In this document: in pieces, positions 1 to 64,000 of the stretch
Layout: every line of letters begins with the position of its first letter
Numbering within the stretch: position 1 is the stretch's first letter
NCBI RefSeq assembly: GCF_023585685.1
Contig: NZ_CP097764.1
Coordinates: 434,001 to 498,000, forward strand
DNA length: 64,000 nucleotides
Direction of reading: 5' to 3'
Source of the DNA: Blochmannia endosymbiont of Camponotus sp. C-003
GTDB taxonomy: Bacteria > Pseudomonadota > Gammaproteobacteria > Enterobacterales > Enterobacteriaceae
Made by a program: the position numbers and the translations under genes
Notes under the pieces: model-generated
What the model was told of the DNA's origin: nothing
Databases searched by the model: none
Seen by the model: the letters and a program-made list of their open reading frames with translations, nothing else

Positions 1-1208
1 TCTGATTGAGCAGAAGAAATGGAATAAAATCGGGGTTGCATAGGACGTAATATTTTTAATAACTCTTGAGGAGTTATTGAAATTGATACACGATGCATCA
101 TTTCAATAATAGGTGTAGTTAAAATAAATTTATTTAATTTTTCTTGATTCCGGAATAAATCCAACAACATTTTATCCTGAGCAATAGTAGCTATATTTTT
201 TACAACAATAGAAGTATTATGAGTTAATTCGTAATATTTTTGTAATGCTTCAAGAAGAGACATCGGCTCTTCTTTAACTAGTACTTGCTCAGTTCCTTTT
301 AATCTTAATAATGTTAATAACTCATTAATAAGGTTAGGATCATTTTCATACCACACTCCTAACGCATCTCCTGGTTGATAATATAAATTAGAATCGGCAA
401 TATCTATCTCTAAATGGTGTACATCCTTAAGTGAATTGCGACTAGTAATTTTGTATCGGGTTGATAAACAAGCAAGCAATGGATACTCTTTGTTATATAC
501 AGTGTGATTTATTTGTTCAATACTACAAATATTATTATTTTTATTAAATATGGAAGTGGATATTATTTTATTTTTTAACAAAAGAACTATTTTTTTTCTC
601 CATATATTCGCTTCTTCTTTAAAATCGATATCGACGTCGACTCGATCGCATAATCGATGCCCCCCAAGCTCTTCTAAGCGGTGATCAAAATCTTTTCCAG
701 CTTTAGCAAAATATTCATATGACCGATCTCCAAAGCTAAATACTGCAAAATAGGTATTTATCATTTTAATTGCTTTATTGGAAAATAAATATCTGTATAA
801 CTCAATTGCTTCTTCTGGAGGCTCTCCCTCTCCATAGGTGGAAGTAATAATAATTAAAAATGTTTCTTTGAAGATTTGTTTGAATTTGTAATCTCCAGCA
901 TTAAATAACACAACATCCAAATTAATTGCATTAATATCATTGCGTAATTGTTCAGCTAATTGACGTGCATTTCCAGTTTGAGAAGCAGATATCAAAGTAA
1001 TTTTTTTATTAAGGTGAACATCTTCTATTGTCGTGTTTTCAGAAATACCAGTTATTTTTTTAGATCCTGAAACGCTTGTCAATCCCCATAAATATCCAGA
1101 TATCCAAATGAGTTGAGATCTAGACAAAGTATCTAAAAATGATCGAATGTAATCCAACTGTTCCGAAGTGAACGGTGTTATCGCGTTATGTGTTGTTTTT
1201 TTCATCAT
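1..1208 (-). CDS. cysJ: Sulfite reductase (NADPH) flavoprotein alpha subunit, partial
   Basis: The gene runs off the left edge, so only the first about 402 residues are visible of roughly 600 expected. CysJ carries FAD and FMN and passes electrons from NADPH to the CysI hemoprotein, which reduces sulfite to sulfide for cysteine synthesis. The frame is open from ATG at 1208 (a second ATG follows at 1205). The flavodoxin-like FMN domain is recognised by SASQTGNARQLAEQL at about residues 65-79 and TSTYGEGEPPEEA about 50 residues later. Near the edge RPMQPRFYSISSAQS is the FAD-binding RxYS motif. No stop or frameshift was seen in the visible part. The 3' end and any cysI partner lie outside the window. 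Confidence 0.95.
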   Translation of the reverse strand, partial: MMKKTTHNAITPFTSEQLDYIRSFLDTLSRSQLIWISGYLWGLTSVSGSKKITGISENTTIEDVHLNKKITLISASQTGNARQLAEQLRNDINAINLDVVLFNAGDYKFKQIFKETFLIIITSTYGEGEPPEEAIELYRYLFSNKAIKMINTYFAVFSFGDRSYEYFAKAGKDFDHRLEELGGHRLCDRVDVDIDFKEEANIWRKKIVLLLKNKIISTSIFNKNNNICSIEQINHTVYNKEYPLLACLSTRYKITSRNSLKDVHHLEIDIADSNLYYQPGDALGVWYENDPNLINELLTLLRLKGTEQVLVKEEPMSLLEALQKYYELTHNTSIVVKNIATIAQDKMLLDLFRNQEKLNKFILTTPIIEMMHRVSISITPQELLKILRPMQPRFYSISSAQS

Positions 1209-1798
1209 TAAATTAAACTGTTTAATTTTATTTTATAAAGAATTAATTTTATAAATTAGTAAAAGTGTATATCTTTACTAAAATATTGTTTTATTCATGC
1301 AATCCAATTTATCTGGGTGTTTAACAATACGAATGACTGACATATATAAATAAATTTAATTGAATAAAATTTTTTAGATTTTGTTAAACAAATATTTTTA
1401 AAACTACTTCTTATTATTTTAATAACAATATAAATTGTAAGAAAAATAAAATTCAAATATCAGTCATTGGACTGTTATTACAGTAGCAATACTGTATATG
1501 CAATATGAGTAATGATCAATTTTTAATTAATAAAAAAATAATTTATAGTATAATACAAAAAGATACATTGAAGATTAACCGTATTTATTTATTAACCATA
1601 AATATTTATTATTTATTTAATTTACAATAATAATTACTATACATATTTTTATATCAAAAAATGAAAAAAATGATTACTTTTAACTAACATTTTATTAGTT
1701 TTTATATAAAACACGCAGACCGTTTTATTTCTTAATTTTTCTATAAAATATTCGTTTGTCTAATTTTATGCACATTTTTAAATATTATAAATTACGCA
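1209..1798. other. Gene-less spacer between cysJ and eno
   Basis: About 590 AT-rich bases. Both flanking genes are on the minus strand, so this should hold the cysJ promoter and the end of the eno transcript. I see no open frame with a recognisable product, no tRNA and no convincing terminator hairpin. Genes that lie between cysJ and eno in E. coli are absent. Confidence 0.6.
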
Positions 1799-3100
1799 TT
1801 AATTATGAATAAGTTTATTTTTGAAGTTATAAAATACTCCCCTTTTTCCTAAAATTTCTTCTATACGAATTAGTTGATTGTATTTAGCTACCCGTTCAGA
1901 ACAACGCACGGGTCCAGTTTTTATTTGACCTGAAGAGGTACCTACTGCTAGGTCAGCAATACTTGTATCTTCAGTTTCTCCAGAACGATGTGAAATAATT
2001 GTACCGTATCCTGCATTTTTAGCCATTTTAATAGTTTCTAGTGTCTCAGTTAATGACCCTATCTGATTACATTTAATTAAAATAGAATTTGCAATGTTGC
2101 GATCAATACCTATTTGTAACAAATTTACGTTAGTTACAAACAAATCATCTCCTATTAGTTGAATTTTATCACCAAGAACTTTAGTTTGATAAGCAAATCC
2201 ATCCCAATCGTGCTCGCTTTGTCCGTCTTCAATAGAAACTATCGAGTATTTTTGCGCTAATGATGATAAATAATAAGTAAATTCTTCAGAGGTAAAAAAT
2301 TTTTTTTCACTTTTTATGTGATACTTATTATTGGATACATCAAACAATTCAGATGCGGCACAATCTATTGCTAAGACAATGTCTTCTTCCAAAATATAAC
2401 CGGACTGTTCTATGGATTCTTTTATTAATTCTAATGCGGTAGAGTGAGAATTAATGTTAGGAGCATATCCACCTTCGTCTCCTAGTTGTGGGGATATTCC
2501 TTTTTTATTTAATATTATTCTTAAATTATGTGATATTTCAGACCCCATCTGAATTGCTTTTTTGATGGTTTTTGCTCCCACCGGAATGATCATAAACTCC
2601 TGAATATCTAAATTGTTATCAGCATGTTTACCACCATTAATAATATTCATCATAGGGATCGGTATAATAAATGTATTTGAGGATGTATTGTATAAATCGG
2701 AAATATGCTGATATAATGGAATATTTTTAAATGCCGACGCTGCTTTTGCAACTGCTAAAGAAACACTTAAGATAGCATTAGCTCCAAATTTTGATTTATT
2801 ATTGGTTCCATCCAAATCAATCATAATGCCATCAATAACACGTTGTTGCGTTACATCAATACCTATTAATGCCTTATGAATGGGTCCATTTACAGCACTA
2901 ACCGCTTTTGTTACTCCTTTTCCAAAAAAACGACTTTTATTATTGTCTCTCAACTCTAAAGCTTCCTGAGAACCAATAGATGCTCCAGATGGAACAGATG
3001 CTAATCTAGAACCACCTTTAATATATACTTCAGATTCTACCGTTGGATTACCACGTGAATCAATAATTTCACGTCCAATAATATTCAAAATTTTAGGCAT
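1799..3100 (-). CDS. eno: Enolase
   Basis: Enolase converts 2-phosphoglycerate to phosphoenolpyruvate in glycolysis; in relatives it also sits in the RNA degradosome. The 433 residues match the usual length of 432. It opens with [21 protein letters not shown]. Active-site stretches are visible: [38 protein letters not shown] and [10 protein letters not shown]. The start is an ATG preceded by AAGGAAAT, a good ribosome binding site. pyrG lies 76 bases upstream on the same strand, the standard enterobacterial pyrG-eno pair, so the two are probably cotranscribed. Confidence 0.98.
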
Positions 3101-3176
3101 TTTTATTTCCTTTATAAATTAATTTTATTTTTATATACACCAAAAAAATGGTATCATAAATGTAGATGTATGTGTA

Positions 3177-5272
<2,096 letters not shown>

Positions 5273-5635
5273 TTATACGCTGAAAGAAGAACCGCAGCTA
5301 CAAGTATTCTTAGCATTTGGATTGATTACAACAAATCGGGATCCTTCCAATCCTTCATAATAATCTATAGTACCTCCAAATAAATATTGTAGACTCATAG
5401 GATCTATTACCAAAGAAGCACCATTATTTTCTATAATATAATCATCATTAGAAACTTTATCATCTAAAACAAAACCATATTGAAACCCGCTACAACCTCC
5501 TCCTATGATATATATACGTAATTTTAAACGTGAATTACTATTAATTATTTCATTTTCAATGAAAAACTTTACTTTTTTAGCTGCAAAATCAGTCAATTGT
5601 ATAGGAATGTTTGCGTCATTATTCATAATTATCAA
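5273..5635 (-). CDS. erpA: Iron-sulfur cluster insertion protein ErpA
   Basis: A-type carrier that delivers iron-sulfur clusters to apo-proteins, in E. coli including IspG and IspH of isoprenoid synthesis; ispH is also in this window. The 120 residues contain the family signature [11 protein letters not shown] and the C-terminal SCGSS, giving the three conserved cluster-binding cysteines. The central [21 protein letters not shown] is typical of ErpA rather than IscA. Length is 114 in E. coli; the excess is at the N-terminus, where translation may begin at ATG 5635 or at ATG 5626. It stands alone, with long spacers on both sides. Confidence 0.95.
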
Positions 5636-5988
5636 CCTTTTATATCATATATAATGTTATATTATGTTTTGCAATAATTAATTGATCCATTTATAATGTG
5701 ATCATATTCAATTATATTAAAATTAATTCCCTAAACAAAGATTTAGTAACATATACATATGCATATGCAATAATATTATCTATAAGTTATAAACATATAT
5801 GTGTAAATAAATTTTATTTAATTAGAAAATATCAAATATTATATTGTTAATTAATGACATAAAAATAGAATGAACAAGATTAAAGTATCGTTGGATATTG
5901 TTTGTAGAAATCATATTTCTATTTTACCAAGAATTAACAATTATTTATAATAACAATTATCTATCTATTCATTTGTATCGTTAATGCT
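5636..5988. other. Gene-less spacer between erpA and mrcB
   Basis: About 350 AT-rich bases with no recognisable gene. In E. coli clcA, hemL and the fhu genes lie between mrcB and erpA; no remnant of them could be read here. Confidence 0.5.
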
Positions 5989-8298
5989 TTATTTTCCTAC
6001 AGCATCTATCGGTGGTGGATTATATGATATTATTTTGGATTCTTTAAGTGATTGCAATAATAATTGCCAATCATTTACCCATGCTGGCAAAACTTGATAA
6101 CCAGCGTTTTTGCTATCGTGTAATACAAAATTACCACAATCATCTACAGGTATATTCTTAATACCACTAGGCGGTTCTAAATGTAAAGGAGTAGGGTGTT
6201 TATGATCTAAATATAAATTGTATAAAGTTAATGCACCATTAGTGCCTGTTAACTTAGTTCTTCCGTTATTATCACGTCCTAGCCAAATCACAGTTACTTC
6301 TGTATCATCAATTCCAACAAACCAACTATCACGAAGATCATTGGTAGTGCCAGTTTTTGCAGCTAACTGAGAACAAGGAAATTTTAAAGATAAAATATAA
6401 GAAGTTCCTCTTGTTACCACTTGTTGCATTGCATATAACATTAAATAAGCTGCTTGAGGGAAAATAACACGCTCTGTTTTGTAAAAATGTTGATATAATA
6501 CTGTATTTTCTTCATTCATAATATAACGAACAGATGATAAGGCAGAATACTGACCACCACTAGCAATAGTTTGAAACTTTTGAGCGACTTCTATAGGTGT
6601 CAAACTAATGGATCCTAAAAGGATTGATGGAAAAGAAGAAATAAAATTAGGAGAAATGCCCAACTTTTGTAAAATATCGGAAATAGCATCTAATCCCATT
6701 GTCATTCCTAAATTAACAGTAGGTATATTAAGGGATTTAATAAAAGCATCAATAAGTGTAACTTTTCCCCGAAATTTTCGATCATAATTTTTGGGAGACC
6801 AAATTACTCCATTTGGTTGTTGTAAATTAATAGGCTCATCAGCAATCCATGTGTTGAGGTGGTATTTATTAGGATTACTCAAAGCTGCTAAATAAATTGC
6901 TGGTTTTGCTAATGAACCTATAGAACGACGGGCATACATAGCGCGATTAAATCCATAAAAATGAGGATTAGAGCCTCCTACCATAGCTCGTACTTTCCCA
7001 CTAAATCGATCTACTACAACTATGGCTCCTTCTAAATCTTCTATATTATAATAATGTCTTAGTTTATTAATGCCTAATTCCATTGCTTGTTCTGCCGCTT
7101 TTTGAGAGTTAGGATCTAACGTAGTGAATATTTTTATTCCAGAAAAATCATTAATTTGATTGATATTTTGTATTTCTTCATTCACCATTTGTGTAAAAGC
7201 GGGTTGTAGAATCACAGCCTCATCTTTCGGCTGTATTCCCAAAGGTCGTGTGCTAAGAATAGCACACATTTTTTTATCAATAAAATTTCTATGTTCTAAC
7301 AATTTGAGTATTAAATTTCTACGTTCCAGTGTTATTTGTGGATTTTTCCAGGGATTATACAAAGACGCACCTTTTATCATCCCCACCAACATTGCTTGTT
7401 GATCTACACTTAATTCATTTACCGGTCTACCAAAATAATAAAAACTAGCTAAAGGAAACCCACGAATCTGATCATTTCCGTTTTGTCCAAAATATATTTC
7501 ATTCAAGTATAATTCAAGAATACGGTCTTTACTATATCGATGATCCAAAATTAAAGCCATATAGGCTTCATTAAATTTACGCCAAAATGATCGTGTATTA
7601 CTTAAAAATAAATTTTTTACTAATTGTTGTGTTAAAGTACTACCACCTTGTACAGTGCGACCAGAAAAAATATTTGCTAAAAAAGCTCGCCCAATAGAGG
7701 ATATTTGAATACCATCATGCTGATAAAAATAACGATCTTCAACAGCTAACAACATCTCTATTAAGAGATCCGGAAACCCTGATCTTGGAATGAATAATCT
7801 TTGTTGCTTATTAGGAGCATATAAAATAGATATGATCTTTGGATCCAATCGAAATAAACCAAAATTATTTTTTGTATCTTGATTATAAATACGGAGTAAT
7901 TTTTCTTGATCAAAAAAAAAGGACACATGCATTGCTCCTTCTTCTCCACTTGGGAAATGAAAAGATCTACGAAATAATTCAATGTCATTATTGTGTACAG
8001 TAAACTCTCCTGAATGGGCAATTTTGGAGACTTGACGATATTGTAACGATTTTAATAAATGAATTATATCATGTTTATTATACGACATATTAGGTTCAAC
8101 ATTAATTGTACGACTATACATAACAGTAGGTAGTCTCCAAACTTTTCCATTAATGCGGTTTCGAACCTTCTTATCTAAAAGTATTCCATACGCTACAATT
8201 AAAATTATAATAAATAAAAAACTGCACATTACAGCGTATAAAAAATATAAAGTGCGTTGTACAATGTCAGAATGATACTTATATGATAATGGATTCAT
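5989..8298 (-). CDS. mrcB: Penicillin-binding protein 1B, bifunctional glycosyltransferase/transpeptidase
   Basis: Class A PBP that polymerises lipid II and crosslinks peptidoglycan on the outer face of the inner membrane. The 769 residues compare with 844 in E. coli; the E. coli cytoplasmic N-terminus and Gln-rich C-terminal tail are shortened. One membrane segment lies at about residues 20-42. A UB2H-like region follows. The glycosyltransferase domain shows [10 protein letters not shown] and [14 protein letters not shown]. The transpeptidase shows the serine motif SIGSLAKP, then KSLNIPT and KTGTTND. A run of nine A at 7912-7920 (T9 in the coding strand) encodes Phe codons in frame. With the lipoprotein activator genes not in view, its regulation cannot be judged. 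Confidence 0.96.
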
Positions 8299-10351
8299 AA
8301 AAATTATATTATTAATACGCGTTACTCTATTCAGTTAGAGATTAACAATCGGTTATAATTTATTCTCCTGTGTATTATATGTGATTGCAGTGCACATGGT
8401 AACTCACATAAATCCACAATAATTAATATCTATTTTAAATAAGTAATCTATATTTTTAGATGAAATATTATACCTGATGTTCAGTAATTCATTAAAAAAA
8501 TAAGTACATAGATACATTGCGTATCCTTATAAACAAATTATATTAATTGGTAATTAATTATTAAATGAACAAAACGAAACAACACCATCAGACACGATTA
8601 ATATGGGCATTTTTTTAAATTGATATCCGATTTTAAATAATCGGAATCATCACGATCATAACCTACGAATGCACAATAATATTCATACTCGTGTTGCTAT
8701 AAACATAAATATGTTTATTTATACAATACTATTAATTTTTATTAAATCCATTCCAAATATAGTATTGAACTGTATCACTTATTTAAGTTAGATATCAATT
8801 TAAATAATTTCTATAATTTTTAACATAAATATAATCTATAGATATTCTTACACCTAGAAACATTGCAAGTAAAAATATCAAAGAATTTTTATTTTAATAT
8901 ACATCTGTTCTTTGTAGAGAAAATTTGTAATGAATATTCTATATATACCGAAATATCTATAATATTTGATGTGCAATCAAACGTACATAGTTTATTTATC
9001 GCAATAAACATTGAGAATTTTGAGTATTTTTAATATTTCATTTATTTAAATAAATATATTTTTTAAATGTATAAACATTATTAATATTATCTAACAGTAT
9101 AGGCTTATTATGTGTATTTTCAAAAAATCTCAATATCCATTATATTAAAAAAATGAATAAAAATATAACTAAAACAAATTAATCATGCATAAAATTTCTA
9201 AAAATTGACGTTTTAATGATCAGTTTTAATATTTAAAATTTGAATTTTCATAATTATTACTTCATAAGTAAATGATACATTTATTGTGCTATATTGCATC
9301 AAATTAATACAGATGCTATAATCATATACTTTTTCTTATTGAAGTGAAAAATACCGTGGTGTTACAATATATATACATATTATTTTCATTAATATCAGAA
9401 ATAATTTTAATTCATATATATCTACATCTATCTATAGATATAGATATATAGATGTAGAATATGTTTGACATCTTGCAATCAGATACAACCTAATCTACAA
9501 CTAGATTTTACTATATAAATTCTTAAATGTACTTGCGCTGATATTGGTATTTTAATTATAAATAAAAAAATCCATCATATATACAACTATAAATTTTCAT
9601 GCAGTATATTATTAAATATGATGTATTCTATTTCATTGAATAATAGATGTAATCCAATACAATTACTATTGTATCCATTATTACTGTAATACTACTTGAA
9701 AATTAGTTCATAACATACACATAACAAATCTTAATACTATCTCATTTATCGTTAGGAAATGTTATTTTTATTAGTTATATTTGAATATATAATTAAAATG
9801 TTGATACTGTATATTAAATTATACTACGATAAAAACACAATGAAACAAAAATTAGCTATATTTTTACATATATTATTGTAAACATCTGAAATATAATTCA
9901 TTGTTCATGATGAAATATATGAATTGTCGACAAAAACAAAATTATTAATTTCAATTGTATAATTGAATACACAAAAGTGAATGATTGATTATAAAGATAA
10001 ATCTCTTATGCATTTTATTACAATTATTTAAATAAATGATATTTTATAAAGATATTGGTAAAAAGTTATAAATAATATTTTTGGAATATTATATTTGAAT
10101 TCTTCATTTCATTATTAATTTCTCTTAGAGAGAAGAGCGTAAAATGTCATAGAATCAATCATATATTCATAAATTGCTGAATGTTGTTTTTCTGTAATAA
10201 ATATTTTTATTTTTACAAATAATGACACCAATATAGTTTTAAAATTATTTAATTTATTATAAATGCAAATTTGAATAAATATTTCATTACGACATTTACG
10301 AAATCAACATAAACATGAATTTAAATTTAAATACACTAAGGAAATGCTACA
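8299..10351. other. Gene-less 2-kb spacer between divergent mrcB and aceE
   Basis: About 2,050 very AT-rich bases with no frame that resembles a known protein on either strand and no tRNA. In E. coli pdhR precedes aceE; I found no PdhR-like coding sequence and no PdhR operator. The stretch must hold the mrcB and aceE promoters. It lies at one edge of a block inverted relative to E. coli. The only structured element I noticed is the inverted repeat at 9422-9457. Confidence 0.6.
9422..9457. repeat. Inverted repeat in the mrcB-aceE spacer
   Basis: Arms CTACATCTAT (9422-9431) and ATAGATGTAG (9448-9457) are perfect complements around 16 bases of further TA/GATA-rich sequence that can itself partly pair. 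No T-run follows on either side, so it is not a convincing terminator. Function unknown. Confidence 0.5.
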
Positions 10352-13018
10352 ATGTTAGAACGTGTATCTGATGATGTAGATCCAGTAGAAACACAAGATT
10401 GGTTACAGTCTATTTCTTCAGTTATTCAAAAGGAAGGTGTCGATCGAGCTCAATTTTTGATAAATCAAATCATACATGAAGCCCGTAATAATGGTGTTAT
10501 TATTTTTAATAATGAAATAAAAAATGATTATATCAATACTATTCCAGTCAAAGATGAACCAAAATATCCCGGAAATTTAGAAATAGAAGAGCATATATGT
10601 GCTGTTATACGTTGGAATGCCGTTATGATGGTATTAAATGCATCAAAAAAAAACTTGGATTTAGGAGGTCATATTGCCTCATTCCAATCTTCTGCTACGT
10701 TATATGAAGTATGTTTTAATCATTTTTTTCGTGCACGTAACGAGCATGATGGTGGTGACTTAATATATTTTCAAGGTCATATTTCGCCTGGTATATATGC
10801 TCGTGCTTTTCTTGAAGGACGATTATGTGAAGATCAAATAAATAATTTTCGTCAAGAAGTAAAAAATTTAGGACTTCCTTCCTATCCTCATCCAAAATTA
10901 ATGCCAGAGTTTTGGCAATTTCCTACAGTTTCCATGGGTCTTACTTCAATTAGTGCAATTTATCAAGCAAAATTTTTGAAATATTTGAACAACAGAAATT
11001 TAAAGGATACCACGTTGCAAACAGTATACGCTTTTTTGGGGGATGGAGAAATGGACGAACCTGAATCTAAAGGAGCACTTAACATTGCTGCTAGAGAAAA
11101 ATTGGATAATTTAATTTTTATTATTAATTGTAATTTACAACGATTAGATGGTCCAGTAACAGGAAATGGAAAAATCATTAATGATTTAGAAAATATATTT
11201 AAAGGATCAGGTTGGGAAGTGATTAAAGTTATTTGGGGAAGTAAATGGGATGCGCTGCTACATAAAGATACTAGTGGCAAGTTAATTCAACTTATGAATG
11301 AAACTGTTGATGGAGATTATCAAACGCTTAAATCTAAAGATGGTGCTTATGTACGTGAACACTTCTTTGGTAAATATCCAGAAACCAGCGCGTTGGTAGA
11401 TAATATGAGTGACTCTGAAATTTGGGCGTTAGATCGTGGTGGGCATGATCCTAAAAAAATATTTGCTGCTTTAGAAAAAGCTAAAAATGGATCTGGAAAA
11501 CCTGTTGTAATATTAGCACATACCGTTAAAGGTTATGGTATGGGTTCCAGCGCAGAAGGAATGAACGTTGCGCATCAAATAAAAAAAATTAACATCAACG
11601 GAATACGTTATTTTAGAGATAGATTTAATTTGAATCTTATCAAAGATGATCAAATTGCATCTTTACCTTATTTAACGCTTAAGGAAGATTCCCAAGAATA
11701 CGTATACTTACATAATCGACGTAAAACATTATTTGGATATGTTCCAAATAGATTGCAGCATTCTACTGATTCTCTAGAACTACCAACATTAGAATATTTT
11801 TCTCCTTTATTGATACAACAAAATAAAGATATTTCTACTACTCTTGCATTTATACGTGTTCTTAATATATTACTAAAATACACACCAATTAAAGACAGAC
11901 TAGTACCTATCATTGCAGATGAAGGCCGAACCTTTGGGATGGAAGGACTATTTCGTCAAATTGGTATTTATAACTCCATGGGACAACAATATACTCCTCA
12001 AGATCATGATTTACTTGCATATTATCGTGAAGATAAACAAGGTCAAATTTTACAAGAAGGAATTAGCGAATTAGGCGCTGCAGCATCGTGGTTAGCAGCT
12101 GCTACCTCATACAGTACTAACAATCTCCCTATGATACCATTTTATATATTTTATTCAATGTTTGGTTTTCAAAGAATCGGAGACTTTTTTTGGTCTGCTG
12201 CTGATCAACAAGCTCGAGGATTCTTGATCGGAGGGACATCTGGTCGAACTACTTTAAATGGGGAAGGATTACAACATGCCGATGGTCATAGTCACATTCA
12301 GTCGTTAACAATTCCTAATTGTATTTCTTATGATCCAGCATATGCATATGAAATCGCTGTTATCATACAAGATGGTCTTATACGTATGTATGGAAGTAAT
12401 CCAGAAAATATATATTATTATATCACTACATTAAATGAAAAATATCATATGCCAGCTATGCCAATAGGCGTTGAAGAAGGTATTCGAAAAGGAATTTATA
12501 AGTTAGAATCTTTATCTGGAAAAAATGGAAAAATTCAATTAATGGGATCTGGCGCTATTTTACGTTTTGTTCGTGAAGCAGCTCAAATTTTGTCTCAAGA
12601 ATATAATGTAAGTTCTGATGTATATAGTGTTACTTCTTTTACTGAATTAGCACGGAATGGACAAGACTGCGAACGATGGAATATGTTACATCCTATGGAT
12701 ATACCCAAAATACCATACATTACTACTGTATTAAATGATTTTCCCACTGTAGCTGCTACTGATTATATGAAATTATTTGCAGAACAAATCAGATGTTTTA
12801 TTCCAGGACATCATTTTTTTGTATTAGGTACAGATGGATTTGGTCGTTCCGATAGTCGAAAAAATTTACGACATCATTTTGAAGTAAATACAGGTTATGT
12901 GGTTACTGCTGCATTAGCCCAATTGGTAAAAAAAGGCCATATTAGTGCCGATGTTGTTTTAAACGCTATCAGAATATTTAACATCGACCCTAACAAAATT
13001 AATCCGCGCCTAATATAA
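10352..13018 (+). CDS. aceE: Pyruvate dehydrogenase E1 component
   Basis: Thiamine-diphosphate-dependent E1 of the pyruvate dehydrogenase complex: it decarboxylates pyruvate and reductively acetylates the lipoyl group of AceF. The 888 residues match the homodimeric E. coli type (887). The ThDP motif runs from GDGEMDEPESKGALN to IINCN. Other conserved stretches are YFQGHISPG, DEGRTFGMEGLFRQ and GFGRSDSRKNLR. The ATG is preceded by AAGGAAATG. aceF starts 11 bases after the stop, so the two form an operon. The usual upstream repressor gene pdhR is missing, suggesting loss of pyruvate-responsive control (inference). Confidence 0.98.
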   Translation: MLERVSDDVDPVETQDWLQSISSVIQKEGVDRAQFLINQIIHEARNNGVIIFNNEIKNDYINTIPVKDEPKYPGNLEIEEHICAVIRWNAVMMVLNASKKNLDLGGHIASFQSSATLYEVCFNHFFRARNEHDGGDLIYFQGHISPGIYARAFLEGRLCEDQINNFRQEVKNLGLPSYPHPKLMPEFWQFPTVSMGLTSISAIYQAKFLKYLNNRNLKDTTLQTVYAFLGDGEMDEPESKGALNIAAREKLDNLIFIINCNLQRLDGPVTGNGKIINDLENIFKGSGWEVIKVIWGSKWDALLHKDTSGKLIQLMNETVDGDYQTLKSKDGAYVREHFFGKYPETSALVDNMSDSEIWALDRGGHDPKKIFAALEKAKNGSGKPVVILAHTVKGYGMGSSAEGMNVAHQIKKININGIRYFRDRFNLNLIKDDQIASLPYLTLKEDSQEYVYLHNRRKTLFGYVPNRLQHSTDSLELPTLEYFSPLLIQQNKDISTTLAFIRVLNILLKYTPIKDRLVPIIADEGRTFGMEGLFRQIGIYNSMGQQYTPQDHDLLAYYREDKQGQILQEGISELGAAASWLAAATSYSTNNLPMIPFYIFYSMFGFQRIGDFFWSAADQQARGFLIGGTSGRTTLNGEGLQHADGHSHIQSLTIPNCISYDPAYAYEIAVIIQDGLIRMYGSNPENIYYYITTLNEKYHMPAMPIGVEEGIRKGIYKLESLSGKNGKIQLMGSGAILRFVREAAQILSQEYNVSSDVYSVTSFTELARNGQDCERWNMLHPMDIPKIPYITTVLNDFPTVAATDYMKLFAEQIRCFIPGHHFFVLGTDGFGRSDSRKNLRHHFEVNTGYVVTAALAQLVKKGHISADVVLNAIRIFNIDPNKINPRLI

Positions 13019-13029
13019 GAGGTAACACG

Positions 13030-14307
13030 ATGACAATGAAAATTCATATACCAAATATTGGTGAGGATGAATTAGAAGTTACAGAAGTAATGGTAAAAAT
13101 CGGAGATAATATTAATACTAATCAGCCACTTATTGTGATTGAAGGTGATAAATCATCTATGGAAATACCATCTTCTTCTGCTGGTATTGTTACTAAAATT
13201 TATGTCCATGTTGGAGATAAAGTACACACAGGATCTTTGATTTTACTACTTGATTCTCAAAACCATACTGATGACATACCTACTATTAACGATCAAAAAA
13301 ATATTGTTCCTTCCTGTACTATATCAAGTGATGATAAAATAAATAGAACGACATCTAACGATGTTCATCATAATGCTGCGATATATGCTCATGCTACGCC
13401 ATTAGTGCGTCATATGGCTCGTACATTTGGAATAGATTTATCAAAAATAAAAGGTAGTGGTCGTAAGGGACGTATATTAAAAGAAGATATTCAAAATTAC
13501 ATAAACGATATTTCAATGTACTACACAAATCGTATGTCATCTATTCAATATAATCAATTATTACCCATATTATCTTGGCCAAAGATAGATTTTAGTAAAT
13601 TTGGTGATACTACAGCCGTTCTATTAAGCAAAATACAACAAACTTCCGGATTAAATTTACAAAGAAATTGGATTATGCTTCCTCATGTAACACAATTTGA
13701 TGAAGTTGATATTACCGATTTAGAGAGTTTTAGAAAACAACAAAATATTGATATTGAAAAGAAACAAATAAATTGTAAAATTACGCTTTTAGTTTTTGTT
13801 ATGAAAGCAGTTGCAAAAGCATTAGAAGAGTTACCACGATTCAATAGTTCTTTATCTCAAGACGGGCAAACACTAATTTTAAAAAAATATATTAATATCG
13901 GCATAGCAGTTGATACCCCTAAAGGTTTATTAGTGCCCGTTCTCCAGGATGTAAATACGAAAGGTATTATTTTATTATCACAAGAATTGTCAGAACTCTC
14001 AAAGAAAGCTCGTGCTGGAAATCAATTAACTCCCACTGATATGCAAGGAGGAAGTTTTACTATATCTAATTTGGGGGGTATAGGAGGTACAGCTTTTACT
14101 CCGATTATTAATGTTCCAGAAGTAGCTATTTTGGGAATGTCTAAATCCTTTATAAAACCAGTGTGGACTGGAAAAGATTTTACTCCACGTTTAATGTTGC
14201 CTTTATCATTATCATATGATCATCGTGTTATTGATGGAGCTGATGGTGCTCGATTTATGACACTTGTTAATAGAATAATTTCTGATACACGATTATTGTC
14301 TATGTGA
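13030..14307 (+). CDS. aceF: Dihydrolipoamide acetyltransferase (PDH E2), single lipoyl domain
   Basis: Core of the pyruvate dehydrogenase complex, moving the acetyl group from lipoamide to CoA. Domain order: one lipoyl domain (about 1-80, modified lysine K41 in EGDKSSME), a short linker, the E1/E3-binding domain (about 119-155, ATPLVRHMARTFGID and GSGRKGRILKEDI), then the catalytic domain with SYDHRVIDGADG (active-site H398 and D402). At 425 residues it is about 200 shorter than E. coli AceF, which carries three tandem lipoyl domains. The loss is of whole repeats, not a truncation, since both ends are intact. GAGGT precedes the ATG at 13030; a second ATG lies two codons in. Confidence 0.97.
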   Translation: MTMKIHIPNIGEDELEVTEVMVKIGDNINTNQPLIVIEGDKSSMEIPSSSAGIVTKIYVHVGDKVHTGSLILLLDSQNHTDDIPTINDQKNIVPSCTISSDDKINRTTSNDVHHNAAIYAHATPLVRHMARTFGIDLSKIKGSGRKGRILKEDIQNYINDISMYYTNRMSSIQYNQLLPILSWPKIDFSKFGDTTAVLLSKIQQTSGLNLQRNWIMLPHVTQFDEVDITDLESFRKQQNIDIEKKQINCKITLLVFVMKAVAKALEELPRFNSSLSQDGQTLILKKYINIGIAVDTPKGLLVPVLQDVNTKGIILLSQELSELSKKARAGNQLTPTDMQGGSFTISNLGGIGGTAFTPIINVPEVAILGMSKSFIKPVWTGKDFTPRLMLPLSLSYDHRVIDGADGARFMTLVNRIISDTRLLSM

Positions 14308-14333
14308 ATTGACTAATCACACAAGGATAAATT

Positions 14334-14356
14334 TGAAATTGAAAATTTCATTTTTT
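14334..14356 (+). terminator. Possible intrinsic terminator after aceF
   Basis: Stem TGAAATT (14334-14340), loop GAA, stem AATTTCA (14344-14350), followed directly by six T. It starts 27 bases after the aceF stop. The stem has a single G-C-rich step only, so it would be weak. A separate promoter for lpd is known in E. coli, which fits a partial terminator here. Confidence 0.45.
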
Positions 14357-14520
14357 AAATTGATCTTCTGTTTTGTATAGTGAAAGATAATCTCATTTAA
14401 ATTGATTATAATATGATATCATTGTATTACATATTAAATTCTGTACTATAGAAATACATATTTAACCAAATTAAATATTATACTCAAAAGTTTTTGATCA
14501 AAATCTGAGGGCAATATATT

Positions 14521-15936
14521 ATGAATATAAAAACTCAAATTCTTATTTTAGGAGCAGGACCAGGAGGTTATTCTGCAGCTTTTCGTTGCGCTGATTTAGG
14601 AATGGATACTACAATAGTAGAACGTTATCCTAATTTAGGTGGGGTGTGCCTGAATGTTGGTTGTATCCCTTCTAAAACATTGTTATATATTGCTAAACTC
14701 ATTGAAATAAAAAAGAAATTAAATAAATATGGTATTTTTGAAGGAGAAACACATATTGATCTTGATAAGACACGCTCTTGGAAGAATAAAATCATTGATC
14801 AATTGTCTAATAGCTTGAGTTCTATGGCAAAAAATCGGAACGTTAAAGTAATTGACGGGATTGGAAAATTTCTTGATAGTCATACTATTCAAGTTGAAAA
14901 TAATAAAATGACTGTAAAAATAGCATTTGATTACGCTATTATAGCAGCGGGATCACGTGCTATGACATTACCATGCATTCCCAATGATCAACGTATTTGG
15001 AATTCAACTGATGCTTTATCTTTACAATCAATACCTGAACGTCTTCTAATTATAGGCTCAGGAGCTATAGGATTAGAAATGGCAACAATATATCATGCTT
15101 TTGGATCAGAAGTTGATATAGTAGAAATGTGTAATCAAGTTATGCCAATTTTAGATGAAGATATTACTAATATTTTTACTAAAATAATTAGTAAAAATAT
15201 TAATTTAGTTTTAAACACTAAAATTAACATAGTAGAAGCGAAGAAAGATGGTATTTATGTTACTATGGAAAATCAACAAACTTTATTCAAAAATACTCAA
15301 CGTTATGATGCATTATTAGTAGCAATTGGGCGCTCTCCAAATGGTAACATGTTGAATATCGAACGTGTGGGAGTAAATGTAGATAAATATGGTTTTATTT
15401 CTGTAGATCATCAGATGCGTACTAATGTACAACACATTTTTGCTATTGGAGATATTATCGGGTATCCAATGCTAGCCCATAAAAGTGTTCATGAAGGTCA
15501 TGTAGCTGCAGAAGTTATTTCTGGTAAACCACGTTGTTTTGATCCAATAACAATCCCATCCATTGTATATACTGATCCAGAAATAGCATGGGTTGGGTAT
15601 ACTGAAAAAGATGCTAAAGAAAAAAATATAGATTATGAAGTTGCGGTTTTCCCTTGGATGGCTTCAAGTCGAGCAATTACTGAAGACTGCAAAGAAGGCG
15701 TAACCAAATTAATCTTCAATAAAAAAACGAACAGAATTATTGGAGGCTCAATTTTAGGAACACATGCTAGTGAAATATTAGGAGAAATCACTTTAGCTAT
15801 TGAAATGGGATGTGATGTAGAAGATATTACTTTAACTATTCATGCTCACCCAACCTTATATGAATCAATATCATTAGCGGCATCTATTTATAATGGATCA
15901 GTTACTGATTTTCCTAATATAAAAAGACTAATATAA
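14521..15936 (+). CDS. lpd: Dihydrolipoamide dehydrogenase
   Basis: E3 flavoprotein that reoxidises dihydrolipoamide with NAD+ in the pyruvate dehydrogenase complex, and in the 2-oxoglutarate complex if present. The 471 residues compare with 474 in E. coli. Visible are the FAD motif GAGPGGYSAA (11-20), the redox disulfide in GGVCLNVGCIPSK (C43, C48), the NAD motif GSGAIGLEMA, and the C-terminal HAHPTLYES with catalytic H443 and E448. It lies about 213 bases after aceF, and AGGGCAAT precedes the ATG. Confidence 0.98.
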   Translation: MNIKTQILILGAGPGGYSAAFRCADLGMDTTIVERYPNLGGVCLNVGCIPSKTLLYIAKLIEIKKKLNKYGIFEGETHIDLDKTRSWKNKIIDQLSNSLSSMAKNRNVKVIDGIGKFLDSHTIQVENNKMTVKIAFDYAIIAAGSRAMTLPCIPNDQRIWNSTDALSLQSIPERLLIIGSGAIGLEMATIYHAFGSEVDIVEMCNQVMPILDEDITNIFTKIISKNINLVLNTKINIVEAKKDGIYVTMENQQTLFKNTQRYDALLVAIGRSPNGNMLNIERVGVNVDKYGFISVDHQMRTNVQHIFAIGDIIGYPMLAHKSVHEGHVAAEVISGKPRCFDPITIPSIVYTDPEIAWVGYTEKDAKEKNIDYEVAVFPWMASSRAITEDCKEGVTKLIFNKKTNRIIGGSILGTHASEILGEITLAIEMGCDVEDITLTIHAHPTLYESISLAASIYNGSVTDFPNIKRLI

Positions 15937-16668
15937 TAAATTCCATATGATTTTTGAAAATTTTAAATAAATCAATTAGATTAAAGATAATACTTTATTG
16001 CTGTATAGTCCATCGCAACTGATAAGGTACATAACGAAGCTCATGTCTATAAAAAATAGATAATTACTATAATGTATCAGTTTTTAAATTATTAATTAAT
16101 AACATTAGAATACATATTTTAATGCATGATTTATTTTACTAATTACTAATATCAATATATTTTTGTTATTATTATATAAATCATGTAAACAGTTATTCGC
16201 ATGCATCAATAAAACAATGAATACTAGATATGTTAAGGATTAATAAAATTCATGAGCTGTAATGTATAATAACTAAACATCAAATATTTTTTGTAATTTG
16301 TAAAATATTTGGTAAAAATTTTTACAAATTACTTTGATCAAGTACAATAAAATATACTAAAGATATATAAATTTTCTGAAAATTAAAATGATTCTTAAAT
16401 TTTTATTGACAGCAGCAGCATATTTTAATGTGATCTTTAAATTACAGTAATAAAAAACAATTAATAAAAATTTATTACTTAGTTGATCTTTTAACAGATA
16501 TATCAAAATCTTTACCCATATTCAATAAATAACAAATATATATTGATACTATCAATTTCATTCGACCCTAATTGAATATATAGACTATTCGATTTATTTT
16601 TTGAAACAAAACAACATCAAACAAGCTTATGTTGTATATGTATAGTTAATGTGTATTTTAAAATTTTA
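15937..16668. other. Gene-less spacer between convergent lpd and folK
   Basis: About 730 AT-rich bases between two genes that point toward each other. acnB, speDE and panBCD, which lie between lpd and folK in E. coli, are gone with no readable remnant. The inverted repeat at 16293-16332 is the only structured element seen. Confidence 0.55.
16293..16332. repeat. Strong inverted repeat between convergent lpd and folK
   Basis: Perfect 13-base arms GTAATTTGTAAAA (16293-16305) and TTTTACAAATTAC (16320-16332) with a 14-base loop in which ATTT and AAAT can pair further. It lies between convergent genes, so it could act as a bidirectional terminator or mRNA 3'-end stabiliser, but it is about 360 bases from the lpd stop and has no long T-run. 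Confidence 0.55.
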
Positions 16669-17160
16669 TTATTCCTTCCACAAATCTAAACCATGTGTAG
16701 GTACAGTTTTAACGATATCTGTTATAATTCTTCCGTTGGGAAAAACTAAACTATTATCTAATTGCATCAATGGATACAATATAAATTCTCGGTGAAGCAT
16801 TCCATGATGCGGTATTGTTAATTCAGAACCATATGTAATATATTTTCCAAACAATAAAATATCTAAATCTAAAGTGCGTGGTTGCCATACAGGAGAATTA
16901 TGTGATCGTATACGTCCTTGTTGTTGTTCTATATATTGAATGTGACTTAACAATGCTGTTGGAGATAGATTAGTATCCAATATTATTATTGCATTTAGAA
17001 AATCAGGCTGATTTTTATTTCCTAATGGTAAACTACGATAATAGGAGGAAAAAGTTATCAGCCTAGTCATTGGAAGATTAGAAAGAGACCATATGGCGCG
17101 ATCTGCCTGTTGTTTTGGATTTAATAGATTACTACCAATTCCCACCCAAACCCGTTCCAT
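16669..17160 (-). CDS. folK: 2-amino-4-hydroxy-6-hydroxymethyldihydropteridine pyrophosphokinase
   Basis: Transfers pyrophosphate from ATP to 6-hydroxymethyl-dihydropterin in folate synthesis. The start is ATG at 17160, giving 163 residues (159 in E. coli): ERVWVGIGSNL then aligns with the family N-terminus. An in-frame TTG at 17178 would add six residues without homology. Conserved parts are GIGSNL, SSYYRSLPLG, QPDFLNA, and the signature PRTLDLDILLFG, whose two aspartates bind the magnesium ions, followed by IPHHGMLHREFILYPL. folA, another folate gene, is also in the window. pcnB and gluQ, which separate folK from dksA in E. coli, are missing. Confidence 0.96.
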   Translation of the reverse strand: MERVWVGIGSNLLNPKQQADRAIWSLSNLPMTRLITFSSYYRSLPLGNKNQPDFLNAIIILDTNLSPTALLSHIQYIEQQQGRIRSHNSPVWQPRTLDLDILLFGKYITYGSELTIPHHGMLHREFILYPLMQLDNSLVFPNGRIITDIVKTVPTHGLDLWKE

Positions 17161-17411
17161 TCTATTATGTATCTCCAATCAATTTTATTTTATAAATTGT
17201 CGTTCTTTTATTTTTATGAAACATTTAAATAATATAGAAATTATAAAATTACATAAGTTTTGAATAAATAGTTTTTATGATGCATAAATATATTAAAAAA
17301 TAAAATTTAAATTGACAACTATAATTAATATTACTACATCATATACAGTATTCACAACTAATCTTTACGTACTCCATATAACACATATATGCATTTAATT
17401 TCACTAAAAAT

Positions 17412-17876
17412 CTATCCAGTCATTTGTTTTTCTTTAATTTCTTCTAAAGTTTTACAATCAATACATAAATCAGCTGTTGGGCGAGCCTCTAATCTTCGGA
17501 TACCGATTTCTACATCACATGAAGCACAAAATCCAAATTCATTTGTATCTATTTTTTTTAAGGTTTTTTCAATTTTTTCAATAAGTTTATGCTCTCTATC
17601 TCGATTACGTAATTTAATATTAAATTCTTCTTCTTGTACTGCTCTATCTACTGGATCTGGAAAATTAATTGATATCTGATCTTGTGCGCATAATTCAGAA
17701 TATCCTAAATCTTTTTTCAGTTGATTTTTCCATGTTTTAAGGATACGTTTAAAATGTAAAAGTTGATGAGAACTCATATATTCTTCATTAGGTTTTTGTT
17801 GATATGGCGTAACTCCAGCAATTATTAATACATTCAAAGAAGAATGTCTACGATTGCTTGGTGATTTTTTTGACAT
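17412..17876 (-). CDS. dksA: RNA polymerase-binding transcription factor DksA
   Basis: DksA enters the RNA polymerase secondary channel and, with ppGpp, tunes rRNA and biosynthetic promoters. The 154 residues compare with 151 in E. coli. The coiled-coil hairpin tip [14 protein letters not shown] keeps both acidic residues needed for activity. The C4 zinc finger is complete: [17 protein letters not shown] followed by LCIDC. AGGAG stands eight bases before the ATG. The conservation of a stringent-response regulator in such a reduced genome is notable. It is probably a single-gene transcript. Confidence 0.97.
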
Positions 17877-18347
17877 ATATTTGCTCCTGTTTATATAATA
17901 TTAAAAGCAATTCATATCAATATTTTATTCACAATAATTATTTCTCATATAATTTTATAAATGTTATTAAATAAATGATGAATTATAATTATATTTTGAA
18001 AATGATCATTATATTATATACGATCTTATAATCAACTCTGATTAGTTTGTATAATTATTTATATATAGCAATTATATACATGTATACAAATACGTAAAAA
18101 TTTATGCATAACTTTTACATTGTCATAAATGTTTTGATTAAAAAATCAGTTACTAGTGATAAAAATATTTTTATTTATATGATAAATTATCACATTAGTT
18201 TTAATTGATATTTTAAAATGTTAAAAACAACAACCATATTATTTAGACACTATACATAGTTTGTAAAACATTTTTAATGTTAATTTTCTAATTTTTATAA
18301 AAACATTTCACAAAACATTTTTATTATTTAATGATACACATAAAATT
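17877..18347. other. Gene-less spacer between divergent dksA and coaE
   Basis: About 470 AT-rich bases holding the promoters of two divergent genes. No open frame or RNA recognised. It marks the second edge of the aceE-to-dksA block whose orientation is reversed relative to E. coli. Confidence 0.5.
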
Positions 18348-18986
18348 ATGTCTTATATTGTTGCACTTACTGGTGGTATTTGTTCTGGAAAAAGTGTTGT
18401 TGCTCAAAAATTCTCTAATTTATCAAGAAAAGTATCCGTAGTAGATGCTGATGTGATTTCTAAAAAAGTCACTCAACCTGGAAGCATTGCTTTACATATG
18501 ATAACTAAATATTTTGGGCCTCACATTCTGCTGTCTAATGGTTCATTGAATAGATCCATGTTAAAAAAAATAATTTTCTTTAATCCTAAAGACAAAGAAT
18601 GGATTGAAAAATTGTTACACCCAATTATCAGACAAGAAATACAAAAAACAATAAATATATTATCTAATCGATCATCTTATATTTTATGGGTTGTTCCATT
18701 GTTAATAGAAAATAATTTACAAAAATATGCCGATCACATACTAACGATAGACGTAGATGTTGATGTTCAATTAAATCGGATTATTAATAGGGATAAAATA
18801 AATAAACAATATGCTAAAAACATTTTAGCATCTCAAATATCTCGCCAAAATAGATTATGTTATGCTGATAATGTTATTAAAAATAACAAAAATATTGATG
18901 GAATGACACGATATATCAATGATTTGCATCAATATTATCTTCAAGCAGCAAAAATAATTACTAAAAAACACTATTTTAGTAAATAA
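18348..18986 (+). CDS. coaE: Dephospho-CoA kinase
   Basis: Last step of coenzyme A synthesis: phosphorylates the 3'-hydroxyl of dephospho-CoA. The P-loop is ALTGGICSGKSVVA (residues 6-19), followed by the VVDADVISKKV substrate segment and the lid-region INRDKI/SRQNRLCYAD. The 212 residues are close to the usual 206. In E. coli coaE is followed by zapD and yacG and lies near mutT and secA; here only coaE and secA remain, convergent, about 280 bases apart. Confidence 0.96.
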   Translation: MSYIVALTGGICSGKSVVAQKFSNLSRKVSVVDADVISKKVTQPGSIALHMITKYFGPHILLSNGSLNRSMLKKIIFFNPKDKEWIEKLLHPIIRQEIQKTINILSNRSSYILWVVPLLIENNLQKYADHILTIDVDVDVQLNRIINRDKINKQYAKNILASQISRQNRLCYADNVIKNNKNIDGMTRYINDLHQYYLQAAKIITKKHYFSK

Positions 18987-19140
18987 AACAAAAAATTGTA
19001 CTTTATTTATATCACAATCAACAATATACAAAAAATTTTGTCATTTTATAACTTTCAAAAAACAGTGCTCATATTTATAACCGTTAAAATCATGCATATA
19101 CTACAACTACAGTACATATTATATATATTTATGTTTTTGA

Positions 19141-19184
19141 AAACATCTAGTAACTTATAGTTAGCCAGTTAAACTAGATAGTTT
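19141..19184 (-). terminator. Possible hairpin terminator between coaE and secA
   Basis: Arms AAAC-ATCTAGT (19141-19151) and ACTAGAT-A-GTTT (19173-19184) pair with one bulged base and a loop of about 21. Read from secA the hairpin ends in TTTTC; read from coaE it is followed by A-rich sequence. A secA terminator is the better reading, but it is weak. Confidence 0.35.
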
Positions 19185-19265
19185 AAAAAAATGCTGTAAA
19201 CTTTATTATATAATATACGGTATAAATGACTAAAAATAATATTAAATTAAAATATTTGATGTATA

Positions 19266-21998
19266 TTAATGACGTTTATTTGTGATTTTACCATGACATT
19301 CTTTAAATTTCTTATTGGATCCACAAGGGCAAGAATCATTGCGACCTACTATTTTATTATGAATTAATACATGTTGATTTAAAAAATGATCTATTGATTC
19401 TAATTGATTATTTACTACTTGCGTATTCATAAATTGAAAATTATTATATTTATTAGTTGAATTTACAACAGATTCTTTTTTGTTGAATAATTCTATTACT
19501 AACTTACTCAATTCGCTTATCACTTCATATTTTAAATTATCTAACATTTTAGTAAACATAGAGAATGATTCTCTTTTGTATTCCTGCTTCGGATCTTTTT
19601 GCGCGTACCCTCTTAAATGAAGTCCTTGACGTAAGTAATCCATTGACGCCAAATGTTCTTTCCACAGTACATCAAATGTTCTTAGCATAATGCCTTTTTC
19701 AAAAGAACACATAATATCTATTCCAATTATTTTCTTAGTATGCTCATACTGTTGAGTCATATTTTCTAGTATACGTCGACGTAATATTTCTTTTTCCTCA
19801 TATAATCTAGGCTCTACTTCTATCCATTCTATAAGAGGTAACTTTAAACAAAAATCGTTTTTTAAACATTCTTCTAATTTTATTAGATCCTTTTTATTTT
19901 CTATAATTTCTAGAGGAATATAAATATTAAACAATTTATTAACAACATCGCAACGAATATTTCTAATAACATCACTGATATCTGATATATTTAATAATTT
20001 ATCACGTTGTTCATAAATAACACGACGCTGATCATTAGCTACATCATTGTATTCCAGTAATTGTTTTCTAATATCAAAATTACGATTTTCTACTTTTTTT
20101 TGAGCATGAGCAATAGCTTTAGTAATCCATGGATGTTCAATTGATTCTCCTGATTTCATTCCTAATTTTTTCATCATTTTTACTAATTTATTAGAAGCAA
20201 AAATACGTATTAATGAATCCTCCATTGATAAATAAAATCTAGACGAACCTATATCTCCGTGTCGTCCAGATCGTCCACGCAATTGATTGTCAATACGACG
20301 AGATTCATGTCGTTCTGTCCCAATGACATGTAATCCTCCAGATTTTAATACTGCGTGATGACGTTTCTCCCAATCAGATTTAATTTTTAAAATTTTACAT
20401 GCATCTGATTTGTGCAACGCAGCAATCTCTGCCCGCCAATTACCCCCTAATATAATGTCGGTTCCACGTCCAGCCATATTTGTAGCAATAGTTACCGCAC
20501 CAGGATATCCTGCTTGCGCTATAATATCTGCTTCTGCAGCGTGAAACTTAGCATTTAAAACTTTATGAATAACTCCAATTTGATTTAAAGCATGCGAAAT
20601 AATTTCAGATTTATCAATTGATATGGTTCCCACTAGTACTGGTTGGTTCCGATTAACACAATCTTTAATATCATTAACGATAGCTTCAATTTTTTCATGT
20701 TCCGTCATATAAATTACATCTGGAAAATCATTACGAATCATAGGACGATTAGTCGGTATAACTATAGTGTCTAATTTATAAATAGATTGAAATTCAAATG
20801 CTTCAGTATTAGCAGTGCCTGTCATGCCAGATAATTTTTCATATAAACGGAAATAATTTTGAAATGTGATTGAAGCCAATGTTTGATTTTCATTTTGAAT
20901 CGTTACATGTTCCTTAGCTTCTATTGCTTGATGCAGTCCATCTGACCATCGACGACCAGGCATAACTCGTCCTGTATGTTCGTCAATGATAAGTATTTCA
21001 TCATTTTTAACAAGATAATCCACCTCACACGCAAATAAAATGTGAGCACGAAATGCTGCGTTAACATGATGCATTAATATGATATTATCCGATGAATACA
21101 ACGATTCACCTTGATTCATGATTCCAGATTGAATTAATAATTGTTCTATTAATACTAATCCATTCTCAGTCAGAATAACTTGTTTAGATTTTTCATCAAC
21201 TGTGAAATATTCTTCTTGTTTTAAATTATCTATGTCTTTTTTATTTTTTTGAATGATACTAAAAACTAATTCGTTGATTTTTAAATATAATAAAGAAGTA
21301 TCATCTGATGGCCCAGAAATAACTAATGGGGTACGAGCTTCATCAATCAAAATAGAATCTACTTCATCTATTAATGCATAATGTAACCCCCGTTGTACTC
21401 GTTCTTCTGGGGAAAACACCATATTATCACGTAAATAATCAAAACCATATTCATTGTTTGTTCCGTAGGTAATATCTGCTGCATACGCAGCACGTTTCAT
21501 TGATCCTGATAACCCCGGCAAATTAATTCCAACAGTTAACCCTAAAAATTCAAATAATGCTTTATTATTTACTGCGTCTCTATGTGCTAAATAATTATTA
21601 ACTGTAACGATATGTACCCCTTGACCGCTCAATGCATTTAAATAAGCAGGTAAAGTAGCAGTTAAAGTTTTTCCTTCTCCAGTTTTCATTTCCGCAATAC
21701 ACCGACCGTTAAGAACTATTCCTCCTAATAATTGAACATCAAAAAGACGTATATTAAATATTCTTTTAACAGCTTCGCGCACTACAGCAAATGCTTGCGG
21801 TAATAGATTTTCAAGATTTACGCCCGATTCAATAGATATACGAAATTCATTAGTTTTATAAGCAAGTTGACTATCACTTAATTTTGCTATATCTTTCTCT
21901 AGATGATTTATCACATCTACCAATTTTTTCATACGAAGTAACACGCGATCATTTCTATTTCTAAAAATTTTAGTAAATAATTTTAATGGTGTTATCAT
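19266..21998 (-). CDS. secA: Preprotein translocase ATPase SecA
   Basis: Motor of the Sec pathway; it drives unfolded precursors such as LptD and SurA through SecYEG. The 910 residues compare with 901 in E. coli. Walker A is [10 protein letters not shown], Walker B is [17 protein letters not shown], and the second nucleotide-binding fold includes [10 protein letters not shown]. The C-terminal zinc motif [14 protein letters not shown], which binds SecB and phospholipid, is intact. The start is ATG at 21998. secM, the upstream arrest-peptide gene that controls secA translation in E. coli, is missing, so that control is lost. Confidence 0.98.
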
Positions 21999-22804
21999 GA
22001 CGATTTATATCTCATTACAATGAGAAGCACATTATTGAAAACATGCAACAATTTTACATATTTCCGTTCATAATACAGCGACTATAATAAAATTTATAAT
22101 AAAAATTCTAAAATAATACTAATTTACAATTTATCAAAATAGACATTAATAGATTGGAATAAAATACATGATTAAATATAGTCATTATTTATGTAATAAT
22201 CCATATGTATATCTTTCTGTAAGCATATTACAAATACGATACAATTATTAATTATTAACTAAAATATCTACTATAAGACTAAAATATATTATATAAATTT
22301 AAAAATTTTAAAAGTAATTACTAACTAATTGTAAAATTATTATGCTTCATATAAAAGTATAAAGATACGCTTGACATATTCAGAGAATATCTTAATACAA
22401 TAATTCCAAATTCTATAAATACAAATGAGGGAAAATTACAATACCAAAATATTATTAATTTTCTGGTTTTATGATCAGCGTTACATACATATAACACTTA
22501 TTATTATTGTAATAATACAGATATATATCACAATGATGAATAAACTTAACAGGATTAAAAATATAGTAGAATTTCAATTCTTAACTACAATATGCGTTAT
22601 ATATACATCTAATTAATTTTAATATTTTAGATTCAAAAACTATAAAAAACATATAAATTAACATATAGTTATATATATAATTTCCAAAAAAATTCGATTG
22701 TGATAGATCGATATCTACATATGAATTCGGTTAAATTTATATACTAAATTTAGAATGATTATTGTTGTCTTTTTATACATTGATCTAAATATATAATTTG
22801 GATT
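21999..22804. other. Spacer between lpxC and secA where secM would lie
   Basis: About 800 AT-rich bases. No SecM-like frame or arrest motif is present. On the plus strand a TTGACA (22371-22376) is followed by TAATAC (16-base spacing) or TACAAT (19), and then by a 63-codon frame at 22425-22616 rich in Ile and Tyr that I cannot match to anything. I do not call that frame a gene. Confidence 0.5.
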
Positions 22805-23698
22805 TTAAAATACTAAAGGTAAATCAGATGCATTAGAAAACGTAGCAAATTCCCATGCTTCTTGGCATGACAAAACAGTTTTTAATAACTTATTATTTAG
22901 AGTATGTCCAGATTTAAAAGCAATAAAAGAACCAATAAGATTATGTCCACACATGAACAAATCTCCAATAGCATCCAACATTTTATGCCGAACAAATTCA
23001 TCATCAAAACGTAAACCATCTTCATTAAGCACACGATAATCATCGATTACTATAGCAGAATCAATACTTCCTCCCAAAGCAAATCCACGCGATTGTAAAT
23101 TTTTTATATCACGTGTAAAACCAAAAGTACGTGCTCGACTAATATTATCAACAAAAGATGATGAAGAGAAATTAAAAAAACAATGTTGTCTATTCACATT
23201 AATAGCTGGATGATTAAAATCAATAGTAAAATCGATTGTAAAACCATCAAATGGTCTTAACTCAGCCCATTTTTCTCCATCTTCCACACGTACTGTTTGT
23301 TTTAACCGTAGAAATTTTTTTGCACTGTTGAGTTCTTCTATACCAGCATCTAATAATAAACATACGAAAGGACTGGCGCTACCATCCATTATTGGAACTT
23401 CAGGAGCATTAAGTTCTATAATAATATTATCAATACCCAATCCTGCTTGAGCAGCACTTAAATGTTCAACAGTAAAAATCTGAACACCATATTCATTAAT
23501 CAAGCATGTACATAACACAGTGTTTCCTACTGATTTAACATTAACTTGCAAATCTACAGGAGGATGTAAGTCAGTACGACGATAAATGATCCCAGTATTT
23601 GCTGAAGTAGGGTGTAAAGTTAATGTAACTTTCTTGCCAGTGTGTAATCCTACACCAGTAGTTTGCACAACACGTTTCAATGTTCGTTGTTTTATCAT
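22805..23698 (-). CDS. lpxC: UDP-3-O-acyl-N-acetylglucosamine deacetylase
   Basis: First committed step of lipid A synthesis, a zinc deacetylase. The protein begins [20 protein letters not shown], as in E. coli. The zinc-binding histidine of TVEHLSA and the [11 protein letters not shown] segment with the second histidine and the aspartate are visible, as is the catalytic region SRARTFGF. The 297 residues compare with 305; the C-terminal tail that in E. coli directs FtsH degradation is shortened to LPLVF, so proteolytic control may be altered (inference). It is last in the ftsQ-ftsA-ftsZ-lpxC order of the dcw cluster. Confidence 0.97.
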
Positions 23699-23803
23699 TA
23701 TATCGTCTCATGCAATTATTGTATTATTTGCCTTATTAGTGATTGCTATATGTATATTGATTGCATTTTATATAAAATATCTATGTATACTACTATTTTT
23801 AGT

Positions 23804-24970
23804 TTAGTCTGCTTGTTTTCTTAGAAAAGCAGGGATATCTAAATAATCCCCATCTTTATCAAGCGTTGTACTTCGATGATCCACCGTATTAGATGACGTA
23901 TGTCTTGATTCTTTAAAAAATGTAGACACTCTTTGGGAAGCATGATTATTATAATGATTATCTTTTATTACTTTTTTTTCTTCTTTAGTGTTGGATAACA
24001 TAATATCTGAACGTGTATCGACACCAATTCCTGTTGCTACTACCGTAACACGTAGTTCATTATTTATGTCTGGATCTAGAGCAGTTCCGATTACTACTGT
24101 AGCGTTGTCAGAAGCAAAAGAACGTATAGTATTACCCACAGTTTCAAATTCATCTAATCGTAGATCTAAACCAGAAGTGATATTTACCAAAACACCGCGA
24201 GCTCCAGATAAATCAATATCTTCTAACAAAGGGCTAGCAATAGCTAGCTCTGATGCTTCTTCCGCTCTATCATCGCCGCATCCTACTCCAGCCCCCATCA
24301 TAGCATATCCCATTTCCGACATTACTGTACGCACATCTGCAAAATCTACATTCATTAGACCCGGTCGAGTAATTAATTCTGCAATACCTTGAACAGCGCC
24401 TTTTAATACGTCATTAGCAGCGCTAAAAGCATCTAGTAATGATACACCACGCCCTAAAACTTTTAATAATTTATCATTTGGAATTGTTATTAATGAATCT
24501 ACATATTTAGATAATTCAGAAATTCCTTGTTCAGCAAATGTCATACGTTTTTTTCCTTCAAAATTAAAAGGTTTTGTAACTACAGCTACAGTCAAAATAC
24601 CTAAGTCTTTAGCCACTTGCGCTATTATCGGGGCAGCACCTGTTCCAGTACCCCCACCCATACCTGCAGCAATAAATACCATATCTGCACCTTCTATAGT
24701 AGCCTTCAATACATCACGATCTTCTTCTGCAGAATTACGACCAATTTCAGGATTGGCACCTGCTCCTAGTCCTTTAGTGATAGAACTACCAATTTGGATA
24801 GTTTGACCTACTGTCATTTTTCTTAAAGCTTGGGCATCAGTATTAACAGCAAAAAAATCTACACCTTCAATACGTTCACGTAACATATGATCGACTGCAT
24901 TACTACCGCCTCCGCCAATACCAACAACTTTAATTACTGCATCACTAGTTAATTCCATTGGTTCAAACAT
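23804..24970 (-). CDS. ftsZ: Cell division protein FtsZ
   Basis: Tubulin-like GTPase forming the division ring. The 388 residues compare with 383. It carries the tubulin signature [21 protein letters not shown] near the N-terminus and the catalytic loop [11 protein letters not shown]. The conserved C-terminal tail [14 protein letters not shown], which binds FtsA and ZipA, is intact, so the membrane tether through FtsA encoded next door should work. The spacing to ftsA is about 75 bases, and TCTGGAGAAA precedes the ATG. Confidence 0.98.
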
Positions 24971-25044
24971 AGTTTTCTCCAGATTACTTCAGTTATTTTT
25001 AAAAATAATTTTAACGGATTCAATATATTTCATACTCATAAAAA

Positions 25045-26301
25045 CTAAAATTCTTTTTTTAGCCAATTATTTACTTTTCTTATCCAACTTTTAATTGTTA
25101 TTCTTTTTTCTATGTCTATCTCATTATTTAAATGAGATTCTTTTCCATAATGTAATAATCCAATAACAGTAGAATACTGAGGTCTTTTTATATCATCTGT
25201 TATTCCGTTTGTATTTATAGAAGATGCAATACGAACTTGTGTATGAAATACTTTTTGAGCGCAAGCGGACAATCCATCTATAAGAGATGCTCCTCCGGTT
25301 AATACAATTCCTGCTGCAAGATGATGTTTAATATTAAGTTGACGCAGTTGTGATTGTAACTGTAATATTTCTTTATTAACCAACATCATTAATTCAATGT
25401 ATCGAGGTTCAATGATTTCTGCCAACATATGACGTTGCAAAATACGAGGTGGTCTGCCCCCGACACTTGGAACTTCGATATTTTCTCCTTTGCTGATTAA
25501 GGATTCTAAAGCACAGCCGTAACGAACTTTAAGTATTTCTGCGTCCGATAATGGAGTGCCGAAAGCATAGGCAATATCACTAGTAACTACATTTCCAGCA
25601 TATGGGATGACTTTAGTATGGCGTAAAGCTCCAGCAGTATATATTGCTATGTCCATGATGCCACCACCCAGATCTACAACACAGACACCTAACTCACGTT
25701 CATCTTCTGTTAAGACAGCATGGCTTGAAGCTAATCCAGAAAATATCAATTGATCTACCTGTAATCCACATCGTTCTACTGCTTTGACGATATTTTTAGC
25801 CATATCATTATGACAAGTAATTAAATGGACTTTAGCTTGCATTCTAACTCCAGATAACCCAACTGGATTTTTAATGCCTTCTTGATAATCAATAGCGTAA
25901 TCTTGTGGAATTACATGTAATATTCGATGTTCATCACGCACTCTAACTGATTTAGCTATGTGCACTACATTATCCACATCCGATTGTGTTACTTCTTCTT
26001 CTGAAATAGGTACCATACCTATTTCATTTTTACAACTAATATGTTTTCCAGATAAAGAAAGATAAACAGACGAAATTTGACAACCTGCCATCAGTTCTGA
26101 TTGATTGATAGAATATTGTACGCATTTTATTACTGATTCTAAATTGTTCACTCCTCCTTTGTCCATACCACGTGACGGACAATGTCCTAATCCAATAATA
26201 TTGACTATTCCATCAGGCAAAATTTCACCTATCATCGTAGCAACTTTAGCTGTGCCAATTTCTAATCCTACTAGTAATTTTTTATCTGAAGCCTTGATCA
26301 T
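25045..26301 (-). CDS. ftsA: Cell division protein FtsA
   Basis: Actin-like ATPase that anchors FtsZ to the membrane and recruits later division proteins. The 418 residues align over their full length with the E. coli protein of 420. Actin-fold nucleotide motifs LLVGLEIGTAKVA, VVDLGGGIMDIA and GIVLTGGAS are visible, and so is the 1C domain after residue 80. The C-terminal amphipathic helix SWIRKVNNWLKKEF, the membrane-targeting sequence, is retained. It lies between ftsQ and ftsZ as in other enterobacteria. Confidence 0.98.
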   Translation of the reverse strand: MIKASDKKLLVGLEIGTAKVATMIGEILPDGIVNIIGLGHCPSRGMDKGGVNNLESVIKCVQYSINQSELMAGCQISSVYLSLSGKHISCKNEIGMVPISEEEVTQSDVDNVVHIAKSVRVRDEHRILHVIPQDYAIDYQEGIKNPVGLSGVRMQAKVHLITCHNDMAKNIVKAVERCGLQVDQLIFSGLASSHAVLTEDERELGVCVVDLGGGIMDIAIYTAGALRHTKVIPYAGNVVTSDIAYAFGTPLSDAEILKVRYGCALESLISKGENIEVPSVGGRPPRILQRHMLAEIIEPRYIELMMLVNKEILQLQSQLRQLNIKHHLAAGIVLTGGASLIDGLSACAQKVFHTQVRIASSINTNGITDDIKRPQYSTVIGLLHYGKESHLNNEIDIEKRITIKSWIRKVNNWLKKEF

Positions 26302-26365
26302 ATTTTGTGATTGCCTTTATTTATTTTTTTCTTCTATTTATTACAAAGTATAAGGGTGATCGATT

Positions 26366-27118
26366 TTATCCCCATCTTACAGAAAATCCTGAACGATAAC
26401 GTAAATCTATATAATCAATATACTTTTTATTGTCGTTCATTTTATGAATAAGAATAGGATAAATTTTAATGAAATAATATAATCGTTCGATCATATTATT
26501 TCTACCTAATTTTAGATGAATATCATCTTGTAAAATCAATTGCCATGAATAGCGTGTATCCATGTGTAGTGATTTTACTTGAAATTTAACAGATTTTAAT
26601 ATTTCATTGAACACATAATAATTAGCTAATACATTTTTTTCGCTGCCTTCTGGCCCATACAAAGATGGCATTGTTTTTTTATCATCATCTCGATATTCTT
26701 TAGGTACTCTAAATATAATTCCTGTTGTACTAATTGTTTGAAAATTGTTCCAGTATGCTAAAGGAACATATTCTACTATATGAATTTTTAACGTATCTGG
26801 CCATTGTTTCCTGACGCTAACTTGCTGAATCCATGACAAACTTTCAATTTGTTTTTGAATAACATTTACATCCTGTGTTATAAACGCACCTAATACTCTT
26901 AGCTTTACTATGAGTTGATTAATATCAATATCAGTAGTATAATGTCGTTTTCCGGTGAACATAATGTAAGATATAGGGCCACAATAAGAATTATGAATCC
27001 ATGTTCTTACTTTGTGAGTACTCCAAGCAATACTAATGATAGCGATAGAGATTAGTATCCAATTTAATAATTGATGCTGATATCTATATTTCTGTTTTGA
27101 ACCATATTTAATTATCAC
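26366..27118 (-). CDS. ftsQ: Cell division protein FtsQ
   Basis: Bitopic membrane protein linking early and late divisome proteins. A short cytoplasmic N-terminus precedes one membrane segment (about 18-36), then the POTRA domain with MFTGKRHYTTDIDI and the beta domain with VSVRKQWPDTLKIHIVEY and LYGPEGSE. The 250 residues compare with 276; the Gln-rich C-terminus of E. coli is missing. The start appears to be GTG at 27118. ddlB, which separates murC from ftsQ in E. coli, is absent, leaving about 157 bases. Confidence 0.95.
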   Translation of the reverse strand: MIIKYGSKQKYRYQHQLLNWILISIAIISIAWSTHKVRTWIHNSYCGPISYIMFTGKRHYTTDIDINQLIVKLRVLGAFITQDVNVIQKQIESLSWIQQVSVRKQWPDTLKIHIVEYVPLAYWNNFQTISTTGIIFRVPKEYRDDDKKTMPSLYGPEGSEKNVLANYYVFNEILKSVKFQVKSLHMDTRYSWQLILQDDIHLKLGRNNMIERLYYFIKIYPILIHKMNDNKKYIDYIDLRYRSGFSVRWG

Positions 27119-27275
27119 TCAATTTATGTACGTTCAACCCTGATTGAGGTGTATTAATAAATCCACTTTTATATATTATTTTGCTCATAAAAAAATTACT
27201 ATTGTTCTATTTATTCTCACATTTCATTATTTGATACAATTAAGAATCATCTATGATCACATATTGATTATAATA

Positions 27276-28718
27276 TTAATCATGTTTAACGATTAATCTA
27301 CGCACAACTTCCCCTACTGTACCAGCTCCTTGAATTAAGAGCAAATCGTTATTTCTTAAGAATTGAACTAATGCGCTTGATAATGTTTGCGTATTCGGTA
27401 TAAATATTGGATTAACCTTACCATATGCTCGAATCGCACGACACAAAGATTGACTATTCACTCCTAAAATAGGTGGTTCTCCAGCAGAATAAACATTTAA
27501 TATTAAAAGAATATCCACATTAGAAAGTATACCAACAAACTCATGATATAGTTCTTTTATACGTGTATATCGATGAGGCTGAAATACCATAATCAATCGT
27601 CTATCAGGCCATCCAGTTCGAATCGTTGCAATAGTAGCATGTAACTCAGCCGGATGATGTCCATAATCATCTATTAACAGAATTTTTCCTGTTTGACCAT
27701 TGATCTTATTTAAAGAATAATGACCTAAATTTTCAAAACGTCGATGTGTTCCTTGAAAATCCAACATAGTTTTAAGAATAATTCTATCACTAATCCCTTC
27801 TTCAGTTGCTACTGCAATAGCAGCTGTAGCATTCAGTGCATTATGATAACCAGGAGCATTTAAAGTAACTTGTAATTTTGTTTGATTGGAACGTAATATA
27901 GTAAAATTACTTTTGTCTATATTTTGATGGTAATTAAAAATATGTAAATCAGCATTTTTATGAAAACCATAAGTGATTGTTTTTCTGTTAATTTTAGGTA
28001 GAATTTCACAAATTACTGGATCATCGAGACATACTATAGCATATCCATAGAATGGTAGATTATGTACAAAATTAATAAATGCTTGTTTAAGATATTTAAA
28101 ATTTCCTTGATACTGATGTATATGATCAGTATCAATATTGGTAATCACCTCCACCATGGGATGCAAATGCAAAAATGAATTATCACTTTCATCTGCTTCT
28201 ACGATTAAATAACGACCATATCCAATTCGAGCATGTGCATTTTCCGATTTTATTATACCTCCGTTTATAAACGTCGGATCTAATCCTGCTGCAATGTAAA
28301 TACTAGCTATCATTGTTGTAGTAGTGGTCTTTCCATGCGTTCCAGAAATAGCTATTCCATACTTAAATCTCATTAATTCGGATAACATTTCCGCCCGTTG
28401 AATAATGGGAATACGAGCTTGTTGAGCAGCTAAAATTTCAGGATTATTTGGATAAATAGCACTAGATATAACCACAACGTTAGCATTATTTATATTACTA
28501 TATTTATGACCAATATAGATTGTTACTCCTAATCTAAATAAGCGACGTGTTATACTATTGTGCATAATATCAGATCCGGTGATACAGTAACCTTCGTGTA
28601 CTAATATTTCTGCAATTCCACCCATACCCACACCACCTATACCAACGAAATGTATTTGTTTAATGCGATTCATCATTGGCATGGCATTGTTCGGTCCGAA
28701 ACATAGTATATTCGACAT
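27276..28718 (-). CDS. murC: UDP-N-acetylmuramate--L-alanine ligase
   Basis: Adds L-alanine to UDP-MurNAc, the first Mur ligase step. It has the Rossmann-like start HFVGIGGVGMGGIAEIL, the ATP motif GTHGKTTTT, the EADESDNSF segment, and HRRFENLG followed by DDYGHHPAEL in the C-terminal domain. The 480 residues compare with 491. An ATG at 28718 gives about 21 residues before the conserved core, as in E. coli. murG lies about 60 bases upstream on the same strand. Confidence 0.97.
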   Translation of the reverse strand: MSNILCFGPNNAMPMMNRIKQIHFVGIGGVGMGGIAEILVHEGYCITGSDIMHNSITRRLFRLGVTIYIGHKYSNINNANVVVISSAIYPNNPEILAAQQARIPIIQRAEMLSELMRFKYGIAISGTHGKTTTTTMIASIYIAAGLDPTFINGGIIKSENAHARIGYGRYLIVEADESDNSFLHLHPMVEVITNIDTDHIHQYQGNFKYLKQAFINFVHNLPFYGYAIVCLDDPVICEILPKINRKTITYGFHKNADLHIFNYHQNIDKSNFTILRSNQTKLQVTLNAPGYHNALNATAAIAVATEEGISDRIILKTMLDFQGTHRRFENLGHYSLNKINGQTGKILLIDDYGHHPAELHATIATIRTGWPDRRLIMVFQPHRYTRIKELYHEFVGILSNVDILLILNVYSAGEPPILGVNSQSLCRAIRAYGKVNPIFIPNTQTLSSALVQFLRNNDLLLIQGAGTVGEVVRRLIVKHD

Positions 28719-28778
28719 ATCTATTCAATATACTTTTAATGTTTTTCTATTTATCAAAATGGAATGTAATTCATATAT

Positions 28779-29846
28779 TTATTTTTTTAGGTATTCAATT
28801 ATTGTCTGAGAAACTTGTTGAGTTGCATTAGGTATGGCTATACTTCTAGCGCGTTGCGCCATACTACATAATGTTTTTCGATCCCAAGATGATAACATTG
28901 TACTTACAGTATCACTTGTAAAATTTTGTTGTTCAATAATTTTTGCCGCCCCCACCTGTACTAATGGTACCGCATTCCAATATTGCTGACGATCTTTATG
29001 ATGTATAAAAGGCACAAATATTGCTGGCAACCCTACAACAGATACCTCGCTTACTGTTAATGCTCCAGCGCGGGATATCAGTATATCTGCCCACGCGTAT
29101 GCTTGAGCTATATCATCAATAAATTTTACAATTCTATGATAGCTTTGTTTTATTTTTCGATAAGCCCGTGTTACTTTTTTAAAATCTTGTTCTCCAACTT
29201 GGTGCCATATGATTAATTTATTAGATAATTTTTCAGCCATATTTGGAATAATTTTATTTAATATGTGTGCGCCTTGGCTGCCTCCAATCACTAAAACACG
29301 AATAGGACCAACACGACCTTTCCATCGCTTAGATGGATTTGGAACAGCTAATATCGTATGTCGTATTGGATTACCTACTATTTTAGCATTAGGAAAAGTA
29401 CCAGGAAATCCTTGCAACACTTTTTTAGAAAAAATTGACAAATACCGATTGGTTAACCCAATAACTCTATTTTGTTCGTGTATTATCAATGGTATCCCAC
29501 ACGTCCATGCTGCTAATCCACCGGGCCCAGAAACATATCCACCCATTCCTAATACTATATCAGGTTGCCAATATTTTATAATTTTTCGTGCTTGATATAT
29601 TGCTAAAAAAATAAAAAACAGCATAGTACACTTAATGTGCAATTTTTCTCCACACCACTTTTTAATATAAATAAATTTAATATCAATACCATATTGAGGC
29701 ACTAATTTAGCTTCAATACGATCTGAAGTGCCCAGCCAAACAACTTGATATCCATTATTAATTAGATAATGGGCCACTGACAATCCCGGAAATACATGCC
29801 CTCCGCTGCCACCTGCTACGATCATAATTTTCTTTTTTTGATTCAT
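28779..29846 (-). CDS. murG: UDP-N-acetylglucosamine--lipid I N-acetylglucosaminyltransferase
   Basis: Converts lipid I to lipid II on the cytoplasmic face of the inner membrane. The 355 residues equal the E. coli length. GT-B fold motifs are present: [11 protein letters not shown] at the N-terminus, [21 protein letters not shown], and the UDP-GlcNAc site [10 protein letters not shown]. The ATG overlaps the ftsW stop by four bases (ATGA), implying translational coupling. murD, ftsW and murG form one tightly packed run. Confidence 0.98.
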
Positions 29847-31039
29847 TTTTTAATGCGCTTCAAAAAAGCTTGATTTTTAGATAAACGTGTCTCGAAATCT
29901 ATTCTTAACAACTGCATGCTTGCCATGACTGTAATCAGAAAGCTAGATCCTCCATAACTAATAAATGGTAATGTTAATCCTTTTGTGGGCAATATTCCAC
30001 TGACAGTGCCTATATTAATAAAAATTTGCAATCCAAACCAAATGCTAATAGAACAAGCTAAAATTCCGGAAAATCTGTGATTAATATTTAAGGCGCAATA
30101 ACCAATAATCATTCCACGAAACACAATTACAAATAACATAAACAGTACTAAAATTGCTCCAAAATATCCTAATTCTTCCGAAAGAATGGAAAAAATAAAA
30201 TCAGTATGAGCTTCAGGTAAATATTCTAATTTCAGAACAGAATTTCCTAGTCCCTCTCCAAAACATTTTCCACGACCAAAAGCTATCAATGATTGAGTTA
30301 ATTGATAACCATTTCCAAATGGATCTCTCCATGGGTCCCAAAAAGTAAATATACGTTGTATGCGATAAGGTTTAATCACAATTAATGGTACAATTAAGAA
30401 TATATTAAGTATAAAAACCCATATTAACTGACATAATTTAGCGCCAAAAAGAAACAATATAGCCAAAGTAGTAATAAAAAGAATAATAATACTACCAAAA
30501 TCAGGTTGTGCTAATAATAGTACAGCTAATATAATCATTATTATTATAGGTTTCAATATGCTCCAAAATTTGGCGCGTACTTCTTTTGATTTACGTTCTA
30601 AATAGTTAGAAAGATAGCAAATAAAGGATAATTTTGATAGTTCCGCAGGCTGAATACACAATGAACCCCACATTATCCAACGTGATGCTCCATTAGTAGA
30701 ATTATTTAAAATTAATGCGGCTGTCAACATTATATAACTGCATATCAACATAATAACGCTATATTTCTTCCAAAATATTATGGGTGTTCTTAAAACAAGA
30801 ACCGATAATAAAAATGTTACACTGTAATAAATAATTACACGTTTTATAAAATAACACGGATCATTCGCTAATCTCAGACCAGTGGGAATTGATCCTGAAC
30901 TAATAATAACAAAACCAATACTAATTAATCCTAATAATAACCAAAAAAATATACGGTCATATAATACATTAATATTTAATGATTTTTTTTTATCCAACTT
31001 TAATGGTTGATTAATAATTTTTGTTTTAAAGAACCTCAT
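29843..31039 (-). CDS. ftsW: Peptidoglycan glycosyltransferase FtsW
   Basis: SEDS-family membrane protein that polymerises septal glycan together with FtsI. About ten hydrophobic segments are visible. Conserved stretches include [27 protein letters not shown], the extracellular loop with [20 protein letters not shown], and [12 protein letters not shown] near the C-terminus. The 398 residues compare with 414. The ATG shares one base with the murD stop (TAATG), and the stop overlaps murG. Confidence 0.97.
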
Positions 31040-32361
31040 TATCTAAATTCTCGAGCAAAATGAGTAAATATAAGTCCACGCATTTCGAATGATTTAAATT
31101 GATCCAAACTAGAACAAGCCGGAGATAACAAAACTATATCCTTCGGTTTTACACGACGACTAACAATACGCATTGCTTGAATCATTGTATTTGTAAAAAT
31201 AACATCACTAAATCCTAATTCCGTCAATAATGATCCATCTTTTCCAAAACAATAAAGATTAATTTTATGTTGTTTAATCAAATGTTTCAAAGAAGAAAAA
31301 TCAGCTAATTTACCATCACCTCCTAATAGTAAATGTAACGTACCAGATAACATTAAATTGTTGATCGCTTCTTTAGTGGCACTGACATTAGTAGATTTAG
31401 AGTCATTAATCCAACTCACTCCATGATTTTTATAAATTAATTGACAACGATGCATTAAACCAGAAAACTGGCGCAACACTTTTAAAGAAATAGAGCGAGG
31501 AATATTGATAATATCCGATAATGCCAAAGCAGATAATGCATTTATATAATTAACACGATTATTCATTCTCATTTCAGAACAATTCAGTACATATTTATTG
31601 TATGCAACTATCCAAATATGTCCTTTATAATATTTCAGATAATAATCTACAGAATCTTCGTTTTCACTAAAACTTACACAATAATCGTAATCATTATATA
31701 CAGGCGCTGTTAAAGGATCTAAAGCATTCATCACACAAATTTTAGTATTTTTATAAATTCTTTGCTTAGACAACCAATATTGTTTTAATCCACCAGGATA
31801 ATGATCCATATGATCTTCGCTAACATTTAAAATTACAGCTGCTATCGTATGTAAACTATAGGTTGTATCTAGTTGAAAACTCGAAAGCTCTAATATATAT
31901 AATTGATATGATTTATTAAGTAAAGAAAGCACAGGCACACCTATATTCCCTGCTACACCAACACGCCATCCAATACTTCTAACCATTGTAGCAACCAATT
32001 GAGTTACTGTGCTTTTTCCATTAGATCCAGTAATAGCTATTATCGGTGCAGTTACTTCACGAGCAAATAATTCAATATCACCAATAATTTCTATTCCTAA
32101 TTTTAAAGCTTCAATTAAAATTGGATGATCTAATCGTACTCCAGGACTAATTACAATCAATGTAGCACTCAACAACCACATATCATTAAATGCTCCTAAG
32201 TGATACTGTACAGCATGTGGTAATTTTTTTATCCCCGGAGGACATATACGGGTATCTATTACTTTCGGTATCACACCACGATCTAAAAAAAAATTGACAC
32301 AAGATAAACCCGTTATCCCTAAACCAATAATTACAACTTGTGATCCTCGGTAATTACGCAT
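31039..32361 (-). CDS. murD: UDP-N-acetylmuramoylalanine--D-glutamate ligase
   Basis: Adds D-glutamate to UDP-MurNAc-L-Ala. The ATP motif [13 protein letters not shown], the [10 protein letters not shown] segment around the metal site and [13 protein letters not shown] in the C-terminal domain identify MurD. The 440 residues compare with 438. The start ATG lies at 32361, only four bases after the end of mraY, and the stop overlaps ftsW. Confidence 0.97.
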
Positions 32362-32365
32362 ATTT

Positions 32366-33454
32366 TTATTGACGCATCTTCAAAGTGATTAATCCAAAAA
32401 AAACCAACACTAAAGATATTATCCAAAATCGAACTATAATCCGAGGTTCTGGGTAACCCTTTAGTTCAAAATGATGATGAATGGGTGCCATTTTAAATAT
32501 TCGTTTTCCAAATAATTTAAAATAACTTATTTGTAGGATCACAGATAAAGTTTCTATTACAAACATACCGCCCATAATTAATAATAAACATTCTTGACGC
32601 AACAACACTGCAATCACTCCGAGCGCACCCCCAAGTGATAAGGAACCTATATCACCCATAAATATTTGAGCAGGATAAGTGTTAAACCATAAAAAACCAA
32701 GCCCAGCTCCAATGATAGCAGAACATATGATTACTAATTCTCCAGAAAAGTAGATATAAGGAAGATTTAGATAACTAGCAAAGTGAAGATCGTTGCTCAT
32801 CCATGCAGCTACAGCTAATCCAGCGGCAATGGATATTATAGGCATAATCGCCAACCCATCTAAACCATCAGATAGATTTACGGAATTACTTGTTCCAACA
32901 ACAACAAAATATGCTAGAAAAATATACCAAATACCTAATTCTGGCATAAAATTTTTAAAAAATGGCACTATCAATTGTGTAGATGTAGGACTACGATCTG
33001 ACACAAAGATAATTATGACTAAAGTTAAAGCGACCAATGATTGCCAAAAATATTTATGTAATGCACTCAAACCTGAAGAACTTTTCTTTTTAATTTTTAA
33101 AAGGTCATCAATTAAACCCAATATTCCATATGTTATTAGTATAAATGCTACATACCATATATATATATTTGATAAATCAGCGCACATCATTACTGATATG
33201 GCAATAGATAGAAGCATCGCGATTCCACCCATAGTAGGTGTACTTTTTTTTTGAGTATGTGATTGTGGCCCATCACAACGTACTATTTGAAAAAAACGCA
33301 AATTATGACACCATGTAATTGTATAGTAACCTATCCCTAAAGAAATAAACAATGCTAATATAAAACTAATAATAGCTCTGAAAGTTAAATGATAAAAAAT
33401 ATTAAATTTGGATGAATACAGTACTAATACATTCTCTGTTAGCCAAAATAATAT
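32366..33454 (-). CDS. mraY: Phospho-N-acetylmuramoyl-pentapeptide transferase, apparent ATA start
   Basis: Makes lipid I by moving phospho-MurNAc-pentapeptide to undecaprenyl phosphate. It is a polytopic membrane enzyme with STPTMGGI, the LIDDLLK aspartates, [19 protein letters not shown] and [11 protein letters not shown]. No ATG or GTG start gives the family N-terminus. The frame continues upstream as [13 protein letters not shown] and [12 protein letters not shown], which match E. coli residues 2-28, and the position of the initiator Met is ATA at 33454. That gives 362 residues against 360. A TTG at 33352 is the first usual start codon but would drop the first 34 residues. The 5' end overlaps murF by 16 bases. 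A run of nine T (A9 in the coding strand) lies at 33244-33252. Confidence 0.9.
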
Positions 33455-34812
33455 TTTGATCCATCCCGAATAGCATCTATTATTTGCTCCATTTTAAAAG
33501 CACGTGATCCTTTTATTAACACACTAATTGATTGATGATTAGATAACATTTGCTTGATATAAATAATTAATTTATTTTTATTTTGAAAATGTTTTCCTTT
33601 TCCACATATTTTAGATATAAAATAGCTGACGCTGCCTATGGTAAGAATTTTATTAATATTTGTCGTTGCGATTAATTTTCCAATATAGCAATGATACTTA
33701 ATTGATTTATATTTTCCTAATTCTAACATGTCACTAACTACCAATATACGATATCCTGGCATGGTAGTTAGCACGTGAATAGCAGATATCATAGAACCAA
33801 CATTTGAATTATAAGTATCATCTAATAATAATTTACCTTGACCTAAAATAATTGGAAATAACCTTCCAGGTAACATTTTTATATTTTCTAATCCATACAC
33901 TACCTCTGATAAACCTGCTCCTACAGAAAATGCAATAGCGCTAGCAGCTAAAGCATTAGCCACATTATGTATTCCTAACATTGATAAAACTACCGGAGAA
34001 GTTCCATATGGGGTATGCAACATAAATCGTGTTCCATTTTTTTTAACAACAATATTGCTTGCAAAAAAATCTATACCTACGTTAGTACATACAGAAAAAA
34101 ACCATATAAATTTCCCCTTCAACGATTTACGCCATACGGACAAAGCATGACTGTCAGCATTTATAATACCTGTTCCGTTTGAATCTAATGTAGCAAAAAT
34201 TTTCCCTTTTTCTTTGCCTATTTCAGATAATGATTTGAAACCTGATAAATGTGCAGGATAAACATTGTTTACTAAAGCTATATTAGCGGAAACTATCTTA
34301 CTTAATTGAGCAATTTCTCCAGGAGAACTGGATCCTAATTCGATAATCGCAAAATTGTTTTTTTTTGTTAAACGTAATAAAGTAATTGGAACCCCAACTG
34401 TGTTATTTAAGTTACCTTGTGTTGCTATTATATTTCCACACCCTTTTAATATAGACGCAGTCATTTCTTTTACTGATGTTTTTCCACTCGATCCAGTTAT
34501 AGCAATAACTTTTGCTGATGTTTGTTGGCGCACCCAACGCGCCAACGTTATTAAAGCGCAACGAGTATCAGGAACTATTAATTGCGGAACATCTAATAAT
34601 ACATGATGATTTACTAACAATGCTTGAGCACCAGCAGCAATTGCTTGATTTGTAAAATCATGACCGTCAAAACGTTTACCTATTAACGCTATGAACATAC
34701 ATTTTTTGTAAATAATATTCGAATTAATAGTGATCTCATGAATCATTAAATCCATACCAATATATTTAGCATGTAAAACTGGCGCTATTTCATGTAAACT
34801 AAATGGAATCAT
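33439..34812 (-). CDS. murF: UDP-N-acetylmuramoyl-tripeptide--D-alanyl-D-alanine ligase
   Basis: Adds D-Ala-D-Ala to complete the pentapeptide precursor. The N-terminal domain has GKRFDGHDF, the ATP motif is [12 protein letters not shown], and the central and C-terminal domains show [14 protein letters not shown] and [11 protein letters not shown]. The 457 residues compare with 452. Its ATG overlaps the murE stop by four bases. D-Ala-D-Ala must come from a ligase encoded elsewhere, since ddlB is missing from this cluster. A T9 run lies at 34358-34366. Confidence 0.97.
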
Positions 34813-36317
34813 GATGTATTGCTCTTTAAAAAATTTTTTACTATGTATTGATCAGAGTGATATATGACATTATTTTCGATGATTTGGTATTTTTCATGAC
34901 CTTTTCCAGCGATCAAAATTATGTCTTCTAAAGAAGCTTTCAAAATAGCAGTTTGTATCGCACAGTAACGATTTTTAATAATTTTGATGATTTTTTTTGG
35001 ATATGATGGTATGCCACAAGTAATATCATTTATAATCGATTGCGGTTCTTCCATACGCGGATTATCATTAGTAATAATTATACAATCAGCATACTGATTC
35101 GCAATATAACCCATTAAAGCACGTTTACTTGAATCTCTGTTACCTCCGCACCCAAAAACACACCATAGTTGACCATAACAAAATCGTCTAATTGAAATTA
35201 GCGCTTTTTTTAATGCATCCGGAGTATGCGCATAATCTACTATAACCGTAGGATATCCATGAGAACGAAATACTTCCATTCTACCAACTACCGGTAGTAG
35301 TTGTGATGATGTATGTACCAATAATGACAAAGGATACCCTAATACTAACAACGTACCTAAAGCTAATAATACATTGCTAACGTTAAATTCCCCTATCAAT
35401 TGACTACGAATTACTCCGTTGCCCCAACTTGAATCAAACATTATATCTGTGCCATGAATATGATAATTTACCTTAACCCCACGTATCCATTTACCTTTCC
35501 AAAAATATGGCAAATTACTCGTTGCTGTTACTGCAATTGCTTGAGGACAATTATATAACCATCGATAACCAATGGGATCATCAGCATTAATTACATATTT
35601 TTCTACACATAATTCATTAAATAGCCTCCATTTAGACATAGAATATTGCATAACGTTACCATGATAATCTAAGTGATCATGGCTTAAATTAGTAAATATA
35701 GCTACTTTGAAATACAAAGCATCCACACGATATTGATCTAATCCATGTGATGATACTTCCATAGCAACAAATGTAACCTTGTTTTTAACAAACTGAGCTA
35801 ATATTTTTTGAGCATCAATAGCAGAGCATGTTGTGTTATGAGACATACACATATTATCTAACGTCCCGTTACCTATTGTGCCCATCACAGCGCTTTTTTC
35901 CCCCAACAATTGGACCCAACGAGCTAATAAATGTGTTATAGTAGTTTTTCCATTAGTACCAGTAACACCGATTAAATCCAAAAAACGTGATGGATGATTA
36001 TACAAGCTACCTGCTATATCAGATAAATACCGCGGTAAACGATCAACATAAACTACAGGTATTTTATTTAAATGATAACTATATTTATTAAATATTGCTG
36101 TATCATTCCAAGATTCTAATAAAACTGCCGCAGCTCCCTTTTTGATCGCATAGTTAATATATGATCTTCCATCGGTCTTAGAACCTTTAATTGCTACAAA
36201 TAAATTTCCTAATACAATGTTACGACTATCCAATTCTATTCCTGTTAATGTGGGATTAGTAGGATTGTCAAAAACATATGGCGCAAATAATTTGTATAAA
36301 TTTCGTAAATCACACAT
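34809..36317 (-). CDS. murE: UDP-N-acetylmuramoyl-tripeptide synthetase (meso-diaminopimelate adding)
   Basis: Adds meso-diaminopimelate to UDP-MurNAc-L-Ala-D-Glu. The ATP motif is VTGTNGKTTITHLLA; AMEVSSHGLDQYRV and NLSHDHLDYHG follow. The substrate-specificity motif TNDNPRMEEP contains DNPR, which indicates meso-DAP and not lysine. The dapB gene in this window supplies the DAP pathway. The 502 residues compare with 495. It ends in a TGA that overlaps the murF start. Confidence 0.97.
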   Translation of the reverse strand: MCDLRNLYKLFAPYVFDNPTNPTLTGIELDSRNIVLGNLFVAIKGSKTDGRSYINYAIKKGAAAVLLESWNDTAIFNKYSYHLNKIPVVYVDRLPRYLSDIAGSLYNHPSRFLDLIGVTGTNGKTTITHLLARWVQLLGEKSAVMGTIGNGTLDNMCMSHNTTCSAIDAQKILAQFVKNKVTFVAMEVSSHGLDQYRVDALYFKVAIFTNLSHDHLDYHGNVMQYSMSKWRLFNELCVEKYVINADDPIGYRWLYNCPQAIAVTATSNLPYFWKGKWIRGVKVNYHIHGTDIMFDSSWGNGVIRSQLIGEFNVSNVLLALGTLLVLGYPLSLLVHTSSQLLPVVGRMEVFRSHGYPTVIVDYAHTPDALKKALISIRRFCYGQLWCVFGCGGNRDSSKRALMGYIANQYADCIIITNDNPRMEEPQSIINDITCGIPSYPKKIIKIIKNRYCAIQTAILKASLEDIILIAGKGHEKYQIIENNVIYHSDQYIVKNFLKSNTS

Positions 36318-36356
36318 ATAATTGTATTTACAAGACCCGATCGATTTATTATGAAA

Positions 36357-38051
36357 TTATTGTAAAAAATCTGGTCTTACATTCATTATTTTTAATGCAT
36401 TACCCATTACTGCGCTAAAAACTGGAGCAGATACCATATTTCCGTAATAATGACCATTTTTAGGATCATTTATTACTACTGCCAAAGCAAATCTAGGATT
36501 ACTTGCAGGAGCCACCCCAGCGGTACATGCAATATATTTATTAATATATTTCCCATGTGATCCAACTACCTTGATAGTACCAGTTTTTACGGCAACCCTA
36601 TATCCTTTAATTGCAGCGTGACAACCACCACTCGGTAATGACACATTTTCCATCATGTCCAACACAGTTCGTACTAAAGATGTGGGAAAAACTTGCTTAC
36701 CTAGTACCGAAGAAGAATTAATCCGTATAATGGAAAGTGGTCGAGATATTCCCATTCCACCAATAGTAGCATACACTTTAGCTAGTTGTAACGGAGTAAT
36801 CATTAATCCATATCCATAAGAAAAGGTGGCGCGTTCTATGTCTGACCAACATTTATTATATGGGTATATTCCGTTACTTTCTCCCACTAAGCCTATATTT
36901 GTTGATTTACCCATTCCAAAATTTGAATATGTGTTAACCAAAACTGTTGCAGGCATAGCCAATGCTAATTTAGAAACGCCAACATTACTAGACTTTTGTA
37001 GTATCTCTCTAATAGTTAATTTTCTACGATATAACACATCTTTAATTCGATGCCCATTTATTATATAAGGTGATGTATTAATAATCGTGTCTTTTGTAAT
37101 TAGATTATGTTGTAATGCAGCCATAATCACAATAGGTTTTACTGTTGAACCTGGTTCAAACGCATCAGTAATAGCACGGTTACGCATAGCAGATTTATTA
37201 ACAATAGATAAAAAATCATTTGGATTATATGATGGACTATTCGTCATAGCTAGAATTTCTCCAGTATTAATATCTATCAACACTATACTACCGGATTCTG
37301 CTTTATTTATGTGTATAGCATTGTTCAATTCCCGATATGCCACATGTTGAAGGCGTTCGTCAATGCTGAGAATGACATTTTGAGAAGCTTGACCATGATT
37401 TAAAATAATTTCTTCAATTGTTCTCCCAAATCTATCTTTTCGCATTGCTCTTGTTTTGGGTTGCCCAGTCAACCAGGCATCAAAACTTTTCTCTATACCT
37501 TCAATTCCTTGATTATCTACATCTGTTACTCCTATTAAATGAGCAGTTGTACATCCAGAGGGGTAATATCTTTTTGATCCTGATTGCAAATGTACTCCCG
37601 GTAATTTAAGTTGACTGATGTATTTGGAAATAGTAGGGTCAATTTGTCGCGCTAAATACAAAAAATGATCTGTGGTATGATTATTAATGAGAGATGATAG
37701 CTTATTTAATGATATAGATAATATTTCGGATAATTCCGTCCAGCGACGGATATCAGCAGCAATACCGCCGTTCTTATTAATTTCTTTAGGATCAATCCAA
37801 ACCGAATCAGCCGGTATACTAATTGCTAATAGTTTACCCATTCTATCGGTAATACTACCACGAGGAGAAAGTGTACTTTGTACACGTAATGAACGCATGT
37901 TACCTTCATTAATCAACTGATCAGAATAGATAATTTGTAAAAAAGTTAATCTTAATAGCAAAACAATTAATACAAAAAAAATACAGCTATATAATACATT
38001 AAAACGTTTGCTATTTAAAATTGTTTGAAAATTATAAGATTTAAACTTCAT
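36357..38051 (-). CDS. ftsI: Septal peptidoglycan transpeptidase FtsI (PBP3)
   Basis: Class B PBP that crosslinks septal peptidoglycan with FtsW. An N-terminal membrane anchor lies at about residues 18-40, then the pedestal domain with SPRGSITDRMG, and the transpeptidase with the catalytic serine in EPGSTVKP, SSNVGVSK, and KTGTIKVVG. The 564 residues compare with 588; in E. coli the last residues are removed by Prc and they are mostly absent here. It lies between ftsL and murE. Confidence 0.97.
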   Translation of the reverse strand: MKFKSYNFQTILNSKRFNVLYSCIFFVLIVLLLRLTFLQIIYSDQLINEGNMRSLRVQSTLSPRGSITDRMGKLLAISIPADSVWIDPKEINKNGGIAADIRRWTELSEILSISLNKLSSLINNHTTDHFLYLARQIDPTISKYISQLKLPGVHLQSGSKRYYPSGCTTAHLIGVTDVDNQGIEGIEKSFDAWLTGQPKTRAMRKDRFGRTIEEIILNHGQASQNVILSIDERLQHVAYRELNNAIHINKAESGSIVLIDINTGEILAMTNSPSYNPNDFLSIVNKSAMRNRAITDAFEPGSTVKPIVIMAALQHNLITKDTIINTSPYIINGHRIKDVLYRRKLTIREILQKSSNVGVSKLALAMPATVLVNTYSNFGMGKSTNIGLVGESNGIYPYNKCWSDIERATFSYGYGLMITPLQLAKVYATIGGMGISRPLSIIRINSSSVLGKQVFPTSLVRTVLDMMENVSLPSGGCHAAIKGYRVAVKTGTIKVVGSHGKYINKYIACTAGVAPASNPRFALAVVINDPKNGHYYGNMVSAPVFSAVMGNALKIMNVRPDFLQ

Positions 38052-38135
38052 ATAACATAAATGATGTTCATCACGTGATGAACTATAGCCTATGTAACTA
38101 ATATTTTTATTTATTGCATAACAAATTTTTATAAA

Positions 38136-38456
38136 TCAATACAATGTATTATCTTGAGTTAGTTCTGCATAACGCATTTGTAATTTATCTATAGCGATGC
38201 GTTCAATACGATTATGGTGAGATAATATTTTTTCTTCAAGAATTAAACTTCTCCATTCAGCATCTAAATTATTTTTTTCTAATACAAGATTCTCGCGATC
38301 TATAATCATAGATCTAGTTTGATAAGTTACTAAAACAACCAACATTGCTGATATTAATACTAACAACAATAAAAGTAATTGCCACTTACCATATAAATAT
38401 AAATCATCATAAATAATATTAACAAGAGTATATTGTTTCTTTTCCATCATATTCAC
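38136..38456 (-). CDS. ftsL: Cell division protein FtsL
   Basis: Small bitopic membrane protein that forms the FtsQLB complex. A hydrophobic segment lies at about residues 24-45, followed by a coiled-coil region containing WRSLILEEKILSHHNRIERI, which matches the E. coli FtsL coiled coil. The 106 residues compare with 121. The GTG at 38456 overlaps the rsmH stop (GTGA); ATG codons at 38450 and 38447 are alternatives. Confidence 0.92.
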   Translation of the reverse strand: MNMMEKKQYTLVNIIYDDLYLYGKWQLLLLLLVLISAMLVVLVTYQTRSMIIDRENLVLEKNNLDAEWRSLILEEKILSHHNRIERIAIDKLQMRYAELTQDNTLY

Positions 38457-39409
38457 ATCACTAATTTTTCAGCGCAACGTAATATTGCACTACGAGCACG
38501 TATATTTCTTTTAATTTCTTGCTTTGAAGGTGTTAATTTTCCTATATTTTTTAATTGACACTTACTTTTATATTGATTAAATATTTGATTATTTGTTAAC
38601 GGGATCTTGGGAGGAATAGACCAAACACAACTATGTTCACGAATGAAGTATTTTACTAACCGATCTTCTAGAGAATTAAAACTAATTACTACCAACCTGC
38701 CTCTCGGAGCCAATATAACCAATGCATCTTTTAATACTTGTGTTATTTCTTCTAATTCATTATTAATATACATTCTAATTGCGAGAAAACTCTTAGTTGC
38801 AAGATGCTTACGCATATTACGTAGCGGAATAGCATCACAGATTAATTTAGATAAAACAATTGAGCGTATAATAGGTGTATGTTGTCTTTTAGATACTAAA
38901 ACTTTAGCAATATTTTTTGAAAATCTTTCTGCTCCAAAAATTTTTAAAACCCAAGCAATATTTTCTTGAGATGCCTTCGATAGCCATTCAGCCGCAGATA
39001 TTCCATTGCTAATATCCATCCGCATATCCAGTAAACCATCTTGCATAAATGAAAATCCTCTGCTGCAATCATTTATTTGATACGTACTTATCCCTAAATC
39101 CAGTAAAATGCCATCCACTAATCCAATTAGTCCTACATTTTTAACATATTTGATCGTTTTAGAAAACGAACTATGTATTATAGTAAATCTATCATCTTGT
39201 TCAGCAATGCACTTTCCAATTTTTATTGCTAATAAATCTTTATCCATTGCTAACAGACGACCTTGTTTATTTAATTGAGACAAAATTAATTTAGAATGAC
39301 CTCCTGAACCAAACGTTCCGTCAATATATATTCCTGTTGAATTAATATTCAATAACTGTATCGCTTCATGTAGCAATACACTTTTATGAGTGTAGTTAAT
39401 ATGGAACAT
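38453..39409 (-). CDS. rsmH: 16S rRNA m4C1402 methyltransferase RsmH
   Basis: Methylates N4 of C1402 of 16S rRNA. ATG at 39409 gives 318 residues (313 in E. coli), beginning FHINYTHKSVLLHEAIQLL. A TTG at 39475 would add 22 residues of hydrophobic, unconserved sequence and is unlikely. The SAM motif is IYIDGTFGSGGHS, with LLDLGISTYQ, RGFSFMQDGLLDMRMD and ISFNSLEDRLVK further on. It is the first gene of the cluster here; mraZ, normally upstream, is absent. Confidence 0.96.
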   Translation of the reverse strand: MFHINYTHKSVLLHEAIQLLNINSTGIYIDGTFGSGGHSKLILSQLNKQGRLLAMDKDLLAIKIGKCIAEQDDRFTIIHSSFSKTIKYVKNVGLIGLVDGILLDLGISTYQINDCSRGFSFMQDGLLDMRMDISNGISAAEWLSKASQENIAWVLKIFGAERFSKNIAKVLVSKRQHTPIIRSIVLSKLICDAIPLRNMRKHLATKSFLAIRMYINNELEEITQVLKDALVILAPRGRLVVISFNSLEDRLVKYFIREHSCVWSIPPKIPLTNNQIFNQYKSKCQLKNIGKLTPSKQEIKRNIRARSAILRCAEKLVM

Positions 39410-39842
39410 GTATATAATAACCAAAAAATATAGATAACAATATGCGTGTTTAATACAATCTGAAATACCTAACAATAAAAATTGTCAGATACATAACATT
39501 TTATATTTTATAGTACTAAGTGTTTATAGAAACTTCAATTAGAATAGATTTTATATCTTATATTCAAAACATAAAATTGCACATTTTTAATCTAAAAATT
39601 CAAAAAACACTATTATCAATAATAATAACATAAAAAAACAATCTTAAAAAATATTATAGTACTGTTGTATTAACATTTCCCTGCCAATAGTATTAGTAGT
39701 TGACAAACCATATTTAATAGATTTAAAATAAATTTAATGTAATAAATTATTATTTAAATCTGATGTTATTAGTTCGTAATCAGTGTATTATTAATTCAGA
39801 TATTATATATCTATCTCAAACATTCATGAGAGATAAATAATC
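39410..39842. other. Divergent promoter region between rsmH and leuA
   Basis: About 430 AT-rich bases that must contain promoters for the dcw cluster and for leuABCD. mraZ is absent. A promoter-like pair for leuA is listed separately. No leucine-attenuation terminator hairpin was seen. Confidence 0.5.
39700..39729 (+). promoter_or_regulatory. Predicted sigma-70 promoter for leuABCD
   Basis: A perfect -35 TTGACA (39700-39705) is followed after 18 bases by TAAAAT (39724-39729), one mismatch from TATAAT. The inferred leader to the leuA ATG is roughly 105 bases. It is one of the few exact -35 boxes seen in an intergenic region of this window and points toward leuA. Confidence 0.5.
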
Positions 39843-41408
39843 ATGAGTCAAAAAGTCATTATTTTTGATACAACTTTACGAGACGGCGAACAAGCTCTAC
39901 AAGCGAGTTTAAACGTAAAAGAAAAATTGCAAATTGCTTTTGCTTTAGAACGATTGGGAGTAGATATTATGGAAGTTGGATTTCCAGTATCTTCTCCAGG
40001 AGATTTTGAATCGGTTCATACGATAGCCAAACACATAAAAAATAGTTTAGTATGCGCCCTAGCCAGATGTGTCGATAACGATATTGATATTGCAGCAGAG
40101 GCATTAAAAGTTGCAAAAAATTTTCGCATTCATATATTCCTACCCACCTCCTTTGTACATATTCAATCTAAATTGAAAAAAAACTTTGATCAGATTATAG
40201 AAATGACCATTCATGCAATACAGTATGCAAGGAAATACACTGATAACATAGAGTTTTCTTGCGAAGACGCTGGACGTACCAATATAGATAATTTATGTCT
40301 TATTGTTGAAATTGCTATTCAATCCGGAGCAAGTACAATTAATATTCCCGATACAGTAGGCTATACCACTCCATACCAGTTTGGGAAAATTATCACTTCT
40401 TTATATAATCGTGTCCCTGTCATTGATAAAGCTATTATTTCTGTTCACTGTCACAATGATTTAGGGATGGCAGTTGGCAATTCTATTTCAGCTATACAAG
40501 CAGGAGCTCGTCAAATTGAAGGTACCATAAATGGTATTGGTGAACGAGCAGGAAATACTGCTCTAGAGGAAGTAATTATGGCCATCAAAGTACGAGAAGA
40601 TTTACTGAATGTATGCACTAATATTCATTATCAAGAAATTTATAGAACTAGTCAAGTAGTAAGTCAATTATGTAATATGCCTATTCCAGCTAATAAAGCA
40701 ATAGTTGGGTCAAATGCTTTTTCTCATTCTGCAGGTATTCATCAAGATGGTATACTAAAAAATAGGGAAAACTATGAAATTATGACTCCCGAAACTATTG
40801 GTCTAAAGGATTTTAAATTAAACCTTACATCTCGATCTGGAAGAGCAGCAGTAAAATATCATATGAAAACAATGGGTTATCAAGACAGTGATTACGACAT
40901 GGATAAATTATATGATGTTTTTCTAGAATTAGCAGATAAAAAGGGACAAGTATTTGATTACGATCTCGAGGCATTAGCATTTATTAATAATCAACAAGAA
41001 CAATCGGAATTCTTCAGATTAAAATGTTTTCATGTACATTCTAGCTCTTCTGGAATTGCTCACGCTTCAGTAAAATTATATTGTGGAAACAACATATGTT
41101 CTTATTCAACGAATGGTAATGGACCAGTAGATGCAATTTATAAAGCATTAACTCGCATCGCTAAGTTGTCTACTATAAATTTAGAGAGATACCAACTGAA
41201 TGCAAAAGGACATGGTCGTAACGCGTTAGGGCAAGTAGATATTGTTGTATCATATAAAGGACGCAATTTTCATGGAGTTGGATTAGATACAGATGTAATA
41301 GAATCTTCAGTGAAAGCCATGATTCATGTTTTAAATAATATTTGGCGATCGAAACAAGTGATAATCCAACGAAAATATATAAAAAACAATAATAATAATA
41401 ATCAGTAA
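39843..41408 (+). CDS. leuA: 2-isopropylmalate synthase
   Basis: First committed step of leucine synthesis: condenses acetyl-CoA with 2-ketoisovalerate. The catalytic domain has [17 protein letters not shown], the metal-binding HCHND and [17 protein letters not shown]. The C-terminal regulatory domain with [11 protein letters not shown] and [11 protein letters not shown] is present, so leucine feedback may persist. The 521 residues compare with 523. A trinucleotide AAT/AAC run at the 3' end gives a poly-Asn tail. leuB begins 20 bases later. Confidence 0.98.
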
Positions 41409-41428
41409 TTTGGAAAACCTAAATACTT

Positions 41429-42532
41429 ATGAACAATAATAATTATTATATTGCAATATTACCAGGAGATGGAATTGGACCGGAAACTACAAGACAAGTT
41501 TATAAAATTTTAGATGTAATAAAAAAACAATTTCAAATCAATATTGTTACTACAGAACATAAAATAGGAGGAGATGCAATTAATAGCGAAGGTACACCTC
41601 TTCCAAGTAATACTTTAAAATATTGTGAACAATCGGATGCTATATTGTTTGGAGCGGTGGGAGGGCCACAATGGACGCACTTAAAAGGATCAGAACAACC
41701 AGAACAAGGGGGTTTATTAACTTTACGCAAACACTTTAATTTATTCGCTAATTTAAGACCTATATATCTTTCTGATGCATTAAAAGAATTATCTCCTTTA
41801 AATACGAATAGAATTACAAATGGAATTGATGTTATATTTGTACGTGAGTTAACCGGAGGTATTTACTTTGGCAAACCAAAAGGACGTGGAGGTACAGGTT
41901 TACATGAATATGCTTTTGATACTACGGTTTATCATCGTTTTGAAATAGAACGTATTAGCAAGATTGCTTTTAAATTAGCTCAAAAAAGACGCAAACGTGT
42001 GTCTTCTGTAGACAAAGCTAACGTACTACATACTTCTATGTTATGGAGAGAAGTAGTATCACAAATCTCTCAAAATTATCCAGATGTTGAATTAGAACAC
42101 TTATATATTGATAATGCCAGCATGCAATTGATAAACAATCCTTCTAAATTTGATATTATTCTGTGTCCAAATTTATTTGGAGATATTTTATCTGATGAAT
42201 GTGCTATGATAAGCGGATCCATTGGTATGTTGCCTTCTGCTAGTATCAATGAGCACAACTTTGGTTTGTATGAACCTGCCGGAGGATCAGCTCCGGATAT
42301 TGCAGGAAAAAATATCGCTAATCCTATCGCACATATCCTCTCTGTTGCATTGTTATTTAGATATAGTTTAAAATTAAGTTATATTGCAACTGAAATTGAA
42401 AAAGCAGTTGATCAAGCGTTAATATTAGGATATCGAACAATTGATATAGCAAAAAAATATGAAAAAAGCATAGGAACCAATGAAATGGGTGACGTTATAG
42501 CTGATTTAATTAAAAACAAAAGAGAAAAATAA
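41429..42532 (+). CDS. leuB: 3-isopropylmalate dehydrogenase
   Basis: NAD+-dependent oxidative decarboxylation of 3-isopropylmalate. Motifs: LPGDGIGPE near the N-terminus, [44 protein letters not shown] and the NAD-binding [14 protein letters not shown]. The 367 residues compare with 363. It lies between leuA and leuC in the standard order leuABCD. The leuC coding frame begins one or two bases after its stop. Confidence 0.98.
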
Positions 42533-42533
42533 T

Positions 42534-43934
42534 ATTGGAAAATCCTTATACCAAAAGTTATACGATGCACATATAGTTTATAAAAATAAAGATGATATTC
42601 CAATATTATACATTGATAGACATTTATTGCATGAAGTCACGTCACCCTAAGCTTTTGAAGCGCTACGTTTAAGAAAACGTAGCGTTAAGCAACCAAATAA
42701 AACGTTTGCCACTATGGATCATAACGTGCCCACTACAACAAAAAACATTAATGATTCTGGAGATATGGCCAAAGCACAATTAAATAGATTAACAAAAAAT
42801 TGTAAAGATTTTGGAATTACGTTATTTGATTTAAATCATCCTTATCAAGGAATAGTTCATGTTTTAGCTCCAGAGCAAGGCATCACGTTACCCGGTATGA
42901 CTATTGTATGCGGAGACTCTCATACCGCTACTCATGGAGCTTTCGGTGCTTTGGCTTTTGGAATTGGAACATCAGAAATAGAACATGTGTTAGCAACGCA
43001 AACTTTAAAACAAATTCGATATAAATCAATGCAAATTAACCTTTTTGGCATTATTGCTCCCCAAATTACAGCTAAAGATATAATTTTAGCAGTTATTGGA
43101 AAAATTGGACATGGAGGAGGATCTGGTCATGTAGTAGAGTTTTGTGGGTCTATTATTACTTCCTTTAGCATGGAAGAACGTATGACCCTGTGTAATATGG
43201 CTATTGAGATGGGAGCAACTTCCGCTTTAATAGCTCCAGATAACATTACTTATGATTATTTAAAAAACCGTAAATTTTCTCCAACCGGAAAAAATTGGGA
43301 ACAAGCGCTATTATATTGGAAAACTTTATATTCTGACCACGATGCTCACTTCGATAAAAGATTTGATTTTGATGTATCTAATATTAATCCACAAGTAACC
43401 TGGGGAACTAATCCTAGTCAGGTCATCTCTATTGATCAACCTATTCCATCTTTGGAATCTTTTAAAGATCTTATAGAACGCAACTCTGCTGAACGCGCCT
43501 TAATTTATATGCAACTTCAACCTAATACTTATTTAACAGATATTTCTGTTGATAAAGTATTCATAGGGTCATGTACCAACTCACGCATTGAAGATTTACG
43601 TATAGCAGCACAAACAATTAAGGGTCATCATATTTCTAAAAATACACAAGCCATTGTAGTACCGGGGTCTAAATTAGTAAAAAATCAAGCAGAAAAAGAA
43701 GGGTTAGATAAGATTTTTATACAAGCAGGATTCGAGTGGCGTTTACCTGGTTGTTCTATGTGCCTAGCTATGAACAATGATAAACTGGAAGTAGGTGAGC
43801 GTTGCGCTTCTACTAGCAATCGAAATTTTGAAGGTCGTCAAGGTCGTGGGAGCCGTACTCATTTAGTAAGCCCAGCAATGGCAGCGGGCGCTGCCATTGC
43901 TGGGCGCTTTATAGATATCCGAAAATTAAAATAA
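42534..43934 (+). pseudogene. leuC: 3-isopropylmalate dehydratase large subunit with in-frame stop (leuC)
   Basis: LeuC with LeuD isomerises 2- to 3-isopropylmalate through a 4Fe-4S cluster. The frame from 42534 to the stop at 43934 would be 466 codons, exactly the E. coli length. Codons 2-38 read [15 protein letters not shown]... HEVTSP, followed by TAA at 42648-42650 where E. coli has Gln, then [19 protein letters not shown] and so on. The initiator position is ATT. From ATG 42714 onward 406 residues are open, with [23 protein letters not shown] and [10 protein letters not shown] keeping the three cluster cysteines. A protein starting there would lack about 60 residues. The otherwise undamaged flanks suggest a very recent mutation, a reading error, or readthrough. 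Confidence 0.85.
42661..42684 (+). repeat. 10-bp perfect hairpin inside leuC, just after the in-frame stop
   Basis: Arms CGCTACGTTT (42661-42670) and AAACGTAGCG (42675-42684) with a four-base loop AAGA. It is far more GC-rich than its surroundings. It lies 10 bases downstream of the TAA and 29 bases before the ATG at 42714. No T-run follows, so it is not a standard terminator. Confidence 0.7.
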
Positions 43935-43950
43935 TATATATATATATATA
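43935..43950. repeat. TA dinucleotide repeat between leuC and leuD
   Basis: Eight TA units directly after the leuC stop, continuing into further AT-only sequence before the AGGA of leuD. Such a tract is prone to length change. Confidence 0.7.
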
Positions 43951-43969
43951 TTATATACATATAGGACAT

Positions 43970-44584
43970 ATGATACATATGATTCAATTTACGCAGCACA
44001 CTGGTATAGTTCTACCACTGGATATTTCTGATATTGACACTGACAACATAATCCCAAAACAATTTTTAAAAACCATTACTCGATCTGATTTTGGATTATA
44101 TTTGTTTTTCAATTGGCGTTTTATCGAAAATACACCGAAAATATTAAATCCAAATTTTATATTAAATGACCCACATTACAAACACGCTAGCATTTTGCTA
44201 ACCCAAAGAAATTTTGGATGTGGATCATCTCGTGAACACGCAGTATGGGCGCTTATAGATTATGGATTCAAAGTGATCATAGCTCCAAGTTTTGCGGATA
44301 TTTTCCATAAAAATAGTTTTAATAATCGTTTACTACTTATAACTTTGTCAGAGTTAAAAATAAATGATTTGTTTAAAGAAATTGCAACACAAAAAAAAGG
44401 TATATCCTTTACTGTAAATTTATACGAACAAATTATTTATACATACGATAAAAAGTACTATTTTGAAATAAATAAGTTTCATAAACATTGTATACTTAAC
44501 AAAACAGACAATATTAGTTTAACACTACAATATGATGCTGCAATTAAAAAATATGAGAGTAACCAGCCATCGTATTTAAAATAA
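43970..44584 (+). CDS. leuD: 3-isopropylmalate dehydratase small subunit
   Basis: Swivelling small subunit of the LeuCD isomerase. Conserved stretches are [32 protein letters not shown] and [17 protein letters not shown]. The 204 residues compare with 201. TAGGA lies five bases before ATG 43970; ATG 43979 is an alternative and gives a start nearer to the E. coli one. It is the last gene of the leu operon and looks intact although leuC upstream is interrupted. Confidence 0.96.
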
Positions 44585-45187
44585 ATTATAATAATGAAAA
44601 AAAATAAATATATTGACCGTACATCTGTATATGTGTAAAAATTTAACAATAGTACATATTAGAACAACCAAAGAATTTGTATCAAAATTATCAGGAATAT
44701 ATGTAATAAAATAACATAAATCGAAATATCCATATGTTTATATCATGCACAACAAACGAACAGGATATAGAATAATTCATATAAATACCCCTAACAAATA
44801 ATGTCTATTATTTGGACACTAATATTTAACACTCAAAAATTCAATATATGCAAATAAATAAAAAAATTTATAAAAATAATTATATTTTAATGTTATTCTA
44901 AAAGACATATATTAGAATGCTTGTTCGTATGTACATGACATCGATACCTGCACAGATAGGATACATGAACCCTCAAAATTACAGTATATGTTTATATTTT
45001 TTAAATTTTGAGTTTTCATATACAGCACACTACTTATTCAATTTGTTAATAAGATATTTAAAAAATTATGATATTTAATTAACAAGATAATATTCAACAA
45101 TAAATATACTATATAATATATTTGTTTATCCAATCATAAAGAGCTCGTATTTTTGTTGCACAACACGCAATTAAAATAGTTTAATCA
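44585..45187. other. Gene-less spacer between leuD and lptD
   Basis: About 600 AT-rich bases without recognisable genes. A 9-base inverted repeat CTCAAAATT (44972-44980) / AATTTTGAG (45004-45012) is present with a long loop. djlA, the sgrR/thi and ara genes that lie here in E. coli are gone. Confidence 0.5.
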
Positions 45188-47538
45188 ATGATTATTAATT
45201 TTTTTTTAAGAACATTATTATTAATTTAATTTTTTTAATATTTTATACTCAATTTTGTTTTTTGGCTTATGCATCTAATTGCGCACAAATTCCTATGATC
45301 AACAGTCTTTCTTCTATTGATCAAACTATCTGTGTATTATCCGACGAATTAAATATTTATTATCCTAATAAAATTAAGTTTTCTGGACATGTTAGAATAA
45401 AACAAGATCATAACATCTTCATGTCCGACAAACTAATAATATTACTTCAAGAAAAAAACGAATTATTGTACAATACAAAATTATATGCATATGGTCATAT
45501 TGAGTATAAAAACAGCTATGTTATATTAACTGGAATTCGTGCTTGGATTAATTTTTATAATAAAAATATAGATATTCATGAAGGCACATATCATGTCTTA
45601 AAGCCTCCTATTCATGGAACAGCAAATTCTATAATGCAGAGGGGGGAAGGCCGCTATACTATTGTTAAGAAAGGAAAGTGTACTTCTTGTATTTCAAATA
45701 AAAATTATTGGAACATAACAGGATCAAAAATTCTTTATGATCATAAAACACACAATATGGATATATGGAATGCTTGTCTTAAAATAAAAAAAATACCAAT
45801 ATTTTACAGCCCCTATTTATCATTATCTTTGCATCAAAACAATATCTTAGGACACTACATACCAAACATTAAATATAGCAATAAAAATGGATTGATCTTA
45901 AAAATACCTTGTCCTATTTTTTTTTCAAAACATTGTTCGGGAAGTATTTCCCCATGTTATACATCTCACTTAGGAACAAAATTAGCAACAGAAATATACT
46001 ATTCAGTTAATCCAGGAACTGGATTATTAATTTTAGATCTTATAGGAAATAATAAAATATATAATAAAAATTTTTCCAATAATTACCATAACAAATATTG
46101 GCAACTATATTGGAAACATAACGGCATTATGAACAAAAAATGGCATTTTCATTCTAATTATACCTCGGCTACAGGCTCCGATAATTACATTGAAAACTTT
46201 AATATACCAACATATACACATTCTAATAATAATCACATCAACCAAAAAATACTATGCAATTATAGTGATAAAAATTGGAGCGCTAATCTAGCTTATTTTG
46301 GTATCACAAATACTAATACCACGATGATTAAAAATCATTCCAATTATAACAAAGCATTGCAATTAGAATTGAACTCATATATTGATTGCATCAATAATCA
46401 ACCATTTAATTTAAAATTATTCAGTCAATTAACGCAATTTATACCTTCAAATTATCATTACCCAAAAACAATCAGAATACATACAGAACCAACTTTAGAT
46501 TTCTCAATAAATAATCATTATAGTTATTTTAACAGCGAAGCCAAATTAAGAATAACACATTATCGACAAAAAAATGTAAATCATTACAACAGAATACAAA
46601 ACCCAGATCATCATTTAAACAATATAGTTAACCGCATCATCCCACAATTTAAAATTAACGGAAAGATGATTTTCAAAGAAAAAACACATATTTCAAAAAA
46701 ATATAAACATTTCTTAGAACCAAAATTACAATATTTATATGTACCATATCGTTTTCAAGAAAATATCGGTATCTACGATACTGATATGATTCATATAAAT
46801 CATAATAATTTATTTCGTGACACTACATATAGTGGATTGGATCGTATTTTATCTGTCAATCAAATTACGGGAAATATAGCTATACGATGTTGTAAGAACA
46901 AAAACGAACTATTTTACGCGTCTATAGGTCAAATTTTTGATTTGAGACAACTGAATTTCAAACATATAAAAATATCTAAATGTACACAAAAAACTCCTAA
47001 TATCATGTTATTTTCAGGAATAAGTCATTGGAATATTAACGATTATTGGAATGTAAACACTGAAATGCAATATGATATGCAACATCGTGCATTATCATTT
47101 GGGACTATAATATTAGAATACCTAGGTAAAGACAATCAAGTTTTACAAACACATTACAGACATACCAACGAACAATATCTTGAAAAAATACTACCAAACA
47201 TTAAAGAATCAATATATCACAACACAATTGCTCAATTAGGAATACTTGCTTGTTATCCTTTAATTGATAATTGGAAAGTAAGTTGGGCACATTACCATAA
47301 CATAAAAACTAATCAACTCATTGATCAAACAATAGGAATACAGTATTATACACCATGTTGGGGAGTGAATATATCTTGTGAGCGAAAAATGATTGATTGG
47401 AGTAAAGAATTAAACCGCAGTATATATGATAACAAAATACGATTTGATATCAGAATATATAACTCTACGTCAAATTTTAAAACAAATCCATATAAGATGT
47501 TAAACATAGGGGTTTTTCCATATCAACACACATTTTAA
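45188..47538 (+). CDS. lptD: LPS-assembly protein LptD, N-terminus out of frame at a T9 run
   Basis: Outer-membrane beta-barrel that inserts lipopolysaccharide into the outer leaflet with LptE. From 45262 the frame reads LAYASNCAQIPM and continues for 758 codons to PYQHTF, matching E. coli LptD including ENRYTI-like GEGRYTIVKKGKCTSC, IPIFYSPYLSL, NRIIPQFKINGKM and LQYLYVPYRFQ. No ATG opens this frame. ATG 45188 reads MIINFFLRT and stops soon after; with one extra T in the nine-T run at 45199-45207 it reads MIINFFFKNIIINLIFLIF and on through TQFCFLAYA into the mature protein, an apparent signal peptide. So the gene is either one base short or rescued by slippage. Confidence 0.88.
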
Positions 47539-47597
47539 CCTTATTCATTGTATGACGACGTTAAATCAGGTTCATACTTATAATATTGTTTAATCGT

Positions 47598-48878
47598 ATG
47601 AAATTTTGGCAAATATTAGTTCTAATGTTTACGTTCAAAACAAATATTGTTCTTGGAGCATTAAAAACAATCGATAAAATCGTAGCATTAGTAAATCATA
47701 ATATTATTTTAGATAGTGATGTCAGAAACAATGTGTATACAATTCAAAATAACATCTCTGATACCCACAACAATATATTACAAGATATTTCATATTATCA
47801 ACAAATATTAGATCAATTAATCATAGATAACCTCGTCTTACAGATTTTTGATCAACAAGAAATTATTAAGATTAATTATAATCAACTTAACCAAATGATT
47901 AATTGCATTTTAAATTTATATGATATGACATTCGATCAGTTTCATTCATATTTATATAATATTGGATTAAGTTATGAAAAATTTTATTTCCAACAATACC
48001 AAAATATGATTAAAACAATGATATGTGATCATGTTATGCATGATCGTGCTCATGTATTAACAAATGAAATAAATGAAATTGCCAAAACATCAAATATTAT
48101 TGATTTTAACAAACAATTTAAATTGAAGCACATTATATTTTCATTACCAATACAACCCACTCAATACCAAATAGACAAAATAGAAGATTTTGCACGATTA
48201 TTAATTGAAAAAAAAGAATTTAACAAAAATATCAAAGAATTGATGCGAACATATTCCAATAAAAATATTATTCAAATAATTAAAGTGCACGAAACAGAAT
48301 GGATTTCATGGAAAGACATACCAATCATTTTTGAAAAACATTTACACACTACCAAAAAAGGTGATGTTGTCGGTCCAATTGTATCTTATGATGGAATACA
48401 TATCATAGAAATAAAAGATATACGTCATAAACAAATTATACTACCTGTTACTAAAGTTACAGCAAAAATATTTGGTATTAAAAATTCGTGTAAAAATATA
48501 AATATAGTGGAAGAATTGTTACAAACCAAAGAACGAATGGAGAAAAGTAATATTACATTTGGAATGATTGTTAAAGAAAAATCAAAAGATATATATTGTA
48601 ATCACTATACAGAAAATATAGTATACAAAGATTTAGATGATTTAGAACCATCAACTCGAAAAGTTTTAAGTTCTTTAAAAAGAAATGAAATTAGCATACC
48701 AGTATACACTTCTTTCGGATGGTGTTTAATTCAATTAATAGATATATCTGTACTGGATTATAATGAAATAATATATGAACGTGCTTATTTATATTTATTA
48801 AATAAAAAATTTCATGAAATTATGAAAAATTGGATTCAAGAATTACGATCCGAATCGTATATTAAAATCATCAACTAA
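47598..48878 (+). CDS. surA: Periplasmic chaperone SurA (peptidyl-prolyl isomerase family)
   Basis: Periplasmic chaperone for outer-membrane proteins such as LptD. ATG 47598 gives 426 residues (428 in E. coli); a TTG at 47586 is upstream but less likely. An N-terminal signal peptide ends near VLGA, followed by the chaperone core [17 protein letters not shown]. The first parvulin domain is recognisable ([13 protein letters not shown] to [14 protein letters not shown]). The second is poorly conserved and lacks the usual GGDLGW stretch, so the protein may act as a chaperone only (inference). pdxA begins one base after its stop. Confidence 0.93.
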
Positions 48879-48879
48879 A

Positions 48880-49899
48880 ATGAAAAAAAAAAATAAACGA
48901 TTTCGACGCATTGTGATTACTACAGGGGAACCAGCTGGGATCGGTCCTGACATAATCATTATGAGCGCGCAAAAAAAATGGCCTGTAGAGTTAGTCGTGT
49001 GCGCAGATCCTAATTTGTTATTAGATAGAGCGAAGCAAATCAATGTACCTTTAAGACTCCGTTCTTATCATTCTAAAAAATTAGCGTCTCCTTGTGTGTC
49101 CGGAGAATTATCTATATTAAAAATGTTACTGCCACAACAAGTTACACCTGGCCAATTGAATGTTAATAATAATAATTATGTTATTGATACTTTAACACGA
49201 GCATCGCAAGGATGTTTAAATGGGGAATTTTCAGCATTAGTGACAGGCCCTGTACATAAAGCTATCCTTAATAAAGGAAATATAACATTCAGTGGGCACA
49301 CTGAATTTTTATCTCACATAAACAAATGCAAAACCACTGTAATGATGTTAATCAATAGCACATTACGTGTTGCTTTAGCCACTACTCATATACCTATACT
49401 ATCTGTTCCAAAAATGATTACTCAACAATCTCTTTGCGATACTATTCCCGTTCTTGCTCAAGGATTAAAAAAATATTTTGGAATTGCATACCCTAAAATT
49501 TATGTATGTGGCTTGAATCCACACTCTGGAGAATCCGGCTATATAGGACAAGAAGAGATTAAAATTATTATACCTGCTTTAAATATTTTAAAAAAAAACA
49601 TTAATTACGAACTAATAGGACCTTTATCAGCTGACACAATATTCCAAAAAAAGTATATGCAACATGCAGATGTAATACTAACTATGTATCATGACCAAGG
49701 TTTACCTGTTTTAAAATATTCTGGATTTGGTCAATCAGTGAATGTTACGTTAGGATTACCTTTCATTAGAACCTCTGTAGATCACGGTACTGCTCTTGAA
49801 CTATCTGGAACAGGACAAGCATTACCCGATAGTATGATTATGGCTATTACAGTTGCGATTGAAATGATAAATAATCTTTATGCAAAAAAAATACTATAA
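48880..49899 (+). CDS. pdxA: 4-hydroxythreonine-4-phosphate dehydrogenase
   Basis: Step of pyridoxal phosphate synthesis. [46 protein letters not shown] and [12 protein letters not shown] carry the metal ligands and substrate site. The 339 residues compare with 329. The first codons after ATG form an uninterrupted run of eleven A (48883-48893), the longest homopolymer noticed in the window, encoding KKKN in frame. The 3' end overlaps rsmA by 20 bases, and surA-pdxA-rsmA look cotranscribed. Confidence 0.97.
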
Positions 49900-50689
49900 A
49901 GATCATCTTATCAAGAAGAAATGGAGTCAAGTATTTCTTACAGATCAAAATATTATTGACACCATTGTTAAAACTATTAATCCTAAAAAACATCAAAAAA
50001 TACTAGAAATAGGACCTGGTTTAGGTGCATTAACTCAACAAATTTTAAATACTGCAGATCTCAATTCCTTAATATTGATAGAACGTGATTTAAACTTGGT
50101 CAATCGCCTAATTCAAATATTTGATAAAAAAATCAATATTCTTTATCAAGATATAATGACAACAAATTTTTTTGATTTATCACATCAAGTTGGACAAAAA
50201 CTACGATTAATAGGAAATTTACCCTATAATATAGCCACAGAATTAATTATATATTTATTTCAATATATTAATGTAATCTATGATATGCATTTTATGTTTC
50301 AGAAGGAAGTAGCTATGCGCCTTTACGCAAATCCCGATAGAAAAGAATATGGAAGATTAAGTATAATAACACAATATCATTGCAAAGTTATTCCATTGTT
50401 AACGATACCATCAACTTCTTTCTTTCCTATCCCAAAAGTAGAATCTATGGTTGTAAGTCTACTCCCCCACATAGACACTCCGTATCCAATCGTTAATATA
50501 GAAAAACTATCTTTTCTGACAAAATTAGCTTTTAGACAAAGACGAAAAACTCTTCGAAATAGTCTATCTACATGTTTTAACACAAAAGAAATTATACAGA
50601 CAGGAATAAATCCAGAGTTGCGAGCAGAAAATGTCACTATTGATCAATACTGCATACTAGCAAATATGTTAAATATAAATAGAAAATAA
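49880..50689 (+). CDS. rsmA: 16S rRNA dimethyladenosine transferase RsmA (KsgA)
   Basis: Dimethylates A1518 and A1519 of 16S rRNA, a late quality check of the small subunit. [12 protein letters not shown], the SAM motif [13 protein letters not shown] and the catalytic [11 protein letters not shown] are present, followed by the C-terminal [12 protein letters not shown]. The 269 residues compare with 273. It overlaps the end of pdxA. apaG, normally between rsmA and apaH, is missing. Confidence 0.97.
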
Positions 50690-51071
50690 ACTTACTTACA
50701 TAATGTATTATTGTACTACATACAACTATTTTGTAATTGTATTTTAACTGAAAAATGGCTATACATTCCATCTTTATTAGGTTATTGTATATGATTGATT
50801 TATGACTTATTTATGTAAATAATCATAAGTCAATGTCATAATGATATAAAACTTAATTAATAAATACAAAAATGTTTAAAATGAATCAATCTTTATTGTA
50901 ATGAGCAGTTATGTATTAAATAAAGCATATTTTCATATTTTATAAGATATATGTTTTGTTGTATGAGTGGTGCTTTTTAAAACAGAAACTTTATACTTAT
51001 ACAAAATATTAAAAATATTATGATATATATGTATTTGATCAATTTTTATTATAAAAATATATAATAGCCAA
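50690..51071. other. Spacer between rsmA and apaH where apaG would lie
   Basis: About 380 AT-rich bases with no readable ApaG remnant. An inverted repeat TGACTTAT (50803-50810) / ATAAGTCA (50825-50832) with a 14-base loop is the only structure noticed; it has no T-run. Confidence 0.5.
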
Positions 51072-51902
51072 ATGTCTACTTATTTTATTGGAGATGTTCA
51101 CGGGTGTTACAAACACTTACAAACAATACTAAACCATGTATGCTTTAATCCTAAAGTTGATACCCTACATTTTACCGGAGATTTAATCGCCAGAGGACCA
51201 AATTCATTAGAGGTATTACGTTTAGCCTATGAATTGAAAGACAGTGCGTATCTAGTATTAGGGAATCATGAATTACATCTATTAAAAACATATTTTGGAA
51301 TAATAGACTGTAATAAAAAACGCACAGATCAGTTTGATGCTATATTCAATGCTTCAGACATAGAAGATTTGATTAATTGGTTACGTCATCAACCTATGTT
51401 ATTTATAGATGAAAACAATAAAATATTAATGACCCATGCAGGTATTAGTCCTAGTTGGAACGTTAACGATGCTAAAAAATATGCTAAAGAAATAGAAAAA
51501 ATTTTAGTTAGTGACCATTATTTTTTACTTTTTAAAAAAGATATACATAACAATATATCCGATACGTATCACATTAATGATAATAAATTAAAACAAATAC
51601 AAGAAAACATTAATGTATTCACACGCATGCGTTATGTTGATTTAAATGGAAAGTTAGATTTGAAATATAAAGGTATCCCTAAAGATGCCCCAGCATATAT
51701 ATATCCGTGGTTTTCTTTAAAAAACAAATTAATTGATCCCACATATAGTATAATTTTTGGGCATTGGGCATCTTTAGAAGGCACAAAAATTCCATCTGGT
51801 ATTTATGGATTAGATTCTGGTTGTTGTTGGGGAGGGGCTCTGACTTTATTGCGATGGGAAGATAAAAAAATTGTAAGCATACCTTGTACTCTACCTGATT
51901 AA
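51072..51902 (+). CDS. apaH: Bis(5'-nucleosyl)-tetraphosphatase, symmetrical
   Basis: Cleaves diadenosine tetraphosphate to two ADP. The metallophosphatase signature is clear: FIGDVHGCYKHL, FTGDLIARGPNSLEVL, VLGNHELHLL and THAGISPSW, then FGHWASLEG and LDSGCCWGGALTLL. The 276 residues compare with 280. It seems to be expressed alone, converging on folA. Confidence 0.96.
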   Translation: MSTYFIGDVHGCYKHLQTILNHVCFNPKVDTLHFTGDLIARGPNSLEVLRLAYELKDSAYLVLGNHELHLLKTYFGIIDCNKKRTDQFDAIFNASDIEDLINWLRHQPMLFIDENNKILMTHAGISPSWNVNDAKKYAKEIEKILVSDHYFLLFKKDIHNNISDTYHINDNKLKQIQENINVFTRMRYVDLNGKLDLKYKGIPKDAPAYIYPWFSLKNKLIDPTYSIIFGHWASLEGTKIPSGIYGLDSGCCWGGALTLLRWEDKKIVSIPCTLPD

Positions 51903-51906
51903 CTTA

Positions 51907-51936
51907 AAAAATAATCAAACTTTAGAGATTATTTTT
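51907..51936. terminator. Possible bidirectional terminator between apaH and folA
   Basis: Arms AAAAATAATC (51907-51916) and GATTATTTTT (51927-51936), perfectly complementary over ten bases with a ten-base loop, start a few bases after the apaH stop. Each arm ends in an A/T run, so the structure could stop transcripts from either side. The stem is AT-rich. Confidence 0.45.
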
Positions 51937-52078
51937 ACATATTCTTACCATTTTTAATAAATTCGCATCATATGATTTCATTACTCTTGAAAGACAATTT
52001 ATTGATTGATCTACAAATATTAGCTGAATTAATTAATATAACTGAATATCTTAATTATTAACCATAATAGTCTAGTCG

Positions 52079-52573
52079 TCACTTGTAACGTTCTAAAATA
52101 GAAAATTGTAGATAACAACAGTTTTCTCTAATTTCATAAAATTTATTAAAAACAGATCTCCATTCTCTTATATCATAATCAGGAAACCAAGCATCGCCAT
52201 CAATTTCAACGATATTATGAATATATGTTAAATACAAGCGTTGTGCGTAAGGTAAAAAAATATTATATATTTCACTTCCTCCAATCACCATGACTTCAGG
52301 TGTATTTTGTATTAATAATAAAGCTGAATTTATATTGTCAGCTACAAAAACACCATTATAATTATTTAATAGATTACGACTTAAAACAATATTTAGTCTA
52401 TTTAATAACGGTCTTTTTCCTATAGACTCAAATGTTTTACGCCCCATAATAATTGGCTTATATGAAGTATGATACTTAAACCACTTAATATCCATAGGTA
52501 AATACCAAGGAATAATATTTTTTCTTCCAATTATATGATTGGTAGTCAACGCAGCAATTAAACTAATAATCAT
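52079..52573 (-). CDS. folA: Dihydrofolate reductase
   Basis: Reduces dihydrofolate to tetrahydrofolate. ATG 52573 gives 164 residues and places IISLIAALTTNHIIG at the usual N-terminus (159 in E. coli); an ATG at 52585 would add four residues. Conserved parts are IPWYLPMDIKWFK with the catalytic acidic residue, IMGRKTFESIGKR, LNIVLSR and MVIGGSEIYNIFLP. Together with folK it shows that folate metabolism is kept. carAB between folA and dapB has decayed. Confidence 0.96.
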   Translation of the reverse strand: MIISLIAALTTNHIIGRKNIIPWYLPMDIKWFKYHTSYKPIIMGRKTFESIGKRPLLNRLNIVLSRNLLNNYNGVFVADNINSALLLIQNTPEVMVIGGSEIYNIFLPYAQRLYLTYIHNIVEIDGDAWFPDYDIREWRSVFNKFYEIRENCCYLQFSILERYK

Positions 52574-52705
52574 TAAGCACAACATTCAAGTTTATATTTA
52601 AAATTAATAATACTTTTAATAAAATCTATAATTACTAAAATACACAGAGTATAATTGTGTAATTAATATTAATGAATCAATGACAGCTTTAATGTATTAT
52701 TTTGG

Positions 52706-52725
52706 CATACATACATACATACATA
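52706..52725. repeat. Five CATA tetranucleotide repeats
   Basis: CATA repeated five times at the distal edge of the carB remnant. In a decayed region such a microsatellite is likely to be neutral. Confidence 0.75.
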
Positions 52726-52826
52726 CCCTGAATTGATACCACATGTTCTGTAGTATCAATAATTAATGACACAGCTGTAGCAAAACTTCCGTTTATTATA
52801 GTAATAACATAATAAACTCCATATTT
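52706..52826 (-). pseudogene. carB: 3' remnant of carB (carbamoyl-phosphate synthase large subunit)
   Basis: Read on the minus strand, the frame gives KYGVYYVITIINGSFATAV followed by SLIIDTTEHVVSIQGMY. This matches the last roughly 40 residues of E. coli CarB (YKVHYDTTLNGGFATAM and ATEKVISVQEMH). Nothing of the preceding thousand residues of CarB is here. It joins the carA remnant in the same frame, so a deletion fused the two. Identification is by recognisable residues, not by a computed alignment. Confidence 0.8.
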
Positions 52827-53390
52827 AATATTCCAAGTGCCCTGATTCCAAATATATCATTAAGAAATACTTACTTTATGAAAACAATCAAGATCAAATC
52901 TATTTAATAAACTAGGAAAATCATGAGTCTACGCAATGCTAAATTAATAAATATAGCGCCAAATATATTCATCACGAGTAACAATATAGCCGTGTTATAT
53001 GCCCTTTTTTCGTATTAAATGAGTCAATTGACGAGTATCTACTTCTCTAGCAATTCCAACAATATTTTATTGTATTAAACAATTTAAAAGAGTTAATGTA
53101 TAATGAAAATTACTAACAATTATTGCTAGGTCATGAATGATTAGCCCGCTTACTTGGATACAGAAGATTTATTATCAAATTTATTAGTCCCAATATTCCC
53201 AATATGAGGACAAGTCAATCTTACTATTTAGTATGCATATATAAGAAGGATCAGTAATTGTTTATTGATAGCCAGTTATTGATTGATGTGTGTTGAAGAA
53301 CACTATTTCCCCTATCGTTTCTCCTTCTGATCCTATTATTTAACCATAAAATCGATTACCATCTTCTAGTACCAACAACACTGATGTCAT
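52827..53390 (-). pseudogene. carA: 5' remnant of carA (carbamoyl-phosphate synthase small subunit)
   Basis: From ATG 53390 on the minus strand the reading is MTSVLLVLEDGNRFYG, stop, then GSEGETIGEIVF, ITGYQ, stop, TITDPSY; in another frame TCPHIGNIGTN; then GLIIHDLAIIVSNF and REVDTRQLTHLIRKKGI; and finally, after another shift, HDFPSLLNRFDL and YIWNQGTWNI. These follow E. coli CarA residues about 1-170 in order. There are several stops and frameshifts and the glutaminase domain is missing, so it is a clear pseudogene. It occupies the syntenic carAB place downstream of dapB. Confidence 0.88.
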
Positions 53391-53579
53391 TACAATAACT
53401 CTATCTTAATTAGTAAATTGATTCATCAAATGTATGATTTATATTTTATTGACTAAAGAAAATTAATTAACTAAATGTTTAACTAATATTACCATCATAC
53501 TAGATTAAAATAAAACATATGTAAATAAAATCTACAACGTTTTATTTATTATAAATTTTAAAAATTTTTAGTAGCATCA

Positions 53580-53614
53580 AATATGTATTCATATTTCATA
53601 TATGAATACATATT
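53580..53614 (-). terminator. 15-bp perfect hairpin downstream of dapB
   Basis: Arms AATATGTATTCATAT (53580-53594) and ATATGAATACATATT (53600-53614) around a five-base loop. It lies about 23 bases beyond the dapB stop on the minus strand and is followed there by TTTGATG and, slightly later, A/T runs. It may end the ribF-ileS-lspA-ispH-dapB transcript before the dead carAB remnant. Confidence 0.5.
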
Positions 53615-53637
53615 ATTTACTGTCATCTATTTCATCA

Positions 53638-54492
53638 TCATGATGTGTTCATTTCTAAAATATCGCTTACATCAAACAATCCGATTTTATCATGCCCTAT
53701 CCAAAGAGCAGCGCGCAATGCTCCATGAGCGAATATTAAACGATCCGATGCTTTATGCGTGATTTCTAAACATTCTCCTAGTCCTGCAAATAACACAGTA
53801 TGTTCTCCAACGACATTTCCAGCACGTATCGAATGAATTGGTATATCTTCACAAGCAGATGTTGGTGTGTACGACGTTGGAGCATCAAAATTAAAATCCA
53901 TAATTTTATTATTATTGGAACGAACGGATCGCAATGTATTTACAATAATGTTCTGCATTGTTAAAGCAGTACCAGATGGTATGTCACGTTTCTTGTTATG
54001 ATGAGTTTCAATAATATTGATATCTGAAGTACTACCTATGATTTGAGTAATCCTATGTAACAGTTTAAATATTAACGCTACACCTATACTAAAATTAGAG
54101 GAAAAAACAATTCCTATTTTATGGGATGCATTTAAAATAAGATTCTTATGTATCTTATTAAATCCAGTAGTTCCAATAACTATATTTTTATTGTTATTAA
54201 CGCAAAATTTTAAGTATTCTACAGATACATCAGGGGCAGTGAAATCAATTAAAACATCAAAATTATCTTTAATTGATTCTAAATTATCAGTAATTGTCAC
54301 ACCTAAAGTATCAGCGTTTATTAATGTTCCAACATCCATTCCACAAATATTAGTATTTAAACGTGCTATGGCAGCTCCTAAAACAATCTCTTGACTAAAT
54401 TGTTTTTCTCCTTTAACAATACATTTTACTATTTCTTTGCCCATTCGACCAGTTACTCCTGTCACGGCAATACGAAGAAATGTACCGCTCAT
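53638..54492 (-). CDS. dapB: 4-hydroxy-tetrahydrodipicolinate reductase
   Basis: Step of the diaminopimelate/lysine pathway; it supplies MurE with meso-DAP precursor. The nucleotide motif is VTGVTGRMGKEIV, then VLIDFTAPD, VIGTTGF, SSNFSIGV and the active-site ETHHNKKRDIPSGTAL with the catalytic histidine and lysine. RAGNVVGEHTVLFAG follows. The 284 residues compare with 273; a few extra residues lie at the C-terminus and N-terminus. In E. coli dapB precedes carAB, as it does the remnant here. Confidence 0.96.
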   Translation of the reverse strand: MSGTFLRIAVTGVTGRMGKEIVKCIVKGEKQFSQEIVLGAAIARLNTNICGMDVGTLINADTLGVTITDNLESIKDNFDVLIDFTAPDVSVEYLKFCVNNNKNIVIGTTGFNKIHKNLILNASHKIGIVFSSNFSIGVALIFKLLHRITQIIGSTSDINIIETHHNKKRDIPSGTALTMQNIIVNTLRSVRSNNNKIMDFNFDAPTSYTPTSACEDIPIHSIRAGNVVGEHTVLFAGLGECLEITHKASDRLIFAHGALRAALWIGHDKIGLFDVSDILEMNTS

Positions 54493-54750
54493 AATCTATT
54501 ACCTTATTAATGATGTTGATTTATTATAGATATAGAAAATCTATGACTCTGATTGGTTCTTATATATTGCGCACAGTAGAATAAAATATAAAAATTATTA
54601 ATAAATTTTAGTAATTATTATTTTATATAATAAAACACAATTAAACAACATTTCACGTTATTTTTAATTTTTTATAATCATTTTTTTACGTTCAATACTT
54701 AATTTTACTGCCATGATAAAACTAAAAAATACACTATTATTGTGAATATA

Positions 54751-55686
54751 CTAAATTTTAGGTATATCAAAAAATATGTTTTCTTCCTGTCCGACCATTT
54801 CTTCAACAACAACATGATCTGGACTTAACAGACGTAATTTTTCAATAACTTGGAGTACTAAAATATCTGGAGCTGATGCCCCAGCAGTAATACCAATGTT
54901 ATTTATTCCATATAACCAATTTCTTTGAATATCATTAGCATGACCAATTAAATATGCACTCTTTCCAATACGACGTGCTAGCTCCATTAATCTTACAGAA
55001 TTAGATGATGCCATTGATCCCACAACAAATATCATCTCTACCGCCAGAGCTAAATTTTTAAGAGCATTTTGTCTATTAAATGTAGCGTAACAAATATCAT
55101 TTTTTCTAGGACCTAGAATATTAGGAAATCTTCTATTCAAAATTGCTATAATTTCTGCGGCATCATCTATCGACAAAGTTGTTTGTGTTACGAAAAATAA
55201 ATGATTTGGATGATTAACTTGCACTGACCAGGCATCTGATTGAGATTCAACCAAATATATTTTTTGTTCAGAATTTATAGGAACATATTGCCCCATAGTT
55301 CCCTCTACTTCTGGATGACCAGAATGACCTATTAATATTACTTCCATATTATTACGATTCGCTAGAGCAACTTCTTTATGTACTTTAGTTACCAATGGAC
55401 AAGTAGCATCAATTACTATTAAATTTTTAATTTTTGCCTGTTCTCGTATCCTTTTTGATACTCCATGAGCAGAAAAAACTAAAACCGATCCATTCGGCAC
55501 CTCATCTAGTTGCTCAACAAAAATAACACCTTTATTAGATAATTGAGCGACTACGTAACTGTTATGCACTAACTCATGTCGCACATAAATTGGCGTGCCA
55601 TATGTTTGTATAGATTTATCTACAATATTGATTGCTCGATTGACCCCTGCGCAGAACCCACGCGGGTTAGCTAATACAACTTTAAT
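54751..55686 (-). CDS. ispH: 4-hydroxy-3-methylbut-2-enyl diphosphate reductase, apparent ATT start
   Basis: Last step of the MEP isoprenoid pathway, an iron-sulfur enzyme. The first ordinary start codon is GTG 55584, but the frame continues upstream as [21 protein letters not shown], which matches the E. coli N-terminus and supplies C12, one of three cluster cysteines. It is bounded by TAA at 55692-55690, followed by ATA and ATT. ATT at 55686 stands exactly where the initiator Met is expected, with AGAGG eight bases upstream. That gives 311 residues against 316. Other motifs: [35 protein letters not shown] and TAGASAPD. fkpB, usually between lspA and ispH, is missing. Confidence 0.92.
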
Positions 55687-55835
55687 TATTTATACCTCTT
55701 CATATTCGTAAGAATATTTAATACTCATATAAAACGACAATTAATTTTAAACAATTTGTATAATTATATTAAAAAAATAACAACATATGTTATGTTTAAA
55801 ACAATCCCTTGTACATATCATGATGTTAATTTAAG

Positions 55836-56322
55836 TTATTTTTTAAAAAAATCATAATAGAATCTTCCTGTTAAGATGGTAATTCCTACACAAATTGCTA
55901 TATCTGCAACATTAAAAGTTGGCCAATGCCAACTTTTAATGTGCAGATCAATAAAATCAACTACTGCTCCGTATAGTATTCGATCAAATAAATTTCCTAA
56001 AGCTCCCCCAATAATCATAGAGTAAGATATCCTATAACACCTAGAACGATCAATCAATTTATACAAGGCCACAATAAACGCTACGATCACTAATATTGTT
56101 ATCCAAACAAATATCCCATGATAATATAAATGAGAATCGGCAAATAATCCAAAAGCTAATCCTGTATTACAAATATAATAACAATTAATGCCGGGCAATA
56201 CTGATAACACCTCCCCAATACAAATGAGTCTTTACCCAATATTTTGTTCCTATGTTTAAAAACATTAACAACATAGATAACCATAACCATTTTAAATTTT
56301 TATAATTATATTTTTTATGCAT
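55836..56322 (-). pseudogene. lspA: Lipoprotein signal peptidase, frameshifted
   Basis: LspA cleaves prolipoprotein signal peptides in the inner membrane. The ATG at 56322 overlaps the ileS stop (TAATG). The first frame reads HKKYNYKNLKWLWLSMLLM... KTHLYW and then stops at 56185. The remaining protein continues in another frame from about 56214 as EVLSVLPGINCYYICNTGL to the end at 55836, with GGALGNLFDR and FNVADIAICVG holding both catalytic aspartates. Removing one G from the GGGG run (CCCC at 56213-56216) joins them into a complete LspA of about 160 residues. LspA is normally essential, so this may be a very recent lesion, a sequencing error, or a rescued frame. Confidence 0.85.
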
Positions 56323-59152
56323 TAAAAAAACCTACGCTTTTCTCCTGAGCCAACTATGTTAGTAATACAACGAGAGCAAATATTTGAATAATTTTTATAT
56401 TGATCAATGATATCTAATCTATAATGCCAGCAACGCTGACACTTTTTACCTTGAGCTTTTTCTAAAAAGATTTTCAACCCAGGTATTCCTTTTTGTTCAC
56501 ATTGAGTTACATTAAATTTATTGTAATAATCTAAAACTACAGCTGATGACGTTATTAATCTAAAAGAAAGTTCATGACCCAAGATACGTAATATATTTGC
56601 CAGTTCTGGAGTAGCATATAAAACTACACTGGCGTCTAAAGATCCCCCGATAATACCAGTAAGACGCATTTGTTCAACTATTTTACTTACTTCACTTCTG
56701 ACATTTAAAAAAGTATTCCAATTATCACTATTCATAATTTGTTTTGAACTTATACTAAATAAGCCATCATACCATTCTTCAGTAAATACATATTTTGATC
56801 TATTTCCTGGAATATATCTCCAAATTTCATCAGCAGTAAAAGATAAAATTGGAGCAATCCAACGCACCATAGATTCAATAATATGATACAATGCAGTTTG
56901 GCAGCTACGACGTTCTTTACTATTTTTTTTCATAGTATATTGTCGATCTTTAATAACATCCAAATAAAACGAACCCATTTCTATTGAACAAAACTGCATA
57001 ATTCGTTGTATTACATTATGAAAATTATATTTGTTATAATGCGATATTACTTCTAACTGTACAGATAATGCTCGATCTACTACCCAACAATCTAATTCAA
57101 TCATATTTTCTGGATGTACACAATCTTGTTCTGGATTAAAATCACCAATATTAGCTAAACAAAATCGGGCAGTATTCCGAATACGCCGATACACATCGGT
57201 CGTATGTTTCAAAATAGAATTTGAAATTGTCATTTCTTTAGAATAATCAGAAGAGGCTATCCACAATCGTAATATATCTGCTCCGAAATCTTTTATTATT
57301 TCCTGAGGGCTAATGACATTACCAAGAGATTTAGACATCTTACGTCCCTGAGCATCTACAGTAAATCCATGAGTCAATACTTCTTTATACGGTGCTTTAC
57401 CTGTAATTGCGGTTGATATAATTAAAGACGACATAAACCAACCACGGTATTGATCTGAACCCTCTAAATATAAATCTGGTGACTTATTATGGTATTCTAA
57501 TCTCTCTGGTATTACCGAATAATGAGTAGAACCAGAATCAAACCATACATCAAGTATATCTAACACTTTTTCATATTGATCTATTTCTTCATTTCCTATG
57601 AGATCTTCAGTTTTTAAATCCCACCACGCCTGTATTCCACGTTGTTCTACATGTTGAGCGATTACTTCCATTAACTCAATCGTACGAGGATGTAAGATAT
57701 CGGTTGTTTTGTGAATGAAAAGAGGTATGGGTACACCCCAAACGCGTTGCCTTGAAAGGCACCAATCCGGTCTATTAACAATCATTGTTTCAATGCTAGA
57801 TTCTCCCTTATTTGGAATCCAACGTACTTTATGTATTGTTTCCAATAATTTATTTCTTAAATTATATTTATCCATACTTAAAAACCACTGCGTAGTAGCT
57901 TTAAAAATGACAGGAATTGCATGCCGCCAACAATATGGATAACTATGTTTATAATTGTAATTCACATGTAACAAAGAACCTGATTGACTTAATAAATTTA
58001 TTATTATGTCATTTGCTTGAAATACTTGTACTCCATCTAACATAGGGTGCACATTAGATACATAACGGCTTGTATCATTTATTATACTAATAATTTTAAG
58101 ATTATATTTTCGAGCCACAATATAATCATCAACGCCATGATTTGGAGCTATGTGTACTACTCCTGTTCCAGAATCTAATGTGACATGATTACTTAAAACA
58201 ACAGGGATATCAAACGGCATGAACGGATGATGAAATTTTAACGATTCTAAAGAATTACCTGATGTTTCTACTAAAATCTCCCAAGAAAAACATTGTATGC
58301 GTTGCATTACAACATCCACTAAATTAGCCGCAACAATTATATATTTATGATTATTCACTGCAATCAATTGGTAATTGTAGTCTGGATGTACAGAAATAGC
58401 CTGATTGGAAGGTAATGTCCAAGGAGTAGTAGTCCAAATCACTAATTCAACGCTATGTTGACATAATTCAACATTGAATATTTTAGAAATACGCATACTA
58501 TTTACTGCAGCAAAAGCAACATCAATAGCAGGAGAAAAATGGTTATTATATTCCACTTCCGATTCGGCTAGTACAGAGCAACATTGAAAACACCAATGTA
58601 CAGGTTTTGTTCCTTTATAAAAGTAACCTTTAGATATAACCTTACTTAAAGTACGAATAATATTTGCTTCTGTCTTAAAATCCATTGTCAAATAAGGTCG
58701 TGACCAATCTCCTAAGACACCTAACCTTACGAAATCTTTTTTTGTATTTCTATTTGATCTAAAACATAATTACGGCAGATACTTCGAAATTTATTTGGAT
58801 CAACACTAATTCCTGGTTGCCCTATTAACCGTTCTACTTGTAGTTCGATAGGCAATCCATGACAATCCCAACCGGAGATATAGGGGGCATTATACCCCAT
58901 TAAGTTTTTATATTTTAGAATAATATCTTTAAGTACTTTATTTACTGCATGACCTAAATGAATCCTACCGTTCACATAAGGTGGGCCATCATGTAATACA
59001 AATAATTTTTTTTTGATTTTTTTAAGACGAATTGCTTCGTATAAATTATCTTTATACCAACGTTTTAAGACAATAGGCTCACATACAGGTAAATTAGCAC
59101 GCATTGGAAATAATGTATGTGGTAAATTCAAAGTATTTTTATAGTTAATCAT
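56322..59152 (-). CDS. ileS: Isoleucyl-tRNA synthetase, frameshift at an A7 run
   Basis: Charges tRNA-Ile; essential. The first frame (59152-58727) gives INYKNTLNLPHTLFPMR... with HDGPPYVNGRIHLGH (the HIGH motif) and ends QIEIQKKIS-stop. The rest follows in the next frame: DFVRLGVLGDWSRPYLTMDF onward to GEKRRFF, with VIWTTTPWTLPSN, the editing domain, WGVPIPLF, GRKMSKSLGN (KMSKS) and the C-terminal zinc cysteines CQRCW and CSRC. One extra A in the seven-A run (T7 at 58737-58743) restores a single protein of about 943 residues (938 in E. coli). All domains remain conserved on both sides, which argues that the product is made. Confidence 0.93.
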
Positions 59153-59159
59153 TTATAAA

Positions 59160-60122
59160 TTATTCCGTTTTATAAACTTTATTTATATTATTAATTTTAT
59201 TAAAGTAACTACGTACTTTTATTATATCGTTTTTAATTTGATGCTGTAATGTTTTCACGGAACTGAAATATTGTTCATCGCGTATTTTAGACAAAAAAAC
59301 CACTTTAACATGATAAGTATATAGATTTGTAGATATATTTAATAAGTGTACTTCTAATTTTTGTTGATTTTTTCCAGTAATTGTCGGACAAATTCCCACA
59401 TTAGCTATACCCGGTAATGGTACGTTAGAAATACCATATACCTCTACTGCATATACACCATGTACGGGTAATCGTTTACCTTGTAATGATATGTTAGCCG
59501 TAGGAAACCCAATTCTACGGCCTAATTCATTTCCGCGAACTACACGACCAGAAATACAATAAGAATGTCCCAGTAATAATTCAGCATCCAACATTCTATT
59601 TTCCACTAAAGCGACACGTATCGCAGTACTACTTATTCTTTGATTGTTTTCATCAAGATAAGTGGCGACACGTATTACTTCAAAACCTTCATTTTTACCC
59701 ATTTTTTGCAATAAAATAAAATCCCCTTTTCTAAAAGCACCGAATCTAAAATCATCCCCGATATAAATAAACCGTACGTCTAATTTAGATATTAATATAT
59801 TTTTAATAAAATTATATGCTTCAATAGCAGCAAATTTTTTATTAAAAGTAATACACAAAATGACATCTACTCCTGCTACACATAAATAATTAACTTTATC
59901 TCTTAATCTAGTTAATCGCATTGCTATTATATTAGATAGATACTCGTTAGGTTGTGGTTCAAAGATCATGACCACAACAGGTAATTTCAAAGTGTTTCTT
60001 TTTTTTTGTAACTTTTCGAGCAATGCCTGATGCCCACGATGAAATCCATCAAAATTACCAATAGTAAGTATACAACCTTTATGATGGGGTTTTATATTAT
60101 GTAATCCTCTAACAAATTCCAT
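59160..60122 (-). CDS. ribF: Bifunctional riboflavin kinase / FAD synthetase
   Basis: Makes FMN and then FAD from riboflavin. The N-terminal nucleotidyltransferase domain has LTIGNFDGFHRGHQALLE and IGDDFRFGAFRKGD and SSTAIRVAL. The C-terminal flavokinase domain begins SGRVVRGNELGRRIGFPTANI and contains HGVYAVEVYG. The 320 residues compare with 313. It is first in the ribF-ileS-lspA-ispH-dapB direction and is divergent from rpsT, as in E. coli. The flavin enzymes CysJ and Lpd in this window depend on it. Confidence 0.97.
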   Translation of the reverse strand: MEFVRGLHNIKPHHKGCILTIGNFDGFHRGHQALLEKLQKKRNTLKLPVVVMIFEPQPNEYLSNIIAMRLTRLRDKVNYLCVAGVDVILCITFNKKFAAIEAYNFIKNILISKLDVRFIYIGDDFRFGAFRKGDFILLQKMGKNEGFEVIRVATYLDENNQRISSTAIRVALVENRMLDAELLLGHSYCISGRVVRGNELGRRIGFPTANISLQGKRLPVHGVYAVEVYGISNVPLPGIANVGICPTITGKNQQKLEVHLLNISTNLYTYHVKVVFLSKIRDEQYFSSVKTLQHQIKNDIIKVRSYFNKINNINKVYKTE

Positions 60123-60363
60123 GTTAAATTCAAATAAATTTTTAAAAAAATATCTATATTTATTTATATATTTTTAAAATACTGACCTTATTTTATTTAA
60201 TTTAAAAATAATACAATTTAAAAATAGATTTATAAAAAAAGATATTATCTAACGTATAGATAATCGCATTTAAAATAATAAATAACAATTGAAATATACA
60301 ATTTAAAAATATAACATAATACATAAGTGCAATTAAAATTTTAATATTTGGGGGTATTGTAGA

Positions 60364-60630
60364 TTGGCTAATACTAAATCAGCTCAAAAATCTCTTATAA
60401 AATCAAGGAATCAACGAAAGTATAATATAAGCAGAAAATCTATGTTGCGTACTTTTGTAAAAAAGGTATATATAGCAATTGCATCTCAAGATAAAACAAC
60501 CGCAATGACTGCATTTATTGCTATGCAGAAAATAATAGATCGTCAGGCTTGCAAAGGATTAGTTCATAAAAATAAAGCCGCTAGGTGTAAATCTAGAGTA
60601 TATGCACGTATTAAATCTATGGGTTGTTAA
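60364..60630 (+). CDS. rpsT: 30S ribosomal protein S20, TTG start
   Basis: Primary binder of the 5' domain of 16S r[37 protein letters not shown] and [15 protein letters not shown] match the family. The 88 residues compare with 87. The start is TTG, preceded by GGGGGT; the E. coli rpsT start is also UUG, which is tied to its translational autoregulation, so the unusual start seems to be conserved. It is divergent from ribF and convergent with dnaJ. Confidence 0.96.
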
Positions 60631-60713
60631 TTGAAAAAATAAAGTAAAAGAGGAGATCATATCATAACAACAAAATTTAAATCATATATTTTAGAAATAT
60701 CGTTGTCACTCAA

Positions 60714-61841
60714 TCAACGAGTAAGATCATCGAAGAATTTTTTTACGCCATCAAAAAAACTTTTAGATCTAGGACTGTTTCTATTCCCATGAGGTCCTCC
60801 GAAACTATTTGACAAATCTTGAAGCAGTTGTTTTTGTATATCATTTAGTTTCACCGGAGTTTCTACTACCACTCTACATAATAAATCCCCGTTACCACCA
60901 CTTCGAACTGATTTTACTCCTTTTCCTCTCATACGAAATAATTTTCCAGTTTGTGTTTCAGGAGGAATTTTTAATTTTACCCTGCCATCTAAAGTTGGCA
61001 CTTCAATTTCTCCTCCCAAAGCTGCCATAGAAAAACTAATTGGTACTTCACAATAAAGATTTTTTTCTTCTCGGTCGAAAATTGGATGTTTTCTAATTTG
61101 AACTTGGACGTATAGATCTCCTGCAGGTGCACCATTTTTTCCAGATTCACCTTCTCCTGATAAACGTATTCGATCTCCTGTGTTTACACCTGCTGGAATT
61201 TTAACAGAAAGAGTCTTAGATCGTTCTACTCGTCCATTTCCACGACATCTGTTGCAAATTTCTTTAATAATTTTCCCGTGCCCATGGCATGTGGGGCATG
61301 ATTGCTGTACAGAAAAAAAACCTTGGCGTATTTGAACTTGCCCTTGACCATGACATGTCATACAAGTAATGATATCTGAATTTGATCTCGCACCACTTCC
61401 ACGACATTTCTCACATGCTGATAAAGTTGGTATGCATATTTCTTTAACAATTCCACGTACTGCATCCTCTAAACTCAACTCTATATTATAACGTAAGTCC
61501 GATCCTCTACCTGCACGATTTCTTCTATTTCCTCCAAATATATCTCCAAATACATCACCAAAAATATCGCTAAAATCTGCTCCTCCCGAATTTGTTGATG
61601 ACCCCATATTGCCTGATTCAAACGCTGCATGACCATACTGATCATAAGCTGCACGTTTTTCTGAATTACTTAATATTTCATATGCTTCTTTAATTTCTTT
61701 AAACTTCGTCTCAGCTGTAGTATTTCCTGGATTACGATCTGGATGAAACTTCATTGCTAGGCGTTTATAGGACTTTTTGATTTCACGCTCATCCGCATTT
61801 TTGGAAATGCCTAAAATCTCATAATAGTCTGATTTAGCCAT
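60714..61841 (-). CDS. dnaJ: Chaperone DnaJ
   Basis: Hsp40 co-chaperone that delivers substrates to DnaK and stimulates its ATPase. The J domain holds HPD in [10 protein letters not shown], then a Gly/Phe-rich linker, then four zinc-finger repeats [24 protein letters not shown] and CNRCRGNG, and the C-terminal substrate-binding domains. The 375 residues compare with 376. It lies 124 bases downstream of dnaK in the standard order and probably shares its heat-shock promoter. Confidence 0.98.
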
Positions 61842-61965
61842 GGTTTTCTTTATATCCCTTTATATACTTATTAATTTAGCAATACACTTATAGATTCAAT
61901 ATTTTTTAATTGATAATTTTAATAATTAATTTTCTCCTACTCTACATTTATTTTTTTTAAGAATA

Positions 61966-63879
61966 TTATTTTTTGTTCTTTACTTCTTCAAATTCTGCAT
62001 CTACTACTTCTCCATTTGGATCAGAAGTACTGTTAGTAGCCTGAGATTTAGATTGCTCTTGGTTCTTTTGACTAGCTTCTAATAATTTTCCAGAAACTTT
62101 AATTAAAGACTGAATTTTAGATTCAATTTCACTTTTATCTTCATTCTTGATAACTAACTCCAATTCTTTTAATGCGTCTTCTATAGAAGATCTATCATCT
62201 AACGATAAATTATCACCAACTTCCGTTAATTGTTTTCTAGTACTATGTAACAAATGATCAGCTTGATTACGAATTTGTACTAATTCTTCAAATTTACGAT
62301 CTGATTCAGCATTAGCCTCTGCTTCTTGCACCATTTTATTAATTTCTTCTTCATTTAAACCAGAAGAAGCTTTAATAGTAATTTTTTGTTCACGTCCACT
62401 ATTTTTATCTTTAGCAGATACATGTAAAATACCATCTGCATCAATATCAAAAGTTACTTCAATCTGAGGTATACCACGCATTGCCGCTGCTATTCCATCT
62501 AAATTAAATTGTCCTAATGATTTATTATCGCTTGCTCTTTTTCTTTCTCCTTGTAAGACATGAATAGTGACAGCGGATTGATTATCTTCAGCTGTAGAAA
62601 AAATTTGACTATGTTTAGTAGGAATAGTAGTATTTTTAGCAATTAATGATGTCATAACCCCTCCCATCGTCTCAATTCCTAATGATAATGGAGTCACATC
62701 TAATAACAATACATCTTTTACATCCCCCGATAAAACCCCTCCTTGCACAGCTGCTCCTATAGCAACTGCTTCATCAGGATTGACATCTCTTCGCGGCTCT
62801 TTTTGGAAAAATTCAGATACTTTTTTTTGAACAAGAGGCATACGAGTCTGACCGCCTACTAAAATAACATCATGTATATTGGAAACAGATAAATTAGCAT
62901 CTTTTAATGCTACTTTCAGTGGATCCATAGTACGATTAACTAAATCTTCCACTAGAGATTCTAATTTAGCACGAGTTACTCTAATATTCATATGTTTCGG
63001 CCCAGTATTATCTGCTGTAATATACGGTAAATTCACATCAGTTTGATGTGAAGCAGATAATTCTATTTTTGCTTTTTCTGCTGCTTCTTTTAATCGTTGC
63101 ATTGCTAACGGATCATTATATAAATTAATATGTTGATCTTTTTTGAATTCATTTGCTAAATAATTTATCAAAAGACTATCAAAATCTTCCCCTCCTAAAT
63201 GAGTATCTCCATTAGTAGACAGTACTTCAAAAGTTTTTTCTCCGTCAACATCATCAATTTCAATAATAGAAATATCAAAAGTTCCGCCTCCTAAATCATA
63301 TACTGCAATTGTACGATTCCCCTTAGTTTCTTTATCTAGGCCATAAGCTAATGCTGCAGCAGTCGGTTCATTTATAATTCTTTTAACCTCTAAACCAGCA
63401 ATACGTCCAGAATCTTTAGTAGCTTGACGTTGAGCGTCATTAAAATAAGCTGGGACAGTAATAACTGCTTCAGAAATTTGTTCTCCAAGATAATCTTCTG
63501 CGGTTTTCTTCATTTTTTTTAAAATTTCAGCGGAAACCTGAGGAGGCGCCATCTTTTGACCTTTAACATCTAACCAAGCATCTCCGTTATTAGCAGAAAT
63601 TATTTTATACGGCATGATATTCACATCCCGCTGCACTTCTCTGTCTTGAAACCGACGACCAATCAATCGTTTAATAGCAAACAAAGTATTTTTAGGATTA
63701 GTAACAGACTGCCGCTTGGCTGGTTGACCAACCAAAATCTCTCCATCTTGTGTATAAGCAATAATAGAAGGAGTTGTACGATCACCTTCACTATTTTCTA
63801 ATACACGAGGTTTATTACCTTCAATAATTGCAACACAAGAATTGGTAGTTCCCAAATCTATGCCAATAATTTTTCCCAT
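61966..63879 (-). CDS. dnaK: Chaperone DnaK
   Basis: Hsp70 chaperone. The nucleotide-binding domain begins [17 protein letters not shown] and has the phosphate motifs [16 protein letters not shown] and [14 protein letters not shown]; the substrate-binding domain follows the linker [13 protein letters not shown]. The acidic C-terminal end reads [14 protein letters not shown], close to the E. coli [14 protein letters not shown]. The 637 residues compare with 638. GTGGAG lies before the ATG. A sigma-32-type promoter is placed about 50 bases upstream. Confidence 0.98.
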
Positions 63880-63925
63880 CTACACATCTCCACTGAAAAA
63901 TCGATTTAATCATACCATGCACCTG

Positions 63926-63953
63926 ATATGCGGTCAAAACTGCACTTTTCAAC
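63926..63953 (-). promoter_or_regulatory. dnaK: Predicted sigma-32 heat-shock promoter of dnaKJ
   Basis: On the minus strand GTTGAAA (63953-63947) is followed after 13 bases by CCGCATAT (63933-63926). The sigma-32 consensus is CTTGAAA, 13-15 bases, CCCCATNT, so this differs by one base in each element. It lies 47 bases upstream of the dnaK ATG, the expected place. Strong match to a known promoter class, in a genome where most regulation has gone. Confidence 0.7.
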
Positions 63954-64000
63954 CTTGAAACAAGTTTGTTTTCAAAACTTTTCAAAAAAACGTTATATGA

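Follow-up and report, generated by a model that had tools for sequence, protein, structure and literature searches.

The DNA analysed here (the window) is a stretch of 64,000 nucleotides from the genome of the Blochmannia endosymbiont of Camponotus sp. C-003, which is assembled as one contig, 783,921 bp in length, and is called G000 where a label is needed. On the minus strand of the window the gene order is ribF, ileS, lspA, ispH, dapB, remnants of carA and carB, and a dihydrofolate reductase gene. The ileS gene, for isoleucyl-tRNA synthetase (IleRS), comprises a 141-aa open frame (59152-58727) and a 789-aa one (58691-56322). It is split by the lack of a single base in an A7 run at 58743-58737 (minus strand). 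The features of the locus are given below; N/S is the ratio of amino-acid-changing (N) to silent (S) differences.

59160..60122, minus strand: ribF, intact, the upstream neighbour of ileS
58727..59152, minus strand: 5' open frame of ileS, 141 aa, with an HLGH (HIGH) motif at residue 65 and a TAA two codons past the A-run
58737..58743, minus strand: A7 run, at which 13 of 13 relatives keep the frame
58736..58742, minus strand: A_AAA_AAG heptamer, in frame with the upstream part of ileS, where a -1 shift leads to GAT TTC GTA (DFV); frame counted by hand
58692..58736, minus strand: conserved stretch DFVRLGVLGDWSRPY, outside both ileS open frames
56322..58691, minus strand: 3' open frame of ileS, 789 aa, with KMSKS and the C-terminal CxxC pairs
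55839..56322, minus strand: lspA (signal peptidase II), decaying, with a private 2-base deletion at ~56200 and N/S of 1.70
54754-55584, minus strand: ispH, an open gene that, with dapB, separates lspA from the carA remnant
53641-54492, minus strand: dapB, likewise open and in the same interval
52692..53390, minus strand: what is left of carA (about half; 50% identity; 5 stops among the codons compared) and of carB (no more than its final 41 residues)

The minus strand at the break reads GAAATACAAAAAAAGATTTCGTAAGG, whose A7 corresponds on the plus strand to T7 at 58737-58743. The upstream frame runs through CAA AAA AAG ATT TCG TAA and ends the protein at QIEIQKKIS-stop, whereas the corresponding sequence in the four nearest relatives is QIE(I/M)QKKDFVRLGVLGD, with codons CAA AAA AAR GAT TTY GTA. 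No second break was found within the 942 codons of ileS. Against the TIGR00392 ileS profile the 789-aa part alone scored 724.5 bits (cut-off 621.4), which places it among the IleRS proteins, and the 141-aa part scored 148.9 bits over model positions 2-130. Both catalytic motifs, HLGH and KMSKS, are present but on separate frames. The stretch between the frames is conserved beyond chance: across the best 120 IleRS proteins listed, the commonest residue had a mean frequency of 0.89 in this stretch versus 0.80 in the whole of IleRS. A preliminary description of this DNA had reported the split with its coordinates, a restored length of about 943 residues and conservation of both parts; all three hold, the closest relatives having 942 residues.

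No second ileS was found in the genome. The other matches (23-36% identity) lie in other large open frames and are probably related class I synthetases. A tRNA-Ile(GAT) is present. One synthetase-like match, at G000:C1:261259-261561, has an internal TAA in the matched stretch.

All 13 other Blochmannia genomes searched have ileS as a single open frame (940-965 aa), and the split is private to one of the 14 species genomes, with no sharing of the frameshift between species. At the site of the break the run is A8 in eight of the 13 relatives, A7GG in two, CAAAAGAAA in two and CAAAAAAGAG in one. In the ileS tree G000 is sister to G010, G001, G008 and G004 (bootstrap 100). Because A8, the commonest state overall, is found in three of these four sister genomes, the most parsimonious account is that an ancestral A8 lost one A. 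A possible alternative with the same resulting letters is that a G was lost from A7GG, the form present in G001. In a database protein search, no independent copy of this ileS, intact or split, was close among the matches listed: the closest relative listed was 88% identical to the 789-aa query (best 120 of 8000 candidates scored) and 62% identical to the 141-aa query. The lack of a close copy among these matches decides nothing. For LptD (window 45262-47538) the same database contains a relative at 98% identity, P0121, that comes from a different assembly, and other sequence data for this lineage or a very close one therefore exist.

The two-base deletion in lspA is not within any long run. 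Matches to lspA in G011 and G012 also hold an internal stop. The lspA sequences suggest that this gene may have decayed repeatedly. carB scored above the family cut-off in 13 of the 14 genomes, G000 being the sole exception, and the loss of carA and carB is confined to G000 among the 14. Such a loss should affect arginine and pyrimidine synthesis. Since lspA, carA and carB are truly decaying, the operon stretch around ileS is eroding, a point that is absent from the preliminary description.

For N/S counts, codons at which four relatives agree were used, and differences on the G000 side were scored as amino-acid-changing or silent. The four relatives in these first counts came from one clade and were used without an outgroup, so that the clade stem is included. 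N/S for ileS was 54/84 = 0.64, against 889/1402 = 0.63 for 40 intact window genes (ileS rank 20 of 40; Fisher P 0.93) and a range of 1.7-3.5 for the decaying neighbours (lspA 17/10, carA 43/17, carB 7/2). Residues 1-139 held 7 N and 8 S, and residues 140-942 held 47 N and 76 S; purifying selection is seen on both sides of the break, although the 5' part on its own is too small to carry weight. With G007, G011 or G013 as outgroup, ileS had a tip N/S of 19/52, 17/47 or 20/49, with zero stops; the polarised counts are for ileS, and the intact and decaying comparison genes were counted unpolarised. A neutral N/S of 50/19 was taken from the carA and carB remnants. With a neutral share of at least 15% of the tip, P was at most 0.022 in all six variants, and with a 10% share P was 0.005 to 0.09. 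Selection has therefore acted on ileS for nearly the whole branch, which means that the break is recent or that the enzyme continues to be produced. With one break and N/S as in intact genes, ileS has neither the several disruptions nor the relaxed constraint of a pseudogene; it has a single indel in an A-run and is otherwise open. The earlier claim that ileS is free of decay agrees with these counts. For the window as a whole, N/S was 0.67 in G000 versus 0.38-0.54 in the four relatives, indicating weaker constraint on the whole lineage.

Breaks elsewhere were surveyed in 264 kb of G000 (34% of the genome) against 223 reference ORFs of at least 80 aa from G004. For 208 of the 223, a single unbroken match covered at least 92% of the length; 5 had no match and 10 were partial. 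Of the partial ORFs, 2 were at stretch ends, 1 overlaps 5S rRNA, 1 differs at its start (a gene which we take to be lptC-like), 2 were short and without a family match, which we take to be spurious, and 4 were ileS, lspA, carA and carB. Because the 92% limit misses breaks at gene ends, 9 ends of at least 8 residues were checked, and 5 of them were flagged and inspected; these had small indels, located at the start of one gene (infB-like) and at the ends of two more, and no central one-base break. In the 264 kb, ileS is the only gene that is broken by one base in its middle and conserved on either side. The infB-like gene (G000:C1 ~513477-513560) has two one-base deletions at its start relative to G004, and has therefore lost its first 25 residues or moved its start. 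Within open conserved genes of the 264 kb (open frames only), 115 sense A-runs of at least eight were counted; that these long coding runs are intact argues against a generally poor assembly, with one wrong base still possible. Outside both the window and the 264-kb sample, dnaX (G000:C1 ~278 kb) is one base short, with A9 against the ten bases AAAGAAAAAA of its relatives, and its conserved end EFSSDPYVKMIKSFFDAEIDENDIQVL, the last 31 conserved residues, continues in another frame. Open frames of dnaX are also short in G002 (542), G012 (559) and G005 (410) versus 664-727 in the others.

Two routes to a full-length product were considered. RNA polymerase slippage, proposed in the preliminary description as restoring the frame in a fraction of transcripts, is possible but weaker than stated there. 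In an E. coli reporter, no slippage was detectable on runs of fewer than seven Ts or fewer than eight As (PMC6260861), and A7 falls below this eight-A threshold, which is that of E. coli and may not be that of the Blochmannia enzyme. One A7 in E. coli gave 0.39% insertion by sequencing (PMC6260861). In Buchnera the insertion rate is reported to rise exponentially with run length, with no case of a frame restored by transcription error (PMC5574713). The visC tract of Blochmannia has a length of 11, tracts of at least 9 were counted as long, and 30% full-length transcripts are cited for other frameshifted genes (PMC3017870).

The other route, overlooked in the preliminary description, is ribosomal. 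The break site CAA_AAA_AAG contains a zero-frame A_AAA_AAG of the dnaX type, a class of -1 frameshift site (PMC5009743), in the right register for a -1 shift. A shift there gives the conserved QKKDFVR, the same protein as an extra A added by the polymerase. No upstream Shine-Dalgarno was visible in the sequence near the heptamer, and no downstream fold stood out beyond shuffles (z -0.53, -1.53 and -0.09 at three lengths). UUU is not the sole lysine tRNA of G000, which also has tRNA-Lys(CUU) (G000:C1:139162-139237); gene calling gave a CUU gene in each of the 14 Blochmannia genomes. A second lysine tRNA has been linked to poor shifting in Thermus (review; PMC5009743). In 199 open conserved genes (264 kb), zero-frame A_AAA_AAG was observed 22 times versus 12.9 expected; since it is not avoided elsewhere, the heptamer at ileS is non-specific. 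In the same 199 genes A_AAA_AAA was observed 170 times versus 95.9 expected, in-frame lysine runs exceeding codon independence. In E. coli, heptamers that lack a stimulator shift at no more than ten times a background of 0.055% (PMC4066793), a maximum of about half a per cent by our own arithmetic from these values. The ribosomal route has the required sequence form, with no sign of selection for it. On E. coli numbers, polymerase and ribosome combined would give about 1%.

We tentatively prefer, at somewhat short of an even chance, a real and recent deletion in ileS that is tolerated through low-level slippage. On this reading a real one-base deletion, recent relative to the length of the branch, would have cut an ancestral A8 in the lineage's ileS to A7. 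IleRS would still be needed by the cell, and a minority of full-length enzyme would be made by slippage, the RNA polymerase adding an A, the ribosome shifting -1 on A_AAA_AAG, or both. The one-base difference, the parsimonious direction of change, the intact second half, the purifying selection and the in-frame heptamer are seen in the sequences themselves; that the DNA truly carries A7, and that slippage yields enough enzyme, we infer. The lack of another ileS, the presence of tRNA-Ile(GAT), the one-base shortfall of dnaX in G000 and the dnaX, dnaG and pth frameshifts listed for other Blochmannia (PMC3017870) also count in favour of this reading. Against it, the split is private to 1 of 14 genomes, and about 1% of the normal enzyme may be insufficient for growth. 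A further claim, that an essential synthetase is made only via leaky decoding of an unassisted A7/A_AAA_AAG, with polymerase and ribosome slippage adding up at a site below the presumed length need, is possible but doubtful. If it were true, expression in the symbiont would be far less accurate than in E. coli, or very little IleRS would be needed.

A sequencing or assembly error, with the frame intact in the DNA and one base of the run dropped from the record, seems somewhat unlikely but is a serious rival, and the preliminary description was right to ask that an assembly fault be considered. An error would account for an essential enzyme free of decay whose split is private to one assembly, and an A-run of dnaX in that same assembly is likewise one base off; in its favour, too, no second ileS copy of the lineage was among the listed matches (best 88% and 62%), despite the 98% LptD relative. 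Random miscalls in runs, however, predict more breaks than were accepted in the 264 kb, where only ileS, lspA, carA and carB are broken and the 115 sense A-runs of at least eight sit in open conserved genes. The loss may instead be real but unfixed or very recent, either with the broken copy unfixed in the species or with broken and intact copies coexisting, and rescue would then be unneeded. The constraint on ileS permits only a short neutral period, as this reading expects, and the weaker constraint across the lineage (window N/S 0.67 versus 0.38-0.54) is in keeping with it. Because one Nardonella genome has an intact ileS and another a frameshifted one (PMC8248872), population variation is a serious possibility; but a broken essential gene should vanish fast unless intact copies persist, and we judge an unfixed or very recent loss unlikely overall.

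Two further explanations carry little weight with us. In the first, a very improbable one, a functional IleRS would be put together from two polypeptides, of which the second has its start inside the gene. HIGH and KMSKS do lie on separate open frames, and the E. coli IleRS can work in fragments, although a literature search found no paper on this. The first starts of the second frame (TTG 58691 and ATG 58685) are, however, 16 and 23 bases past the nearest AGGAG, and the product would be without DFVRLGVLGDWSRPY, conserved at 0.89 on average. It is scarcely credible that ileS is dead and its product replaced from outside: lspA and carAB are decaying alongside, but the N/S of ileS matches that of intact genes, there is no second break, and we know of no route for importing the enzyme.

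If the deletion and its rescue by slippage are real, the locus measures how little of an essential enzyme suffices for a symbiont, and separates polymerase from ribosome rescue at a run shorter than the published threshold. If the break is an error or an unfixed variant, counts of symbiont frameshifts need reads behind them. ileS and dnaX make a small testable pair, with A7 and A9 in one cell.

For a frameshift of ileS in print, the literature search turned up, among the papers listed, only the note on Candidatus Nardonella, a weevil symbiont. One of its genomes has a complete ileS and the other carries a one-base frameshift in the gene, which the authors interpret as variation between host populations (PMC8248872). 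The likeness is close: the same essential gene, a one-base frameshift, an insect endosymbiont, and an intact gene in another genome of the same symbiont. The frameshift there is at position 820, whereas that in G000 comes after about base 416; the variation there is between populations and here only between species, and the passage on Nardonella does not mention rescue (PMC8248872). With the E. coli dnaX site, the ileS break shares a zero-frame A_AAA_AAG and the -1 direction (PMC5009743), but no stimulators were found, a second lysine tRNA is present, and the shift would repair a break rather than add a product. In the dnaX genes of Blochmannia themselves, zero-frame A_AAA_AAG was present in only 2 of 14 genomes by our own count. 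Genes of Blochmannia and Buchnera frameshifted in poly(A) tracts have been taken as rescued by transcriptional slippage (PMC3017870, PMC4389277), with 4-8 such genes per genome (Table 1 of PMC4389277). Frameshifts in dnaX, dnaG and pth are listed for other Blochmannia, that in dnaX occurring in two (PMC3017870). ileS has 0 occurrences in the main text of either paper. The G000 gene resembles this group in its single indel in an A-run, its otherwise open frame, its AT-rich symbiont genome and its genus, and differs in having only A7 and in being private to 1 of 14 genomes. The ileS case joins the known poly(A) frameshift genes as one in which the gene is unusually essential and the run unusually short.
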